Positions 1 to 64,000 of a DNA stretch of 64,000 nt are shown here, one piece after another (positions within the stretch are counted from its first letter, which is position 1; each line of letters opens with the position of its first letter). The DNA comes from Anaeromyxobacter dehalogenans 2CP-1 (lineage in GTDB: Bacteria; Myxococcota; Myxococcia; Myxococcales; Anaeromyxobacteraceae), in assembly GCF_000022145.1 (NCBI RefSeq), contig NC_011891.1:1302001-1366000 (forward strand), written 5' to 3'. The notes beneath the pieces were generated by a model that searched no databases, had not been told where the DNA came from, and saw only the letters and a list, made by a program, of their open reading frames with translations. Both the position numbers and the translations under genes were made by a program.

Positions 1-44
1 CTGCGCCGGGCTGGCGCGTGGGGGCCTTCTGGTAACGTTCCGGC

Positions 45-896
45 ATGGAAGGCACCGAGGTTTCCCCAGTCGGCGGGTTCGTCTACCACTATACGAAGGC
101 CTCGACCGCGCTCGAGCTCATTCTCGAGTCGATGACGATCCGGCTGGGCCCAATCTCGGAGACGCACGACCCGCTGGAGGGGCACCGCGAGTACACGGGG
201 TTCTCCGCGGCGGACGATGGCCTGCCGGACCTTTCCGCCTGGGACAAGGTCGACGACGTGGCAAAGCGGGCGCGAGTCGCGTGCTTCTGCCTAGACGGCG
301 ACCTCTCGTCGCCTGACCCGTGCGCGCTGGACTTCGCTCCGCCGTGGGCCGGTTGGGCGCGGGACCGGATGTGGGCGCAGTACGCGGGTGGCCACACCGG
401 GGTGTGCCTAGCGTTCGACCGGCGGAAGCTTGTCGACGCGTTCAACTTGGCGCTGGCGAGCCGGGGGGAGTGCATCGCCCAAGAGGTCGCCTACAGCGAC
501 GACCCCGTCTCCTCCGTCGGGCCGCGCTCGCTCTCATACGACAACGAGCGGATCCAGCAGGTCGGCACCGAGAAGTACGCCGCCGAGTACCGGCGGCAGC
601 ACGCGCCGACGCTCTACCTGACGAAGCGCCTGGACTACGAGGGCGAGCGAGAGTTCAGGCTCGTGCTCCTCGATGACGACACGTCGGGGAAGGAGGCGCT
701 GGTCCCGATTCGCGGCGCGCTCGTCTACTTCATGCTCGGGGATCGCTTCCCGCGAGCGTACCTGCCATGCGTCGACGCGATCATGCGGCGCGAGGACGTG
801 CCCACCTACCAGTTCAAGTACGAGTCGGGCCGGAACGTGAGCGCGTACACGTACTTCGCGTCCGACCGGAGTCTTTCCGGAACCTGCCCGCGCTGA
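45..896 (+). CDS. DUF2971 family protein
   Basis: 283 aa. The N-terminus carries the DUF2971 signature: an aromatic-rich YHYT segment near residue 15, then the Leu/Arg stretch and an NDPLEG-like segment (here HDPLEGH, residues 41-47). Later come a C-x-C pair (cysteines about 78 and 80) and a WAQYAGGHTGVCLAFD segment (about 109-124), the usual DUF2971 core. The family has no established biochemical role and is common in accessory islands. No signal peptide or membrane segment is visible. No clear Shine-Dalgarno lies before the ATG. It stands alone on the plus strand, and the genes to its right run the other way. Codon use is less GC-extreme than in the core genes further right, consistent with acquired DNA. 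Family call confident; function unknown. Confidence 0.8.
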   Translation: MEGTEVSPVGGFVYHYTKASTALELILESMTIRLGPISETHDPLEGHREYTGFSAADDGLPDLSAWDKVDDVAKRARVACFCLDGDLSSPDPCALDFAPPWAGWARDRMWAQYAGGHTGVCLAFDRRKLVDAFNLALASRGECIAQEVAYSDDPVSSVGPRSLSYDNERIQQVGTEKYAAEYRRQHAPTLYLTKRLDYEGEREFRLVLLDDDTSGKEALVPIRGALVYFMLGDRFPRAYLPCVDAIMRREDVPTYQFKYESGRNVSAYTYFASDRSLSGTCPR

Positions 897-1069
897 TCCC
901 TGCTCATTCCACATGCCCAGGGAACGGGTCCAACTCGTCCGTGTGGAGTCGATCGGACCGAACGCCAGTATAGGAGGGCCTGCGCCTGAACCTTCGTCGC
1001 TGAACTTCCGGCCCGAACCTGCAGCAGCTCCCGGTGCGAAAGAAGCCACTGGTCCTCTACGAGGACGTG

Positions 1070-1693
1070 CTACTCGTGCGGCGCGTACAAATCATCTGGG
1101 TAGGGGAGCCTGTCGTTCACGGCTCGAAGCAAGCCGAGATAGGCTCGCAGCGCAAGCTGGAACTCGACCCCGTTCCCTATCGGCCGATCCTTGAACGCGT
1201 GGATGGCGTTACGACGATTCTGCACGTGTTCGACGAGTGCATCGCCTTCCTCGCCCAGCAGCTGCCTGGACTTACAGTATAGGCGAAGATGTTCGAGCGC
1301 CAGCCCGTCGGGGGGCTTTGCTTCCTGCTTGTTCTTGTCGAAAGCGTTTGCCTTCTTGAGGTGCTCGAGGTCTGCCCTGTAAGTCTCGTAGTAAACCGAG
1401 AGCAGCGTCTTAACAGTTCCCTCAAGAAGGCTGCCGAGGTTCGCCCATGCAAGGATGAGCTCCCCTGGCGTGAGTGCGTTAGGGTCGTCACGAATCCAGA
1501 GCCGAAGCGACGCGGACAGCGAGGCTTGCCAGTCGAGTCGCGACTTGCTCAACAGCTCGGCAGCCGCGATGGGCGCCCATCCTTGGTTGTCCCCCCAGAA
1601 CGACGCGAGGTCGTTGTTGAGCCGCTCTATCCTCGCAATTACTTCGACTATTGGCAATTCGGAGAACCGTGCAGCGTTGGAATCGACGAACAT
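1070..1693 (-). CDS. hypothetical protein with HEPN-like motif
   Basis: About 207 aa if started at the ATG at 1693, which is preceded by AAGGTGGA; the frame stays open to 1780, which would add 29 residues. Mostly alpha-helical. Near the C-terminus is NRRNAIHAFKDRPIG, which contains an R-x4-H arrangement as in HEPN-superfamily RNases, followed by Lys/Asp. The middle (LILAWANLGSLLEGTVKTLL) looks like the packing helix of such proteins. No signal peptide or membrane segment. It lies 145 bases downstream of the start-proximal end of its neighbour's stop (gene at 1839-2666, same strand), so the two are probably co-transcribed. Base composition is clearly lower in GC than the core genome. HEPN assignment rests on motif and helical content only; function is inferred and could be a toxin or defence RNase. 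Confidence 0.65.
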   Translation of the reverse strand: MFVDSNAARFSELPIVEVIARIERLNNDLASFWGDNQGWAPIAAAELLSKSRLDWQASLSASLRLWIRDDPNALTPGELILAWANLGSLLEGTVKTLLSVYYETYRADLEHLKKANAFDKNKQEAKPPDGLALEHLRLYCKSRQLLGEEGDALVEHVQNRRNAIHAFKDRPIGNGVEFQLALRAYLGLLRAVNDRLPYPDDLYAPHE

Positions 1694-1838
1694 GTCCGTA
1701 TCCACCTTGGGGGGCTGCTTCAGTCGCAAGCGAAATCGAACCGATGGGATGGTTGTTACAAGCGGCGTGTTACATGGCAACGCTGAAGTAGAGCGCCAAC
1801 TATCGACGCGGCTTCGCGCTGTTCAGCGCGAAGCCACA

Positions 1839-2666
1839 CTAAGAGTCACCTTCTTGCTCGCTGCCATTTCGGGTGAGCGGGTCCATCTCGTTAGCGACGG
1901 AGCGCGCCCACGTAGCCCAACGCTGTTGCGCTTCGTCGTCTGGTCCGCGTGCCTGAAGCACCGCGGCGGTGTAGTCCCGGAGCAGCGATGCCTCGCGCCA
2001 CGCGCGAGCATCGGCGAGTAACTCGGCGCGTCTCGCTTTCTCTCGTTCGCGTCGTTGGCGCTCTTCCGTCTCCTGCCGTTCCTGCTCCTCCCACGCGCGC
2101 CGCCGCCGCTCCCGCTCGACCTCAGCGTCTCGGTTCTCTTGAACAAGGCGGCGAAGCAGTGCCGGTACTTCCACGAGAGCTTGCTCCAGTGTCGCACGCC
2201 GGCGGTCCGCGAGTCGCGCGCGGTAGCGATACCCGACGTTCGGGTCGTAGAGCTCAAGCGTGAAGCGGTTCGTCGGGTGATGGTCGGCCTTCGGGACGGA
2301 ATGGAAGTGCGGATGTGCTGCGATCTTCCGTCGCTCTTCAGGCGTGGGGCGGTGCGGGGTCCGCGCATTCTCTTCCTTGAAGCGAAGGCGGAACTGCTCC
2401 CCATCTACTTCGAGCATCGTCTTGTCGTCGAGGAAGAGGACGCGCCCACGCACGTCAGGGCCTTCTATGGTTCGGACGAACATGTCCAGGAGGCGCCCCG
2501 CGCGTTCAGTGTGTTCGCGCGCGACCGCAATCTGGATGAAGCCTCGCGGTGTGCGAAGGAGCTTGTCATCGAGTTCGGGTCGGTATGACAGGCGCTGGTC
2601 CGGCTTCAGCGCCCGGAGCGCCTTCCGCACGAGTGGGTGCAGATCGGGAGGTATCACGGTACGCAT
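1839..2666 (-). CDS. hypothetical coiled-coil protein
   Basis: 275 aa, no recognised family. The start is well supported: AAGGAG lies 7 bases before the ATG. Residues 1 to about 160 look globular, with beta-rich segments (GRVLFLDDKTMLEVDGEQFRL) and a His-rich patch (AAHPHFHSVPKADHH, about 118-132). Residues about 165-225 are an Arg/Glu-rich charged segment that should form a long single helix or coiled coil. The C-terminus is short and polar. No signal peptide or membrane segment. Same strand and upstream of the HEPN-like gene, so a two-gene unit is likely. Possible DNA- or RNA-binding role is only a guess from the charged helix. Confidence 0.6.
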   Translation of the reverse strand: MRTVIPPDLHPLVRKALRALKPDQRLSYRPELDDKLLRTPRGFIQIAVAREHTERAGRLLDMFVRTIEGPDVRGRVLFLDDKTMLEVDGEQFRLRFKEENARTPHRPTPEERRKIAAHPHFHSVPKADHHPTNRFTLELYDPNVGYRYRARLADRRRATLEQALVEVPALLRRLVQENRDAEVERERRRRAWEEQERQETEERQRREREKARRAELLADARAWREASLLRDYTAAVLQARGPDDEAQQRWATWARSVANEMDPLTRNGSEQEGDS

Positions 2667-3241
2667 GCCCCTACTCCTTGACTCGAAGGTGGATGCGCAT
2701 CTTCACCGCCGGATGGGAAGAACGTCACGACAAAGCGGCGCTCGACGGTCAGCGTGAGGTGGTCGCCGCGGCGGCGCGCAGTTCTCTTGCATGGAGGAGA
2801 CGCAGCTCGCCTGCGCTCGCGAAGCGCACGGAGCCCGTAATGACCGCTCGCCTGGAGCACCACCGCTGAAGATTGGAGACGATCGCGGGAATCAGCGGGC
2901 GCCGATCGTCACGTTCCGCGAGCTCCTCGTGAGGTCCAGGACCGGTGTGGCTGAGGTGGCCCGGGTTGGAAACCCCAGCGAACGCGCCGGGCGCGAGGCC
3001 GAGATTCCGCGTTTCCTTGCGATCGTCTCCACCTTCCTCGCGGACATGAGCACTGATCTCGGTCGGGATCGCTCACTCCGTTGATGACGTTGGCGGATGG
3101 TCTAACTCCGAACGCAGATGAGAACCGCTCGTGACGAGCCGCCAGACGGGCCTCGTGCAGGGAGTATAGGTACCAGCCTGGGGTGCTTGACGACACATCG
3201 GGCACGACCTACCATGCCTCACGGGTCGCCGTTGTGCCGTC
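2667..3241. other. gap without a convincing gene
   Basis: About 575 bases between the coiled-coil gene and the AlpA-like gene. Short open frames exist on both strands (for example 2791-3084 plus), but none has family resemblance, a ribosome-binding site or convincing composition. It probably holds the promoter of the minus-strand pair at its left edge and remnants of decayed island DNA. Confidence 0.4.
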
Positions 3242-3310
3242 TTGCGCACCTTGATGGGAGCGTCAGGAGTTAGAGTTGTGACTGCCCGCGCCAGCCCACT
3301 CGACGTTGTA

Positions 3311-3532
3311 ATGGCCGCCCGACGCACAACAATGCTGTCTTCGGGTCGCGCTTACATTACCGCGCGCGACCTCTGCTTGAGGTGGGAGTGCTCGCACGCC
3401 ACGCTGTATCGGTGGATTCAGGGCGGCTATGTTCCGAGGCCGCTCCGTTTTGGACCGCGCGCGGTCCGATGGGCCACGAAGGACATCGAGGAGTTCGAGC
3501 GGCGACTGGCCAACGATTCGGGATCTCGATGA
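3311..3532 (+). CDS. AlpA-like helix-turn-helix DNA-binding protein
   Basis: 73 aa from the ATG at 3311; the frame is open back to 3242, and another ATG lies at 3332. The core reads AYITARDLCLRWECSHATLYRWIQGG followed by PRPLRFGPRAVRW and a final DIEEFE helix. This is the winged helix-turn-helix pattern of AlpA/excisionase-type proteins: recognition helix HATLYRWI, wing RPLRFG, and a closing helix ending in an acidic face. Such proteins act as excisionases or as activators of integrase genes in prophages and integrative elements. No integrase gene is present in the visible part of the island, so the partner is lost or lies beyond the left edge. Family call good, exact role inferred. Confidence 0.7.
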   Translation: MAARRTTMLSSGRAYITARDLCLRWECSHATLYRWIQGGYVPRPLRFGPRAVRWATKDIEEFERRLANDSGSR

Positions 3533-3646
3533 GAGGTCACTACTTGCATCGGATGAACGGTGAGGCCGCGGTCACGAGGGGACCCCTCGCCATCACCAAG
3601 CTTGGGAAGCGGGCTCGTTCACCCTGTGTGACTACGCTTGCTATCC

Positions 3647-4093
3647 TTAGTCGCGCCGCTTTGCGTCCGCGAGGAACTGTGATGCCGAGCGCGTGGCATC
3701 CGCGAAGGTCTTCTTCTCGTCGATTCGCTGCTTGAGGTTCTCGAACCGGAACATCAACGTCGCGATCAGCATCGTCGCGACCGGCGATCCCTGCTCCTCG
3801 GTGTCGGAGTGGAGAGGGCTGCTCAGGTTCCGGTACGGCACTTCAAGCGGGCTGCGCCCATCGACGAGCATGCTGGCGGTGACACGCTTGGCAGCGGTCT
3901 ACAGGCGCTGCGCCGCCGAATCCAACTTCAACGCATCCTCGGCGTTCAGCGCCCGTCTCGGCATCGCCATCCTGAACCGCTGCATCGCGCATTCGACGAT
4001 CGCCCGCGCCTCTTCCTCCACGAGCCGAGAGGTACGACGGTGCCCGCCGCCCGCCCTCCGGGTCCGCCCCGCTCCGCCCGAGCCCCGGCGCAA
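3647..4093 (-). pseudogene. amber-interrupted hypothetical ORF
   Basis: Two open stretches on the minus strand lie in the same frame. The upstream one (about 4093 to 3899) ends in LDSAAQRL at a TAG codon (3899-3901); nine sense codons follow (TAAKRVTAS), then an ATG and 73 more residues through FENLKQRIDEKK to KRRD at 3647. Both sides have helical, charged, protein-like composition, and the reading joins smoothly across the stop. The simplest reading is one gene broken by a nonsense mutation. The 5' end is uncertain, since only a TTG is available at 4093. No family is recognised. Alternatively only the downstream 74-residue ORF is real. Confidence 0.35.
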
Positions 4094-4170
4094 GGCGCGG
4101 AGTTCACGCCTGGGTCCTTCACCGACAGAGCATCGAAAAACGCACCCCGACGCGCACCCCGAGGCCTGGA

Positions 4171-4215
4171 AAGGAAAGAGCCCGTCGCCAATTTATGCTG
4201 TGGCGACGGGCTCTT
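4171..4215 (-). terminator. hairpin terminator after tRNA-Pro
   Basis: A perfect 14-bp inverted repeat (4176-4189 with 4202-4215) encloses a 12-base loop. Read on the minus strand it follows the tRNA 3' end by only a few bases and is followed by a T/C-rich run (TCTTTCCTTT), as expected of an intrinsic terminator. It could also stop transcription coming from the island. Confidence 0.8.
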
Positions 4216-4221
4216 AGAGAG

Positions 4222-4295
<74 letters not shown>

Positions 4296-4400
4296 GGAAC
4301 TGCGGGGACGGACTAGGTAGCACCGCGAAACCCTTGGGTCAACCGGGATCCGGCGGGACGGACGGGCCTGCCTCCCCCGGTGGCGGGCGGGGCCGCGGGG

Positions 4401-4958
4401 TCACTTCACCAGGGCGGACACCTGCTTGAACTCGGGGGTCCCGGCCTGGTGGAGGAGGTCGAACAGCGCGGTCTCCGCCGTCGTGACGATCGCGCCGGCC
4501 TCGCGGCACAGCTCGAGGCCGACCCGGCGGTGCTCCTCGGTCCGGCTCGACACGGCGTCGGCGCAGACGTGCACCTCGTAGCCCATCTGCACGAGGTCGC
4601 GGGCGGTCTGGAACACGCACACGTGCGTCTCCATCCCGGTGATCACGACCTGCCGGCGGCCGGTGGCCTCGAGCGCGGCGGCGAAGGCGGGGTCGGCGCC
4701 GCAGGAGAAGTGCACCTTGGCGAGCGCGGGGGAGGGGAGCAGGCGGGCGAGCTCGGGGAGGGTCGGGCCGAGACCTCTGGGATACTGCTCGGTCGCGAGC
4801 ACGGGGACCCCGAGCGCCTTGGCGCCCTCGACGAGCGCGGTCGCGTACTTCATCACCCGCGCCAGCGCCTCGGCGGGCATGGCGGGCGCGAGCCGCTCCT
4901 GCACGTCCACGAGGAGCACGGCGGCGGTGCGGCGGTCGAGCTTCACGGTTCGTGACAT
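4401..4958 (-). CDS. isochorismatase-family cysteine hydrolase
   Basis: 185 aa. The catalytic triad of the isochorismatase/nicotinamidase fold is visible: Asp18 in LLVDVQ, Lys81 in LAKVHFSC and Cys114 in METHVCVFQTA, together with the cis-peptide-type GMETHVC segment. Length matches the small single-domain members such as YcaC-like hydrolases, which are cytoplasmic and act on small amides or enol ethers. The substrate cannot be told from sequence; the lack of a nicotinamidase metal-binding D-x-H argues against PncA. It lies between tRNA-Pro and the ferredoxin genes, all on the minus strand, 114 bases after the 100-aa ferredoxin. Confidence 0.85.
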   Translation of the reverse strand: MSRTVKLDRRTAAVLLVDVQERLAPAMPAEALARVMKYATALVEGAKALGVPVLATEQYPRGLGPTLPELARLLPSPALAKVHFSCGADPAFAAALEATGRRQVVITGMETHVCVFQTARDLVQMGYEVHVCADAVSSRTEEHRRVGLELCREAGAIVTTAETALFDLLHQAGTPEFKQVSALVK

Positions 4959-5072
4959 GACGGCGGGCTCCTGGGTCGGGACCGACGGGCGGGGTCGGCG
5001 GAGGGCGAGACGACGACGCCCCGCGCACCATGCGGCACGCGGGGCGCGGGGAGCGGCGTCCGCCGGCGGCGG

Positions 5073-5375
5073 CTACTTGCGGAACCGCGACAGCTCGGCG
5101 GTCAGCTCGGCGAGCGACGGGAACGTCTTGTCGGGGTGGATCGTCGCCAGCTTCCCGTAGTTCTGCTCCTCGGTCTCGGTCCGGTTCGGATCCGGGACGC
5201 AGCAGTCCACGGGGCACACCGCGGCGCAGGCCTCCTCGCCGTGGAACCCGACGCACTCGGTGCAGAGGTCGGGGTTGATGACGTAGATGTCGTCGCCCTG
5301 GCTGATGGCGCTGTTCGGGCACTCCGGCTCGCACGCGCCGCAGTTGATGCACTCCTCGGTGATGAAGGTGGCCAT
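5073..5375 (-). CDS. 2[4Fe-4S] ferredoxin with C-terminal extension
   Basis: 100 aa. Cysteines 9, 12, 15 and 19 form C-x2-C-x2-C-x3-C; cysteines 38, 41, 50 and 54 form C-x2-C-x8-C-x3-C, with extra Cys58 and Cys59. The longer x8 spacing and the C-terminal tail (residues about 62-100) are the Allochromatium/YfhL-type arrangement, which gives two [4Fe-4S] clusters of very low potential. Cytoplasmic electron carrier. It is the second of two tandem ferredoxin genes, sharing almost the whole first 30 residues with the upstream one, so they arose by duplication. A strong terminator separates them, so each is probably separately transcribed. Confidence 0.93.
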   Translation of the reverse strand: MATFITEECINCGACEPECPNSAISQGDDIYVINPDLCTECVGFHGEEACAAVCPVDCCVPDPNRTETEEQNYGKLATIHPDKTFPSLAELTAELSRFRK

Positions 5376-5492
5376 GGGACTCTCCTCGGCGTTCCGCCGC
5401 TGGCGTGTTCGAAGACGCTCGATGCTACCGCCCGCGAGCGGATTCCGCCTAGGGCCAATCGCCTCGGCGTGCGTCCCTGGCGGGCGGGAACG

Positions 5493-5521
5493 AAAAGAGC
5501 AGCGCCGCGGGGGCGCTGCTC
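5493..5521 (-). terminator. intrinsic terminator after the 61-aa ferredoxin gene
   Basis: A perfect 10-bp stem (5497-5506 with 5512-5521) has loop GCGGG and is followed on the minus strand by TTTT. It lies 46 bases past the stop of the upstream ferredoxin gene and uncouples it from the next one. Confidence 0.8.
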
Positions 5522-5566
5522 CTCGTCAACACGCCTGTGCCGCGGTTGCTTCCGCGGCGGCCGCGG

Positions 5567-5832
<266 letters not shown>

Positions 5833-5893
5833 GTCCAGGCAGCGGAATTTCTTAGGGAAAAATCGGACCGTTCCGGTCGACTTGGCCGCGGGA

Positions 5894-6280
5894 TCAGGAC
5901 CGGTCCGGTCCGTGATCGCCGCCGGCGGCGCGCACGTGGCGGCGATCCTCCTCGACCTCCGCGGAGATGCGGGCCATCACCGACAGTGCAGCGCCGAGCA
6001 GCCCGGCGGCGCCGGTGGCGAGCAGGCCGAGCAGCCGGTCGCGCCGGGCGGCGGCCATGTCGAGCGCCACGGCCCTGCGCCGGTCGAGGGCGATCCGCTG
6101 CCGCTCGGCGTGCTCGCCCTGGAGCGTCTGGACGAACGCCCGCCCGGCCTCGCGCGCCTCGGCGTCGGCGCCCTGGAGCGCGCGCTCCAGCGCCGCCATC
6201 CGCCAGGTCGCGTGCAGGGCGACGCCGAGGCCGGCCAGGGCCACCGGGACGCAGAGCAGAAGGATCTTGATCCTGGACAT
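5894..6280 (-). CDS. small two-TM membrane protein
   Basis: 128 aa from the ATG at 6280 (the frame is open to 6364, but those residues look non-coding). Hydrophobic segments are at about 6-23 and 84-105, with an amphipathic Arg/Glu/Ala-rich helical stretch between them (about 28-82) that could form a coiled coil in the periplasm or cytoplasm. The C-terminal tail is short and charged. No family recognised. It diverges from rlmE; the 76 bases between hold an rlmE promoter. Confidence 0.6.
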   Translation of the reverse strand: MSRIKILLLCVPVALAGLGVALHATWRMAALERALQGADAEAREAGRAFVQTLQGEHAERQRIALDRRRAVALDMAAARRDRLLGLLATGAAGLLGAALSVMARISAEVEEDRRHVRAAGGDHGPDRS

Positions 6281-6287
6281 TGTCGGC

Positions 6288-6317
6288 TTGACTGCCCTGC
6301 GCGAGCCGCAGGATACC
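6288..6317 (+). promoter_or_regulatory. putative promoter of rlmE
   Basis: TTGACT (6288-6293) and GATACC (6312-6317) are 18 bases apart; the -35 matches well, the -10 only moderately. It lies about 40 bases before the rlmE start. Confidence 0.5.
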
Positions 6318-6356
6318 GGGCGGCGGAACCCCCGGCAAACGGACGTCAGCCCACAC

Positions 6357-7253
6357 ATGGCCAAGCCCTACGACCCGAAGGACTTCTACTACCGCAAGGC
6401 GAAGAAGCAGGGCCTGCGCGCTCGCTCGGCCTTCAAGATCGAGGAGATCCTGCACCGCCACCGCCTGCTCGGGCGGGGCGACGCGGTGCTCGACCTGGGC
6501 GCCGCGCCGGGCGGGTTCCTGCAGATCCTGGCCGACGCGGTGGGCGAGAAGGGCGTCGCGGTGGGCGTGGACCTCGAGCCCATCCGCAACCTGGGCAAGC
6601 GGTGGGTCCGGACCGCGGTGGTGGACCTGCTCGCGCCGGACGCGCTCGACAAGATCCGCCTGCTGCACGAGGGCCGCTTCCGGCTGGTCACGAGCGACAT
6701 GGCGCCGAAGACCATCGGCATCAAGGTGACCGACGAGGCGCGCTCGCTCGAGCTGGTCCGGATGGCGCTGTCGGTCGCGGAGCAGGTGCTCGTGCCGGGC
6801 GGCGCGTTCGTCGCGAAGGTGTTCATGGGCGGCGATTTCCCGGCGTTGAAGCGCGAGCTGCAGGGGCGCTTCGCGGCGATGCACGTGATCCGGCCGGAGG
6901 CGGTGCGCGAGTCGAGCTACGAGGTCTACGTGCTCGGCACGGGCTTCCGCGGCGGCGCGGCGGTCGGGCGGGTCGCGCCGCCGGCCGAGGAGCCCGGGGC
7001 GCCCGCAGGGCCGGAGCGCGCGGCGCCCGAGCCGCCGGCCGCGCCGGAGCACGCTGCGCCGCAGCCGCCGGCCGCGCCGGAGCACGCTGCGGCGCCGGCG
7101 AAGGCCGCGGGGCCGGCGGAGACCGCGCCGCGGAAGAAGCCTGCCGCTGCGAAGAAGGCGACCGCTACGAAGAAGCCCGCGTCGAAGAAGCCCGCCGCGA
7201 GGAAACCCACCGCGAGGAAACCCGCACCGAGGAAGCCGGCCAGGCGAGCCTGA
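6357..7253 (+). CDS. rlmE: 23S rRNA 2'-O-ribose methyltransferase RlmE with H1-like tail
   Basis: 298 aa from the ATG at 6357. Residues 1 to about 200 are the RrmJ/FtsJ fold: SAM-binding DLGAAPGGF at 46-54 and the K-D-K-E tetrad as Lys27, Asp114, Lys154 and Glu189. The family methylates the 2'-O of a uridine in the A loop of 23S rRNA (U2552 in E. coli) on the 50S particle. The enzyme is normally about 200-210 aa; here about 95 further residues follow. They are Pro/Ala/Glu-rich (about 205-255, with a 28-bp duplication in the DNA) and then Lys/Ala/Pro-rich KKPAAAKKA-type repeats to the end, like histone H1 tails. The tail may bind RNA or DNA non-specifically. The next gene is tyrS, 54 bases on. 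Confidence 0.93.
   Translation: MAKPYDPKDFYYRKAKKQGLRARSAFKIEEILHRHRLLGRGDAVLDLGAAPGGFLQILADAVGEKGVAVGVDLEPIRNLGKRWVRTAVVDLLAPDALDKIRLLHEGRFRLVTSDMAPKTIGIKVTDEARSLELVRMALSVAEQVLVPGGAFVAKVFMGGDFPALKRELQGRFAAMHVIRPEAVRESSYEVYVLGTGFRGGAAVGRVAPPAEEPGAPAGPERAAPEPPAAPEHAAPQPPAAPEHAAAPAKAAGPAETAPRKKPAAAKKATATKKPASKKPAARKPTARKPAPRKPARRA
7031..7091 (+). repeat. 28-bp direct repeat inside rlmE tail
   Basis: The same 28-base sequence occurs at 7031-7058 and 7064-7091, offset by 33 bases (11 codons). It encodes the duplicated PPAAPEHAA unit in the linker between the methyltransferase and the lysine-rich tail, and marks recent slippage-type expansion. Confidence 0.85.
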
Positions 7254-7291
7254 CGGCGCGGTTCGGCGTCCAAATCTCGGCCGGGATCCGC

Positions 7292-7297
7292 TAGGCT
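7292..7297 (+). promoter_or_regulatory. -10-like element next to tyrS start
   Basis: TAGGCT ends 10 bases before the tyrS ATG. No good -35 is seen. If used, transcription would start within a few bases of the start codon, giving a nearly leaderless mRNA. Confidence 0.35.
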
Positions 7298-7307
7298 GCC
7301 CGGCGCC

Positions 7308-8570
7308 ATGCAGAACCTCCTCGAAGCCCTCGTCTCGCGCAGCCTCGTCCACGACCAGACCCCGGGCCTCCAGGCCCGCCTCGCCCAGGGCCCCATCACC
7401 GGCTACGTCGGGTTCGACCCGACCGCCGACTCGCTGCACGTGGGCCACCTGCTCGCGGTCATGTCGCTCGCCTGGCTGCAGCGCTGCGGCGGCACGCCCA
7501 TCATCGTGGTGGGCGGCGGCACGGGCATGGTCGGGGATCCGAGCGGCAAGCGCTCGGAGCGCCCGGTGCTCTCGGTGGAGGAGATCGACCGGAACGTCGC
7601 CGCCATCCGCGCGCAGCTCGAGCGGTTCGTGTCGTTCGAGGGCCAGAACGCGGCGCGGGTGCGCAACAACGCCGACTGGCTCCGCGCGATCGGCCTGATG
7701 GAGTTCCTCCGCGACGTCGGCAAGCACTTCACCGTCAACTACATGCTGGCGAAGGACTCGGTGAAGGGCCGCATGGAGAGCGGCATCTCCTTCACCGAGT
7801 TCTCGTACCAGCTCATCCAGGCCTACGACTTCTGGCACCTGTTCCGCTCCGAGAAGTGCGAGCTGCAGATGGGCGGCAGCGACCAGTGGGGCAACATCAC
7901 CGCCGGCGCCGAGCTGGTCTCGCGCAAGGACGGCGCGAGCGTCCACGGGCTCACCTTCCCGCTGCTCACCACCGCCTCGGGCACCAAGTTCGGCAAGACC
8001 GAGGGCGGCGCGGTGTGGCTCGACCCGGCGCGGACCTCGCCCTACAAGTTCTTCCAGTTCTGGCTCAACACCGACGACCGCGACGTGGAGCGGCTGCTGA
8101 AGTTCTTCACGTTCCTCTCGGTGGAGGAGATCGCCGCGCTGCTCGCCGAGCAGGCGCGCGACCCGGGGAAGCGCCCGGCGCAGCGCAGGCTCGCGGAGGA
8201 CGTCACCGCCCGCGTGCACGGGCCGGACGTCACTCGCAGCGTCGTCGAGGCGAGCCGCATCCTGTTCGGCGGCACCGACCTGCGCGCGGCGAGCGCGGAC
8301 GTGCTCGAGGTCCTCGCCGGCGAGATCCCGTCCGCGACGGTGACCGGCGACGAGCTCGCGGCGCTCACGGTCGCCGACCTCCTCGTCAAGGTCGGGCTGG
8401 CCGCGTCGAAGGGCGAGGTCCGCCGCGGCGTGGCGGGGCGCGGGTTCTCGCTGAACGGGGCGGTGCTCGAGTCCGGCGACGCGAAGGTCGCCGCGGGCGA
8501 CCTGCTCGCCGGCGGCTACGCGCTCCTGCAGAAGGGCAAGCGGAACTACGCGCTCGTGAAGGTGCGGTAG
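7308..8570 (+). CDS. tyrS: tyrosyl-tRNA synthetase
   Basis: 420 aa, usual length for bacterial TyrRS. It charges tRNA-Tyr with tyrosine in the cytoplasm. The class I HIGH motif appears as HVGH at 44-47 within [15 protein letters not shown]; the tyrosine pocket segment YQLIQAYDF and the GGSDQWGNI motif follow; the KMSKS loop is KFGKT, as in the TyrS branch. The C-terminal about 70 residues form the S4 RNA-binding domain ([18 protein letters not shown]...). It follows rlmE and converges on the ymdB-like gene, with only 22 bases between the stops. Confidence 0.97.
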
Positions 8571-8592
8571 GGGGCGCGCCGCGAGGCCGCGG

Positions 8593-9384
8593 TCACTCCT
8601 CGAGCTTCTCCTGCACGCGCGCGATCGACCGCGCCCGGCCGGTCGCGTCGTCGAGGTCCACGATCGCGCCCTGCAGGTAGACGTCGCGCCGCGCCGGCTC
8701 GAAGCCCACGTGGCGCTGGGTGAGGAAGCGCTCCAGCACCAGCTCCTTCTTCACGCCGATGACCGAGTCCCACGGCCCGCACATGCCGACGTCGGTGACG
8801 AAGGCGGTGCCGCCGGGGAGGACCCGCGCGTCGGCGGTCTGCACGTGGGTGTGCGTGCCGAGCACCGCCGAGACCTTCCCGTCGAGGAACCAGCCCATGG
8901 CGTTCTTCTCGCTGGTCGCCTCGCAGTGCATGTCCACCAGGATGCAGGTGACGCCCTCGGCCCGCAGCGCCTCCACCTCCGCGAGCGCCGTGCGGAACGG
9001 ATCGTCGAGCGTCTTCATGAACACGCGCCCCTCGACGTTCACGACGCCGAGCCGCCGGCCGTCCGGGGTGGAGGCGATGCCGCGGCCGCGGCCGGGCGAG
9101 CCGGGCGGGTAGTTGGCGGGGCGGAGCAGCCGCGAGCCGGGCGCCTCGAGGTAGGAGACGATCTCGCGCTTCGACCAGATGTGGTTGCCGCTGGTGAGCA
9201 GGTCCACCTCGGCCGCGAGCAGCTCGTCGGCGGAGTCGGGGGTCACGCCCGCGCCGCCCGCCGAGTTCTCGGCGTTCGCCACCACGAGGTCGATCGCCTC
9301 GCGCACGATGAGGCGGGGAACGAGCCGCTGGATCGCCTGGCGGCCGGGCTTGCCGAACACGTCTCCGAGGAACAGGACTTTCAA
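8593..9384 (-). CDS. YmdB-family metallophosphoesterase
   Basis: 263 aa, full length for the TIGR00282 family (YmdB/DR1281). The dimetal residues are in place: Asp8 (GDVFG), Glu39 and Asn40 (NAENSAGG), Asn67 and His68 (SGNHIW), then the DMHCEATSEK and GTHTHVQT histidines. Characterised members hydrolyse 2',3'-cyclic nucleotides, and the Bacillus homologue influences biofilm and sporulation choices. Cytoplasmic. It is followed on the minus strand by 33 bases and preceded by the 5-formyl-THF cyclo-ligase gene, so the two may be co-transcribed in the order cyclo-ligase then phosphoesterase. Confidence 0.92.
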   Translation of the reverse strand: MKVLFLGDVFGKPGRQAIQRLVPRLIVREAIDLVVANAENSAGGAGVTPDSADELLAAEVDLLTSGNHIWSKREIVSYLEAPGSRLLRPANYPPGSPGRGRGIASTPDGRRLGVVNVEGRVFMKTLDDPFRTALAEVEALRAEGVTCILVDMHCEATSEKNAMGWFLDGKVSAVLGTHTHVQTADARVLPGGTAFVTDVGMCGPWDSVIGVKKELVLERFLTQRHVGFEPARRDVYLQGAIVDLDDATGRARSIARVQEKLEE

Positions 9385-9418
9385 GGTCGGGGATCCCTCG
9401 CGCGCGGAGCGTGCCCAG

Positions 9419-10015
9419 TCAACCGCTTTCTCGCTCGAACCGGAGCGTCCGCGCCTCGGTCACCAGCGCGTCGAGCACCGCGTCGTGCGGCTCGCGCGGG
9501 AGCGCGTCCACGAGCTGCACCTCGAACGCGACCCCGACCCGCGCAGCGCGCGGCATGGCCGCGAGCGTGGCGTCGTAGTAGCCGCCGCCGCGCCCGAGCC
9601 GCAGGCCGTCGAGCGAAAAGGCCACCCCGGGCAGCACCACGCAGTCCACCTCGCCCGGCTCGACGAGCGGCGCGTCCTCCGGGGGCTCGAGCGCGCCGAG
9701 CGGCCCGCGCACCAGGTCGAGCGGCACGCAGAGCGCGAAGGCGAGGCGGCGATCGCCGGCCCGGACCTTCGGGAACACCGCGCGCCCACCACCGGCGCGC
9801 ACGCGCGCTGCGAGCTCGAGCACGTCCACCTCGCCGCCGAGCGGCGCGTAGAGCGCGAGCGTGCGGGCGCCCGCGACGAGGTCGAGCGCCTCGAGCCTCG
9901 CGATGACGCGGCGGGAGCGCTCGGCGCGCTCGTCCTGGTCGATGCGAGCCCGCGCGCCGATGAGGGACCTGCGCAGCGCGCGCTTGCGGTCGGAGGGGAT
10001 GGCGGGATCGCTCAC
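9419..10015 (-). CDS. 5-formyltetrahydrofolate cyclo-ligase
   Basis: 198 aa from a GTG at 10015; the frame is open to 10222, but the extra 69 codons coincide with the 6S RNA, so the later start is preferred. The enzyme converts 5-formyl-THF to 5,10-methenyl-THF with ATP. The N-terminal KRALRRSLIGARARI helix binds phosphate, and the C-terminal signature LGRGGGYYDATL is intact. The gene lies directly downstream of the 6S RNA, the ssrS-ygfA arrangement known from many proteobacteria. The ymdB-like gene follows after 34 bases. Confidence 0.92.
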   Translation of the reverse strand: MSDPAIPSDRKRALRRSLIGARARIDQDERAERSRRVIARLEALDLVAGARTLALYAPLGGEVDVLELAARVRAGGGRAVFPKVRAGDRRLAFALCVPLDLVRGPLGALEPPEDAPLVEPGEVDCVVLPGVAFSLDGLRLGRGGGYYDATLAAMPRAARVGVAFEVQLVDALPREPHDAVLDALVTEARTLRFERESG

Positions 10016-10050
10016 CGCGCCGTCTGTGCCCCGAGGCTGGACAAGAAAAA

Positions 10051-10235
10051 GCCCCCCGCGTGGGCCGTGTGGCCCGGTTGTTTGAACCTGTATTTCTACA
10101 GGTGGGGCACCCGGTACACCAGCATCCGTAGGCTTCTCCCTCGCTTCAGGGAGCTTGCTCATGGACGTGGGCGGGCGCTCCGCTTTGGACAAAGTCGGCC
10201 CAAACGACGCAAGGCCAATCACGAACCCGGCAGGG
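10051..10235 (-). ncRNA. ssrS: 6S RNA
   Basis: Minus-strand RNA immediately upstream of the cyclo-ligase gene. Hallmarks of 6S RNA: a GAGC-AAG-CTC segment followed by a GGGAG/GAGAAGCCT stretch, matching the conserved central-bubble side of E. coli 6S. A terminal stem joins GGGTTCGTGATTGGCC (10229-10214) with GGCCACACGGCCC (about 10074-10062). Near the 3' end are a hairpin ACCTGTA-GAAA-TACAGGT and a GC-rich stem running into TTTTT (10050-10046), which serves as terminator. 6S RNA mimics an open promoter and holds sigma70 RNA polymerase in stationary phase. Ends are approximate (a few bases). Confidence 0.82.
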
Positions 10236-10541
10236 GGTACAGCGCAAGCGCGCGGTCAAAGAGCAGTAACCCCGCGTAACCACGCGGTGTTTTACGGAAT
10301 GATCCTAGGCTCGGAGGCCTGGCCTGTCAAGCCGTGCCGAGGGCCACGCCGGGGCGCCCTCTGCGGTCAGAACGGCCTGATCTCGCGGTCGTCCGGCGGC
10401 ACGCGGGAGGGCGCGCGCATTCGCCACGGAGCCGCACCGTTCACGCATCGTGCGCGCAGACACCCGGGGCCCGCCTCCCGGCCCGGGTCCCGTGCGCGCG
10501 GGCGCCCCGCCGTGGCGTTCGTGCTGTAGAACAGCGGCCCG
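10236..10541. other. intergenic region between 6S RNA and kinase gene
   Basis: About 300 bases without a gene. It holds a short hairpin CCGCGT-AACC-ACGCGG (10272-10287) and a TTGACC element (minus, 10259-10254) just upstream of the 6S RNA, with no matching -10 at normal spacing. On the plus strand TAGAAC (10527-10532) sits 9 bases before the kinase ATG and may be its -10. Confidence 0.4.
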
Positions 10542-11453
10542 ATGGCGATCGCGCTCGACCGCTTCCGCATCCAGGGGCTCATCGGCCGCGGCGGCATGGC
10601 CGAGGTCTTCCGGGCGGTCGCCCTCGACGGGCCGCTCGCGGGCCAGACGGTGGCCCTGAAGCGGCTCCGGCCCGATCTCGCCCGCGACCCCGGCTTCGTG
10701 GCGCTGTTCGAGAACGAGGCGGCCGTCACGCGGCGGCTCCGGCACCCGGGGATCGTCGAGGTGCTCGAGACGGGCGTGGCCGAGGGCGCGCCGTTCATCG
10801 TGATGGAGTACGTGGACGGCCGGAACCTGAAGGAGATCCTGGCCCGCTGCGGGCAGCGCGGGATCCTGCTGCCGGTGGACTTCGCGGCGTACGCGGCCCA
10901 CGTGCTGGCGGGGGCGCTCGCGCACGCGCACGCCGGGGTGGACGCCGCCGGGGCGCCGCTCGGCATCGTGCACTGCGACGTCTCGCCGTCGAACGTGTTC
11001 GTCTCCCGGCTCGGCGAGATCAAGCTGGGGGACTTCGGGGTGGCGCTCACGCCCGGCGCCGCGGGCGCGCCGGGGCCAGGCGCGCTCGGCAAGGTGCAGT
11101 ACCTCTCGCCCGAGCAGCTGCGCGGCGAGCGCCCCACGCCCGCCTCCGACCTGTTCGCGCTCGGCGCGGTGCTGTTCGAGCTGTTGACCGATCGGCCCGC
11201 GTTCCCGGGACGCGACGTGAACGAGGTGGGCCGGCGCATCCTGGCCGGCGAGGCGCGCGCGCCCTCGTCGCTGCGGCGCGAGCTTCCGCCGGCGCTGGAC
11301 GCGCTCGTGCTCCGCTGCCTCTCTCGCGATCCGGCGCAGCGGCCGGCCAGCGCGGCCGCGGCCGCGGACGAGATCGCAGCGCTGTACGATCCGGCGGTGG
11401 GCACGCCGCTCGCGATCGCGGCGGTGGTGCGGGGGCTGTTCGGGGCCGCGTAG
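10542..11453 (+). CDS. Ser/Thr protein kinase (kinase domain only)
   Basis: 303 aa, a stand-alone Hanks-type kinase without membrane segment. It phosphorylates Ser/Thr of unknown partners in the cytoplasm. Visible: Gly loop GRGGMAEV at 15-22, Lys40, Glu59, catalytic loop HCDVSPSN with Asp146 and Asn151, DFG at 164-166, and an APE-like SPEQ segment. The loop has HCD instead of HRD, so the usual RD arginine is missing; non-RD kinases are often not controlled by activation-loop phosphorylation. The DVSPSN form is typical of myxobacterial kinases. It converges with the cysteine desulfurase gene (7 bases between stops). Confidence 0.93.
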   Translation: MAIALDRFRIQGLIGRGGMAEVFRAVALDGPLAGQTVALKRLRPDLARDPGFVALFENEAAVTRRLRHPGIVEVLETGVAEGAPFIVMEYVDGRNLKEILARCGQRGILLPVDFAAYAAHVLAGALAHAHAGVDAAGAPLGIVHCDVSPSNVFVSRLGEIKLGDFGVALTPGAAGAPGPGALGKVQYLSPEQLRGERPTPASDLFALGAVLFELLTDRPAFPGRDVNEVGRRILAGEARAPSSLRRELPPALDALVLRCLSRDPAQRPASAAAAADEIAALYDPAVGTPLAIAAVVRGLFGAA

Positions 11454-11460
11454 CGGCGCG

Positions 11461-12606
11461 CTACGCGGAGCCCGCGATGGCGCCGCGCACGCGCGCCACG
11501 AGCGGCGGCACGATCCGGAGCGCCGCGTCCACGTCCTCGGCGGTGGTGGTCCAGCCGAGCGAGAGGCGCAGCGTCGCGCGCGCGTCCGCGTCGGAGAGGC
11601 CGAGCGCGAGCAGCACGCCCGACGGCCGGGTCGAGCCGGAGTGGCAGGCCGACCCGGCGCTCGCGCACACGCCCTCGAGGTCCATGGCCATGAGCAGCGC
11701 CTCGGCGTCGCAGCCCTCGAACGTGATGGAGAGCGTGCCGGGCAGGCGGGGGGCGCCGGCGCCGTTCACGCGGGCGCGCGGCACCGCGGCGAGGAGCCCG
11801 GCCTCGAGCCGGTCGCGCAGCCCCGCCAGCCGCGGACCCTCCTCCGCCACGGCGGCGACGGCCGCCTCCAGCGCGGTGGCCAGGCCGGCGATGCCGGGCA
11901 GGTTCTCGGTGCCGGCGCGCCGGCCGCGCTCCTGCTCGCCGCCCAGCACCGGCGCGAGCCGCAGGCCGGGCGCGACCCACAGCACGCCGGCCCCGCGCGG
12001 CCCGCCGAACTTCTGCCCGGTGAGGGCCACCAGGTCCGCGCCCAGCCCGCGCACGTCGAGCGGGATCTTCCCGGCCGCCTGCACGGCGTCGCAGAAGAAC
12101 GGCGCGCCCGCGTCGCGCGCCGCCGCGGCGAGCGCGGGCACGGGCAGCACCACCCCGGTCTCGTTGTTCGCGCGCATGGCGCAGGCGAGCGCGACGTCGG
12201 GCCCGAGCGCGGCCCGGAACGCCTCCGGGTCCACCTGGCCGCGGCGGTCCACCGGGACCACCGTGAGCGGCGTGCCGGCCCGCTCGAGCGCGCGCGCGAG
12301 CGAGAGGACGCAGGGGTGCTCGACCGCGGTGACCACCAGCCTTCGACGCCCGGCGGGCGCCGCCCCGAGCACGCCGCGGATCGCGAGCGCGGCCGACTCG
12401 GTGGCGCCGGAGGTGAACACGATCTCGGCGGGGGCCGCCCCGACCGCGCGGGCCACCCGGTCCCGGGCGCAGTCGAGCAGGTCGCGCGCGGCGCGGCCGG
12501 CCGCGTGGACCGAGCTGGGGTTGCCGAACACCTCCAGCGCGTCGCGCACGGCGGCCCTGGCGTCGGGCCGCATGGGCGTGATGGCGTTGTGGTCGAGGTA
12601 GATCAC
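11461..12606 (-). CDS. cysteine desulfurase (NifS/IscS family)
   Basis: 381 aa, normal length. PLP enzyme taking sulfur from cysteine for Fe-S clusters or thio-modified tRNA. Visible: N-terminal YLDHNAITP, PLP-contacting TSGATES (65-71) and HP (about 97-98), PLP lysine Lys199 in TGQKFGGPRG (family usually SxHK), GTEN at 232-235, and catalytic Cys321 in SAGSACHSG. The extended catalytic loop after the cysteine and the RPS element put it in the class I NifS/IscS group. No IscU or ferredoxin gene is adjacent, so it is not in an isc operon. The DHH gene lies upstream on the same strand, 31 bases away. Confidence 0.93.
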   Translation of the reverse strand: MIYLDHNAITPMRPDARAAVRDALEVFGNPSSVHAAGRAARDLLDCARDRVARAVGAAPAEIVFTSGATESAALAIRGVLGAAPAGRRRLVVTAVEHPCVLSLARALERAGTPLTVVPVDRRGQVDPEAFRAALGPDVALACAMRANNETGVVLPVPALAAAARDAGAPFFCDAVQAAGKIPLDVRGLGADLVALTGQKFGGPRGAGVLWVAPGLRLAPVLGGEQERGRRAGTENLPGIAGLATALEAAVAAVAEEGPRLAGLRDRLEAGLLAAVPRARVNGAGAPRLPGTLSITFEGCDAEALLMAMDLEGVCASAGSACHSGSTRPSGVLLALGLSDADARATLRLSLGWTTTAEDVDAALRIVPPLVARVRGAIAGSA

Positions 12607-12637
12607 CGGCGCGCTCCGGCCGGCCCGCAGGGCAGGG

Positions 12638-13762
12638 CTAGACGAGCTTCTTCGGCTTGCGGGCGCGCACGCCGAACGCGTCGAGGAAGTCCTTCACGAC
12701 CTCCTCGCGCAGCTTGCGGTTCGCCGCGGCGCCGAGCCCCTTCACCGGCAGCCGCGCGCCGGCCATGGTGCCGTGGCCGCCGGCGGAGCCGCCGCGGGCC
12801 TCGATGACCTCGCGGATGAGCCGGCCGGCGTTCATGCGCCGGTCGGTGGTGCGGACCGAGAAGAAGAGCGCGTCCTCGTACTGCGCGAACGCGAGCGACC
12901 ACTTCATGTCCTCGAGGTACATGAAGCGCTCGGCGATCTCCGCGACCATGTCCGGCGTGTAGATGGTGCCGAGGTCGCAGATCACCACCTCGCCGTAGAC
13001 CTGCGCCCGCTCGATGGCGGTGTGGTAGAGGCGGAAGTAGTCCTCGGGCAGCAGCGGGTGCTCGATGGCGCCGAGCGCGTCCTTGTCCGTCATCGGGAAC
13101 AGCCACAGGTACGCGTCCACGTCGGTGGGCGTGGTCTGCCGGCCCAGGTCGCGGGTGTCGGCCTTGATCCCGTAGAACAGCGCGGTGGCGAGGCCGGCGG
13201 GCACCTTCAGGCCGCTGGCGCGGAAGTACTCCGCGAGCACGGTGGAGGTGGCGCCGATGGGGCCGCCCACGTCGGCGATGGGCGCGAGGTGCGAGTCGGG
13301 CCGCTCCGGGTGGTGGTCGATGACGACGTCGGGGAAGTGGCGGGCCGGGAGCGAGTGGTTCCCCTGCTCCGGCTGCGTGTCGACCATGCAGATGAGGTCG
13401 TAGTCGTCGAAGACCACGCGGGCGATGGGGACCACCGGCAGCTTCAGGACCTTGATGAGCGCGCGGTTCTCGGCGCGGCCCACGATGCCGCCGTAGGCGA
13501 CGATCGCCTCCACGCCGGCGAGCTTCTCGAGCAGGTACGCGAGCGCGACGCCCGCGGCGATGGAGTCGGGATCCGGGTTGTCGTGCGTGAGGATGAGCGC
13601 GCGCTCGTGCGAGCGGGCGTACTGGATCAGGCGATCGAGCTTGGCGCGGGGCGATTCACCGCCGCGGGGATAGAGCGTCATCCGGGCGGCGCGGACCTCC
13701 GGGCGGATCCGCGGCTTCTGCGGCTCGTCGGGCGGCTGGCGCATGGGAAGGTGGACCTTCAT
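12638..13762 (-). CDS. DHH-family phosphoesterase (NrnA-like)
   Basis: 374 aa from the ATG at 13762; the longer frame upstream lies within the nfo gene. DHH motifs: DNPDPDSIAAG near residue 62, an internal MVDTQP segment, IDHHPE (the DHH core), and C-terminal DHHA1-type GGHGTMAGARL. Such proteins degrade nanoRNA or pAp with Mn2+. The length is somewhat greater than NrnA (about 320), with extra N-terminal residues. Its ATG overlaps the nfo stop codon (ATGA), so the two genes are translationally coupled; both act on nucleic-acid ends. Precise substrate not certain. Confidence 0.88.
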   Translation of the reverse strand: MKVHLPMRQPPDEPQKPRIRPEVRAARMTLYPRGGESPRAKLDRLIQYARSHERALILTHDNPDPDSIAAGVALAYLLEKLAGVEAIVAYGGIVGRAENRALIKVLKLPVVPIARVVFDDYDLICMVDTQPEQGNHSLPARHFPDVVIDHHPERPDSHLAPIADVGGPIGATSTVLAEYFRASGLKVPAGLATALFYGIKADTRDLGRQTTPTDVDAYLWLFPMTDKDALGAIEHPLLPEDYFRLYHTAIERAQVYGEVVICDLGTIYTPDMVAEIAERFMYLEDMKWSLAFAQYEDALFFSVRTTDRRMNAGRLIREVIEARGGSAGGHGTMAGARLPVKGLGAAANRKLREEVVKDFLDAFGVRARKPKKLV

Positions 13763-14586
13763 CGGCGTACGAGGCCGCGGAGGACCTCGATGTTCTCCTT
13801 GAATCGCGACTCGGTCTCCACGAACCCCGGGATCTCCGCGAAGCGGGGGTCGTTCACCAGGCGGCGGAAGGGGTCCAGCCCCATCGCGCCCTGCCCGATG
13901 TGCTCGTGCCGGTCCACCCGGCACCCGAGCGGCTTCTTCGAGTCGTTGAGGTGGAACGCGCGCACGTTCGAGAGGCCGACCACGCGGTCGAGCTCCTGGA
14001 AGGTGCGGTGGTATCCCTCCTCGGTGGTGAGATCGTAGCCCGCCGCGAACAGGTGGCAGGTGTCCACGCAGACGCCGGTGCGGCGGCGGGCCGCGCCGGG
14101 GATCGCCTGGCGGATGGCGGCGATCTCCTCGAACCGCCAGCCCAGGCTCGATCCCTGGCCGGCGGTGGTCTCGACGAGGAGCTTCGCCTTGCCGGGGACC
14201 TTCTCGATGGCCCGCTGCATCCCCTCGGCCACGAGCTCGAGGCCCTGGGCCGCGTTCTCGTGGCTCCCCGGGTGGAAGATCAGCCCCGGGATGCCGAGCC
14301 GCTCGCAGCGGTCCAGCTCGTCGGCGAGCGCGTCCCAGCTCTTCTTCCGCAGGTCGCGGTCGGCCGCGGCGCTGTTGATGAGGTAGGAGGAGTGGGCCGC
14401 CACCGGCTTGCGGGTACGGCGGGCCTCGCCCTGGAAGCGCTTCACCTCGTCGGGCTCGAGCGGCTTCGCCGCCCAGCCGCGGGCGTTGCGGGTGAAGATC
14501 TGCAGGCAGTCGGCGCCGTCGGCCTCGGCGCGCGCGAACGCGGTCGAGACCCCACCGGCGATGCCTTCGTGTGCTCCCAGGAGCAT
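13759..14586 (-). CDS. nfo: endonuclease IV (AP endonuclease)
   Basis: 275 aa. TIM-barrel AP endonuclease of base-excision repair that cuts 5' of abasic sites with three Zn ions. The metal-binding segments are all present in order: AHSSYLINSA, FHPGS, VETTAGQG, VDTCHLFAAGYD, HLNDSK, DRHEHIGQGAMG and FVETES. First gene of a nfo-DHH pair with a 4-base overlap. Upstream (about 14600-14615, minus) is a relatively AT-rich TATTGTATAG stretch that may be its -10 region. Confidence 0.95.
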   Translation of the reverse strand: MLLGAHEGIAGGVSTAFARAEADGADCLQIFTRNARGWAAKPLEPDEVKRFQGEARRTRKPVAAHSSYLINSAAADRDLRKKSWDALADELDRCERLGIPGLIFHPGSHENAAQGLELVAEGMQRAIEKVPGKAKLLVETTAGQGSSLGWRFEEIAAIRQAIPGAARRRTGVCVDTCHLFAAGYDLTTEEGYHRTFQELDRVVGLSNVRAFHLNDSKKPLGCRVDRHEHIGQGAMGLDPFRRLVNDPRFAEIPGFVETESRFKENIEVLRGLVRR

Positions 14587-14747
14587 AGGGGGGCGTAGCT
14601 ATACAATAGCCGGCCCCCGCCCCGCCATGCTCGGTCGGCCGCGGGCGGGGACAGCCCCAAAATCCAGTCGTGTCGGCAGCTTGCGTGCGGGCGGCGCGCT
14701 CGGGGCTCCCCGCGCGCCGGCGGCCGGCGCACAGGAGATGCCCATGT

Positions 14748-14768
14748 GCGCACCCGTTTGGGGTGCGC
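14748..14768 (-). terminator. hairpin downstream of fic gene
   Basis: A perfect 8-bp stem (14748-14755 with 14761-14768, loop GTTTG) lies 20 bases past the stop of the Fic gene on the minus strand. No T run, so it is either a GC-rich terminator or an RNA 3'-end stabiliser. Confidence 0.45.
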
Positions 14769-14788
14769 CCGGTGCGGTGCGAGGTCGC

Positions 14789-15553
14789 CTAGCGGGCGGC
14801 CTTCCGGGCCCGCGGCGCCTCGGCGAAGTACTTCTCGGCCTGCGACAGCCCGTTGTCGAGCGCCTCCATGGTCAGGTCGCGCAGGATGGTGTCGGGCAGC
14901 CGCAGCGACTCGTAGTACCGCTGGCGATCGGTCGCGTGGACGATGACCGGCAGCTTGTACCCGGCGTGCAGCAGGACGAGGTTCGCGAGCAGGCGCGCCA
15001 CGCGGCCGGAGTTCTCGGTGAACGGGAACACCTGCATGAAGCCGTGGTGCAGCTTGCACGCCTGCTGGATGGGGTGCGCGTTGCGGAAGTCGGCGCCCTC
15101 GGTCGCCTCGAGCAGCTTCTGGAGCGCGGGCTGGATCTTCGCCGGCTGCGCGATGTCGTGGAAGTACGCGCGGTGGAGCGGCATGTCCTTGCGGTACTCG
15201 GCGACGCTCCGGCCCTCGATGCCGTGGCCGAGCGTCTCGTACAGCTTCTTCACCGTGGTGAGGTTGAGCTTCGGCTTCTTCGCCGCCGCCTCCTCGCGGA
15301 CCAGGTCGAGCGCCACCTTGTGGTTGCGGATCTCCTGGAGCGCGCTCACGAACGTGACGTCGGCGAGCGGCGCGTTGGCGAGCGCGGTGGCGAGCTCCTG
15401 GCTCGAGTACACGACGCCCTCGAGCGCGTTCTCGTGGTAGAGCCACGACAGCTCGTACCGCGCGAGGAAGTCCTGGACGATCTCCGGATCGCCGCGGAGA
15501 CGGTCCGCGAGATCCTCCATGCGATCGTCGATGTCGACGTATCGGGTCCGCAT
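14789..15553 (-). CDS. Fic-domain protein with degenerate catalytic motif
   Basis: 254 aa from the ATG at 15553, preceded by GAGGAG at a good distance. The Fic fold is recognised from HPIQQACKLHHGFMQVFPF and the following RVARLLANLVLLHAGYKLP. The canonical Fic motif HPFx(D/E)GNGRxxR reads FPFTENSGRVAR here (176-187): His becomes Phe176 and GN becomes NS, while Pro, Phe, acidic, Gly and both Arg stay. Without the His, AMP transfer by the usual mechanism is unlikely. An inhibitory-helix-like ENALEG occurs at 41-46. It may be a non-catalytic regulator or use another chemistry. It has its own strong promoter and stands alone. Confidence 0.85.
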   Translation of the reverse strand: MRTRYVDIDDRMEDLADRLRGDPEIVQDFLARYELSWLYHENALEGVVYSSQELATALANAPLADVTFVSALQEIRNHKVALDLVREEAAAKKPKLNLTTVKKLYETLGHGIEGRSVAEYRKDMPLHRAYFHDIAQPAKIQPALQKLLEATEGADFRNAHPIQQACKLHHGFMQVFPFTENSGRVARLLANLVLLHAGYKLPVIVHATDRQRYYESLRLPDTILRDLTMEALDNGLSQAEKYFAEAPRARKAAR

Positions 15554-15666
15554 CTTGGGTGCTCCTCTGCGCGAGGGGGATCGGCCCGGGCATCGAGGCG
15601 CGGAGCCGGTCGAACCCTTCGGCATCTCAGGCGATTTCCTTGGTGGGCCCCACGGAAAGTCCGGGG

Positions 15667-15696
15667 AATCTAGCCGAATCGTTCGCGAAAGGTCAA
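15667..15696 (-). promoter_or_regulatory. sigma70-type promoter of the fic gene
   Basis: On the minus strand TTGACC (15696-15691) and TAGATT (15672-15667) are 18 bases apart, one of the best promoter matches in the window. The Fic start codon is about 110 bases downstream. Confidence 0.65.
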
Positions 15697-15760
15697 CGGA
15701 ATTGCCCTTCGGCGGATGGAACCGGCCGGGGGGCAGGTTTGTTCCGTCGCCGGCGCGCGC

Positions 15761-15802
15761 GAGGGCCGTCCTCCGGGGGCAACCGCCCGGAAAACGGCCC
15801 TC
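15761..15802 (-). terminator. hairpin downstream of ilvE
   Basis: A 9-bp perfect stem (15761-15769 with 15794-15802) with a further inner GC-rich stem lies about 70 bases past the ilvE stop and before the fic promoter. No T tract, so terminator function is inferred from position. Confidence 0.45.
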
Positions 15803-15871
15803 GTGTCGGGAGGATGTGTGGTGGCTCGCCCGTGGGAGCCCTGATGGGGCTCGGCGCGGGCGCGCGGGCCC

Positions 15872-16786
15872 CTAGTAGGGCGTGAGCCACTCCCGGTGCT
15901 TCGGATCCTCGCCGCCGACCGCCTTGAAGAACGCCTCGGAGATCCGCTTCGTCACCGGCCCGGGCTCGCCCTTGCCGATGCGCCGGTTGTCGAGCTCGCG
16001 GACCGGGGTGACCTCGGCGGCGGTGCCGGTGAGGAACAGCTCGTCGGCGAGGTAGGCGGTGTCGCGGGTGAACTTCTCCTCCTTCACCGGGATGCCCAGG
16101 TCGGCGGCGAGGCGGAGCACCGCGTTCCGGGTGATGCCGTCCAGCACCGGGGAGGAGAGCGGCGGCGTCTGCAGCACGCCGTTCTTCACGATGAAGACGT
16201 TCTCGCCCGAGCCCTCGGCCACGTAGCCGTCCGCGTCGAGCAGGATCGCCTCGTCGTAGCCGGCGAGCGCCGCCTCCCGGGTGGCGAGGAACGAGTTCAC
16301 GTACTGGCCGGACACCTTGGCGCGCACCATCTGGCCGCCGATGTGGAGCCGGGCGATGGACGAGACCTTGGCGCGGATGCCCTTCGCCATGCCCTCCTCG
16401 GAGAGGTAGGCGCCCCAGGGCCACGCCGCGACCAGCACCTGCACCGGGTTCGGCGCGCCGACGCCCATGGAGCCGGTGCCGAAGAACGCGAGCGGGCGGA
16501 TGTAGCCGGCCTTCAGGCCGTTCGCCTTCAGCACGTCGACGCAGGCGCGCTCGACGTCGCCGGGCGCGAACGGGAGGTCCATGAGCATGATGCGCGCCGA
16601 GTCGAACAGGCGCTGGATGTGCTCGCGCAGGCGGAACACCGCCGAGCCCCCGCCGGCCTGCTCGTAGGCGCGGATGCCCTCGAACACGCCGATGCCGTAG
16701 TGGAGCGCGTGGGTGAGGACGTGGACCTTCGCGTCCTCGAAGGCGACGAGCTTGCCGTCGAGCCAGATCCTGTCCGCCTTGATCAT
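15872..16786 (-). CDS. ilvE: branched-chain amino acid aminotransferase
   Basis: 304 aa from the ATG at 16786, matching the family length. PLP fold IV transaminase that makes Leu, Ile and Val from their keto acids with glutamate. Seen: N-terminal WLDGKLV, HYGIGVFEGIRAY (29-41), PLP lysine Lys157 in RAKVSGQYVNS, the ILLDADGYVAEGSGENVF motif with Glu and the LTGTAAEVTPV phosphate loop. Cytoplasmic. It is flanked by unrelated genes and is probably monocistronic. Confidence 0.95.
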   Translation of the reverse strand: MIKADRIWLDGKLVAFEDAKVHVLTHALHYGIGVFEGIRAYEQAGGGSAVFRLREHIQRLFDSARIMLMDLPFAPGDVERACVDVLKANGLKAGYIRPLAFFGTGSMGVGAPNPVQVLVAAWPWGAYLSEEGMAKGIRAKVSSIARLHIGGQMVRAKVSGQYVNSFLATREAALAGYDEAILLDADGYVAEGSGENVFIVKNGVLQTPPLSSPVLDGITRNAVLRLAADLGIPVKEEKFTRDTAYLADELFLTGTAAEVTPVRELDNRRIGKGEPGPVTKRISEAFFKAVGGEDPKHREWLTPY

Positions 16787-16898
16787 CGTGGCCCTTCCGA
16801 GGTTGGTGGGAGTGGGTCGACGAAGATGCCCCAACGCGCCGCGGGATTCAATCGCACGATGCGCGGGGGCGCACCGCCGGTGGAGCGCGGGCGCGCGG

Positions 16899-18344
16899 TC
16901 AGGCGAGCGGCGCGAACGGCCGCACCATCCGCGCGACGAACGGCATGTCGGGGTGCAGCTCGGCCTTCCCGGCGTGGATGGCGTGCCGCAGCTCCTCCCG
17001 CGAGGGCACGATCTCGACCGGCGAGAGCACCTTCTGGAACGACCGGTGGTGGTGGGCGAACGGCCGGTTGCGGGTCACGTTCTGCGCGGCGAGCTGCTCC
17101 AGCCCGAACCAGAGCGGCTGGGAGAGCTTGGGCGCGAAGCCCTCCAGCGCGAGCACGAACGCGTTCCGCGTGCCGATGGCGCCGCGCTGCACCGTGGACC
17201 ACGCCGCCCGCGCAGGGAGGTTGTCCACCAGGCCGCCGTCGACGAGCCGGAACACGTCGTGCTTCTCGAGCAGGGCGCCGAGCAGGCGGTGCATGCGCTC
17301 GTCGTCGCGCAGCACGTCGTAGTGGATGACGCCGGGCAGGGCGGAGGAGAAGCCCACCGCGTCGATGGCGTCGAACGCGTGCGTCTCGGCGTCGGCGCCC
17401 AGGTAGATGCGGGCGAACCGGTCGCGCTGCACGATGAGCTCGCCCACCGCCTGCAGCACGTCGGAGAACATGCGGGTGAGCGCGCTCGGCCGCGGCGCGC
17501 GGGCGTCCAGGTCGAGCAGGTGCTCGTAGTAGCCCGGGTCGCGCGGCAGGGCGCCGTTGCGGATCCCGGTGACCGCCACCACCAGCGGCACCGCGAGCTG
17601 CCCGAGCGTGAGCGGGTGGCCGTCCGGGCCCTTCAGGAACTCGCCGATGGCGGCGCGCAGGTACAGGCGCAGCGCCGCGGGCAGGCCGTAGCGGTTCCCG
17701 GTCTGGAGGAAGCGGAACAGCGTGCGGAAGGAGAGCCCGCTCAGCGCCTCGTCCACGTCGTCCGGGTTCCAGCGCGCGCGGCGCGCCCGGAACAGGAGCA
17801 GCACCGAGCCCATGCTGGTGCCGGCCAGCAGCCGCGGCACGAGGCCGTACTGCTCGAGCAGCGCGAACGCGCCGAGGTACGACCAGGCGACGCCGCCGCC
17901 GCCGCCGCACACCAGCACCAGCGCCTTCTCGCAGACCTCGCGGTCGAGCGCGCCGGGCGCGAGGCGCCCCTCCGCCGCCGCCACGGCCCGCGCCCGGAAC
18001 GCGCGGGCGCGCAGCGACAGGTTCGGCACCATCCCGGTCGCGGCGGCGCGATCCGGTCCGCCGGTCGCGAGCAGGGCCGAGACGAGCGGGCGCACGTCCT
18101 CGCGGAACGGGGCGAGCGCGGGCTCGAGGTCCACCTCGCCGCCGTCCGGTGCGCGGATCCGGCCGATCCGCGCCAGGTTGAGCGCGTAGCGGAGCGCCGC
18201 CTCGTCTCGCTCGGACAGCCACGCGGGCGTGCTCACCACCGAGCGGACCAGCGCGGCCTCGGCCTCCTCGAACGGGCGGATGGCCTCGTGGTGCAGGTCG
18301 AGCGGGTCTTCGGGCGGGACGGGGCGCATCGGGGGCGGGCGCAT
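16899..18344 (-). CDS. patatin-like phospholipase domain protein
   Basis: 481 aa (a second ATG at residue 6, position 18329, is also possible). Patatin elements are in order: oxyanion loop CGGGGGVAWSYLG (about 145-157), nucleophile elbow GTSMGS and the Asp of DGGLVDN (about 367-373), forming the Ser-Asp dyad of acyl hydrolases. A helical N-terminal region of about 130 residues precedes the domain. No signal peptide, so it acts in the cytoplasm or on the inner membrane face. Substrate unknown, probably a phospholipid or lysophospholipid. It precedes ilvE on the same strand with about 110 bases between. Confidence 0.9.
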   Translation of the reverse strand: MRPPPMRPVPPEDPLDLHHEAIRPFEEAEAALVRSVVSTPAWLSERDEAALRYALNLARIGRIRAPDGGEVDLEPALAPFREDVRPLVSALLATGGPDRAAATGMVPNLSLRARAFRARAVAAAEGRLAPGALDREVCEKALVLVCGGGGGVAWSYLGAFALLEQYGLVPRLLAGTSMGSVLLLFRARRARWNPDDVDEALSGLSFRTLFRFLQTGNRYGLPAALRLYLRAAIGEFLKGPDGHPLTLGQLAVPLVVAVTGIRNGALPRDPGYYEHLLDLDARAPRPSALTRMFSDVLQAVGELIVQRDRFARIYLGADAETHAFDAIDAVGFSSALPGVIHYDVLRDDERMHRLLGALLEKHDVFRLVDGGLVDNLPARAAWSTVQRGAIGTRNAFVLALEGFAPKLSQPLWFGLEQLAAQNVTRNRPFAHHHRSFQKVLSPVEIVPSREELRHAIHAGKAELHPDMPFVARMVRPFAPLA

Positions 18345-18419
18345 TCTACGCCGCGGCCCCGACGCGCCCGTACCCCACCTCGGCGCACCCGGCCGGCGGG
18401 CGGCGCCGCGGGCGCGGCG

Positions 18420-21400
18420 TCAGCGCACGACGTCGTCGAACGCCTGGCGCACCGCCGCGGTCACGCGCGCGTACTCCGCCAGGAACCGCGTGCCCGGCTC
18501 CGCGCCGTAGTAGCCGAGCCGCCGCGCGAGCTGGTGCAGCGGCGGCCCGCTCGCGGGCAGGTGGTCGATGGTGAAGTCGTGGACGATGCGCAGGCGCAGC
18601 TCGACGTGGCGCAGGAACTCGTACCCGCGCGCGAGCGCCTCGTGCTCCGCCTCGCGCAGCAGGCCGGCGGCGCGCAGCGCGCGCAGCGCCACCGGGGTCG
18701 AGGGGGTCCGGATGGAGGGGTGGTCGTGCCCGTGCGCGAGCTGGAGGAACTGCGCCGCGAACTCCACGTCCACCAGCCCGCCGCGCCCGGTCTTCGGGTT
18801 CTTCCCGTGCGAGGCCTCGCGCGACAGCTCCGACTCCATCCGCTCCCGCATGCGCCGGATCTCGGCGGCGAGCGCGGCGGGGTCCTCGCGCCGGCCGTAG
18901 ACCGCCGGCACGATGGCGCGCGCGCTCACGTCGTCGAACAGCGCGCGGTCGCCGGCCACGAACCGCGCGCGGAGCAGCGCCTGGCGCTCCCAGAGCTGGC
19001 TGCGCACCGCGCCGGCCGCGCCGTCGCGCGCGGCGCCGCCCGGGAGCGCCTCGCCGGTGTGGTAGCGCACGAACCCCTCGGCGCCGATCACCAGCGCGCC
19101 CTGGTTGCCGGAGGGGCGCAGGCGCGTGTCGATCTGGTACAGGCGCCCCTCGCGCAGCGGCATCTGCAGGAAGGACATGAACCGCTGCGCGAGCCGGGCG
19201 TAGCGCTCGAAGCCGGGCTCGGCGCCGCCCGGGTAGAGGAAGATGAGGTCGAGGTCGGAGTGGTAGCCGAGCTCGCGCCCGCCCAGCTTCCCCATGCCGA
19301 TGACGCAGAGCCGGCCCGGCGGCAGCACGCCCTTGGCGCGCGCCTCGTCCTCGGCCAGCGCGAGGCACGCCTCCAGGCACGACTCGGCGAGATCCGAGAG
19401 CTGGCTCGCGACGCTGGGCAGGTCCACGGTGCCGGCGATGTCGTGGATGGCGATCCGCAGCACCTCCTCGTCCTTGAAGCGGCGCAGCTCGCCCAGCTCG
19501 TGCTCCAGCAGGTCGTCGAGCGGGAGCGACCGGTCCACCGTCGCGAGGCGCTCGCGCACCCCGGCGCGGAGCTCGTCGAGCGGCTTCTCCAGCACCACCT
19601 GGTCCTCCCGGAGCAGCAGGTCGATGAGCTCGGGGTGGCGCAGGAAGCGCTTGGACAGGAAGTCGGAGGTGCCGAACAGCGAGAGCAGCAGCCGCGCGAT
19701 GCGGCGGTGCTCGGCCAGCATCTTGAAGTACGGGTCGGGGTTGCGGAGCGCGGCGGCGAAGTCGGCGAGGTGCGAGAGCGCCTGGTCGGGATCGGGCGTG
19801 CCGAGCGCATCCGCGAGGAGCGACACGGCCGCGGCGGGATCGCCGAGCTGCGAGAACGGCGTGCGCCGGCGGGCCATCGAGTCGATGGCGGCGATGGCGC
19901 GGTCCGGGTCGGCGAGGCCGCGGCGGGTCGCGATGGCGGCGCGGCGGTCCGCGGGCACGTCGGCGTCGGCGAGCAGCGCCAGCTCGGGATCGAGCGGGGC
20001 GGTGCCGGCGCCGGTGCCGAGCAGGCCGGCGAAGTGGCGGGCCACGCGCTCGCGGTGGTCCGAGAGCACCGCCTCGAACGCCTGCTCGGACGCGTAGCCC
20101 ATGGCGCGGGCCAGGCCGGTCCGCTCGCCGGGCGGGGGCAGGCGCTGGGTCTGGGCGCCGTCCACCATCTGGACGCGGTGCTCGGCGCGCCGCAGGAACA
20201 GGTACGCGTCGGCGAGCTCGTCGCGGTCCTTGGCCGGGACCACGCCGGCGAACAGGAGCCGCTCCAGCGCCGGCAGCACCGCGCGCTCGCGGAGCGGCCG
20301 GCCCTCGTCGCGCCCGCCGTGCAGGAGCTGCAGCGCCGAGACGAAGAACTCCACCTCGCGGATCCCGCCGCGGCCCAGCTTCAGGTCGTCCTTGCCCTCG
20401 GCGCCGGCGCGGGCGTCGATGCGCGCCTTCATCGCCTGGATCTCCGCCACCACGTCGAGGTCCAGGCTGCGGCGCCACACGAACGGCTCGAGGTGCCGGA
20501 GCAGCTCGTCGCCCACCGCGAGATCGCCGGCGCCGGGCCGCGCCTTCACGAGCGCGTTGCGCTCCCAGGAGCGCCCGAACGCCTGGTAGTAGTACTCGGC
20601 GGCCGGAATGCTGTTCACGATGGGCCCGCTCCGGCCGTCCGGCCGGAGGTTCAGGTCCACCCGGAACACGAACCCGTCCTCGGTGGGCTTCGCGATGGCC
20701 TCGGTGACGTGCTCGGCGAGCTTCGCGTAGTAGGCGAAGTGCGTGAGCGGCTTCGGCCCGTCGGTCTGGCCGTCCTGCCCGTACACGTAGATGAGGTCGA
20801 TGTCGGAGGAGAAGTTGAGCTCGCGCGCGCCGAGCTTGCCCATGGCGACCGCGCAGAAGCCCGCGCCGAACTCGCGCCCGGCCAGGCCGGACGGCGCGCC
20901 GTGGCGGGCGCGCAGGCGCCGGTCGTGGAAGCGGATGGCGGCGTCCACGCAGGCGCAGGCGAGCGCCGACAGCTCCCCGGTGATCTCCTTCACGCGCGCC
21001 CGGCGCAGGTCGCGGAGCGCGATGCGCACCACCTCGCGCGCGCGCACCCGCCGGAGCAGGCGGTGGAAGCCGTCCACGTCCCCGGGGTCGAGGCGCCGCG
21101 CGGTCCGGGAGAGCACGCGGCGCAGGTCGGCCTCGGTGCGCGGGCGGAGCAGGTGCGGCGAGCGGGCGGCGCGCCGGAGCAGGCGCGGGTCGCGGGCGAG
21201 CAGGGCGGCGACCAGCCGCGACCCGCCGCAGAGCAGCGCGAGCGCCTCCAGCAGGTCCGGCTCGGCGGGCAGCGCGCCCGCGCCGTCCACGTACCGCTCG
21301 ATGCCGGCGAGCGCCAGGTCCGGATCCGGCGCGCAGGCGCACGCCTCGCGCACCGCGGCGATCCGGCCGGGGAACTTCCGCTCCAGGCGGGCGAGCCGCT

Positions 21401-21464
21401 CCTGCGACTCCGGGGCGCGGGGCTCGAGGGGCGGCAGGCCGGGGATCGCGTGCGAGGTGGGCAT
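18420..21464 (-). CDS. glnE: bifunctional glutamine synthetase adenylyltransferase/deadenylase
   Basis: 1014 aa. The protein has two nucleotidyltransferase halves, each with its own GKLG-RE(L)-SDIDLI(Y/F) signature: MGKLGARELNFSSDIDLIYVY in the N-terminal half (deadenylase) and MGKLGGRELGYHSDLDLIFLY in the C-terminal half (adenylylase), each followed by an HxVE(F/L)-type helical domain. It switches glutamine synthetase activity by adenylylating or deadenylylating a tyrosine in response to PII. Length is slightly over the E. coli enzyme (946). The patatin gene follows after 75 bases; the lipoprotein gene diverges upstream. Confidence 0.97.
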   Translation of the reverse strand: MPTSHAIPGLPPLEPRAPESQERLARLERKFPGRIAAVREACACAPDPDLALAGIERYVDGAGALPAEPDLLEALALLCGGSRLVAALLARDPRLLRRAARSPHLLRPRTEADLRRVLSRTARRLDPGDVDGFHRLLRRVRAREVVRIALRDLRRARVKEITGELSALACACVDAAIRFHDRRLRARHGAPSGLAGREFGAGFCAVAMGKLGARELNFSSDIDLIYVYGQDGQTDGPKPLTHFAYYAKLAEHVTEAIAKPTEDGFVFRVDLNLRPDGRSGPIVNSIPAAEYYYQAFGRSWERNALVKARPGAGDLAVGDELLRHLEPFVWRRSLDLDVVAEIQAMKARIDARAGAEGKDDLKLGRGGIREVEFFVSALQLLHGGRDEGRPLRERAVLPALERLLFAGVVPAKDRDELADAYLFLRRAEHRVQMVDGAQTQRLPPPGERTGLARAMGYASEQAFEAVLSDHRERVARHFAGLLGTGAGTAPLDPELALLADADVPADRRAAIATRRGLADPDRAIAAIDSMARRRTPFSQLGDPAAAVSLLADALGTPDPDQALSHLADFAAALRNPDPYFKMLAEHRRIARLLLSLFGTSDFLSKRFLRHPELIDLLLREDQVVLEKPLDELRAGVRERLATVDRSLPLDDLLEHELGELRRFKDEEVLRIAIHDIAGTVDLPSVASQLSDLAESCLEACLALAEDEARAKGVLPPGRLCVIGMGKLGGRELGYHSDLDLIFLYPGGAEPGFERYARLAQRFMSFLQMPLREGRLYQIDTRLRPSGNQGALVIGAEGFVRYHTGEALPGGAARDGAAGAVRSQLWERQALLRARFVAGDRALFDDVSARAIVPAVYGRREDPAALAAEIRRMRERMESELSREASHGKNPKTGRGGLVDVEFAAQFLQLAHGHDHPSIRTPSTPVALRALRAAGLLREAEHEALARGYEFLRHVELRLRIVHDFTIDHLPASGPPLHQLARRLGYYGAEPGTRFLAEYARVTAAVRQAFDDVVR

Positions 21465-21557
21465 CGGCCGGCCATCATAGCGCCGCGCCGGGGCGCACCC
21501 CGCCGGATGCGCACGCCGCGCTGGCCGGGCGCGCCCGCGCCGCGCTACCTTCCGCGG

Positions 21558-22004
21558 ATGCGCTCCCTCGTGCTCGCGGCCATCCCCGTGGCGTTCCTCG
21601 CCGCCTGCTGCACCGACGGCTCACCGGCGCCGCAGCCGCCCGCGCCGCCTCCGGCCGCGGGCGGGCCGGAGGCCGGGACCGGGCCGGGCGACCCGGGCGC
21701 GCCGGCGGGAGCGGCGATCCGGTCCGGGGCCGGCGAGGCGGGAGGCGCCGCGACCCCGGCGGCGCCTCCGCAGGCGCACACCCCGGCGCCGGCCGGCGCC
21801 TGCCGGCGGACCGGCTGCGCCGGCGAGCTGTGCGCGGCCGAGGACCTGGTCTCGCCGTGCATCATGAGGCCGGAGTTCGCCTGCTACGTCGCGGCGCGCT
21901 GCGAGCGCCAGGCGGACGGGGCCTGCGGCTGGACCGGAGACGCGGCGCTGCAGCGCTGCCTCGCCGAGAAGCGGGCGGGGAAGCCGGCGGATCGGCTCCC
22001 GTAG
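21558..22004 (+). CDS. eight-cysteine-cluster lipoprotein
   Basis: 148 aa from the ATG at 21558; an enormous open frame to the left is antisense to glnE. The N-terminus is a lipoprotein signal ending FLAACC (lipobox Cys about 17). A Pro/Ala/Gly-rich linker runs to residue about 90. The C-terminal module has exactly eight cysteines in the spacing C-x4-C-x4-C-x8-C-x7-C-x5-C-x7-C-x10-C, with CYVAARCERQADGACGW. This matches the eight-cysteine-cluster domain seen in secreted proteins of Myxococcota. Likely disulfide-bonded and exported to the periplasm or outer membrane; function unknown. Confidence 0.8.
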   Translation: MRSLVLAAIPVAFLAACCTDGSPAPQPPAPPPAAGGPEAGTGPGDPGAPAGAAIRSGAGEAGGAATPAAPPQAHTPAPAGACRRTGCAGELCAAEDLVSPCIMRPEFACYVAARCERQADGACGWTGDAALQRCLAEKRAGKPADRLP

Positions 22005-22010
22005 CCCTCG

Positions 22011-23456
<1,446 letters not shown>

Positions 23457-23518
23457 GCGGGCGCGATCATAGGCGACCTCGGCCCGGGACGCCCGCGCCG
23501 CGCGCGGCGGAGGCGCCG

Positions 23519-25657
<2,139 letters not shown>

Positions 25658-25744
25658 GGGCGCCTCCGTCGCGGCCTCCACCGGAAGATGGGGCCCCGCC
25701 GGCGGGCCTGCCACGGCGGCGGTGGGTCCGGGTGGGGTGGGGCG

Positions 25745-27058
25745 TCAGCGCGCGCCGGCCGCCGTCCTGCCGACGCAGAAGTAGCTGAACCCCTGTTCGC
25801 GCATCTCCTCCGGGTCGAACACGTTGCGCCCGTCGAACACCACCGGCGCGCGGAGCAGCGCCTTCATGCGGTCGAAGTCCGGGTTGCGGAACTCGCTCCA
25901 CTCGGTGACCACGAACAGCGCGTCGGCCCCCTCCAGCGCCTCGTACGGCCCGGGCGCGAACGTCACCCGCTCGCCGAAGCGCCGCCGGGCGCGCTCCATC
26001 GCCACCGGATCGTACGCCTGCACCCGCGCGCCCTTGCCCAGCAGCCCCTCGATGACCTCGACCGAGGGCGCCTCGCGCATGTCGTCGGTGCGCGGCTTGA
26101 ACGCGAGCCCCCACACGCCGAACACCCTGCCGGCGAGGTCGCCGAAGTGCCGCACCGCGCGCGACAGCAGGTGGCGCTTCTGGCGCTCGTTGGTCTTCTC
26201 CACGGCGCGCAGCAGGTCGAGGTCCACCCCATGCCGCCGGCCGGTGGCGAGCAGCGCCTTCACGTCCTTCGGGAAGCAGGAGCCGCCGTAGCCGATCCCC
26301 GGGAACAGGAACGGGTAGCCGATGCGCGTGTCCGCGCCCACGCCGCGCCGGACCTGCTCGGCGTCCGCGCCCACCTTCTCGCAGAGCAGCGCGATGTCGT
26401 TCATGAACGAGATGCGGGTCGCGAGCATCGCGTTCGCCGCGTACTTCACCATCTCGGCCGAGCGCGGCTCCATGAACAGGATGGGCCGCTCGGTCCGCAC
26501 GAACGGGGCGTACAGCTCGCGCATGATCCGCCGGGCCCGGTCGCTGCCGGCGCCCACCACCACGCGGTCGGGCCGCTGGAAGTCCTCCAGCGCCGCCCCC
26601 TCCTTCAGGAACTCGGGGTTCGAGACCACGTCCACCTCGAAGCGGGCGCGGCGGCCCATGATCTCCTGGATGCGCCCGGCGGTCCCGACGGGCACCGTGC
26701 TCTTGGTCGCGACCACGGTGTAGTGCTTCACCGCGCGCGCCACCTCCTCGGCGGCCTCGATGACGTGGCGCAGCTCGGCGTCGCCGTCCTCGCCCTCCGG
26801 CGTGCCCACCGCCAGGAACACCACCTTGGCCCGGCCCACCGCCTGCGCCAGGTCGGTGCCGAAGCGGAGCCGCCCCTCCCGCTGGTTGCGCCGGACCAGC
26901 TCCTCCAGCCCCGGCTCGTAGATCGGGACCTCGCCGCGCTGGAGCCGCTCGATCTTCCCGGCGTCGGTGTCCACGCAGCTGACGTCGTTGCCGGACTCGG
27001 CGAGGCACGTCCCGGTGACCAGCCCCACGTACCCCGCGCCCACCACCGCGATCCGCAT
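25745..27058 (-). CDS. UDP-glucose 6-dehydrogenase
   Basis: 437 aa. NAD-dependent two-step oxidation of UDP-glucose to UDP-glucuronate, a precursor of surface polysaccharide. N-terminal Rossmann [11 protein letters not shown] (6-16), the conserved [16 protein letters not shown], the hinge helix [11 protein letters not shown], and catalytic Cys in [10 protein letters not shown]. It is third in a minus-strand run after two CgeB-like glycosyltransferase genes (16 bases after the previous stop), tying it to the sugar cluster. Confidence 0.95.
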
Positions 27059-27074
27059 CCATCCCCCTCGTCCG

Positions 27075-28223
27075 CTAGCCCGGATCCTCCTGCGCCACCC
27101 GCGCGCGCCGGCGCGCCGGCGCCCGGCGCCGCGCCGCGCGCTCGCGCGCCTCGCGCACGTGGGCGGCGAGCGCCTCCGCGCGGTGCGCCGCGGTGTGCTC
27201 GGCCAGGACGCGCCGCCGCGCCCGCGCGCCCAGCGCCCGGCGCTCGTCCTCCGGGAGCCGCTCCAGGATCGCGAGCGCCTCGCCGGTGGAGCGCGCCAGC
27301 AGGATCTCCCGCCCCGGCGCGAACACGGTCTCGATGCCGGGCCACGGGTCGGACACGATGGGCGTGGCGCACGCCGCCGCCTCGAACAGCCGCACCGACG
27401 GCGACCACCCGGCGCGGACCATGTCGGCGCGGGTGACGTTCAGCGTGAAGCGCTGCGCGGCGTAGAACGCCGCGTGCTCGCCGGGCGCGAGGTGCTCGAC
27501 GCGCGCGACGTTGGCGGGCCAGTCGATGCCGGGCGGGTACTGCGGGCCCGCCACCACGAAGCGCCGGTCCGGGCGGCGCCGCGCCGGCTCGATCAGCAGC
27601 CGCTCCAGCGCGGGCTGGCGGTCTGCGCCGTAGGTGCCGACGTAGCCGAGGTCCCAGGTCGGCGCGGCGCCCGGCGCGGCGGCCGGGCGGTGCACCTCCG
27701 GGTCGGCGCTGCAGTAGAGCGCCCGCGCGGCGGGCGCGCCCAGCTCGCGCTCGATGCGCGCGAGCATGGGACCGCCCGTGAAGGACAGGTACAGGTCGAA
27801 GCCGGGCACGAGCGCCGGGGTGAGGTACTCGCACTCGCCACGGGAGAGGTGCGCCACCGTGACCGGCGTGTCGATGTCGTAGAAGGCGGTGACGCCGCGC
27901 GCGAGCTCCTGCACCAGGCCCCCGACCTCCACGCCGTCCGGCACGTAGGAGCCGACCACCGCGAGGTCGGCGCGGCGGAGCGTCTCCCCCAGCCGCTCGC
28001 GCAGCTCGGCCACCGACCGGTACAGCTCGAGGCGGCAGAACGACGGCGCGGCGAGATCGCGGTTCGCCGCGTACCAGGGCACGTCGCGCTCGAGGAAGGT
28101 GACCCGGTGCCCCGCGGCGGCGAGGGCGCGGCACAGCGCGCGGTAGGTCGTGGCGTGCCCGTTGCCCCACGAAGACCTGATGGAGAGCCCCAGGAACACC
28201 ACGTCGAGCGCGCCGGCCGTCAT
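27075..28223 (-). CDS. CgeB-like glycosyltransferase
   Basis: 382 aa from the ATG at 28223, which overlaps the stop of the preceding gene (ATGA). GT-B type protein of the CgeB/YkvP group: N-terminal half starts LDVVFLGLSIRSSWGNGHATTYRALCRALAAAGH, the second half has WDLGYVGTYGADRQP and LNVTRADMVRAGWSPSVRLFEAAACATPIVSD, the acceptor/nucleotide-sugar region, then EHTAAHRAE. The C-terminal about 30 residues are an Arg/Ala-rich tail. Cytoplasmic. Donor and acceptor unknown; UDP-glucuronate is a fair guess given the ugd neighbour. Confidence 0.85.
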   Translation of the reverse strand: MTAGALDVVFLGLSIRSSWGNGHATTYRALCRALAAAGHRVTFLERDVPWYAANRDLAAPSFCRLELYRSVAELRERLGETLRRADLAVVGSYVPDGVEVGGLVQELARGVTAFYDIDTPVTVAHLSRGECEYLTPALVPGFDLYLSFTGGPMLARIERELGAPAARALYCSADPEVHRPAAAPGAAPTWDLGYVGTYGADRQPALERLLIEPARRRPDRRFVVAGPQYPPGIDWPANVARVEHLAPGEHAAFYAAQRFTLNVTRADMVRAGWSPSVRLFEAAACATPIVSDPWPGIETVFAPGREILLARSTGEALAILERLPEDERRALGARARRRVLAEHTAAHRAEALAAHVREARERAARRRAPARRRARVAQEDPG

Positions 28224-29347
28224 TCGGCCCACCCCTGGGCGAGCGCCGGCTCCGGGGCGGGCCGGGCGCCGCGGACCCCGAGCGCCGCCTCCACCACCTC
28301 GGCGCGGCGCGCGTAGGTGTGCTCGGCGAGCACCCTGCCGCGGGCGGCGGCGCCGACGCGGCGGGCGCGCGCCGCGTCCAGCCCGGCGACCAGCGCGGCC
28401 ACCTCGGCGCCGTCGCGGGCGACCAGGATCTCCTCGCCGGGCGCGAGGAACCGCTCGATCCCCTCCCACGCGTCGGTGACGATGCAGGCGCCCGCGCCGG
28501 CCGCCTCGAACACGCGCGTGGCGGGGGAGAAGCCGGTCGCGGCCATGCTGTCTCGCGAGACGTTCAGCACCGCCAGCGCGGTGGAGTTCCAGGCGTTGTG
28601 GTCGGCGGTGCCGACGTGGCCGGCGCGCCGCACGTTCGGCGGCACCGCCCGGTCCTCCCAGCCCGCCCCGCCGAGCAGGAAGCGGCGATCGGGCAGCGCC
28701 GCGGCGGGGCGCAGGAAGAACTCGTCCACCCGCGCCTCGCGATCGGGGAGCCGGTTCGCGAGGAGCGCCAGGTCGGCCTCGAAGCGCCGGTCGGGCGGGG
28801 CCGGGTGGTGCGTCGCGGGATCGAGCGCGTTGTAGACCGGCACGCAGCGCCGCGCCCCGCGGGCCGCGTAGGCGCGGACGACCGGATCGCCTCCACCGTA
28901 CGTGAACACGAGGTCGTACCGGGGCACCAGCGCGTGGAACGGGTCGCCGGGATCGGCGGCCAGGCGGGCCAGGGTGGCGGGCGCGTCCACGTCCCAGAAC
29001 GCGACCCGGTTCCCCGGTCGCCGCAGCCCCGCCACGCGTGCCTCCAGCAGGGCGTCGTGGACGCCCACGCCGCTCGCCTTCACCACCAGGTCGGCGTCGG
29101 CGGCCTCCTCCAGGCAGCGCTCCAGCGCGGAGGGATCGCCCGGATCCCAGACCACCGAGCGCGCGTACGGCGGATCCGGGATGTCCCGGTGCCGCTGCCG
29201 CTCGAACGCGTCGGGCTCGTAGAAGGTGAGCGCGTGACCCCGCGCGTGGAGCGCGCGCGCGAGCCCGCGGTAGTAGGTGGCCGCCCCGTTCCAGTAGGCG
29301 GAGACCAGGCTCGAGGCGAAGAAGGCGATCCGAAGCCGTTCAGGCAT
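28220..29347 (-). CDS. CgeB-like glycosyltransferase
   Basis: 375 aa from the ATG at 29347; upstream frame is non-coding. Same architecture as the next gene: LRIAFFASSLVSAYWNGAATYYRGLARALHARGH at the N-terminus, FEADLALLANRLPDRE in the middle, LNVSRDSMAATGFSPATRVFEAAGAGACIVTD and the EHTYARRAE end. Probably arose by duplication with its neighbour. First gene of the minus-strand arm, diverging from the epimerase gene; the 238 bases between the two starts should hold both promoters. Confidence 0.85.
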   Translation of the reverse strand: MPERLRIAFFASSLVSAYWNGAATYYRGLARALHARGHALTFYEPDAFERQRHRDIPDPPYARSVVWDPGDPSALERCLEEAADADLVVKASGVGVHDALLEARVAGLRRPGNRVAFWDVDAPATLARLAADPGDPFHALVPRYDLVFTYGGGDPVVRAYAARGARRCVPVYNALDPATHHPAPPDRRFEADLALLANRLPDREARVDEFFLRPAAALPDRRFLLGGAGWEDRAVPPNVRRAGHVGTADHNAWNSTALAVLNVSRDSMAATGFSPATRVFEAAGAGACIVTDAWEGIERFLAPGEEILVARDGAEVAALVAGLDAARARRVGAAARGRVLAEHTYARRAEVVEAALGVRGARPAPEPALAQGWAE

Positions 29348-29585
29348 GGGTGTGACGGGCGGCCTCCGGGCCATCCGCTCGACGAAATGTAGGTTGTCGA
29401 TCCCCCGCCCGCAGTCGGCGCCGAGCGACCGCGCGTCGCTCGGCGCTGCGCCGCACGCCCGAGGAGCGTTCCCCCGCGAGGCGTGCACGTTGCCCGGCCA
29501 CGCACCTGTCCGCACGTTTCGCGAGGAGGGCCGCCCTTCACGCCCGGGGGACGGAGCGGGGGGCGGGCCCAGGGACGGCGAACGC

Positions 29586-30704
29586 ATGAACGGACGGAGG
29601 ATCCTCATCACCGGCGGTGCCGGCTTCATCGGGTCACACCTCGCCGACCACCTGCTCGCGCACGGCCACGCGGTGCGCGCGCTGGACGTCCTCTCACCCC
29701 AGGTGCACGGCCCGGGCGCGGCGCGCCCCGCCTACCTCGCCCGGGAGGTGGAGCTCCAGGTCGGCGACGTGCGCGACCCCGAGGCGGTGCGGCGCGCGCT
29801 CCGGGGGGTGGACGCGGTCGTGCACCTCGCCGCGGCCGTCGGGGTCGGCCAGAGCATGTACGAGGTGGAGCGCTACGTCGGCGTGAACGATCTCGGGACG
29901 GCCACCCTGCTCCAGGCGCTCATCGAGCGCCCGGTGGAGCGGCTGGTGGTGGCGTCGTCGATGAGCCTGTACGGCGAGGGGCTGTACCGTGACGCGCGGG
30001 GCCGGTCCGTCACCGCGGAGCGGACCCGCGCGCAGCTCCTCGCCCGGCGCTGGGAGCCGGACGGGGAGGACGGCGCGCCGCTCGAGCCGGTCGCGACGCC
30101 CGAGACGAAACCGCCGGCGCTCGCGTCGATCTACGCGCTCTCGAAGTACGACCAGGAGCGGATGAGCCTGCTGGTCGGCGAGGCGTACGGCATCGCCACG
30201 GTGGCGCTGCGCTTCTTCAACGTGTACGGCACGCGCCAGGCGCTCTCCAACCCGTACACCGGCGTCCTGGCCATCTTCGCGGCGCGCTACCTCAACGGCC
30301 GGCCCCCGCTCGTCAACGAGGACGGCCTGCAGCGCCGCGACTTCGTGTCGGTGCGCGACGTGGCCGAGGCCTGCCGCCTGGCGCTGACGGTGCCGGGCGC
30401 GTCCGGGCAGGTGCTGAACGTCGGCAGCGGCCGGAGCTTCACGGTGCTCGAGGTCGCCGAGCGGCTGGCCGTGGCGGTCGGCCGCGAGGAGCTGCGGCCC
30501 GAGGTGACGCAGCGTTACCGCGTGGGCGACATCCGCCACTGCTTCGCCGACATCTCGCGGGCGCGCGCCGTGCTCGGCTACGCGCCGGCGGTGGCGTTCG
30601 ACGACGGGCTGGCGGAGCTGGCGGGCTGGCTGGAGGGCCAGATCGCGCACGACCGGGTGGGAGAGGCGAGCGCGGAGCTGGCCGCGCGGGGGCTGTCGCT
30701 GTGA
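29586..30704 (+). CDS. NAD-dependent sugar epimerase/dehydratase
   Basis: 372 aa from the ATG at 29586. Extended SDR enzyme acting on nucleotide sugars: GGAGFIGSH (10-18), VVHLAAAVGVG, SSMSLYGEG (catalytic Ser side) and YALSKYD (Tyr and Lys of Y-x3-K). The insert around PDGEDGAPLEPVATPETKPPA and the QALSNPYTGVLAIF segment resemble dTDP-L-rhamnose 4-epimerase-like proteins, but the substrate is not proven. First gene of the plus arm; the next gene starts within its stop codon (GTGA). Confidence 0.88.
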   Translation: MNGRRILITGGAGFIGSHLADHLLAHGHAVRALDVLSPQVHGPGAARPAYLAREVELQVGDVRDPEAVRRALRGVDAVVHLAAAVGVGQSMYEVERYVGVNDLGTATLLQALIERPVERLVVASSMSLYGEGLYRDARGRSVTAERTRAQLLARRWEPDGEDGAPLEPVATPETKPPALASIYALSKYDQERMSLLVGEAYGIATVALRFFNVYGTRQALSNPYTGVLAIFAARYLNGRPPLVNEDGLQRRDFVSVRDVAEACRLALTVPGASGQVLNVGSGRSFTVLEVAERLAVAVGREELRPEVTQRYRVGDIRHCFADISRARAVLGYAPAVAFDDGLAELAGWLEGQIAHDRVGEASAELAARGLSL

Positions 30705-31759
30705 TCGCCGAGCGCGTGCTGGTGGTGGGCGGGGCGGGGTTCATCGGCGCGAACCTCGCGCACCGGCTGCTCTCGTCGGGGACGCGGGTGCGGCTCCTCG
30801 ACAGCCTGGCGCGGTCCGGCGTGGAGCGGAACCTGGCCTGGCTGCGCGCCACGCACGGCGATCGGCTCGAGGTGATCACGGGCGACGTGCGCGACCCGGG
30901 CGCGGTGGCGCGCGCCGTCGAGGGCGCCTCGGCGGTGTTCCACCTGGCGGCGCAGGTGGCGGTGACCACCTCGCTGGTGGACCCGGTCCAGGACTTCGAG
31001 GTGAACGCGCGCGGCACGCTCAACGTGCTGGAGGCGGTGCGCCGCCAGGACCCGCCGCCGTTCGTGCTCTTCACGTCCACCAACAAGGTCTACGGCGCGC
31101 TCGAGGACGTCCTCCTCGAGGACGCCGGCCGGCGGTACGCTCCGGTCGATCCGGGGCTGCACCGCGGGATCTCCGAGGCGCGCAACCTCGCCTTCCACTC
31201 GCCGTACGGCTGCTCCAAGGGCGCCGCCGAGCAGTACGTCCTCGACTGGGCGCGCACCTACGGCGTGCCCGCCACCGTGTTCCGGATGAGCTGCATCTAC
31301 GGGCCGCACCAGTTCGGCACCGAGGACCAGGGCTGGGTGGCGCACTTCCTCATCCAGGCCATGGCCCGGCGCCCCATCACGCTCTACGGCGACGGCAAGC
31401 AGGTGCGCGACATCCTGTTCGTGGAGGACCTGCTCGACGCGTTCCTGGCGGCGCGCGAGCGCCCGCGCGAGGTGGCCGGGCGCGCCTTCAACCTCGGGGG
31501 CGGGCCGGACAACACCGTGAGCCTGATCGAGCTGCTCGAGCTCATCGAGGCGCTGGAGGGCGCGCGCCCACGCGTGACGCTCGAGCCGTGGCGCCTCGCC
31601 GACCAGCGCTGGTACGTGTCCGACCCGTCCACCTTCGCGGTGCTGGCCGGGTGGGCGCCGCGCACCGGCGTGCAGGAGGGCGTGCGGCGGCTGCACGCGT
31701 GGCTGGCGGCGGCGGCGCGGCCGCAGCGCCCGGCCACGCTCGAGGAGGCGGCGACCTAG
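30701..31759 (+). CDS. NAD-dependent epimerase, CDP-paratose 2-epimerase-like
   Basis: 352 aa from a GTG overlapping the previous stop. Extended SDR: GGAGFIGANL near residue 9-18, STNKVYG, SPYGCSKGAAEQY (Tyr-x3-Lys), and FGTEDQGWVAHF, which is characteristic of the CDP-tyvelose/paratose 2-epimerase group. It likely inverts C2 of a nucleotide-bound sugar. The MDR gene starts directly at the base after its stop. Confidence 0.87.
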   Translation: MIAERVLVVGGAGFIGANLAHRLLSSGTRVRLLDSLARSGVERNLAWLRATHGDRLEVITGDVRDPGAVARAVEGASAVFHLAAQVAVTTSLVDPVQDFEVNARGTLNVLEAVRRQDPPPFVLFTSTNKVYGALEDVLLEDAGRRYAPVDPGLHRGISEARNLAFHSPYGCSKGAAEQYVLDWARTYGVPATVFRMSCIYGPHQFGTEDQGWVAHFLIQAMARRPITLYGDGKQVRDILFVEDLLDAFLAARERPREVAGRAFNLGGGPDNTVSLIELLELIEALEGARPRVTLEPWRLADQRWYVSDPSTFAVLAGWAPRTGVQEGVRRLHAWLAAAARPQRPATLEEAAT

Positions 31760-32719
31760 ATGGCGGCGCACATGCGCGCTGCGGTGCTGGCGGGCCCGCG
31801 GCGGATCGAGCTCGCCGAGGTGGAGCGGCCCCGGCCCGGGCCGGGCGAGGTGCTGGTGCGCCTGCACGGCTGCGGCGTGTGCGGCTCCAACCTGGCGCCG
31901 TGGCAGGGGCGGGCCTGGTTCACCTATCCGTTCGCGCCGGGCGTGCCGGGGCACGAGGGGTGGGGCGTCGTGGAGCGGCTGGGCGCGGGCGTGGACGGGC
32001 TGGTGGAGGGGCAGCGGGTGGCGCTGCTCTCCGGGGCCGCGTTCGCGCAGTACGACCTCGCTGCCGCGGACCGGGTCCTGCCCATCCCGGAGGCGCTCAC
32101 CGGCCCGTTCCCGGGCGAGGCGCTCGGCTGCGCGGTGAACGTCTTCCGTCGCGCCGCGATCGGGCAGGGCGACACGGTGGCGGTGGTGGGGGCGGGCTTC
32201 CTCGGGCTGATGGTGCTCCGGCTCGCCGCGCTGGCCGGCGCGCGGGTCCTGGCGCTCTCGCGGCGCGAGACCTCGCTCGCGCTGGCGCGGCGGCTCGGCG
32301 CCGACGAGGCCATCCCGACCGGCGATCCGGGCGCCGCCGAGGCGCGGGTGCGGGATCTCACCGGCGGGCGGCTGTGCCGGGTGGTGGTCGAGGCGATCGG
32401 CTCGCAGGAGGCGCTGGATCTCGCCTCGCGGCTGGTGGCCGAGGGCGGGCGGCTCGCCATCGCCGGCTACCACCAGGACGGCCCCCGCACCGTGGACATG
32501 CAGTCGTGGAACTGGCGCGGGATCGACGTCGTGAACGCCCACGAGCGCGATCCCGCGGTGCAGCGGGAGGGGGTCCTCGCGGCGGCGCGGCTGGTGGCGG
32601 AGGGGCGGCTCGATCCCGGGCCGCTCTACCGGAGCTTCCCGCTCGACCGGCTCGCCGACGCATTCCAGGCGATGGAGGAGCGGCCGGACGGCTTCGTGAA
32701 GGCCCTCGTCACCCCATGA
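31760..32719 (+). CDS. zinc-type MDR dehydrogenase
   Basis: 319 aa. Medium-chain dehydrogenase: catalytic Zn ligands in GCGVCGSN and GHEGWGVVE, Rossmann VGAGFLGLMVLRLA, NAD-binding acidic end replaced by SRRE (Arg after beta2 suggests NADPH). The structural-zinc loop with four cysteines is missing, so the protein is short (usual about 345). Probably oxidises or reduces a sugar or polyol intermediate together with the next gene; the pair resembles scyllo-inositol or amino-sugar pathways, but this is inference. Confidence 0.87.
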   Translation: MAAHMRAAVLAGPRRIELAEVERPRPGPGEVLVRLHGCGVCGSNLAPWQGRAWFTYPFAPGVPGHEGWGVVERLGAGVDGLVEGQRVALLSGAAFAQYDLAAADRVLPIPEALTGPFPGEALGCAVNVFRRAAIGQGDTVAVVGAGFLGLMVLRLAALAGARVLALSRRETSLALARRLGADEAIPTGDPGAAEARVRDLTGGRLCRVVVEAIGSQEALDLASRLVAEGGRLAIAGYHQDGPRTVDMQSWNWRGIDVVNAHERDPAVQREGVLAAARLVAEGRLDPGPLYRSFPLDRLADAFQAMEERPDGFVKALVTP

Positions 32720-33729
32720 TCGCGTACCCCTCGGCCAGCCCGGCGCGCCCGCGGCTCGGCTTCCTCGGCGTCGGCTGGATCGGCCGGCACCGCCTGCGCG
32801 CCATCCTCGAGTCCGGCGCGGCCACCGCGGCCGCGCTCGCCGACCCGAGCGCCGCCGCGGCCCGGGAGGCCGCCTCCGCGCTGGACGGCTGCCTGGTGGT
32901 CCCCGACCTGGACGCGCTGCTCGACCTGGGCGTGGACGGCGTGGTGATCGCCACGCCCTCGGCGCTGCACGCGGAGCAGGCGGTGCGGGCGCTCCGTCGC
33001 GGGGTGGCGGTGTTCTGCCAGAAGCCGCTCGCGCGCACCGCCCCGGAGGCGCGGCGGGTGGTCGAGGCGGCGCGCGCCGCCGACCGGCTGCTCGGCGTCG
33101 ATCTCTCCTACCGCCACGTGGCGGGCATGGACCAGGTACGCGCGCTGGTGGCGGAGGGCGCGCTCGGCGAGGTGTACGCGGCGCACCTCTCCTTCCACAA
33201 CGCGTACGGGCCGGACAAGCCCTGGTTCTACGACGCGCGCCTCTCGGGCGGCGGCTGCCTGGTGGACCTCGGCATCCACCTGGTGGACCTGGCGCTGTGG
33301 ACGCTGGGCGAGCCGGGGGTGGACACGGTGAGCGCGACGCTGCGCTCGGGCGGGAAGCGGCTGCGCGGGCGCGAGAGCGGGCTGGTGGAGGACTACGCCG
33401 CCGCGCAGCTCGAGCTGGGGAACGGCACCGCGGTCCAGCTCTCCTGCTCCTGGCGCCTCTCGGCCGGCCAGGACTGCGCCATCGAGGCCGCGTTCTACGG
33501 CACCAAGGGCGGCGCGGCGCTCCGCAACGTCCACGGGTCCTTCTACGACTTCCTGGTGGAGCGCTTCCACGGCACGCGGCGCGAGCTGCTGGCCGGCCCG
33601 CCCGACGCGTGGGGCGGCCGGGCCGCGGTGGCCTGGGCGCGCGCGCTCGCCGCCGGCGGGCGCTACGACCCGGCGGTCGAGTCGATCCTCGACGTCCAGG
33701 CCACCCTGGACCGGATCTACGAGGCGTGA
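32716..33729 (+). CDS. Gfo/Idh/MocA-family oxidoreductase
   Basis: 337 aa from the ATG at 32716, overlapping the MDR stop (ATGA). N-terminal Rossmann LGFLGVGWIGRHRL, second-strand segment ATPSALHAEQAVRAL, catalytic EKP-type motif as CQKPLAR (Gln for Glu), then the sheet domain with GGGCLVDLGIHLVDLALW (D-x3-H). The family oxidises or reduces nucleotide sugars and inositols with NAD(P). The EKP glutamate is replaced by glutamine, which is seen in some active members. Six bases separate it from the glycosyltransferase gene. Confidence 0.9.
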   Translation: MIAYPSASPARPRLGFLGVGWIGRHRLRAILESGAATAAALADPSAAAAREAASALDGCLVVPDLDALLDLGVDGVVIATPSALHAEQAVRALRRGVAVFCQKPLARTAPEARRVVEAARAADRLLGVDLSYRHVAGMDQVRALVAEGALGEVYAAHLSFHNAYGPDKPWFYDARLSGGGCLVDLGIHLVDLALWTLGEPGVDTVSATLRSGGKRLRGRESGLVEDYAAAQLELGNGTAVQLSCSWRLSAGQDCAIEAAFYGTKGGAALRNVHGSFYDFLVERFHGTRRELLAGPPDAWGGRAAVAWARALAAGGRYDPAVESILDVQATLDRIYEA

Positions 33730-33735
33730 CCCATC

Positions 33736-34860
33736 GTGAAGGTCCTCCTGCACGCCGACGCGGTGGGGGGCGTCCTCACCTACGCGCTGGAGCTCTCGGC
33801 GGCGCTGGCGGCCCGCGGCGTCGAGGTGGTGCTCGCCACCGAGGGCGGCCCGGTGCCGGAGGGCGCGCGGCGGCGGCTCCGCGCCATCCCGGGGCTGGTG
33901 CACGCGGAGGCCGGGTTCCGGCTCGAGTGGATGGACGAGCCCTGGGACGACGTGGCCCGCGCCGGCGAGTGGCTGCTCGGGATCGAGCGCCGCGAGCGCC
34001 CCGACGTGGTGCACCTCGGCGCGTTCGCGCACGGCCGGCTGCCGTTCCGCGCGCCGCGCCTGGTGGTGGGCCACTCCTGCGTGGTCTCCTGGTACGAGGC
34101 GGTCCGGGGCGAGCCGCCGCCGCCGTCCTGGGATCGCTACCGCCGCGAGGTGCGCGAGGGCCTCGCCGCGGCCGAAGCGGTGGCCGCCCCCAGCGCCGCC
34201 ATGGCGCGCGCGCTGGTGCGCCACCACGGCCCGCTCGCGCCGCCCGCCGTCGTCCCGAACGGCCGCGACCCGGCGCGCTTCCCGCCGGGCGAGAAGGCGG
34301 CGCTGGTGATGGGCGCGGGGCGGCTCTGGGACGAGGCGAAGGGCGCGGCGGCGCTGGCGCGGGTCGCGCCCGGGCTCCCCTGGCCGGTCGCGATCGCCGG
34401 CGACGCCCGGGCCCCCGGGGCGGAGGGGCCGCCGGTCGCGCCCCCCGCGGACGATCCGGCGCCGCGCGCGCTGCCGCCCGGGCCCGCCCACCTGCTGGGC
34501 CGGCTCGAGGAGGCGGACCTCGCCGCCTGGCTCGGGCGCGCGGCGGTGTTCGCGCACCCCGCCCGCTACGAGCCGTTCGGGCTGGCGGTGCTGGAGGCGG
34601 CGCTGGCCGGGTGCGCGCTGGTGCTCTCCGACCTCGAGAGCCTGCGCGAGATCTGGGACGGCTGCGCCGAGTGGGTCCCGCCCCGCGACGACGCGGCGCT
34701 CGCCGCGGCGCTGCGCAGGCTCTGCGAGGAACCGGGGCGGCGCGAGGCGCTCGCGGCCCGCGCCCGGACGCGCGCGCTCCGGCTCGGGCCCGGCCCGATG
34801 GCGGACGCGTACCTCGACCTCTACCGCGGGCTCGCCGCCCGCGCCGGAGCCCGGCCGTGA
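33736..34860 (+). CDS. glycosyltransferase, GT4-like
   Basis: 374 aa from a GTG. GT-B fold: N-terminal ADAVGGVLTYALELSAALAARGVEV, middle VAAPSAAMARAL and VVPNGRDPARFPP, C-terminal nucleotide-sugar site EPFGLAVLEAALAGCALVLSD (the E-x7-E retaining motif). A Pro/Ala-rich loop (about 225-250) is inserted. Cytoplasmic transferase to a growing glycan, donor unknown. The next gene starts in its stop codon (GTGA). Confidence 0.9.
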   Translation: MKVLLHADAVGGVLTYALELSAALAARGVEVVLATEGGPVPEGARRRLRAIPGLVHAEAGFRLEWMDEPWDDVARAGEWLLGIERRERPDVVHLGAFAHGRLPFRAPRLVVGHSCVVSWYEAVRGEPPPPSWDRYRREVREGLAAAEAVAAPSAAMARALVRHHGPLAPPAVVPNGRDPARFPPGEKAALVMGAGRLWDEAKGAAALARVAPGLPWPVAIAGDARAPGAEGPPVAPPADDPAPRALPPGPAHLLGRLEEADLAAWLGRAAVFAHPARYEPFGLAVLEAALAGCALVLSDLESLREIWDGCAEWVPPRDDAALAAALRRLCEEPGRREALAARARTRALRLGPGPMADAYLDLYRGLAARAGARP

Positions 34861-35942
34861 AGATCGCGCTCTTCGTCCACTCGCTCCGCTCCGACTGGAA
34901 CCACGGCAACGCCCACTTCCTGCGCGGGGTCGCCTCGGAGCTCGTCCACCGCGGCCACGCCGTCACGGCGTGGGAGCCGCTCGGCGCCTGGAGCGCGGAG
35001 AACCTGGTGCGCGATCACGGCGCGGCCGCGCTCGACGCGTGGCGCGAGGCCTACCCGGAGATCCCGGTCCGCACCTACGTGGCCGGCGCGCTCGACGCGG
35101 CCGAGGCCCTGGACGGCGTGGACCTGGCGCTGGTGCACGAGTGGAACGACCCCGAGGTGGTGGCGCGCCTCGGGGCCGAGCGGGCGCGGCGCCCGTCGCT
35201 CCGCCTCCTGTTCCACGACACGCACCACCGCGCGGTGACCGCGCCCGGCGAGCTGGCCCGGTTCGACCTGTCCCGCTACGACGGCGTGCTCGCGTTCGGC
35301 GAGGTGCTGGCCGGGATCTGGCGCGCGCGCGGGTTCGAGGGACGCGCCTTCACCTGGCACGAGGCGGCCGACGTCCGCCGCTTCCACCCGCGCCCCGCCG
35401 ACCCGGAGGGCGACCTGGTGTTCGTGGGGAACTGGGGCGACGAGGAGCGCACCGCCGAGCTGGCGGAGTTCCTGCTCGGACCGGTGCGCGCGCTCGGGAT
35501 CTCCGCCACGGTGCACGGGGTGCGCTACCCGGAGGCCGGCCTGCGCGCGCTCGCCGCCGCCGGGATCGCCTACCGCGGCTACCTGCCCAACCACCGCGCC
35601 CCGGAGGTGCTCGCGCGCCACCGCGTCACGGTGCACGTGCCGCGGCGGCCCTACGCCGAGGCGCTGCCGGGCATCCCCACCATCCGGCCGTTCGAGGCGC
35701 TCGCCTGCGGCGTCCCGCTGGTGAGCGCGCCGTGGCAGGACGCCGAGCGGCTGTTCCGCCCCGGGGTGGACTTCCTGGTCGCGCGCGACGGCGCCGAGAT
35801 GGCGCGCCACCTGCGCGCGGTGCTCTCCGAGCCCGGCCTGGCGCGCGAGCTCGCCGCGAGCGGGCTCGAGACCATCCGCGCCCGCCACACCTGCGCGCAC
35901 CGCGCCGACGCGCTGCTCGCCATCGCCGCGGGGCTGGGGTGA
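34857..35942 (+). CDS. CgeB-like glycosyltransferase
   Basis: 361 aa from a GTG overlapping the previous stop. Third CgeB-type protein of the cluster: KIALFVHSLRSDWNHGNAHFLRGVASELVHRGH start, DLVFVGNWGDEERTAELAEFL, PGIPTIRPFEALACGVPLVSAPW and the closing RHTCAHRAD motif. The HNHGNA-type N-terminus and the C-terminal half match its relatives at 27075 and 28220, which supports one glycan product for both arms. The permease gene begins within its stop (GTGA). Confidence 0.85.
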   Translation: MKIALFVHSLRSDWNHGNAHFLRGVASELVHRGHAVTAWEPLGAWSAENLVRDHGAAALDAWREAYPEIPVRTYVAGALDAAEALDGVDLALVHEWNDPEVVARLGAERARRPSLRLLFHDTHHRAVTAPGELARFDLSRYDGVLAFGEVLAGIWRARGFEGRAFTWHEAADVRRFHPRPADPEGDLVFVGNWGDEERTAELAEFLLGPVRALGISATVHGVRYPEAGLRALAAAGIAYRGYLPNHRAPEVLARHRVTVHVPRRPYAEALPGIPTIRPFEALACGVPLVSAPWQDAERLFRPGVDFLVARDGAEMARHLRAVLSEPGLARELAASGLETIRARHTCAHRADALLAIAAGLG

Positions 35943-37018
35943 GCGCCGTCGCGCCGCCGGCGCCCGCGGGCGGGCACGAGGCCCGGGCGACGGCGCGCGC
36001 GCTGACCGTGCTCGCGGTGGCGGCGGGGTTCGGGTTCCTGTGGCTGGCGCGCGACCTGCTCGTGCCGACCGCGCTCGGCGTCACGCTCGCGCTCTCGGTC
36101 CACCCGGTCGTCGCGGCGCTGGAGCGGCGCGGGCTCTCGCGCACGCTCGCCGCGATCGCGGGGACGCTGCTCACGGTGGCGGTGCTCGCCGCCATCGGCT
36201 GGGTGCTCTGGGATCGCATCGCCGCGTTCGCCCAGGAGCTGCCCGGCTACGAGGGGCGCCTGCGCGAGGCCGCCGCCGGGATCCGGCGCCACGCGGCGCA
36301 CCTGCAGGCGCAGTCCGAGCAGCTGGTGCAGACGCCCCGCCGCCCGGGCGAGGTGAAGGTGCAGGAGACGGTGCCCTGGGGCACGCTGCTCGTCGGGACG
36401 GCGCAGGGGGCGCTCACGCTCGCCGGCCAGGCCACGGTGGTGGTGTTCGTCCTCTACTTCACGCTCGCCGAGGGGCCGCGGTTCCGCGTGAAGCTGCTCG
36501 CGTGGGCCGACCGCCGGCCGCGCGGCCGCGCGCGCCTGCTCGCGGCGCTGGAGGAGCTCCACCGCGACGTGGAGCAGTACATGCTGAACCGCGTGGCGCT
36601 GAACGCGATCCTGGGCGTCGTGACCTGGGCGGTGTACGCGCTGTACGGCCTGGAGCACGCCGCCATCTGGGGGATCACCACGGCGCTGCTCCACTTCATC
36701 CCGTACGTCGGGCCGGCGCTGGGCCTGTTCCTGCCCACCGCCATGGCGCTGCTGCAGTACGGCACCGCGAAGGACGTGGCGCTGGTCGCGGCGATCTACC
36801 TCGTCCTCGTCAACGTGCAGGGCAACGTGGTGGACCCGCTGTTCCTGGGGAAGCAGCTCCGGCTCTCGCCGCTGGTGGTGTTCCTCGGCTCGCTGTTCTG
36901 GTTCTGGCTGTGGGGGCCGGTGGGCCTGTTCCTGGCGGTCCCGCTCCTCTCGACCGTGCGGATCGTCTGCCGGCACCTGCCGCGCTACCGGGTGGTCGCG
37001 AGCCTCCTCGCCGAGTGA
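35939..37018 (+). CDS. AI-2E family transporter (PerM/TqsA-like)
   Basis: 359 aa from a GTG overlapping the previous stop. About seven to eight hydrophobic segments; typical family features are the N-terminal pair (about 21-75), a long soluble amphipathic region (about 90-145), and the C-terminal FIPYVGPALG and NVVDPLFLGKQLRLSPLVV motifs. Members are exporters or Na+/H+-linked pumps, including the AI-2 exporter TqsA. Translational coupling to the glycosyltransferases suggests it belongs to the surface-glycan unit, but the substrate is unknown. Confidence 0.9.
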   Translation: MSAVAPPAPAGGHEARATARALTVLAVAAGFGFLWLARDLLVPTALGVTLALSVHPVVAALERRGLSRTLAAIAGTLLTVAVLAAIGWVLWDRIAAFAQELPGYEGRLREAAAGIRRHAAHLQAQSEQLVQTPRRPGEVKVQETVPWGTLLVGTAQGALTLAGQATVVVFVLYFTLAEGPRFRVKLLAWADRRPRGRARLLAALEELHRDVEQYMLNRVALNAILGVVTWAVYALYGLEHAAIWGITTALLHFIPYVGPALGLFLPTAMALLQYGTAKDVALVAAIYLVLVNVQGNVVDPLFLGKQLRLSPLVVFLGSLFWFWLWGPVGLFLAVPLLSTVRIVCRHLPRYRVVASLLAE

Positions 37019-37100
37019 GCGATCGGCCGCCCGTTCGGCGCCGCGCGTCCGCGGGCGCCCCGGCGGGAAGACCCCCGGCCGGTGATGGGTTCCGGGAGGC

Positions 37101-38912
37101 GTGACCACGACCGCCGCCGCAGCCCCCGCCGCCTCGCCCGCGCGCGCAGCCGGTCGCGCCGGGCGCCGCCGTCGCGGGCTCCTGCGCGCGGCCGAGTTCC
37201 TGGTGCCGTTCCGCCTGCCCATCGCCGGCATCCTGCTCGTCGCGCTGACGCTCGCCGGCGTGAACGCGGCCGAGCCGCTGGCGCTGAAGCGCATCTTCGA
37301 CGCGCTCGCGCTGGGGGAGGGCGGCCGCCCGCTGGCCGAGGGGGTCGTCTCGCTCGTCGTGCTGGGCCTGCTCCGCGAGGCGTTCACCGCCACCTCGAAC
37401 TGGCTCACCTGGCGGACGCGCATCGGGATCCAGTACCGGCTCACCGAGGCGACGGTCGGCCGGCTGCACCGGCTGCCGCTCACGTTCCACCGCGCCGAGG
37501 GCGTGGGCGCGCTCATGACCCGGCTGGATCGCTCGATCCAGGGCCTGGTGGGCGCGCTCTCCGACATCGCCTTCAACGTGGTGCCCGCCGCCGCGTACCT
37601 CCTCATCTCGGTGGCGGTGATGCTCCGCCTCGAGTGGCGGCTGGCGCTGCTGGTGCTGGCGTTCGCCCCGCTTCCGGCGCTGATCGCGCGGCTGGCCGCG
37701 CCCATGCAGACGCGGCGCGAGCGCGGCCTGCTCGAGCGCTGGGTGCACATCTACTCCCGGTTCAACGAGGTGCTCTCCGGCATCGTCACCGTGAAGAGCT
37801 TCACCATGGAGGAGGCGGAGAAGCGCCGCTTCCTCGACGAGGTGAACTCCGCGAACGAGGTGGTGATCCGCGGCGTCGGCGTGGACGCGGGGGTCGGCGC
37901 GGCCCAGAACCTGGTGCAGATCGGGGCGAGGGTCGCGGCCCTGGCGCTGGGCGGGGCGCTGGTGCTGCGGGGCCACATGACCGCGGGCACGCTGGTGGCG
38001 TTCCTCGGCTACGTGGGCGGCCTGTTCGGCCCGGTGCTGGGGCTCGCCGGCGTGTACAAGACGCTGCGCACGGCGCAGGTCTCGGTCGAGGAGGTCTACG
38101 GCATCCTCGACGCGCAGGACCTGCTCGGCGACGCGCCGGACGCGCGCGAGGTGGTGCGCCTGCGCGGCGACGTGCGCTGGGACAACGTGCGCTTCGCCTA
38201 CCCGGGCGGCGGCCCGCCGCTCCTCGACGGCGTGGACCTGCACGTCCGCGAGGGCGAGCGCGTCGCCATCGTCGGCCCCTCCGGCTCGGGCAAGTCCACC
38301 CTGGTCTCGCTGGTGCAGCGCTTCTACGACCCGACCGAGGGCGTGGTGCGGGTGGACGGCATCGACGTCCGCAAGCTGAAGCAGGTCGCGCTCCGGCGCC
38401 AGATCGGCGTGGTGTTCCAGGACTCGCTGCTGTTCAACGAGTCGGTCCTCGCCAACATCGCCTACGGCCGGCCCGGCGCCACCCGCGCCGAGATCGAGGC
38501 GGCGGCGCGCGCCGCGAACGCGCACGACTTCATCGTGCGCCTGCCGGAGGGCTACGACACGGTCGTCGGCGAGCGCGGCAGCCGGCTCTCGGTGGGCGAG
38601 CGCCAGCGGATCTCCATCGCGCGCACGCTGCTCAAGTCCCCGGCCATCCTGATCCTGGACGAGCCCACCTCGGCGCTCGACGCCGAGTCGGAGGCGCTGG
38701 TCTCGGAGGCGCTGGCGCGCGTGTCGCGGCGGCGCACCACGCTCATCATCGCGCACCGGCTCTCCACCGTGGTGGACGCGGACCGGATCGTGGTGCTGCG
38801 CGAGGGGCGCATCGTCGAGCAGGGGCGCCACGCGGAGCTGGTCGCCCGCGGCGGCCACTACGCCAGCCTGGTGGAGAAGCAGACCCGCGGGATGTTCCCC
38901 TTGGCGGCATGA
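37101..38912 (+). CDS. ABC exporter, MsbA-like (fused TM and ATPase)
   Basis: 603 aa from a GTG. Six-helix membrane domain (about 30-320), then the ATPase: Walker A GPSGSGKST, Q-loop VFQDSLLFNESV, signature LSVGERQR (LSGGQ variant) and Walker B ILILDEPTSALD, H-loop IAHRLST. Such homodimers flip lipids or lipid-linked glycans across the inner membrane. It follows the permease after 82 bases, so it may be expressed with the glycan cluster. The first about 18 residues are Ala/Arg-rich and may be an over-extended start. Confidence 0.93.
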   Translation: MTTTAAAAPAASPARAAGRAGRRRRGLLRAAEFLVPFRLPIAGILLVALTLAGVNAAEPLALKRIFDALALGEGGRPLAEGVVSLVVLGLLREAFTATSNWLTWRTRIGIQYRLTEATVGRLHRLPLTFHRAEGVGALMTRLDRSIQGLVGALSDIAFNVVPAAAYLLISVAVMLRLEWRLALLVLAFAPLPALIARLAAPMQTRRERGLLERWVHIYSRFNEVLSGIVTVKSFTMEEAEKRRFLDEVNSANEVVIRGVGVDAGVGAAQNLVQIGARVAALALGGALVLRGHMTAGTLVAFLGYVGGLFGPVLGLAGVYKTLRTAQVSVEEVYGILDAQDLLGDAPDAREVVRLRGDVRWDNVRFAYPGGGPPLLDGVDLHVREGERVAIVGPSGSGKSTLVSLVQRFYDPTEGVVRVDGIDVRKLKQVALRRQIGVVFQDSLLFNESVLANIAYGRPGATRAEIEAAARAANAHDFIVRLPEGYDTVVGERGSRLSVGERQRISIARTLLKSPAILILDEPTSALDAESEALVSEALARVSRRRTTLIIAHRLSTVVDADRIVVLREGRIVEQGRHAELVARGGHYASLVEKQTRGMFPLAA

Positions 38913-38932
38913 GGCTCGGACCGCGCGGGCGA

Positions 38933-38957
38933 AGCGCGCCGGATCCGCCGGCGCGCT
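38933..38957. terminator. bidirectional hairpin between ABC exporter and MBL hydrolase
   Basis: A perfect 10-bp stem AGCGCGCCGG/CCGGCGCGCT (38933-38942 with 38948-38957, 5-base loop) sits between the stops of two convergent genes. No T run. Confidence 0.5.
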
Positions 38958-38968
38958 CCCGCCCCGCG

Positions 38969-39793
38969 CTAGAACCCCACCGGCTTGCCCGGCTCGAGCA
39001 CCCGCACCTCGGCCTTGCCCTTCAGCGCCGCCCGCAGCTCCTCCGGCGTGCCCGCGATCGCCGGGAACGTGCCGAAGTGCATGGGCACCACCGTGCGCGG
39101 GCGCACGTAGCCCACGGCGATGGCGGCGGCCTTCGGGTCCATGGTGAAGTGGCCGCCGATGCAGGTCAGCATCACGTCGACGCGCCCGAAGCGCTCCGGG
39201 AGCTGCTTCATGTCCTGCGTCAGGTCGGTGTCGCCGGTGTGGTAGAGCGTCGGGCCGCCCTTCACCTGGATCACGAAGCCCATGGGGTTGCCGCCCGGGT
39301 GCGCGGTGCCCTTGTCGTCCGCGTACCCGGAGCTGTGGACCGCGGTGACCATGGTGACGGCGGCGTCGCCGGCCTGGATCGTCCCGCCGATGTTGCCGAG
39401 CGTGTCCATCCCGGCCTGGTCCTTCGGGTAGCCGGCCGCGACCAGCGAGCTCCCGAGGTCGAAGTTCGTGATGAGCTTCGCCCCGGTGCGCTTCGCGAGC
39501 GCGACGGCGTCGCCCACGTGGTCGAAGTGGCCGTGGCTGACGAGGATGTAGTCCACCTTCGGCAGCTTCCCGGCGAGGCCGGGCTCTGGCGCCTTCGGGT
39601 TCGAGAGCCACGGGTCGATGGCGAGCACGGTGCCGCCGGGCGTGGTCACCACGAAGGCGGCGTGGCCGTACCAGGTGACCTCGGTCCTGCCGCGCGCGGC
39701 CTTCGGCTGGGCGGAGGCGGCGAGGGGCGCGGCGGCGAGCGCGGCGACGGCGAGCGCGGCCAGGCGCGCGCGAGGGCTTGAGGCGGACGGCAT
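38969..39793 (-). CDS. exported MBL-fold metal-dependent hydrolase (UPF0173-like)
   Basis: 274 aa from the ATG at 39793. N-terminal signal peptide (LAALAVAALAAAPLAASAQ, cleavage after about 29). Metallo-beta-lactamase fold: HGHFDHVGD (H-x-H-x-D-H), HSSG, HTGDTD and PMHFGTFP. The YtkL/UPF0173 group has this order and length (about 230 aa cytoplasmic); here the protein is exported to the periplasm. Substrate unknown. It converges with the ABC exporter gene. Confidence 0.88.
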   Translation of the reverse strand: MPSASSPRARLAALAVAALAAAPLAASAQPKAARGRTEVTWYGHAAFVVTTPGGTVLAIDPWLSNPKAPEPGLAGKLPKVDYILVSHGHFDHVGDAVALAKRTGAKLITNFDLGSSLVAAGYPKDQAGMDTLGNIGGTIQAGDAAVTMVTAVHSSGYADDKGTAHPGGNPMGFVIQVKGGPTLYHTGDTDLTQDMKQLPERFGRVDVMLTCIGGHFTMDPKAAAIAVGYVRPRTVVPMHFGTFPAIAGTPEELRAALKGKAEVRVLEPGKPVGF

Positions 39794-40176
39794 CCGAGGT
39801 CTCCTTTCGACGCGCCCGGGGCGGGCGCGGACGAAGCGGTCTTCTAGCGCCCCGGCGGGCAGCGGGGCGGACTCGTTCGGGGATGTAGGCGTCACGCTAC
39901 GTGAACGTCCCGCGCGGCGCCCGCAGCGAGCGAGCGCGAGCGCGGCCATCCGCCCACGGGCCGCATGCCAGCCGGCACGCGGGGTGGGCCCCCGACCCGG
40001 CGCACCTGTCGCGCTTACCGGATCGCGCGCGCACGTGGCGCGACGAAGTTACAGGCACGCCCGGGGTTCACCTCGCCGGCGGCGCCGCTGGCGCGTGATC
40101 GGCGGCGATCCGGGGGTGGGCACGGACGTTGCTGGGGCGGGACGGGGCCTACGACGTTCCCCACCCTGGAGGAGAG
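39794..40176. other. intergenic region between MBL hydrolase and rpoH
   Basis: About 380 bases between divergent genes. No convincing gene. It holds a short palindrome TCACG-CTA-CGTGA near 39892 and presumably both promoters; a TTGCTG...TACGAC pair near 40131-40157 is too closely spaced to call. The rpoH ribosome site GGAGGAGAG lies just before its ATG. Confidence 0.35.
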
Positions 40177-41079
40177 ATGAACCGACCGAGCACCGCGAGC
40201 AGCACCCTCGACCAGTACCTCCGCGAGATCAACCGGGTCGCGCTCCTCACCGTCGAGGAGGAGCGGCGGCTCGCCCGCCAGTTCCGCGACGAGGGGAACA
40301 CGCGCGCCGGCCACCGGCTGGTCGAGGCGAACCTCCGCTTCGTGGTGAAGGTCGCGTTCGAGTACCGGTCCTACGGGCTGCGCATGGCGGACCTCATCCA
40401 GGAAGGCAACATCGGCCTGATGAAGGCGGTGCAGAAGTTCGATCCGGACAAGGAGATCCGGCTCATCTCCTACGCGGTGTGGTGGATCCGGGCCTACATC
40501 CAGAACCACATCCTCAAGTCGTGGTCGCTCGTGAAGATCGGCACGACGCAGGCGCAGCGTAAGCTCTTCTTCTCGCTGGCCCGCACCCGGCACGAGATCG
40601 AGCGGCTCACCCCCGGCGCCGGCCTCGCCGAGGAGGGCATCGACGTCGCGCTCGTCGCCAAGAAGCTCCGCGTGCGGCCGAGCGACGTGGTCGAGATGAC
40701 CCAGCGCATGGAGGGGCGCGACCTGTCGCTCGACGCCCCGGTGGCCGACGGGACCAGCACGCACCTCGAGTTCACGCCCGCCGACGGCGAGCCGCAGGAC
40801 GAGGAGCTGGCCCGCGCCGAGGAGGACGCGCTGCTCGCCCGTCGGGTGTCCGAGGCGATGGGGCGGCTCGACCCGCGCGAGCGCCACATCGTCGAGGCGC
40901 GGATCATGGGCGAGGGCAAGGAGACGCTCCGCGACCTCGGCCATCACTTCGGCTTCTCGCGCGAGCGCGCCCGCCAGCTCGAGATCCGCGCGCTCGAGAA
41001 GCTGCGCCGCGACCTCGAGCCGGTGGCCGACGAGATCGGCTGGCCGGTGACCGGCGCCGAGGCGAGCGCGGCCGACTGA
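40177..41079 (+). CDS. rpoH: RNA polymerase sigma-32 factor
   Basis: 300 aa from the ATG at 40177 with GGAGGAGAG before it. Region 2: [38 protein letters not shown] (core binding and -10 recognition). The RpoH box is present as [12 protein letters not shown], which separates it from other sigma70-type factors. Region 4.2 is [24 protein letters not shown]. It directs heat-shock gene transcription. Monocistronic, followed by a hairpin and a convergent SDR gene. Confidence 0.95.
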
Positions 41080-41096
41080 GCGCCGCGTCTCCGCGC

Positions 41097-41151
41097 GGCA
41101 TCCGCCCGCCCGTCGAGGCCTCGGGGCGAGCGGATGCCCGGAGCGGATGCC
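41097..41151. terminator. hairpin with duplicated right arm between rpoH and SDR gene
   Basis: GGCATCCGC (41097-41105) can pair perfectly with GCGGATGCC at 41130-41138 or with a second copy at 41143-41151. It lies 17 bases after the rpoH stop and reaches the stop of the convergent SDR gene, so it is probably a bidirectional terminator with two alternative folds. Confidence 0.55.
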
Positions 41152-41152
41152 G

Positions 41153-41917
41153 CTAGCCCCGCTTCACCGCGAACGGCGAGAAGGCCTGCCGCTCGGGCAT
41201 GAGCTCGAGCGCGTTCACGTTCACGTGTGGCGGGCGGGTCACGCACCACAGGATCGCGTCCGCCACGTCCTCGGGGCCGAGCGGCTGCATGCCCTGGTAC
41301 ACCTGCTTCGCCTTGCCAGCGTCGCCGGAGAAGCGCACCAGCGAGAACTCGGTCTCGACCATGCCCGGCTCGATCGAGGTCGCGCGCACGCCGGTGCCGA
41401 TCAGGTCGGCCTTCAGGTTGAGCGTGAGCTGGCGCACGAACGCCTTGGTGGCCCCGTAGACGTTGCCGCCCGGGTACGGGTACGTACCGGCCACCGAGGC
41501 GACGTTCACGACGTGGCCGCGGCCGCGCTCCACCATGCCCGGCAGCAGCGCCCGCGTGACCACCACCAGGCCGGTGCAGTTGGTGTCGATCATGGTCTGC
41601 CACTCGTCCACCGAGGCGCGCTGCGCCGGCTCGATCCCCAGCGCGAGCCCGGCGTTGTTCACCAGCACCTCCACCTCGCCCCAGCCGGCGGGCAGGGTGG
41701 CCAGGCTCGCCTCCACCGCGGCGCGATCGCGCACGTCGAGCAGCAGCGGGTGGACGCGCCCAGCGTGGCGGGAGGCGAGCGCGTCGAGGCGGTCGGCGCG
41801 GCGGGCGGCGGCGACGACGCGCGCGCCGGCGCCGACGAGCGCGTCCACGCAGGCGGCGCCGATGCCGGAGGTCGCGCCGGTGACGAGGGCGAGGCGGTCG
41901 GTCAGGTCGTAGGGCAT
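41153..41917 (-). CDS. short-chain dehydrogenase (YdfG-like)
   Basis: 254 aa. Classical SDR: TGATSGIG (14-21), AARRAD (Arg after beta2, NADP preference), NNAG (about 91-94), catalytic Ser in NVASVAG, YGATK (Tyr and Lys). C-terminal IEPGMVETEFSLVRF and the LCWCVTRPPHVNVN-like end are typical of YdfG 3-hydroxy acid/serine dehydrogenases. It lies 10 bases downstream of the histidine kinase gene, probably the last gene of that operon. Confidence 0.92.
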   Translation of the reverse strand: MPYDLTDRLALVTGATSGIGAACVDALVGAGARVVAAARRADRLDALASRHAGRVHPLLLDVRDRAAVEASLATLPAGWGEVEVLVNNAGLALGIEPAQRASVDEWQTMIDTNCTGLVVVTRALLPGMVERGRGHVVNVASVAGTYPYPGGNVYGATKAFVRQLTLNLKADLIGTGVRATSIEPGMVETEFSLVRFSGDAGKAKQVYQGMQPLGPEDVADAILWCVTRPPHVNVNALELMPERQAFSPFAVKRG

Positions 41918-41927
41918 GGCGCGGATT

Positions 41928-43505
41928 CTAACCGCGCAGCGCCCTGGCCGCGCCCGGCGAATCGCCCGGCGCGGCGAGCGGCAGCGCGACGGTGAAGGAC
42001 GCGCCGCCCCCGGGCCGCTCCCCGGCCTGGATCTCCCCGCCGTGCTGCAGGACGATCTTCTTCACGATGGCGAGGCCGAGGCCGGTCCCGGTGCCCTTGG
42101 TGGTGAAGTAGGGGTCGAAGATCCGCTCGCGCAGGTCGCGCTCGATCCCCGGCCCCTCGTCCGCGACCGTCAGCACCGCCCGGTCGCGGGTACGGGCCAC
42201 CCCGAGGTGGATGCGGGCGCGCCCGGGCCGCGCCGCCTCGACCGCGTTCGCGCACAGGTTCGCGAGCACGCGGCGCATGAGCGCGCGGTCGAGCCCCACC
42301 GGGCAGCTGGGGCTGGCGCGGACCACGTCCACGTCCGCCGCCTCGGCGATCTGCGGGCTGGTGCGCACGAACTCCTCCACGAACTCGCCCAGGTCGGACG
42401 GCTCGGGCCGCACCTGCGGCAGCTTGGCGAAGCCGGAGAACTCCTCCACCAGGCGCTGCAGCGTGCCGATCTCCTCGCGCACGATCTCGCCGGCGTCCGC
42501 GAGCAGCCTCCCGAACGCCGGGTCGCCGCCGGGCGTCGCCTTCCAGCGCGCCTCGAGCTGCTGGAAGGCGAGCTGCATGGGCGTGAGCGGGTTCTTGATC
42601 TCGTGGGCCAGCCGGCGCGCCACCTCCTGCCACCCGGAGATCTTCTCCAGGTACACGATGCGGTCGCGGCTCTCGCGCACCTCGCGCACCATCGCGTTGA
42701 ACGCGCGCGCCAGCCCGGCCACCTCGTCGACGTGGCGGCCCGGGTCCACCTGCACCGCGAGGTCGCCGGCCGCGAGCCGCCGGACCGCGCGCACCAGGTC
42801 GGACACGCGCCGGGTGGTCCGCCGCGCCAGCCAGAAGCCCACCCCGGCGGCCACCACCGCCCAGGCCACCAGCAGCAGCCCGAACGCGCGCACGTAGCTG
42901 CGCCGGATCTCCGCCTGGAGCCGCTCCACGTTCTGCACCAGCTCCGCCAGCTCGCGGGACTCCGCCACCTCGGCGAAGTAGCGGGCCTCGATCGCGAACA
43001 CGCACTCGAGCTGGCCGCCGCCGGGCAGGCCCACCCGCGCCGGCGCCTCGCGCCACTCGCCCTCTGGGTTCGGCGCCTGCGTCTCGGCCTCGCTCACCAC
43101 CTGGCCGTCGGGGCCGGTCCAGATCACCCGCCGCAGCCGCGGGGTCCGCTCCAGGGCGCTCGCCAGGTAGGCGGAGCCGGCGGCGGGATCGCGCGGGAGC
43201 CCGCGGGCGAGCGCGCGCGCCTGCTCGGCGTAGAGCGCCTTGCGCGCCTGGAACAGGTCGCCGTAGAGCGACGGGATCGACTCCAGGCGGTCCACCACCC
43301 GCGGGTCGAGCCCGAGCGTCAGGTTCTCCTCGGCGAGCCGCCCGGCGAGCAGGATGGCCCCGAGCGGCGGGAGGCTGGCCGCGATCACCAGCGCGAGCGT
43401 GATGCGCGCCTCGAAGCGCGACATGCGCAGGTGGCCGAGCAGCCGGCGGAGGCGGCCCGGCGCGGCGGTGCCCGCGGGCGCGGGGGCGCGGCCGGGGGCG
43501 CTCAT
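41928..43505 (-). CDS. NtrY-like sensor histidine kinase
   Basis: 525 aa from the ATG at 43505 (ATGA overlap with the previous gene). TM helices at about 36-56 and 228-250 enclose a periplasmic sensor of about 170 residues; then HAMP (RRTTRRVSDLVRAVRRLAAGDL), HisKA with His in LAHEIKNPLTPMQLAFQQL, and HATPase with N box CANAVEAA, DEGPGIE and GTGTGLGLAIVKK. This is the NtrY pattern. No response regulator is adjacent; the NtrC-type regulator at 22011 is a possible partner. Translationally coupled to the DUF4390 gene. Confidence 0.93.
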   Translation of the reverse strand: MSAPGRAPAPAGTAAPGRLRRLLGHLRMSRFEARITLALVIAASLPPLGAILLAGRLAEENLTLGLDPRVVDRLESIPSLYGDLFQARKALYAEQARALARGLPRDPAAGSAYLASALERTPRLRRVIWTGPDGQVVSEAETQAPNPEGEWREAPARVGLPGGGQLECVFAIEARYFAEVAESRELAELVQNVERLQAEIRRSYVRAFGLLLVAWAVVAAGVGFWLARRTTRRVSDLVRAVRRLAAGDLAVQVDPGRHVDEVAGLARAFNAMVREVRESRDRIVYLEKISGWQEVARRLAHEIKNPLTPMQLAFQQLEARWKATPGGDPAFGRLLADAGEIVREEIGTLQRLVEEFSGFAKLPQVRPEPSDLGEFVEEFVRTSPQIAEAADVDVVRASPSCPVGLDRALMRRVLANLCANAVEAARPGRARIHLGVARTRDRAVLTVADEGPGIERDLRERIFDPYFTTKGTGTGLGLAIVKKIVLQHGGEIQAGERPGGGASFTVALPLAAPGDSPGAARALRG

Positions 43506-44206
43506 CGGACGCTCACCTGGGCGAGGCTGAACGGGGCCGAGCGGAGCAGGCGCACGTCGGTGCCGGGGTCCGGGTCGCGGAGCAGGAAGCTCGCCACCGC
43601 CCCGAGGACGCTGCGCGAGCCGCCGCCCCCGCCGCCGCCCGCGCGGGCGCCGGCGGTGGGGTTCGCGATGTACTCGCGCGTCCGCTGGAGCTGCTCCTTC
43701 GACACCGGGTTCACCTCCACGCGCGCCTCCACCACCAGCCGCCCCGGCGGCAGCGCCCCGGCGGCGCCCAGGTCCACCTCCCGCGCGTCGGACAGCAGGC
43801 GCCGCAGCGCCGCGTAGTCGGGCAGCACGCGCCGCGCGCCCGCGGGCGTGCGCCAGTCCTTCACCGTCACCGCGTAGGTCTCGTCCCAGACGTCGAACAG
43901 GATCTCGATCACCTCGCCGGAGAGCGCCGCCGGCGGGCCGCCCTCCTCGCGCGACACCGTGACGTAGATGGCGACGAGGTTGGTGAGCCCGTTGCCGAGC
44001 TGCTTCTCCAGCGCGGCGGGGAACACGGCGGACAGGTCCAGCGTGGCCTGGAGGTGCCCGCCGCGGACCCACAGGTGCGCCGGCAGCGGCGCGGGCGCGG
44101 CGCGGGCCGGCGGCGCCGCCATCGCGAGCGCCGCGAGCGCCAGGCCGGCGAGCGCGGCGCGGCGCGCCCCGCGGCAGGGCTCCGTGCGGGCGGGCGGCGC
44201 GATCAC
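43502..44206 (-). CDS. DUF4390 family exported protein
   Basis: 234 aa from a GTG at 44206 that overlaps the stop of the barrel gene (GTGA). Signal peptide (ALAGLALAALAMAAPPARA). The beta-rich body (TLDLSAVFPAALEKQLGNGLTNLVAIYVTV, then VIEILFDVWDETYAVTV and LVVEARVEVNPVS) resembles DUF4390, a family known to sit beside NtrY-type kinases. A glycine-run linker (GAGGGGGGG-like, about 188-195) precedes the last 40 residues. Likely periplasmic; possibly part of signal input to the kinase, which is inference. Confidence 0.7.
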   Translation of the reverse strand: MIAPPARTEPCRGARRAALAGLALAALAMAAPPARAAPAPLPAHLWVRGGHLQATLDLSAVFPAALEKQLGNGLTNLVAIYVTVSREEGGPPAALSGEVIEILFDVWDETYAVTVKDWRTPAGARRVLPDYAALRRLLSDAREVDLGAAGALPPGRLVVEARVEVNPVSKEQLQRTREYIANPTAGARAGGGGGGGSRSVLGAVASFLLRDPDPGTDVRLLRSAPFSLAQVSVR

Positions 44207-45621
44207 AGGAAGTTGTCCAGCGCGTAGCCGAGCGAGGCGTTGAAGGTGCCCACCGGCGTGTCGAGGCGGAGCGCCAGGTCCGCCGAGAAGGGCAGGTCGG
44301 ACACCGCGGTGCGGCCGCCGCCTGGGCGCGCCGCCGACCACACCCCGCGCGCGCCGATCGCGAGGTAGCCGCGGTGGAAGAAGCCGCCGCGCGACCAGAG
44401 CGGCACGGCGTACTCGAGGCCGGCCATGCCCAGGACCGCGTCGTAGCGCGAGTCGGTGGAGAAGTTCAGCTCGAGCGCACGCCCGAGCGCCGGCCCGACC
44501 GTGAAGTACGACCAGTCCGCCGCGTAGAAGCGCTCGAAGAACGGCGCCGAGCCCTGCGCCGCGCCGGCCGCGAGCTGGAGCCGGAGCCTGCGCCCGAGGA
44601 GCGCGTACGCGGTCTCGAGCTGCAGCAGGTAGCGGCTGTACTCGTAGTCGCCGCCGAGGAGCGCGGAGCCGAACGTGACCTGCGCCACCCCGCGGAAGCC
44701 GTCGGTCGGGAAGAAGAAGTCGTCCCGCGTGTCGATCTCGTAGGTGCCGGTGAGCGCGGACAGGTCGGACCAGCCGACCAGGATGGCGGGGCCGGGCCCG
44801 CGCGCCGCCGCCAGCGCGGGCGAGTCGTCGATGGCGGCCGCGTGCAGGCGCTCGTAGCGGTAGGTCGCGAGGAGCCGCTCGAACGGGCCCGGCCGCATCC
44901 CCAGCGTCACCTCGCCCGCCGCGCGCTGGTACCGGATGCGCGGGGCGCGCCCGTAGTCGGAGCGGTACGCCTCGCAGCCCGGGTCGTCGCAGGTCAGCTC
45001 CTCGCCGCGCAGGAACTGGCCGGAGACGCCGAACACGAGCGGCGGCAGCCGCCGCGGCGTGAGGTCGGGCGCGAAGAAGCCGCCGCGCAGCGCGAAGCGG
45101 GACGGGTCGTCGGACCGGCCCGACGGGGACCCGCCGTACACGAACGCGCCGGAGAGCCCCATGCCACGGCCGAGGAAGTTCTGCTGCGACAGCCCGAGGC
45201 CGCCGTAGAACGGCTGCGGGCCGGTCGAGCCGAACACGAGATCGCTCACGATGAGCGTGTTGCGCTCGGTGACCTCGATGACGAGCACCACCAGGCCGCG
45301 CTCCGAGCCGCGCTCGACCCGGGTCTCCACCCGCGAGAACCAGCCGAGCTGCAGGAGGCGCAGGCGGGACAGGAGCACCCGCTCGGTGTCGAGCACGTCC
45401 CCGGGCGCCACGAGCAGGTGGCGCCGCACCTCGGCCTCGCGCGTGTGCGTGAGGCCGCGCAGCTCGATGCGCTCCAGGTGATAGCGGCGGCCGAGCGGGC
45501 CGGCCTCGGGGCCGCCGGCCGGCGCGGGGGCGGGGGCGGGCACCGCCGGGGCGGGCACCGGCGAGGCGCCGGGGGCGGCGGCCAGCAGCGCGAGCGCGCA
45601 GAGCGTGGGGAGCGCGGGCAT
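44203..45621 (-). CDS. POTRA plus beta-barrel outer-membrane protein (Omp85-like)
   Basis: 472 aa. Signal peptide, then a Pro/Ala linker, one POTRA-type domain (about 45-120: YHLERIELRGLTHTREAEVRRHL, ERGLVVLVIEVTER), and a C-terminal barrel of about 340 residues with alternating aromatic strands ending in Leu (ALDNFL; Omp85 members usually end in Phe or Trp). Conserved RGF-type segment appears as TDGFRGVAQV. Shorter than BamA or TamA, similar to single-POTRA ShlB-like or patatin-associated barrels. First gene of an operon with DUF4390, kinase and SDR; both junctions overlap by 4 bases. Confidence 0.78.
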   Translation of the reverse strand: MPALPTLCALALLAAAPGASPVPAPAVPAPAPAPAGGPEAGPLGRRYHLERIELRGLTHTREAEVRRHLLVAPGDVLDTERVLLSRLRLLQLGWFSRVETRVERGSERGLVVLVIEVTERNTLIVSDLVFGSTGPQPFYGGLGLSQQNFLGRGMGLSGAFVYGGSPSGRSDDPSRFALRGGFFAPDLTPRRLPPLVFGVSGQFLRGEELTCDDPGCEAYRSDYGRAPRIRYQRAAGEVTLGMRPGPFERLLATYRYERLHAAAIDDSPALAAARGPGPAILVGWSDLSALTGTYEIDTRDDFFFPTDGFRGVAQVTFGSALLGGDYEYSRYLLQLETAYALLGRRLRLQLAAGAAQGSAPFFERFYAADWSYFTVGPALGRALELNFSTDSRYDAVLGMAGLEYAVPLWSRGGFFHRGYLAIGARGVWSAARPGGGRTAVSDLPFSADLALRLDTPVGTFNASLGYALDNFL

Positions 45622-45699
45622 CGGGCGGCGAGTCTACCGAAAGACGCGGGGCCGCGGTCCGCATTCACCGCGCCGGCGTCGCGGCCGGGGCGGGCGGCG

Positions 45700-47658
45700 T
45701 CAGCGCCGCTCCTGCTCGCGCCGGAACGCCACGTACCCTTCCACCGCGGCGGCGTCGAGCGGGTCGGCGGCGAGCGCCGCCTCCCAGGCGGTCCGGGCGG
45801 CCTCGACGTTCCCCAGCTTCCGCGCCACCTGGGCGCAGGCGAGCTGGCGGCGGGCCTCCGCGGCGCGGGCGGGCTCGGCCTCGTGCAGCTCGCGCCGCCG
45901 CGCGTCCCGGAGCGCGTCCGGGACGCCCGCCGCCAGGCACCGCCGCACGCCGCGCCAGTTGCCGGCGCGGGCGTCGTGCGCGAGGCGCGGGGCGGGCGTG
46001 GCGAGCGCGCCCTGGGCCAGGTCGAGCCGCGCGAGCAGCGCGCCGGTGCGGGGGGCGTGATCGGGCGCGAGCGGCCGGGCCCGGAGCGCCTCCAGCTCCT
46101 CCCGGAGCGCGCGCGCCGCGCGGCGGACCTCGGGGAAGTCGGCGTCGGGCGGCATGCCGAGCAGGGCGTACGGCCCCTCCGCGGCGCGCCGCTCCAGCAC
46201 CTCCAGGCGCGCGCTCGCGCCCCCCGGGCTGGGCGGCGGCGAGGTCGGGGCCGGCTCGCGGCGGAGCGCGTCCGCGAGCGCCGCCACCGCCGCGCGCGCG
46301 GCGGGCGCGAGGTCCACGAGCTGCAGCGCGAAGCCGGGCGCCATGCGGAACGCGGCCGCCTCGGCGCGGGTGACGTGGCGCACCACCTCCGCCGCGAGCA
46401 CGAGCGGCGCCCGCAGCGACGCGTGGGCCAGCTCGACCTTGACGCGCGCGAACAGCGGCGGCAGGTCGTCGTCCGCGCGCAGGTACAGGCCGGCCCGGGT
46501 GAGCTCGACGATGGGCAGCCGCCGCGGCACCGGACCGGCGCGCAGCAGCGCGGTCAGCTCGGGCTCGGGGCGGGTGGCGGCGGCCGCGCGCGCGCGCTCC
46601 GCCTCGTCGGCGCGGCGGTCGGGGACGGCGGCGGCAGGGGCCGGGGCCGCCGGGCGTGCCAGCCGGGCCGCGGCCGGGCGCAGCGCCTCCGCCAGGGCGC
46701 CCATGTCCTGGAAGCGGTCGGCCGGCGCCTTGGCGAGCGCGCGCAGCACGGCGGCCTCCAGCTCCGGCTCGAGGTCGGCGAACGCGGACGGCGGCGGCGG
46801 CGGCTCGCGCAGGTGCGCGAGGAGCAGCTTCTGGACCGGCCCGGAGTCGAACGGGCGGCGCCCGGCGAGCAGCTCGTACGCCATCACCCCGAGCGCGTAC
46901 ACGTCGGTGCGGGCGTCCACCGGCCCGCCCTCGCACTGCTCGGGGGCCATGTACTCGGGGGTGCCGATGATCGCGCTCGAGCCGCCGGTGGCGTGCCCGG
47001 TGGCGCTGCGCAGCTTGGCGATCCCGAAGTCCACCAGCTTCACGAAGTCCGGGCGCCCGCGGCGGGGCACGAGGAACACGTTCTCGGGCTTGAGGTCGCG
47101 GTGGACCACCCCGCGCTCGTGCGCGCACTGCAGCGCGTCGCAGAGCTGGAGCAGCACCTGCAGCGCCACGGAGCGCGGCAGCGGGCCGCGGGCGAGCCGC
47201 TCGGCCAGCGTCTCGCCCTCGAGCAGCTCCATCACGTAGTAGCGCCGGCCGGACGGCAGCGAGGCGAGGTCGTACACCCCGACGATGTTCTCGTGGCCGA
47301 TGAGGTTCACCGCCCGCGCCTCGTCGTAGAAGCGCTGGACGAGCTCCGCGTCGGCGGCCATCGACTCGTTCAGGAACTTGATGGCCACCCGGCTGCCGAT
47401 GACCGGGTGCTCGGCCAGGTACACCGTGCCCATGCCGCCACGCCCCAGCATGCGCACGATGCGGAAGCTGCCCACCTGCGCGCCCACCAGCGGGTCCGCG
47501 CCGGCGTCCGGCGGCGGCGCGGCGGCGCACCCGCCGAACACCAGCGTGCGGGCGGCGGCGTCGGCGGGGGTGCAGGGGTAGGACGGCGCGTGCGGTGCTC
47601 CGCAGCGCAGGCAGGCGGTCGCGCCCGCGGACTCGTGGACCTTTCCCGGTTCCTGCAA
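45700..47658 (-). CDS. multidomain Ser/Thr kinase with PilZ-like and J-like regions
   Basis: About 652 aa from a TTG at 47658 preceded by GGGGGG; a GTG at 47679 is possible too. N-terminal cysteine motif CLRCGAPHAPSYPC (zinc-ribbon-like), then the kinase: LGRGGMGTVY Gly loop, AIKFL lysine, HRDLKPEN catalytic loop, DFGIAKL, GTPEYMAPEQ. After an Ala/Pro linker comes a PilZ-like domain (RRLPIVELTRAGLYLRADDDLPPL), which may bind cyclic di-GMP, and a segment YALLGMPPDADFPEVRRAARALREE resembling a degenerate J domain. No membrane segment. Diverges from the DUF4912 gene. Confidence 0.85.
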   Translation of the reverse strand: MQEPGKVHESAGATACLRCGAPHAPSYPCTPADAAARTLVFGGCAAAPPPDAGADPLVGAQVGSFRIVRMLGRGGMGTVYLAEHPVIGSRVAIKFLNESMAADAELVQRFYDEARAVNLIGHENIVGVYDLASLPSGRRYYVMELLEGETLAERLARGPLPRSVALQVLLQLCDALQCAHERGVVHRDLKPENVFLVPRRGRPDFVKLVDFGIAKLRSATGHATGGSSAIIGTPEYMAPEQCEGGPVDARTDVYALGVMAYELLAGRRPFDSGPVQKLLLAHLREPPPPPSAFADLEPELEAAVLRALAKAPADRFQDMGALAEALRPAAARLARPAAPAPAAAVPDRRADEAERARAAAATRPEPELTALLRAGPVPRRLPIVELTRAGLYLRADDDLPPLFARVKVELAHASLRAPLVLAAEVVRHVTRAEAAAFRMAPGFALQLVDLAPAARAAVAALADALRREPAPTSPPPSPGGASARLEVLERRAAEGPYALLGMPPDADFPEVRRAARALREELEALRARPLAPDHAPRTGALLARLDLAQGALATPAPRLAHDARAGNWRGVRRCLAAGVPDALRDARRRELHEAEPARAAEARRQLACAQVARKLGNVEAARTAWEAALAADPLDAAAVEGYVAFRREQERR

Positions 47659-47807
47659 TGAACCCCCCGCGGTTTGCACGTTCAGCCTAGCAGACGGCGG
47701 CGGCGGGCCGTGCCCCGCGCAGGGGGGACAGATCCGCGCGCGCGCCGTCGCGGACCCCGGAAACCGCTTGCCCCACCGTGCGAACATTGATTGAACCAAC
47801 CCGAGCC

Positions 47808-49208
47808 ATGCCCGACCTCAGGAAGATGACCGTGGAGAGCCTCCGCGCGCTCGCGCGCAAGGTCCTCGGGCCGGGTCACTCCCGGCTGAAGACCAAGGCG
47901 GAGCTGGTCAGCGCGCTCGAGGAGGCCGGGGCGGGCGAGCCCGCCAGGGCGGCGCCGTCGGGCCCGTCCGCGGCGAAGGCGGCCCCCAGGGCGAAGCCGG
48001 CAGCCAAGGCGAAGCCGCCACCGAGCGTGAAGCCGGAGAGGCCGGGGCCGGGCGCGCGCGTCCGCGCCGCGGCGGGACGCGCCGTGAAGGCCACCGGCGA
48101 GGCGGTGCGCGCGGTGAAGCAGGCGGCGGGCGAGGTGGCCCGCCGGGGCGCGAGGAAGCCGGCGCGGGAGGCCGCCGCCGAGGTGGCGGAGGCGGGCGTG
48201 CCGGCGCCCTCGAAGGCGGCGAAGCCGGGCCGGCCCGGCGCGGCCGCCCGCGCGGCGCGCGCCGGCGCCGGGGCGGCCATCGGGGCGGTGGTCGGCGCGA
48301 AGGCGGGCGCCGCCCCGGCCCGGGCGCGCAAGGCGGGCAAGGCGGCGACCGCGGCGGCGGCCGTGGCGGGCGCGGCGGTGGGCGCGGCCGTCGGCGCCGC
48401 GGCCGGGGCGCGCGCCGGGCGGCGAAAGGCCGCGGCGCGCAGGCCGCGCGGCGCGGTGCCGGACGCGGAGGGCTTCTTCGTGGCGCGCGTGCGCGGCGAG
48501 GACGCCGTGCGCGACGCGCCGCACCCGCTGGTCGAGCCGGAGCCGGAGGACGAGGACGCCGCCGCCGAGGAGGCGGAGGGCACGCCCTCCGGCGCGCCCG
48601 CGTACGACGAGGGGCTGGGGGAGCTGCCCTGGGGCTACGGCGACGACGCGTTCGTCGCGCTCCCCCGCGACCCGCGCACGCTCTTCCTCTACTGGGACTG
48701 GTCCGGCGCCACGCTGGACGCCGCGTTCCAGGGGCTCGAGCACGGGCGCTCGCAGCTCTGGGTCTTCGCGCGGAGCGGCGCCGGGTGGGAGCGCGTGCGG
48801 GTGATCGACTTCGCGCTCGAGTCGCGCGGCTACTACGTGCACGACCTCGAGCCGGGGCGGGCCTACCGCGCCGAGATCCACGTGGTCGACCGGCGGGGCG
48901 CCGAGCGCCTGGTCGCCCGCCCGTCGAACCCGGTCGGCCTGCCGCCGTCGGGCCCGTCGGGCGTGGTGGACGACCGGTTCGTGCGCATCCCCTGGGACAT
49001 GCCGCTCGGCCGGCTGCTCGGGCCGGGCCACGCGGGCGGCCCGTTCTCCGACGAGGTGCGCGCGCTGCTGGCGCGCCTGTCCGACTGGTCGCGCTTCGGC
49101 AGCGCGCCGGTGTGGGGCGGGAGCGCGGGCGGGATGGGGGGGCGGCCGTCGTCCCCGACCGCGGCGCCGTCGTCGCCGGGGCGGCCCGTCGAGCCGAGGG
49201 AGAAGTAG
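47808..49208 (+). CDS. DUF4912 protein with SAP/Rho_N-like N-terminus and Gly-zipper linker
   Basis: 466 aa from the ATG at 47808 (a GTG at 47778 is less likely). N-terminal helical MTVESLRALARKVLGPGHSRLKTKAELVSAL is a Rho_N/SAP-like nucleic-acid-binding module. Residues about 40-225 are a Lys/Ala/Pro-rich linker with two glycine-zipper runs (G-x3-G, GAAIGAVVGAKAG and GAAVGAAVGAAAG). The DUF4912 domain (about 270-400) has VALPRDPRTLFLYWDW and RSQLWVFARSG, YYVHDLEPGRAYRAEIHVV. It directly precedes the GH57 gene with no gap, so a link with glycogen metabolism is likely. Function unknown. Confidence 0.8.
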   Translation: MPDLRKMTVESLRALARKVLGPGHSRLKTKAELVSALEEAGAGEPARAAPSGPSAAKAAPRAKPAAKAKPPPSVKPERPGPGARVRAAAGRAVKATGEAVRAVKQAAGEVARRGARKPAREAAAEVAEAGVPAPSKAAKPGRPGAAARAARAGAGAAIGAVVGAKAGAAPARARKAGKAATAAAAVAGAAVGAAVGAAAGARAGRRKAAARRPRGAVPDAEGFFVARVRGEDAVRDAPHPLVEPEPEDEDAAAEEAEGTPSGAPAYDEGLGELPWGYGDDAFVALPRDPRTLFLYWDWSGATLDAAFQGLEHGRSQLWVFARSGAGWERVRVIDFALESRGYYVHDLEPGRAYRAEIHVVDRRGAERLVARPSNPVGLPPSGPSGVVDDRFVRIPWDMPLGRLLGPGHAGGPFSDEVRALLARLSDWSRFGSAPVWGGSAGGMGGRPSSPTAAPSSPGRPVEPREK

Positions 49209-50804
49209 ATGATCGACGTGCGCGGCTACGTGGCGCTCCAGCTCCACGCGCACCTGCCGTTCGTCCGGCACCCCGAGTACGACGACTTCCTGGAGGAGGA
49301 CTGGCTCTACGAGGCCATCTCCGAGACGTACCTCCCGCTGCTCCAGGCGTTCGACCGGCTCACCGACGAGGGCGTGCCGTTCCGCGTCTCGATGACGATG
49401 ACGCCGCCGCTCGTCGCCATGCTCCGCGACGAGCTGCTCATGTCGCGGTACGCGCGGCGCCTCGACAAGCTCTGCGAGCTCGCGGACAAGGAGGTCCACC
49501 GCACCCGCAAGGACGCGACCTTCCACGGCCTGGCGCTGCACTACCAGCAGGAGTTCCGCGGGCTGCGGGCGCTGTTCGGCGACCGCTACCGCCGCGACCT
49601 GGTGGGCGCCTTCAAGCGGCTGGAGGACGCGGGCCGGCTCGAGATCGTCACCTGCGGCGCGACGCACGGGTTCCTGCCGCTCATGCAGGAGTATCCCGAG
49701 GCCGTGCGCGCGCAGATCGCGGTCGCGGTCGCGCACCACCGCCGCCACTTCGGCCGGGATCCGGCCGGCATCTGGCTGCCGGAGTGCGGCTACTTCCCCG
49801 GCCTCGACGCGTACCTGGCCGAGCAGAACATCCGCTACTTCTTCGTGGACACCCACGGCATCACCGACGCCACCCCGCGCCCGCGCTACGGCGTCTACGC
49901 GCCCATCTACACGCCCACCGGGCCGGCCGCGTTCGGGCGCGACGCCGAGTCGTCGATGCAGGTGTGGAGCGCGGAGTCCGGCTACCCGGGCGACGCCGAC
50001 TACCGCGAGTTCTACCGGGACGTGGGCTGGGACCTCGACCTCGACTACGTCCGGCCGTACATCCAGCCCACCGGGCAGCGGAAGAACGTCGGCATCAAGT
50101 ACTACCGGATCACCGGCCGGACCGCGCACAAGGAGCCCTACGACCCGGGCCGCGCGCGCGAGCGGGCCGCGCAGCACGCCGGCAACTTCATGTTCAACCG
50201 CGAGCGGCAGATCGAGCACCTCGCCTCGCGGATGGGCGGCGTGCGCCCCATCGTCGTCTCGCCCTACGACGCCGAGCTGTACGGTCACTGGTGGTACGAG
50301 GGGCCGATGTTCATCGACTACCTCGTGCGCAAGACCGCCTACGACCAGCGCGCCTTCCGGCTGGCCACGCCCGGCGACTACCTGCGCGAGAACCCCGAGC
50401 AGCAGCTCGCCACCCCGCCGCTCTGCTCCTGGGGTGCGGGCGGCTACGCCGGCGTGTGGCTGGACGGCTCGAACGACTGGATCTATCGCCACCTCCACAA
50501 GGCGGCCGAGCGGATGATCGCGCTGGCGCGCGACTACAAGCAGCCCACCGACCTGGAGCGCCGCGCGCTCTCGCAGGCCGCGCGCGAGCTCCTGCTGGCG
50601 CAGTCGTCCGACTGGGCCTTCATCATGAAGACCGGCACCATGGTGGACTACGCCATCCGGCGCACGAAGGAGCACGTGCTCCGCTTCACGCGGCTCCACG
50701 ACCAGCTCCGCGCCGGCCGGATCGACGAGGGGTGGCTCGCCCACGTCGAGCAGAAGGACAACATCTTCCCCGAGATCGACTACACCGTGTACGCGCCGCG
50801 CTGA
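49209..50804 (+). CDS. GH57 1,4-alpha-glucan branching enzyme
   Basis: 531 aa, starting directly after the DUF4912 stop. GH57/DUF1957 branching enzyme: N-terminal LQLHAHLPFVRHPEYDDFLEEDWLYEAI, nucleophile Glu192 in IWLPECGY, acid/base Asp354 in VSPYDAELYGHWWYEGP, and the C-terminal SSDWAFIMKTGTMVDYA helical region. It introduces alpha-1,6 branches into glycogen-like glucan in the cytoplasm. Coupled to DUF4912; GlgX at 23519 would act oppositely. Confidence 0.93.
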   Translation: MIDVRGYVALQLHAHLPFVRHPEYDDFLEEDWLYEAISETYLPLLQAFDRLTDEGVPFRVSMTMTPPLVAMLRDELLMSRYARRLDKLCELADKEVHRTRKDATFHGLALHYQQEFRGLRALFGDRYRRDLVGAFKRLEDAGRLEIVTCGATHGFLPLMQEYPEAVRAQIAVAVAHHRRHFGRDPAGIWLPECGYFPGLDAYLAEQNIRYFFVDTHGITDATPRPRYGVYAPIYTPTGPAAFGRDAESSMQVWSAESGYPGDADYREFYRDVGWDLDLDYVRPYIQPTGQRKNVGIKYYRITGRTAHKEPYDPGRARERAAQHAGNFMFNRERQIEHLASRMGGVRPIVVSPYDAELYGHWWYEGPMFIDYLVRKTAYDQRAFRLATPGDYLRENPEQQLATPPLCSWGAGGYAGVWLDGSNDWIYRHLHKAAERMIALARDYKQPTDLERRALSQAARELLLAQSSDWAFIMKTGTMVDYAIRRTKEHVLRFTRLHDQLRAGRIDEGWLAHVEQKDNIFPEIDYTVYAPR

Positions 50805-51912
50805 CCGCTGCGCGGCGGCCGGGCCCCCTCGGTGCCTGCCGCCGCCGCGGGCGGCGCCTCGCCGCGGCGCTGCTGATCCTCGCCGGCTGCTCGTCGGGCG
50901 GGAGCGATCCGGCGCCGGTCACCGGCTTCACGCAGGCAGACCTCGCCGGCGACTGGGACATCCTCCAGCTCGCCACGAACGACGCGGCGGGCTGGGCGGA
51001 CGTGGTGGTCCGCATCGCCGCCTCGGGCCAGGTGACCGTGCTCTCGTCCCTCGACGACGCGGGCGACACGGGCCTGCCGCCGACCGGGTTCGACCTGAAG
51101 GCGCTCATCGCCGAGCACGGCACCGTGCGCCTCGCCGGCGCGGACGGCGACCCGACGTTCCACGGCGCCATGACCGCGGCCCGCACGCTGCTGTTCGGCA
51201 CCGGCCAGGAGGGCGCGCCGGTCGTGCGGCGGAACCTGTACGCGTGGCGCAAGCGCGTGCCCGGGCTGACCTACTCGGCCGCCGACCTCGCCGGCCGCAG
51301 CTTCGCCTTCCACGGCCTCTACGCCGGCGCCGGCGTCCGCTGGACCCATGGCGCCGCGAGCACCGACGCGGCCGGCGTGCTCACCGTGGGCGAGCTCCAC
51401 GCCTCCGACGGCGTCGGGATGGACCCGGGCGCGGCGGGGACGCTCTCGGTGGACGCGGCGGGGGTGGTGCGGCTCGACGACGGCGCCGCGACGCGGGGCG
51501 TGATGGCGCCGGAGAAGAACGCGGTGTTCCTGGTGCACCTCTCCGGCGACCCCACCGCGCGCGAGCCCGGCTTCCTGGTGCTCCAGCGCACCGGCCGGAC
51601 CTTCGCGCAGGCCGACCTGGCCGGCGACTGGGCGCTGCACCTCGTCTACAGCGGCGCGAGCGTGCTCTCGTCGGGCTGGAACACGGCGCGGAGTCGATCG
51701 ACGCGAGCGGCACGCTCACGTTCAGCGCGTTCGAGAACAGCGCCGGCTCGACGGTGCTGCCGCGCTTCCGCCGGATCGCGCTGTCCCCCGGCGGGCGGCT
51801 GACGACCGACGCGGCCCCGACCTGCCTCGGCCAGCTGTCCTGGGACGGGGACTACTACGTCCGCATCTCGGGCGGCGCGACGAACCCGTCGCTCGGCATC
51901 AATGCGCGGTGA
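50801..51912 (+). pseudogene. repeat lipoprotein, frameshifted
   Basis: The frame beginning about 50801 gives a lipoprotein signal (ALLILAGCSSGG) but no ATG, GTG or TTG start; only CTG overlaps the GH57 stop (CTGA). The body has three related units, each opening with Phe/Tyr-x-x-ADLAG (FTQADLAGDWDI, YSAADLAGRSFAF, FAQADLAGDWALH). At about 51677-51680 (SSGW then aac...) the sense jumps to the other frame (LEHGAESIDASGTLTFSAF to GINAR, stop at 51912); one missing base after TGG explains it. So it is a decayed gene, a sequencing error or a -1 shift site. Outer-membrane or periplasmic if functional. Confidence 0.6.
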
Positions 51913-52034
51913 CGGCGGGGCCGTCGGTCGCGCGACGACGGGGGCCGTCGACGCGAGGTGACGCCGCGGCAGGGCGCCTCCCTCGGCGGGCCGTCCGGGA
52001 CGCTCGGCGCCCTCGCGGCCGCGCGGATCCCGCG

Positions 52035-52063
52035 TTGACGCCCCGCGCCGACCCGACTAGCCT
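52035..52063 (+). promoter_or_regulatory. promoter upstream of lysS
   Basis: TTGACG (52035-52040) and TAGCCT (52058-52063) are exactly 17 bases apart, a good sigma70-type match. About 60 bases before the lysS start. Confidence 0.65.
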
Positions 52064-52122
52064 CCCCCCCCGCACGCATCTCCCCGGAGATTCCTCCGAG
52101 GATCCGAGAGATTCCGCACCCG

Positions 52123-53664
52123 ATGGCCGACGAACTTGGAACGACCGAGCGCGAGATCATCGCGCAGCGTCTGAAGAAGGCCGAGGCGCTCCGCGCCCTC
52201 GGCGTGAACCCCTTCGGAAACGGCTGGCAGCCCCGCCACCTCGCCGACGAGCTGCTGCGCCACTACGGCGACCAGCCCGCCGAGGAGATCGCGAAGGACC
52301 CCGGCGACTGGTCGCTCGCCGGTCGCGTCCTGGCGGTCCGCTCCTTCGGCAAGGCCGCGTTCCTGCGCGTCCGCGACCGCTCCGCCGAGCTCCAGGTGTG
52401 GGTGAAGAAGGATCGCGTGGGCGAGCAGGCGTTCGAGGTCTTCAAGCTGCTCGACATCGGCGACATCGTGGGCGCGGAGGGGCCGGCGACCCGCACCAAG
52501 ACCGGCGAGCTGACGCTGGAGGCGCGGACGTTCACCATCCTCACCAAGGCGACGCGCCCGCTGCCGGAGAAGTGGCACGGCCTCACCGACGTGGAGCAGC
52601 GCTACCGCCAGCGCTACGTGGACCTGGTGGTGACGCCCGGCGTGCGCGAGGCGTTCGTGAAGCGCGCCCGCATCGTCTCCGGGATCCGCCGCTTCCTGGA
52701 CGCGCGCGGCTACCTCGAGGTGGAGACGCCCACGCTGCACAAGCCGGAGGAGGCCGGCGGCGCGGCCGCGCGGCCGTTCGAGACGCACCACAACGCGCTC
52801 GACCTGGACCTGAAGCTCCGCATCGCCACCGAGCTGCACCTGAAGCGCCTCGTGGTGGGCGGCCTGGATCGCGTGTACGAGATCGGCCGGATCTGGCGCA
52901 ACGAGGGGATCGACCGGCGCCACAACCCGGAGTTCACCTCGATCGAGTTCTACCAGGCGTACGCCACCCACGAGGACCTGATGCGCCTCACCGAGGAGCT
53001 GATGCACCGGCTCGCGGTGGAGGTGACCGGCGGGCCGGTGGTGACGTTCCAGGGCCAGGCCATCGACCTGACCCCGCCGTTCCCGCGCGTCTCCATGCTG
53101 GAGGTGGGCGCGCGAGCGCTGGGGCTGTCGCCGGACGACGCGCTGGCCGGCCGCGGCCTCGCCGAGGCGCTCTCGCGCGCGGCGGCGCGCGAGAACGACT
53201 CCGAGGACGCCTGGAAGCTGGAGCAGGCCGCGAAGAAGACGCCGGGCGAGGCGGTGGCGCTCGCGTTCGAGATCTTCGGCGAGCCGCAGCTCCCGAAGGA
53301 CCGGCCCGCGTTCGTGGTGGACTTCCCGCTCGAGACGAGCCCGCTCTCCCGCCGGCGCGACGCCGACCCCCGGCTGGTGGACCGCTTCGAGCTGTTCGCC
53401 GCGGGCATGGAGCTCGCGAACGCGTTCTCCGAGCTGAACGACCCGGCCGACCAGCGCGCGCGGTTCGAGGCGCAGATGCGCGCCAAGGCCGCCGGCGACG
53501 AGGAGGCCATGCCCTACGACGAGGACTTCGTCCGCGCGCTGGAGCACGGCATGCCGCCCACCGCGGGCGAGGGGATCGGCATCGATCGCCTGGCCATGCT
53601 CTTCACCGACTCGGCGTCCATCCGCGACGTGATCCTGTTCCCGCTGCTGAAGTCCCGCGACTGA
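52123..53664 (+). CDS. lysS: lysyl-tRNA synthetase (class II)
   Basis: 513 aa, usual length. Charges tRNA-Lys. N-terminal OB-fold (residues about 55-160, [29 protein letters not shown]), then class II motifs: motif 2 [25 protein letters not shown] and motif 3 [26 protein letters not shown]. First gene of the outer-membrane biogenesis block; the lolCE-like gene starts 3 bases after its stop. Confidence 0.97.
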
Positions 53665-53666
53665 CC

Positions 53667-55634
53667 TTGTCCGATCCCGTCCCGCACCGGCCCGGCTCCG
53701 AGCCCGGCCCCCGCCCGGCGGCCGCGCCCGGCGCCGCCTCCCGCGACGGCGCCGCCCACCCGGTGCCGCCGGTCTTCTCCTTCGCCGCGTTCGCGCTGGT
53801 GCTGGCGGGCGTGTTCGGCGCCGCCGCGGTGGCGCCGGTGGCGCACGCCTTCTTCGGCGACCGGCTGGGCCTCCCCACGCCGCTCGCCAGCGGCCTCGCC
53901 GCGCTCGCCGGCGCCGCGCTCGGCGGCGCGTTCGGCGCCGCGGCCGCGCGGGTGGGCCGGCGCCTCGCGTTCTACGAGCTCTCCGCCGCCACGCTGCTGT
54001 GGACCGCGGTGGTCGCGGTGCTGGTGGGCGTGCTGCCGCCGGGCGTCCGCGGCGCGGTGGGCGCGATCCAGGCGCTCGAGGCCCAGGGCACGCTGGTGGT
54101 GGTGCTCGGGCTGCTCGGGGCCGGCCTGCTCTCGGCGGTGGCGGTGTTCGCGGGGGCGAGCCTCGCGTACCTGCTGGCGGGCGCCGGCCGCGTGGACGCC
54201 TCGCTCTCCTACGAGCTGTTCGTGGCGCGCAGCCACCTGAAGCTCTCGCCGAAGGCGCTGGCGGCGCTGTTCGCGGTGGTGGTGACCGGGCTGCTCCCGG
54301 GCCTGCTCCTCGCGCTCGCGTGGTCGCTCGTCCGCGACGCCCGGGAGCGGCGCGCCTACCGCCGCGGCGAGCTGTTCCACCGCCCGCGCATGCCGGCCAC
54401 GCTGCTCATGACGCTCATCTCGATCGGCGGCGTCGCCATCGGCGTGTGGGCGCTCACGGTGGTGCTGTCGGTGATGAGCGGCTTCGAGGCCGACCTGAAG
54501 AAGAAGATCCTGGGCCACACCGCGCACGGCATGGTGCTGAGCTACGGGCAGGACGACTTCGGCGACTGGCGCCGCATCCGCGAGACGGTGCTGGGGGTGC
54601 GTGGCGTCGAGGCGGCCACGCCGTTCCTCTACAACGAGGTGATGCTCTCCACCGGCCAGAACCTGACCGGCGCGATCCTGAAGGGCATCGACGTGAAGAC
54701 GATCGGGTCGGTCACCGACCTGCCCGCGAGCGTGCAGGACGGCCGGCTGGAGTGGCTGGAGGCGCCGGCGGAGATCCCGCTGCCCCGCGAGGGCGGGAAC
54801 GGCGACGCCGGGGCCGCGCCGGAGCGGCCGCGCCCCGGCCGGCCGCTGCCCGGGATCGTGATCGGGCGCGAGCTGGCGCACGCGCTCCGGGTCTTCGTGG
54901 GCGACCAGGTGAACCTGGTCTCGCCGTTCGGCGACCTCGGCCCCGGCGGGCCGCAGCCGAAGAGCCGGCCGTTCCGCGTGGCGGCGGTGTTCTACAGCGG
55001 CATGTACGAGTACGACTCGAAGTTCGCGTACATCTCGCTGCCCGAGGCGCAGCGGTTCTTCGGCGTGGAGACGGTCACCGGGCTCGAGGTGAAGGTGCGC
55101 GACGCCGACGCCGCGCGCTCGGTCATGGGCCGGGTGGTGTTCGCGCTCGGCGGCTGGCCCTACCGCGCCAAGGACTGGGGCGAGCTGAACCGCAGCCTCT
55201 TCTCCGCGCTGCAGATGGAGAAGGTGGTGATGGCGGTGATCCTCGGCTTCATCGTGCTGGTGGCGAGCTTCATCATCGTCGCCACCCTCATCATGCAGGT
55301 GCTGGAGAAGCGGCGGGAGATCGCGGTGCTGAAGTCGATGGGCGCCGGGGTGCCCAGCGTCATGAAGATCTTCGTGGTGGAGGGCGTGGTGATCGGGGCG
55401 GTGGGCACGCTCTTCGGCCTGCTGCTCGGGCTCGGCACCTGCCTCCTCATCGACAAGGTCGGCATCCCGCTCGACCCGGGCGTCTACTACATCTCCAACC
55501 TTCCGGTGCTGCTCGACGGCGCGCAGTTCACGCTGGTCGGCCTGGCCGCGCTCGCGCTCTCGTACCTCGCCACCATCTACCCCGCCACCAAGGCGGCCCG
55601 CCTCCACCCCGTGGACGGGCTGCGGGACGAGTGA
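53667..55634 (+). CDS. LolC/LolE-family lipoprotein-releasing permease with extra N-terminal membrane module
   Basis: 655 aa from a TTG at 53667, much longer than LolC or LolE (about 400-415). The family core is clear: [10 protein letters not shown] (181-190), then [38 protein letters not shown] and the C-terminal trio of helices with [16 protein letters not shown]. The extra parts are about 175 N-terminal residues with four hydrophobic stretches (about 38-60, 72-95, 108-128, 142-170) and about 55 residues with one more (about 197-222) inserted between [10 protein letters not shown] and MTLISIGG. With LolD it releases lipoproteins from the inner membrane. The lolD ATG overlaps its stop (TGATG). 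Confidence 0.88.
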
Positions 55635-56311
55635 TGCAGCCCGCGCCGCTCATCCGCATCGAGGGTCTGGGGAAGACCTACCTCATGGGCGAGAAGCGCC
55701 TGGAGGTGCTCCGCGGGATCGACCTGGAGATCGCCGCCGGCGAGCTGGTGGCGCTCACCGGCCCGTCCGGCGCCGGCAAGAGCACCTTCCTGCACCTGCT
55801 GGGCGCGCTCGACGTGCCCACCCGCGGGCGGGTCCTGTTCGAGGGGGAGGACGTGTTCGGGCGCGGCGAGGACGGCCTGGCCGCGTTCCGGAACCAGACC
55901 ATCGGGTTCGTGTTCCAGAGCCACCACCTGCTGCCCGAGTTCACCGCGCTGGAGAACGCCATGATGCCGGCGCTCATCCGCCGCGTGGCCCGCGGCGACG
56001 CCCGCCGCCGCGCCGCCGAGATGCTGGAGACGGTCGGCCTGGGCGAGCGGATGGAGCACCGGCCCGGCGAGCTGTCCGGCGGGGAGCAGCAGCGCGTCGC
56101 GCTGGCCCGCGCGCTGTGCCTCCAGCCGAAGCTGCTGCTCGCGGACGAGCCGACCGGCAACCTCGACCCCCAGACCGCCGAGGGAATCCACGCCTTGCTC
56201 GCAGACCTGAACGTCCGGATGGGAATCACCGCGGTGGTGGTGACGCACAACGAGCGGCTCGCCGCGGCGCTGCCGCGCCGGCTCCGCCTGGTCCAGGGAC
56301 GGCTCGCTTGA
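55634..56311 (+). CDS. lolD: LolD-type lipoprotein-releasing ATPase
   Basis: 225 aa. ABC ATPase with Walker [11 protein letters not shown] loop [15 protein letters not shown], signature LSGGEQQR, Walker [13 protein letters not shown]. The [14 protein letters not shown] stretch is typical of LolD. It powers lipoprotein release with the permease encoded just upstream (1-base overlap). Confidence 0.94.
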
Positions 56312-56373
56312 CGCGCCCCGCGACCCCCGCCCCGCGTCGCGCGGCGACGGGGCAGGCCACGGCGCAAGAGTGT

Positions 56374-56402
56374 TTGAGGTTTTCCAGGGGCCGGTTTAGA
56401 TT
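56374..56402 (+). promoter_or_regulatory. bamA promoter
   Basis: TTGAGG (56374-56379) and TAGATT (56397-56402) with a 17-base spacer in an AT-richer patch. The bamA GTG follows the -10 after only 10 bases, so the mRNA would have almost no leader. Confidence 0.65.
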
Positions 56403-56412
56403 CCGCGGCTCC

Positions 56413-58794
56413 GTGACGCGCCACCTGCTCAGCGTCCCCGTCCTGCTCGCGGCGCTGCTCCTGGCCGCGGTGCCCGCGCTCGCGCGCGGCGCCGACCCCG
56501 TGCTGTCGGACGTCCGCATCGAGGGCAACCGCCGCGTCGAGGTGGACGCGATCCGCGCGACCATCTCCAGTAAGAAGGGCGAGCCGCTCGACCCCAAGAA
56601 GGTGGACCAGGACCTCCGCGGCATCATGCGCCTGGGCCTGTTCGCGGACGCGACCGCCGAGCTGGAGGGGCCGGAGGCCTCGCCCGCCCTGATCTTCAAG
56701 GTGGTGGAGCGGCCCACCGTCCACGAGGCGAAGATCGTCGGGAACGAGGCGCTCTCCAAGGACGACCTCAAGGACACCGTCGAGCTGAAGCCGTACGCGG
56801 TGCTCGACCTGGCCGTCGTCCGCAAGGACGTGAAGAAGATCCAGGAGAAGTACGTCGAGAAGGGGTACTACCTCGCCGACGTGACCTGGAAGGTCGTGGA
56901 CCTCCCCGACAACCAGGCGGACGTGATCTACACCGTGGACGAGAAGGCCAAGGTCCAGGTGAAGGAGATCCGCTTCCTCGGGAACGATCACGTCCCGAAG
57001 GACGACATCACCCCGTTCATGCAGACGCAGGAGGGGAACCTCCTGTCGTTCCTGAACTCCACCGGCACGTACAAGGAGGAGGCGTTCCAGCACGACCTCC
57101 AGTCCGTCCAGGCCGTCTACATGGACAAGGGCTACGTGACGGTGAAGGTCGGGAAGCCGTCCGTCGCGCTCTCGCCGGACCGCCGGTTCCTCTTCATCAC
57201 CATCCCGGTGGAGGAGGGCGAGAAGTACGACATCGGCAAGATCGAGTTCAGCGGCCAGCTCCTCGACCGCGAGCCGGTGCTGAAGCGCATGGTCCGCACC
57301 AAGACCGGCGACCTGTTCATGCGCTCGAAGGTGGGCGCCGACATCTTCGCCATCGGCGACCTCTACAAGGACATGGGGTACGCGTACGCGAACGTCACCC
57401 CGCTCACCAACACCGATCCGAAGCGCCGCATCGTGGACATCAACTTCGAGGTGCAGCCCGGCCCGAAGGTCCACTTCGAGCGCATCGAGATCATCGGCAA
57501 CGACAAGACGCGCGACAAGGTGATCCGCCGCGAGCTGCGGATCTACGAGGGCGAGCTCTACAGCGGCACCGGGATCAAGGCGTCGAAGCAGCGCATCACC
57601 GCGCTGGGCTTCTTCGAGACGGTCGAGATCACCACCAAGAAGGGCAGCAAGGACGACACCATCGTCGCCACGGTGGAGGTGAAGGAGAAGGCGACCGGCA
57701 CGTTCCAGGTGGGCGCCGGCTTCTCGTCCTACGAGAACTTCATCCTCACCGGGCAGATCTCGCAGAACAACTTCTTCGGCTGGGGCCAGACGCTCTCGCT
57801 GCAGGTGCAGTGGTCGTCGATCCGCCAGCTCGGGCAGATCCAGTTCGTCGAGCCGTACTTCCTCGACACGCGCTGGACCTTCGCCTTCGACCTGTACGCG
57901 ACCGAGGGCTACTACACGACGTTCACCCGGCGGGCCATCGGCGGCTCGATGACCTGGGGCTACGAGCTCTCCGGCCTCTACCCGTGGTGGTCGTTCGCGC
58001 GGAAGCTCGACGACCTGCGCCTGTTCGCCACCTACACGAACGAGTACGTGTCGGTGTCGGCCTCCGACTCCGGCCTGCTCTACGCGAACCAGTTCAAGTC
58101 CGGCACCACCAGCGCGCTGCGCCTCTCGCTCCAGTGGGACAAGCGCGACAACCGCCTGTTCCCGTCGCGTGGCTGGTTCATCTCCACCAGCGCCGAGGCC
58201 GCCCCGCCGCTCCTCGCGCCGCAGTGGGCGTTCGGGCAGAACGTGAACCTGTTCACCCGGTACGCGGTGGACGCGCGCTGGTACCGGCCGGTGTTCCTCG
58301 GCCTCATCGCCCGCGCGAAGCTGACGCTCGGCTACATCCGCAACTGGGACGCCTCGCACCAGGTGCCCATCTCCGAGCTGTACTACGTGGGCGGCATCAA
58401 CTCGCTGCGCGGCTACCGGTACCTCTCCATCGCGCCGGCCGAGGACGTGGGCCGCTCGCGCAACCCGTCGTCCGCGCTCTACCCGCTGGCGGTCGGCGGC
58501 GACAAGCAGCTCGTCCTGAACCTCGAGCTCGAGTTCCCCATCGTCGAGAAGGTGGGCGTGCGCGGGGTGCTGTTCAGCGACATGGGCAACGCGTTCGCCC
58601 GCGGCAAGTACTCCGATCCCGACGTGCCGCTGTCGCTCTACAAGTCGGTCGGGTTCGGCTTCCGGTGGTTCAGCCCCATCGGCCCGCTCCGCTTCGAGTG
58701 GGGCATCCCGCTGAATCGCCGCAAGGACAAGCTGACCGGCGAATACGTCGATCAGGCGCTCGACTTCCAGTTCACCATCGGCAACTTCTTCTGA
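56413..58794 (+). CDS. bamA: outer-membrane protein assembly factor BamA
   Basis: 793 aa from a GTG, close to the usual 790-810. Signal peptide ([22 protein letters not shown]), then five POTRA repeats (about 28-350; the first is [21 protein letters not shown]) and a 16-strand barrel with [11 protein letters not shown] (the conserved loop 6 RGY/RGF motif, here RGYR) and C-terminal FQFTIGNFF ending in Phe. It folds beta-barrel proteins into the outer membrane. skp follows after 18 bases. Confidence 0.97.
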
Positions 58795-58812
58795 TCCACC
58801 GAAGGACCCGCC

Positions 58813-59394
58813 ATGCGCACTCTCGCTCGCCTCTCCCTGCTCGCCCTCCTCCTCTCCGCCACCGCCGCCCGCGCCGCCGAGGCCAAGTTCGGCTTCGTGG
58901 ACCTGCAGCGCGCCATCCGCGAGGTGGACGAGGGCAAGTCCGCCACGGCCGTGCTGAAGAAGGACTTCGACGAGAAGCAGAAGGTCATCGACCAGAAGAA
59001 GGCCGAGTTCGACAAGCTCAAGGCCGAGTTCGACAAGCAGGCGGTCGTGATGGCCGATCAGGCGAAGAAGGACAAGGCGTCCGAGCTCGACCGGAAGGCG
59101 ATGGAGCTGCAGCAGCTGTTCGTGCAGCTCCAGAAGGACCTCTCGCAGCGCGAGGGCGAGGTGATGCGCGGCATCGTGGACAAGATGACCGGCGTCATCC
59201 GCGAGATCGCCGAGGCGGACGGGTTCACCATGGTGTTCGAGCGCAACGACGCGGGCATCGTGTACGCGCCGCAGTCGCTCGACCTCACCAACGAGCTGGT
59301 CCGCAAGTACAACGCCCGCTTCGGCGCCGGGAGCAAGGCCGCCGGGCAGGCGAAGAAGGCCGAGCCGGCCAAGCCGGCCGCCGGGAAGAAGTAG
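58813..59394 (+). CDS. skp: OmpH/Skp periplasmic chaperone
   Basis: 193 aa. Signal peptide cleaved after ARA (about 21), then FGFVDLQRAIREV, a long heptad-like Lys/Glu/Asp helical hairpin (about 45-125), and the C-terminal FTMVFERNDAGIVYAPQSLDLTNELV sheet strands. A Lys/Ala/Pro-rich tail ends the protein (KKAEPAKPAAGKK). It holds unfolded outer-membrane proteins in the periplasm. Sits between bamA and lpxD, the classic order. Confidence 0.93.
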   Translation: MRTLARLSLLALLLSATAARAAEAKFGFVDLQRAIREVDEGKSATAVLKKDFDEKQKVIDQKKAEFDKLKAEFDKQAVVMADQAKKDKASELDRKAMELQQLFVQLQKDLSQREGEVMRGIVDKMTGVIREIAEADGFTMVFERNDAGIVYAPQSLDLTNELVRKYNARFGAGSKAAGQAKKAEPAKPAAGKK

Positions 59395-59402
59395 GCGCGG
59401 CC

Positions 59403-60467
59403 GTGGCGTCCTACACGCTCGCGGAGCTCGCCGCCCGCGTCGGCGGCGCGGTGGAGGGCGACGGGAGCCTGCGGCTCGACGGCATCTCGCCGCTCGAGGA
59501 GGCCTCCGCGTCCGAGATCTCGTTCTTCTCGAACCGCAAGTACCGCAAGGCGTTCGAGGCGTCGCGCGCCGGCGCGGTGGTGGTCGAGCCGGACGAGCAG
59601 GTCGCGGCCGGCCGCACGGTGCTGCGCGTCGCGAACGCGTACCTCGCGTTCGCGAAGATCTCGACGCTGTTCCACCCGCCCCGCGAGGCGGTGCCGGAGG
59701 TGGCGCCGACCGCGGTGATCCACCCGACCGCGCGGGTCCACCCGAGCGCGCAGGTGATGCCGCTCGCATGCGTCGGGCCCGACGCGCAGGTGGGCGCGCG
59801 CACCATCCTGTTCCCGGGCGTGCACGTGGCCGACGGGGCGCGGGTGGGCGAGGACTGCGTGTTCTACCACAACGTGGTGGTGCGCGAGCGCTGCGCCGTG
59901 GGCAACCGCGTCATCCTGCAGCCGGGCTGCGTGATCGGCTCCGACGGCTTCGGGTTCGCGTTCGATCCGGAGGGCGAGGGCAAGGGCCCCCGCCACTACA
60001 AGGTCCCGCAGGTCGGGAACGTGGTGATCGAGGACGACGTGGAGGTGGGCGCGAACACGTGCGTGGATCGCGCCACCCTCGGCACCACGCGCATCGGCCG
60101 CGGCGCCAAGATCGACAACCTGGTGCAGATCGCGCACAACGTCCAGGTCGGCCCGCTCAGCCTGCTCGTGTCGCAGGTGGGCGTCGCCGGCTCCACCAAG
60201 CTCGGCATGGGCGTGGTGGCGGGCGGCCAGGCCGGCATCGTCGGCCACCTCGAGATCGGCGACGGCGTGCGGATCGGCGCGCAGTCCGGCGTGATGGCCG
60301 ACGTGGAGGCCGGTGAGACCGTGTCCGGCTCGCCGGCCGTGCCCCACGGCAACTGGCTGAAGGCGATGGCGTCGCTCGATCACCTGCACGACATGCGCAA
60401 GGAACTGCGCAGCCTGCGCCGCGAGGTGGAGCGGCTGCGCGCGGACGCCGGCGAGGACGAGCCATGA
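59403..60467 (+). CDS. lpxD: UDP-3-O-acylglucosamine N-acyltransferase
   Basis: 354 aa from a GTG. N-terminal uridine-binding domain (YTLAELAARVGGAVEGDG, SFFSNRKYRKAF), then left-handed hexapeptide helix repeats and catalytic His in LVQIAHNVQVG; the C-terminal helix (LRSLRREVERLRA) closes the trimer. It adds the N-linked hydroxyacyl chain in lipid A synthesis, the third step. ATGA overlap with fabZ. Confidence 0.96.
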   Translation: MASYTLAELAARVGGAVEGDGSLRLDGISPLEEASASEISFFSNRKYRKAFEASRAGAVVVEPDEQVAAGRTVLRVANAYLAFAKISTLFHPPREAVPEVAPTAVIHPTARVHPSAQVMPLACVGPDAQVGARTILFPGVHVADGARVGEDCVFYHNVVVRERCAVGNRVILQPGCVIGSDGFGFAFDPEGEGKGPRHYKVPQVGNVVIEDDVEVGANTCVDRATLGTTRIGRGAKIDNLVQIAHNVQVGPLSLLVSQVGVAGSTKLGMGVVAGGQAGIVGHLEIGDGVRIGAQSGVMADVEAGETVSGSPAVPHGNWLKAMASLDHLHDMRKELRSLRREVERLRADAGEDEP

Positions 60468-60934
60468 GCGAGAGCGCGGAGCGCAAGTCGATCCTCGACG
60501 TGGTCGGGATCCAGAAGCTGCTGCCGCACCGGCCGCCGTTCCTGCTGGTGGACCGGGTGGTGGAGTTCGAGGCGCACCGGCGGCTGGTGGCGCTGAAGGG
60601 CGTCACCATGAACGAGCCGTTCTTCCAGGGGCACTTCCCGGCCCAGCCGGTGATGCCCGGGGTGCTCATCCTGGAGGCGCTCGCCCAGGCGGCCGCGCTG
60701 CTCGCCACGATGTCCCTGCAGCCCGACGAGGTGAAGGACAAGATCACCTACCTCATGGGCATCGACGGGGCGCGCTTCCGCCGCCCGGTGGTGCCGGGCG
60801 ACCGGCTCGAGCTCGAGGTCGAGGTGACGAAGCAGAAGGGCGCCGTCTGGAAGCAGACCGGCGTCGCGCGCGTCGACGGCCAGGTGGTCGCCGAGGCCGA
60901 GTTCATGGCGATGCTCGCCGACCGCGAGCGGTAG
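60464..60934 (+). CDS. fabZ: 3-hydroxyacyl-ACP dehydratase FabZ
   Basis: 156 aa, hot-dog fold. LLPHRPPFLLVDRV at 19-32, catalytic His57 in GHFPAQPVMPG and Glu71 in ILEALAQ. Dehydrates hydroxyacyl-ACP in fatty-acid synthesis, using the same hydroxyacyl pool that lpxA and lpxD draw on. Its ATG overlaps the lpxD stop. Confidence 0.96.
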   Translation: MSESAERKSILDVVGIQKLLPHRPPFLLVDRVVEFEAHRRLVALKGVTMNEPFFQGHFPAQPVMPGVLILEALAQAAALLATMSLQPDEVKDKITYLMGIDGARFRRPVVPGDRLELEVEVTKQKGAVWKQTGVARVDGQVVAEAEFMAMLADRER

Positions 60935-60959
60935 CAGACGATCGAGGAGCACGGGCGTC

Positions 60960-61733
60960 ATGGCAATCCACCCCACCGCCATCGTCGAGGCCGGCGCGCA
61001 GGTCGATCCGTCCTGCGACATCGGCCCGTACGCCGTGATCGGCCCGCTGGTTCGCATGGGCCCCGGCAACTCGGTCGGCGCGCACGCGGTCGTGACCGGC
61101 CGGACCACGCTCGGCGCGTCGAACCGGATCTTCCCGCACGCGGTCATCGGCGGCATCCCGCAGGACCTGAAGTACCGGGGCGAGGACACCGCGCTCGTCA
61201 TCGGCGACCGCAACACGTTCCGCGAGTTCGCCACCGTGAACCTCGGGACCGCCGGCGGCGGCGGGGTGACCCGCATCGGCTCGGGCGGCCTGTTCATGGC
61301 GAGCAGCCACATCGGCCACGACTGCCAGGTGGGCGACGGGGCCATCATCGCGAACTCGGTCGCCATCGCCGGCCACGTGCTCATCGAGGACCACGTGCAC
61401 TTCGGCGGCCTGTCCGCGTCGCACCAGTTCTGCCGCGTCGGGCGGCTCGCGTTCGTGGGCGGCATGACCGGCGTCGCCATGGACGTCGCGCCGTACTGCA
61501 CCGTGGCGGGCGCGCGCGGCGAGCTGGCCGGGCTGAACACCATCGGCATGCAGCGCGCGGGCATGACCGAGGAGCAGGTCGGCCGCGTGAAGCAGGCATA
61601 CAAGATCGTGTTCCGGTCGAGCCTCGGCCTGGCCGAGGCCATCGCGCAGCTCGAGGCGGAGCTCGCCGGCCACCCCGAGACCGACCACTTCATCGCGTTC
61701 CTGAAGGGCTCGCAGCGCGGCATCACCCGCTAG
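60960..61733 (+). CDS. lpxA: UDP-N-acetylglucosamine acyltransferase
   Basis: 257 aa. Hexapeptide left-handed helix from [14 protein letters not shown] on, catalytic His in [13 protein letters not shown], substrate-specificity GGxxxD region GGIPQDLKY, and C-terminal helical domain ([22 protein letters not shown]). It starts lipid A synthesis by putting the first hydroxyacyl chain on UDP-GlcNAc. Confidence 0.96.
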
Positions 61734-61735
61734 CC

Positions 61736-62542
61736 GTGGCGACCATCGGCCTCATCGCCGGCGGCGGGCGGTTCCCGCTCCTGTTCGCGGAGAGCGCGCG
61801 CCGCGCCGGCCACCGCGTGGTGGCGGTGGCGCACAAGTCCGAGACCGACCCCGAGCTGGCGAAGCAGGTGGACGCGATCACCTGGGTGAAGCTGGGGCAG
61901 ATCGGCCACCTGCTGGAGGGGCTGCGCGCCGGCGGGGCCACCGAGTGCGTCATGCTCGGCTCCATCACCAAGAAGCGCTTCTTCGCCGACGCCATGCTCG
62001 ACGCGACCGGCGTGCGGGTGCTGGCGCGCGTGGCGGTCCGCTCCGACGACAACCTGCTCCGGGCCATGGCGCGCTTCCTCGAGGAGGAGGGCGTCGCCAT
62101 CACCGACCCGACCCCGTTCCTCACCGACCGGCTGGCGCCGGAGGGCGTGCTGGGCCGGCACCAGCCCACGCCCGAGGAGCTGGAGGACGCGCGCTACGGG
62201 CTGGAGCTGGCGCGCGGCATCGGCCGCCTCGACCTGGGACAGACGGTGGTGGTGAAGGACCGGGTGGCGCTGGCGGTCGAGGCGCTCGAGGGCACCGACG
62301 CCTGCATCCGGCGCGGCGGCGAGCTGGCGAAGTCGGGCGGCTTCGTGGTGGCGAAGGCGGTGAAGCCGCACCAGGACCGCCGCTTCGACCTGCCCGCGGT
62401 CGGGCCCGACACGGTGGTGTCGCTGCGCGAGGCGCGTGGCCGGCTGCTGGCGGTCGAGGCGGGGGCCACGCTGGTCATGGACCTCCCGCGCATGGTCGAG
62501 CTCGCCGACAAGGCGAAGATCGTGCTGCTCGGGCTGCGCTGA
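61736..62542 (+). CDS. lpxI: UDP-2,3-diacylglucosamine pyrophosphatase LpxI (DUF1009)
   Basis: 268 aa from a GTG two bases after the lpxA stop. DUF1009/LpxI signatures: [39 protein letters not shown], then [18 protein letters not shown] and [27 protein letters not shown], and [18 protein letters not shown]. It hydrolyses UDP-2,3-diacylglucosamine to lipid X, doing the job LpxH does in E. coli. lpxB, the usual next gene in proteobacteria, is not here. Confidence 0.95.
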
Positions 62543-62829
62543 TGGCCTGGGCGCGCGACGAGGGTGGCGCGGCGGTGCTGGAGATCCTGGTCCAGCCGCG
62601 CGCCTCCCGCACCCGCGCCGTGGGCGAGCACGACGGTCGGCTCAAGATCCAGCTCGCGGCGCCGCCGGTGGACGGGGCGGCCAACGCCGCCCTGGTGGAG
62701 TTCCTGGCGGCGGCGCTGGGGGTCCGGCGGGCCGACGTGGAGCTCCTCCGCGGCGAGACCGGGCGGCGCAAGACGGTCCGGGTGGCGGGCATCACCGCCG
62801 CGGCCGCGGTGGCCGCCCTGGCATCCTGA
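62542..62829 (+). CDS. DUF167 (YggU) family protein
   Basis: 95 aa from an ATG overlapping the lpxI stop (TGATG). DUF167 signatures: [44 protein letters not shown] and [13 protein letters not shown]. The conserved small alpha/beta fold has no proven function. Last gene of the block before hemE. Confidence 0.9.
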
Positions 62830-62946
62830 GGACGCCGCCCGTCCGGCCGGCGACCGGGGCGGCGGGCGTCCGGAGGGCGGCAGGGTCCCGCGCGCGGGGC
62901 CACGGAACATCGACCCGAACGGTGTGTGTTTCGGGGGGACCTGGAC

Positions 62947-62952
62947 TAAGAT
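62947..62952 (+). promoter_or_regulatory. -10-like element next to hemE start
   Basis: TAAGAT ends 10 bases before the hemE ATG, again suggesting a nearly leaderless transcript. No good -35 is visible (TGTGTT is weak). The same TAAGATGG holds an in-frame ATG (62951) four codons upstream. Confidence 0.4.
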
Positions 62953-62962
62953 GGCGGCCCCC

Positions 62963-64000
62963 ATGACCCACAGATTCCTCGCCGCGTGCCGCCGTGAGCC
63001 CGTCGACCGCGTTCCCGTCTGGATGATGCGCCAGGCCGGCCGCTACCAGCCGTCCTACCGCGCCGTCCGCCAGAAGGTGAGCTTCCTGGAGCTGTGCCGC
63101 TCGCCGGAGCTCATCGCCCAGGTGACGGTCGCGCCCATCGACGAGTTCGGCTTCGACGCCGCCATCCTGTTCTCGGACATCCTGGTCCACCTGCCGGCCA
63201 TGGGCCTCGACCTCTCCTTCGAGAAGGGCGAGAAGGGCAAGGGCGACGGCGGGCCGAAGATCGGCAACCCGGTGCGCACCCGCGCCGACGTGGACGCGCT
63301 GCGCGTGCCGGTCCCGAAGAAGGACCTGCCGTACGTGCTCGACGGCGTGCGCGCCATCCGCGCCGCCCTCGCCGACCGCGTGCCGCTCATCGGCTTCGTG
63401 GGCGGTCCGTTCACGGTGGCGAGCTACGCCGTCGAGGGCGGGAGCCAGGGCTTCACCCGGCTGAAGACCATGCTGTACGCCGAGCCGGCGACGGCGCACG
63501 CGCTGTTCGAGAAGCTCACCCAGGCCGCGATCGTGCAGATCGAGGAGCAGGTGGCGGCCGGCGCGCACGCGGCCCAGATCTTCGAGAGCTGGCTGGGCGA
63601 GCTGGCCCGCGAGGATCTCGAGGAGTTCAGCTTCCCGTACCTCGCCCGCATCGCCGAGGCGGTGCGCAAGACCGGCGTCCCGTCGATCCTGTTCTCCACC
63701 GGCACCACCGCGCACCTCGAGCCGATGGCGAAGCTCGGCTACGACGTCGTCTCGGTGGATTGGCGCATCCCCATCGACGAGGCGCGCGCCCGGCTGCCGG
63801 GCGTGGCGGTGCAGGGCAACTACGACTCGACGCTGCTCCTCGGGCCTCGCGACGTCGCGGTGGCGCGGGCCCAGCAGCTGCTCCGGGCGGCCGGGCCGAC
63901 CCCGGGTTACATCTTCAACCTCGGCCACGGGATCCAGGTGGGCACCCCGACCGAGAACGTGAAGGCGGTGGTGGACGCGGTCCACGCCTTCGGCTGGAAG
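62963..64000 (+). CDS. hemE: uroporphyrinogen decarboxylase (partial, 3' end outside window)
   Basis: The frame is open for 346 codons to the window edge. Start ATG 62963 (or 62951, four codons upstream). Decarboxylates the four acetate groups of uroporphyrinogen III to give coproporphyrinogen III in heme synthesis. N-terminal PVWMMRQAGRYQPSYR is the substrate-binding signature; FSDILVHLPAMGLDLSF carries the conserved Asp; GFVGGPFTVASYAVEGG and ESWLGEL follow; the visible end reads GYIFNLGHGIQVGTPTENVKAVVDAV, near the C-terminus of the family, so only a few residues are missing. Confidence 0.96.
   Translation, partial: MTHRFLAACRREPVDRVPVWMMRQAGRYQPSYRAVRQKVSFLELCRSPELIAQVTVAPIDEFGFDAAILFSDILVHLPAMGLDLSFEKGEKGKGDGGPKIGNPVRTRADVDALRVPVPKKDLPYVLDGVRAIRAALADRVPLIGFVGGPFTVASYAVEGGSQGFTRLKTMLYAEPATAHALFEKLTQAAIVQIEEQVAAGAHAAQIFESWLGELAREDLEEFSFPYLARIAEAVRKTGVPSILFSTGTTAHLEPMAKLGYDVVSVDWRIPIDEARARLPGVAVQGNYDSTLLLGPRDVAVARAQQLLRAAGPTPGYIFNLGHGIQVGTPTENVKAVVDAVHAFGWK

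Follow-up and report, generated by a model that had tools for sequence, protein, structure and literature searches.

A Fic-fold protein family without the catalytic histidine in the core genome of the Myxococcota

In the usual view one histidine defines the Fic proteins, most of which are taken to be mobile toxins, to be effectors or to act as stress enzymes. Among solved structures FICD (HYPE), the metazoan AMPylase and deAMPylase, comes closest to the proteins analyzed here. Glu234 of FICD is described as restraining the ATP that is competent for AMPylation; in the reverse reaction the same residue positions the water for hydrolysis of the AMP-Thr bond, and His363 is the putative general acid (PMC8373988). 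The flap of conventional Fic proteins is described as docking a strand of the target via main-chain contacts, i.e. independently of its sequence (PMC3667792). In a survey from 2015 most of 1,883 Fic/Doc sequences fell into five motif groups, one of which, a Doc group, has Gln for His (PMC4454073). None of the five consensus motifs of this survey has Met or an aromatic residue in place of the His, and no word in its main text begins with 'myxo'. We found no description of the branch reported below in the open-licence PMC literature on degenerate or pseudo-Fic proteins or on myxobacterial Fic proteins.

The gene and its predicted fold

The window analyzed here is a stretch of 64,000 nucleotides from the soil bacterium Anaeromyxobacter dehalogenans 2CP-1, whose genome of 5.03 Mb is a single contig. 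It contains a gene for a protein of 254 aa (Table 1). The Pfam Fic profile matches residues 96-194 of the protein with 55.8 bits (cut-off 24), and it also matches all of the orthologues (31/31, E <= 0.001) in a family profile termed A1; membership in the Fic/Fido proteins is thus indicated by the Pfam profile. The canonical AMP-transferase motif HPFx(D/E)GN(G/K)RxxR is absent. The motif FPFTENSGRVAR departs from HPFx(D/E)GNGRxxR by H176F, G181N and N182S, while Gly183 and Arg187 are retained. The codon at the position of the catalytic His is TTC. The nearest named relatives all come from Anaeromyxobacter, namely strain PSR-1 (99%) and A. oryzae and A. oryzisoli (~85%), and in all eight Anaeromyxobacter orthologues that were read the codon at position 176 is TTC.

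Table 1. Features of the window, with positions counted from its first nucleotide.
Feature	Position	Strand	Basis
CDS, Fic-fold protein without catalytic His, 254 aa + stop	14789..15553	-	Pfam Fic, FICD fold match
FIC motif FPFTENSGRVAR, residues 176-187	14993..15028	-	sequence; columns counted over family
alpha-inh motif YHENALEG, residues 39-46; gate Glu45 kept, Ser/Thr41 replaced by acid	15416..15439	-	family columns
Flap, residues 121-137, signature R-x3-P-L-H-R-x-Y-F-H	15143..15193	-	family columns
Base-side element HATDRQRYYESL, residues 206-217 (~ YY of FICD)	14903..14938	-	R210, Y213 88/88; FICD alignment
Sigma-70-like promoter TTGACC-18-TAGATT	15696-15667	-	consensus match only
Hairpin 3' of gene, perfect 8-bp stem, no T run	14748..14768	-	folding vs shuffles
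glnE (GS adenylyltransferase) and patatin-like gene, upstream, same orientation	16899-21464	-	
6S RNA	10049-10239	-	Rfam RF00013, 63.5 bits
tRNA gene	4222-4295	-	Rfam RF00005

A structure was predicted with AlphaFold2 from an input of nine sequences (A2). The model has a pTM of 0.79 and a mean pLDDT of 76.6, with values of only 53-67 in the gate helix and the flap. It shows the helical Fic fold: the top fold match in the PDB is FICD (Z 23.6, rmsd 2.7), with residues 1-251 placed on FICD 189-441. By sequence, too, no PDB entry matches the family profile better than FICD (105.9 bits). From the offset of the fold alignment residue 45 corresponds to FICD Glu234, and from the motif residue 176 corresponds to His363.

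An earlier note on this DNA had described a Fic protein with Phe in place of the catalytic His, an otherwise intact fold, a good promoter and a hairpin of its own. The Phe codon, the Pfam match and the predicted fold bear out the first two points. A sigma-70-like site is present as well, recognized by its match to the consensus only; it is the sole such site in the scanned stretch, while shuffled sequences gave a mean of 0.0. For the hairpin the claim held in part. The stem exists, but a terminator role does not follow from it: the folding of the stretch is no stronger than that of shuffled sequences (z -1.12), and no terminator followed by a run of T turned up in the scan of this stretch.

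Two further Fic/Doc genes occur in the host genome. One (L001) encodes a conventional Fic protein with HPFADGNGR. The other (L002; G000:C1:3387319-3387564) is Doc-like and carries QPFVDGNKR, with Gln for the catalytic His, which matches the motif given for clade D2 in PMC4454073. The catalytic His is hence missing from two of the three Fic/Doc genes of this genome.

Elsewhere in the window the 6S RNA runs into the extended start region of an ORF (9419-10222), which, judged by eye from its sequence, we take to encode 5-formyltetrahydrofolate cyclo-ligase. The pairing of 6S RNA with ygfA is known in other bacteria. The actual start codon of this ORF probably lies further downstream.

Distribution, descent and gene neighbourhood

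A search with the single protein matched 57 of 60 near relatives (E <= 1e-10). The profile A1, which was built from 31 orthologues, was then used at E <= 1e-15 and matched 177 of 195 Myxococcota genomes; 176/195 remain after removal of one genome (G058), whose match is a conventional HPF paralogue. Among the genomes that are at least 90% complete with no more than 5% contamination, the family is present in 142/149 (143/149 before the removal) and missing from seven. Most carriers have a single A1 match, and they include a genome of only 1.3 Mb (G172) with an estimated completeness of 99%. Ten loci came from genomes scored as lacking the family. Eight of them are conventional, with HPF or HPY; one (L147) is ambiguous, and one (L142) is a fragment at a contig end which covers the first 60 profile residues and does not reach the motif.

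Outside the phylum 189 genomes were searched (384 genomes minus the 195; the samples overlap). Matches to A1 at E <= 1e-15 were obtained in 21/189, and 19 of these 21 genomes contain conventional Fics only. True members of the family occur in two genomes of the 189, G321 and G284, so that the family is not exclusive to the Myxococcota. The motif begins with M-P-Y in G321 and with Y-P-F in G284, where the gene is split over two contigs. The family is present in all five genomes sampled from the G321 phylum, each time with Met at the position of the His, and in the single genome sampled from that of G284. These data show that the family belongs to the core genome of the Myxococcota, mostly as a single copy, and that it occurs in two other phyla.

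The column of the catalytic His was read in 88 distinct family sequences, 82 of them from Myxococcota, five from the G321 phylum and one from G284; the reading at residue level therefore covers 82 distinct sequences of the phylum rather than all 176 genomes. The column contains Phe in 70, Tyr in 13 and Met in 5 sequences, and His in none (0/88). The same searches supplied 31 conventional Fics for comparison, among them three plasmid proteins used as yardsticks and three paralogues (L075, L076 and L138); all 31 have His in this column. A set of 79 loci gave 54 distinct sequences, of which L075 and L076 were set aside as conventional; in a separate step ten loci with less than 100 bits were left out.

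The phylogeny of 119 sequences was estimated with FastTree; sequences with fewer than 120 aligned letters were left out, among them L173, which has Tyr and is counted at position 176 only. The 88 sequences without His form one clade with a support of 0.88. This clade consists of 87 sequences read at position 176 and of a fragment (L152) that does not cover it. Support is at least 0.99 for each of the clades formed by the families f1, f4 and f7, which agrees with vertical descent. The split between the G321 clade and the Myxococcota has a low support of 0.57. The conventional HPF Fics found in the same genomes are separate paralogues. We conclude that the loss of the His is ancestral to the whole clade.

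For 11 close pairs the dN/dS ratio (NG86) is between 0.04 and 0.25, and the gene is therefore maintained and not decaying, as the earlier note had supposed. The note had also reasoned that orthologues with a normal HPF motif would make the change a mutation of one strain; we looked for such orthologues and found none. The residues which it had singled out differ in their conservation: position 176 is free of His throughout (88/88) and position 182 is Ser/Thr in 85/88, but Asn181 is found in only 19/88. A decaying pseudogene, a sequencing error or a strain mutation is practically negligible as an explanation and is ruled out by the uniform TTC codon in Anaeromyxobacter, the presence throughout the phylum and the low dN/dS ratios. 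The branch is old, and wider than it had appeared in the earlier note; it is a real and maintained variant of a known fold family.

On the coding strand the genes are arranged in the order glnE, patatin, ilvE-like aminotransferase, fic, endonuclease IV-like, DHH phosphoesterase and cysteine desulfurase. Five of the gene products were identified by Pfam; the desulfurase was recognized by eye from its sequence and is presumably a cysteine desulfurase. The neighbours were compared over 64 loci with an anchored gene (ten of 74 loci had no anchor at gene-picking). In the loci that have it, the aminotransferase cluster precedes fic in the same orientation (26/26), and the endonuclease IV cluster, where it occurs, is downstream of fic (23/23). 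No neighbour is constant across the phylum among the 64 anchored loci, and the fic gene thus seems not to depend on a particular partner gene. The small antitoxin gene that adjoins fic in class I FicTA pairs is missing here: the adjacent genes encode the aminotransferase and the endonuclease IV-like protein, and the alpha-inh motif is internal. With no small partner gene, a toxin-antitoxin pair is ruled out. The glnE gene is located three genes upstream of fic, and its cluster is found at about -4.2 kb in 18 loci. A link through AMP chemistry was considered and set aside, since the genes in question resemble a house-keeping cluster of a general kind.

A gene for an AAA ATPase of ~460 aa (e.g. 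L051:3460-4854 (+)) is directly upstream on the same strand in all 15 loci which have it. It is restricted to f4 and some other families and classes, and has weak similarity to Pfam AAA (24.2 bits) and to IetA of PADLOC (42.9 bits). One protein search, a weak negative, found no such ATPase in the host genome. An obligate partnership is ruled out by the restriction to some families and by the lack of a match in the host genome.

Searches of viral contigs gave no relative of the Fic-fold protein, and phage records gave one remote match with 30% identity. Among plasmids 30 records matched with at most ~30% identity; three of them were examined and are conventional HPF Fics. A mobile or phage origin is ruled out by these searches. 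The matches to the PADLOC profiles PDC-S04 (50.9 bits) and SoFic (48.7 bits), for which no cut-off is stated, reflect general Fic similarity, and a role as a defence system is not favoured.

A remodelled cleft

The loss of the His is accompanied by changes at other positions of the motif. Residue 180 is an acid in 68/88 family members, while 30/31 conventional Fics have D. Gly at position 181 is found in 13/88 compared with 31/31, and a role for Asn181 is not supported by the family alignment. Position 182 is Asn in only 2/88, as opposed to 30/31 of the conventional proteins; Ser/Thr is newly fixed here, with 85/88 in the family and 1/31 in the conventional set. Position 184, Arg in 31/31 conventional Fics, is Arg in 28/88 and otherwise mostly Lys. 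The residues of AMP transfer are thus lost or relaxed, namely the His, the metal acid, the Gly/Asn of the anion nest and the phosphate Arg. Other residues are unchanged in 88/88, i.e. Pro177, Gly183, Arg187, Arg210 and Tyr213, and position 214 is Tyr/Phe in all 88.

The inhibitory helix and the flap contain residues that are fixed across the family. The gate position 45 is Glu or Asp in 87/87, and Gly46 is present in 87/87. Position 41 is Glu/Asp in 87/87; none of 30 conventional proteins has an acid here, where Ser/Thr is found in 30/30. Similarly, Tyr130 occurs in 87/87 family members and in 0/31 conventional Fics. His40 and His132 are each present in 87/87, but they also occur in 8/30 and 12/31 conventional proteins, respectively; these residues are fixed rather than new. 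His127 is present in 81/87; the G321 phylum has Tyr-Gly in place of His127-Arg128. From Arg121 to residue 140 the alignment with conventional proteins such as L148 is free of gaps, and the signature P-L-H-R-x-Y-F-H of the flap is therefore no alignment artefact there. The alignment of the family profile to FICD has gaps within the flap.

The median entropy is 0.45 bits at 21 cleft positions and 2.22 bits elsewhere in residues 20-245 (Mann-Whitney p 2e-10); the 21 positions were picked from known Fic sites and the conserved flap, partly post hoc, and the test is to this extent circular.

Possible functions and known relatives

The altered motif suggests that the HPF mechanism has been given up, and the branch would almost certainly not transfer AMP in that way. 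The cleft would probably still bind a nucleotide-type ligand, either a nucleotide or a nucleotidylated group. If it does, a different catalysis, most naturally a hydrolysis, is evenly balanced against none. Because the gate Glu-Arg pair is invariant, hydrolysis would be at least as natural as transfer, and a gate-Glu hydrolysis of the FICD type (de-nucleotidylation) is the half-reaction that the permanent pair would most likely have retained. The proton donor that replaces the His might be His132 or Tyr130 of the flap, or His40, and any such substitute is a guess. Residues 41, 45, 130, 132 and 187 presumably lie close to each other. The invariance of the flap suggests one ligand or target throughout the phylum, which would serve house-keeping rather than be the target of a toxin. 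A house-keeping enzyme with a moved active site (acids 41/45, Tyr130/His132, Arg187), which acts on a single conserved nucleotidylated substrate by hydrolysis or by some other reaction, is conceivable, and we propose it with reserve.

The earlier note had offered a regulatory pseudo-Fic or a different transfer chemistry, and sequence alone cannot discriminate between the two. Our own preference, which is tentative, is for an ancient and vertically inherited Fido branch with a remodelled nucleotide cleft, in which hydrolysis by the gate Glu would be the most likely activity. Against hydrolysis stands the fact that the family has no His at the 363 position, which is described as required in FICD (PMC8373988). 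A close rival, of nearly equal weight, is a non-catalytic regulator, and we regard it as quite possible. Such a pseudoenzyme would bind a nucleotide or peptide in the cleft and serve as a sensor, a scaffold or a competitor for an active Fic or a house-keeping protein. It would be in line with the alteration or relaxation of base, metal acid, anion-nest Asn and phosphate Arg, with a fold that is retained though most of the canonical chemistry is lost, and with the conservation of acid 45 (87/87) and Arg187 (88/88). It accounts less well for a cleft that is the most conserved part of the protein and has newly fixed an ionisable acid at 41 and Tyr130, which is beyond the needs of a scaffold.

The other alternatives are transferases. 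AvrB, a Fido protein reported to be without the motif (PMC2686095), is reported to rhamnosylate RIN4 (PMC10866546), and AvrB chains do match the model; an enzyme of this kind would move a sugar or another group without the usual motif. We consider it improbable, since the match is weak (Z 9.0-9.6) and far below that of FICD, the gate helix and its acid, which oppose transfer in FICD-like proteins, are invariant here, and the flap is unlike a variable target dock. An ordinary AMP transferase that copes without the His is very improbable. IbpA with a His-to-Ala exchange keeps some activity, as cited in PMC4454073, but dFIC H375A is reported to be without activity (PMC8097203), and in the family Gly181, Asn182 and acid 180 are also gone or loosened.

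The branch without His departs from the usual picture of Fic proteins given above: nearly all genomes of a phylum carry the gene, mostly as a single copy, and it is under purifying selection and has invariant cleft residues of its own. It is a clean natural experiment on the capabilities of the gate Glu-Arg pair and of the Fic cleft when AMP transfer is absent, and cultured, non-pathogenic myxobacteria make it accessible.

The family resembles several described systems in part. With AvrB it has in common a Fido fold without the canonical motif; AvrB differs as a plant-directed effector with an inserted lobe. The Doc subclade D2, with the motif QxFx(D/E)(G/V)NKR according to PMC4454073, also shows a replacement of the catalytic His throughout a clade. 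It differs in having Gln rather than an aromatic residue or Met and a single domain of the Doc type, and Phe176 and SGR place the present protein outside of it. The class II bacterial Fics, e.g. BT_2513 (3cuc), and the conventional HPF Fics L148-L150 and L153 are similar in size and arrangement and share the gate helix, GxYR and RxxYY; unlike the family, the conventional sequences compared have His176 (31/31) and Asn182 (30/31). The inhibitory motif (S/T)xxxE(G/N) of class II is half present here, with acid 45 and Gly46 kept and Ser/Thr41 lost. From FICD, to which the identity is ~16%, the family differs by the missing His at the 363 position, the acid in place of the Ser/Thr of the inhibitory motif, the relaxed metal acid and nest Gly/Asn, the invariant His/Tyr signature of the flap and the lack of a TPR part. 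Common to the two are the fold, the N-terminal inhibitory helix, the pairing of the gate Glu with an Arg, and the YY on the base side.
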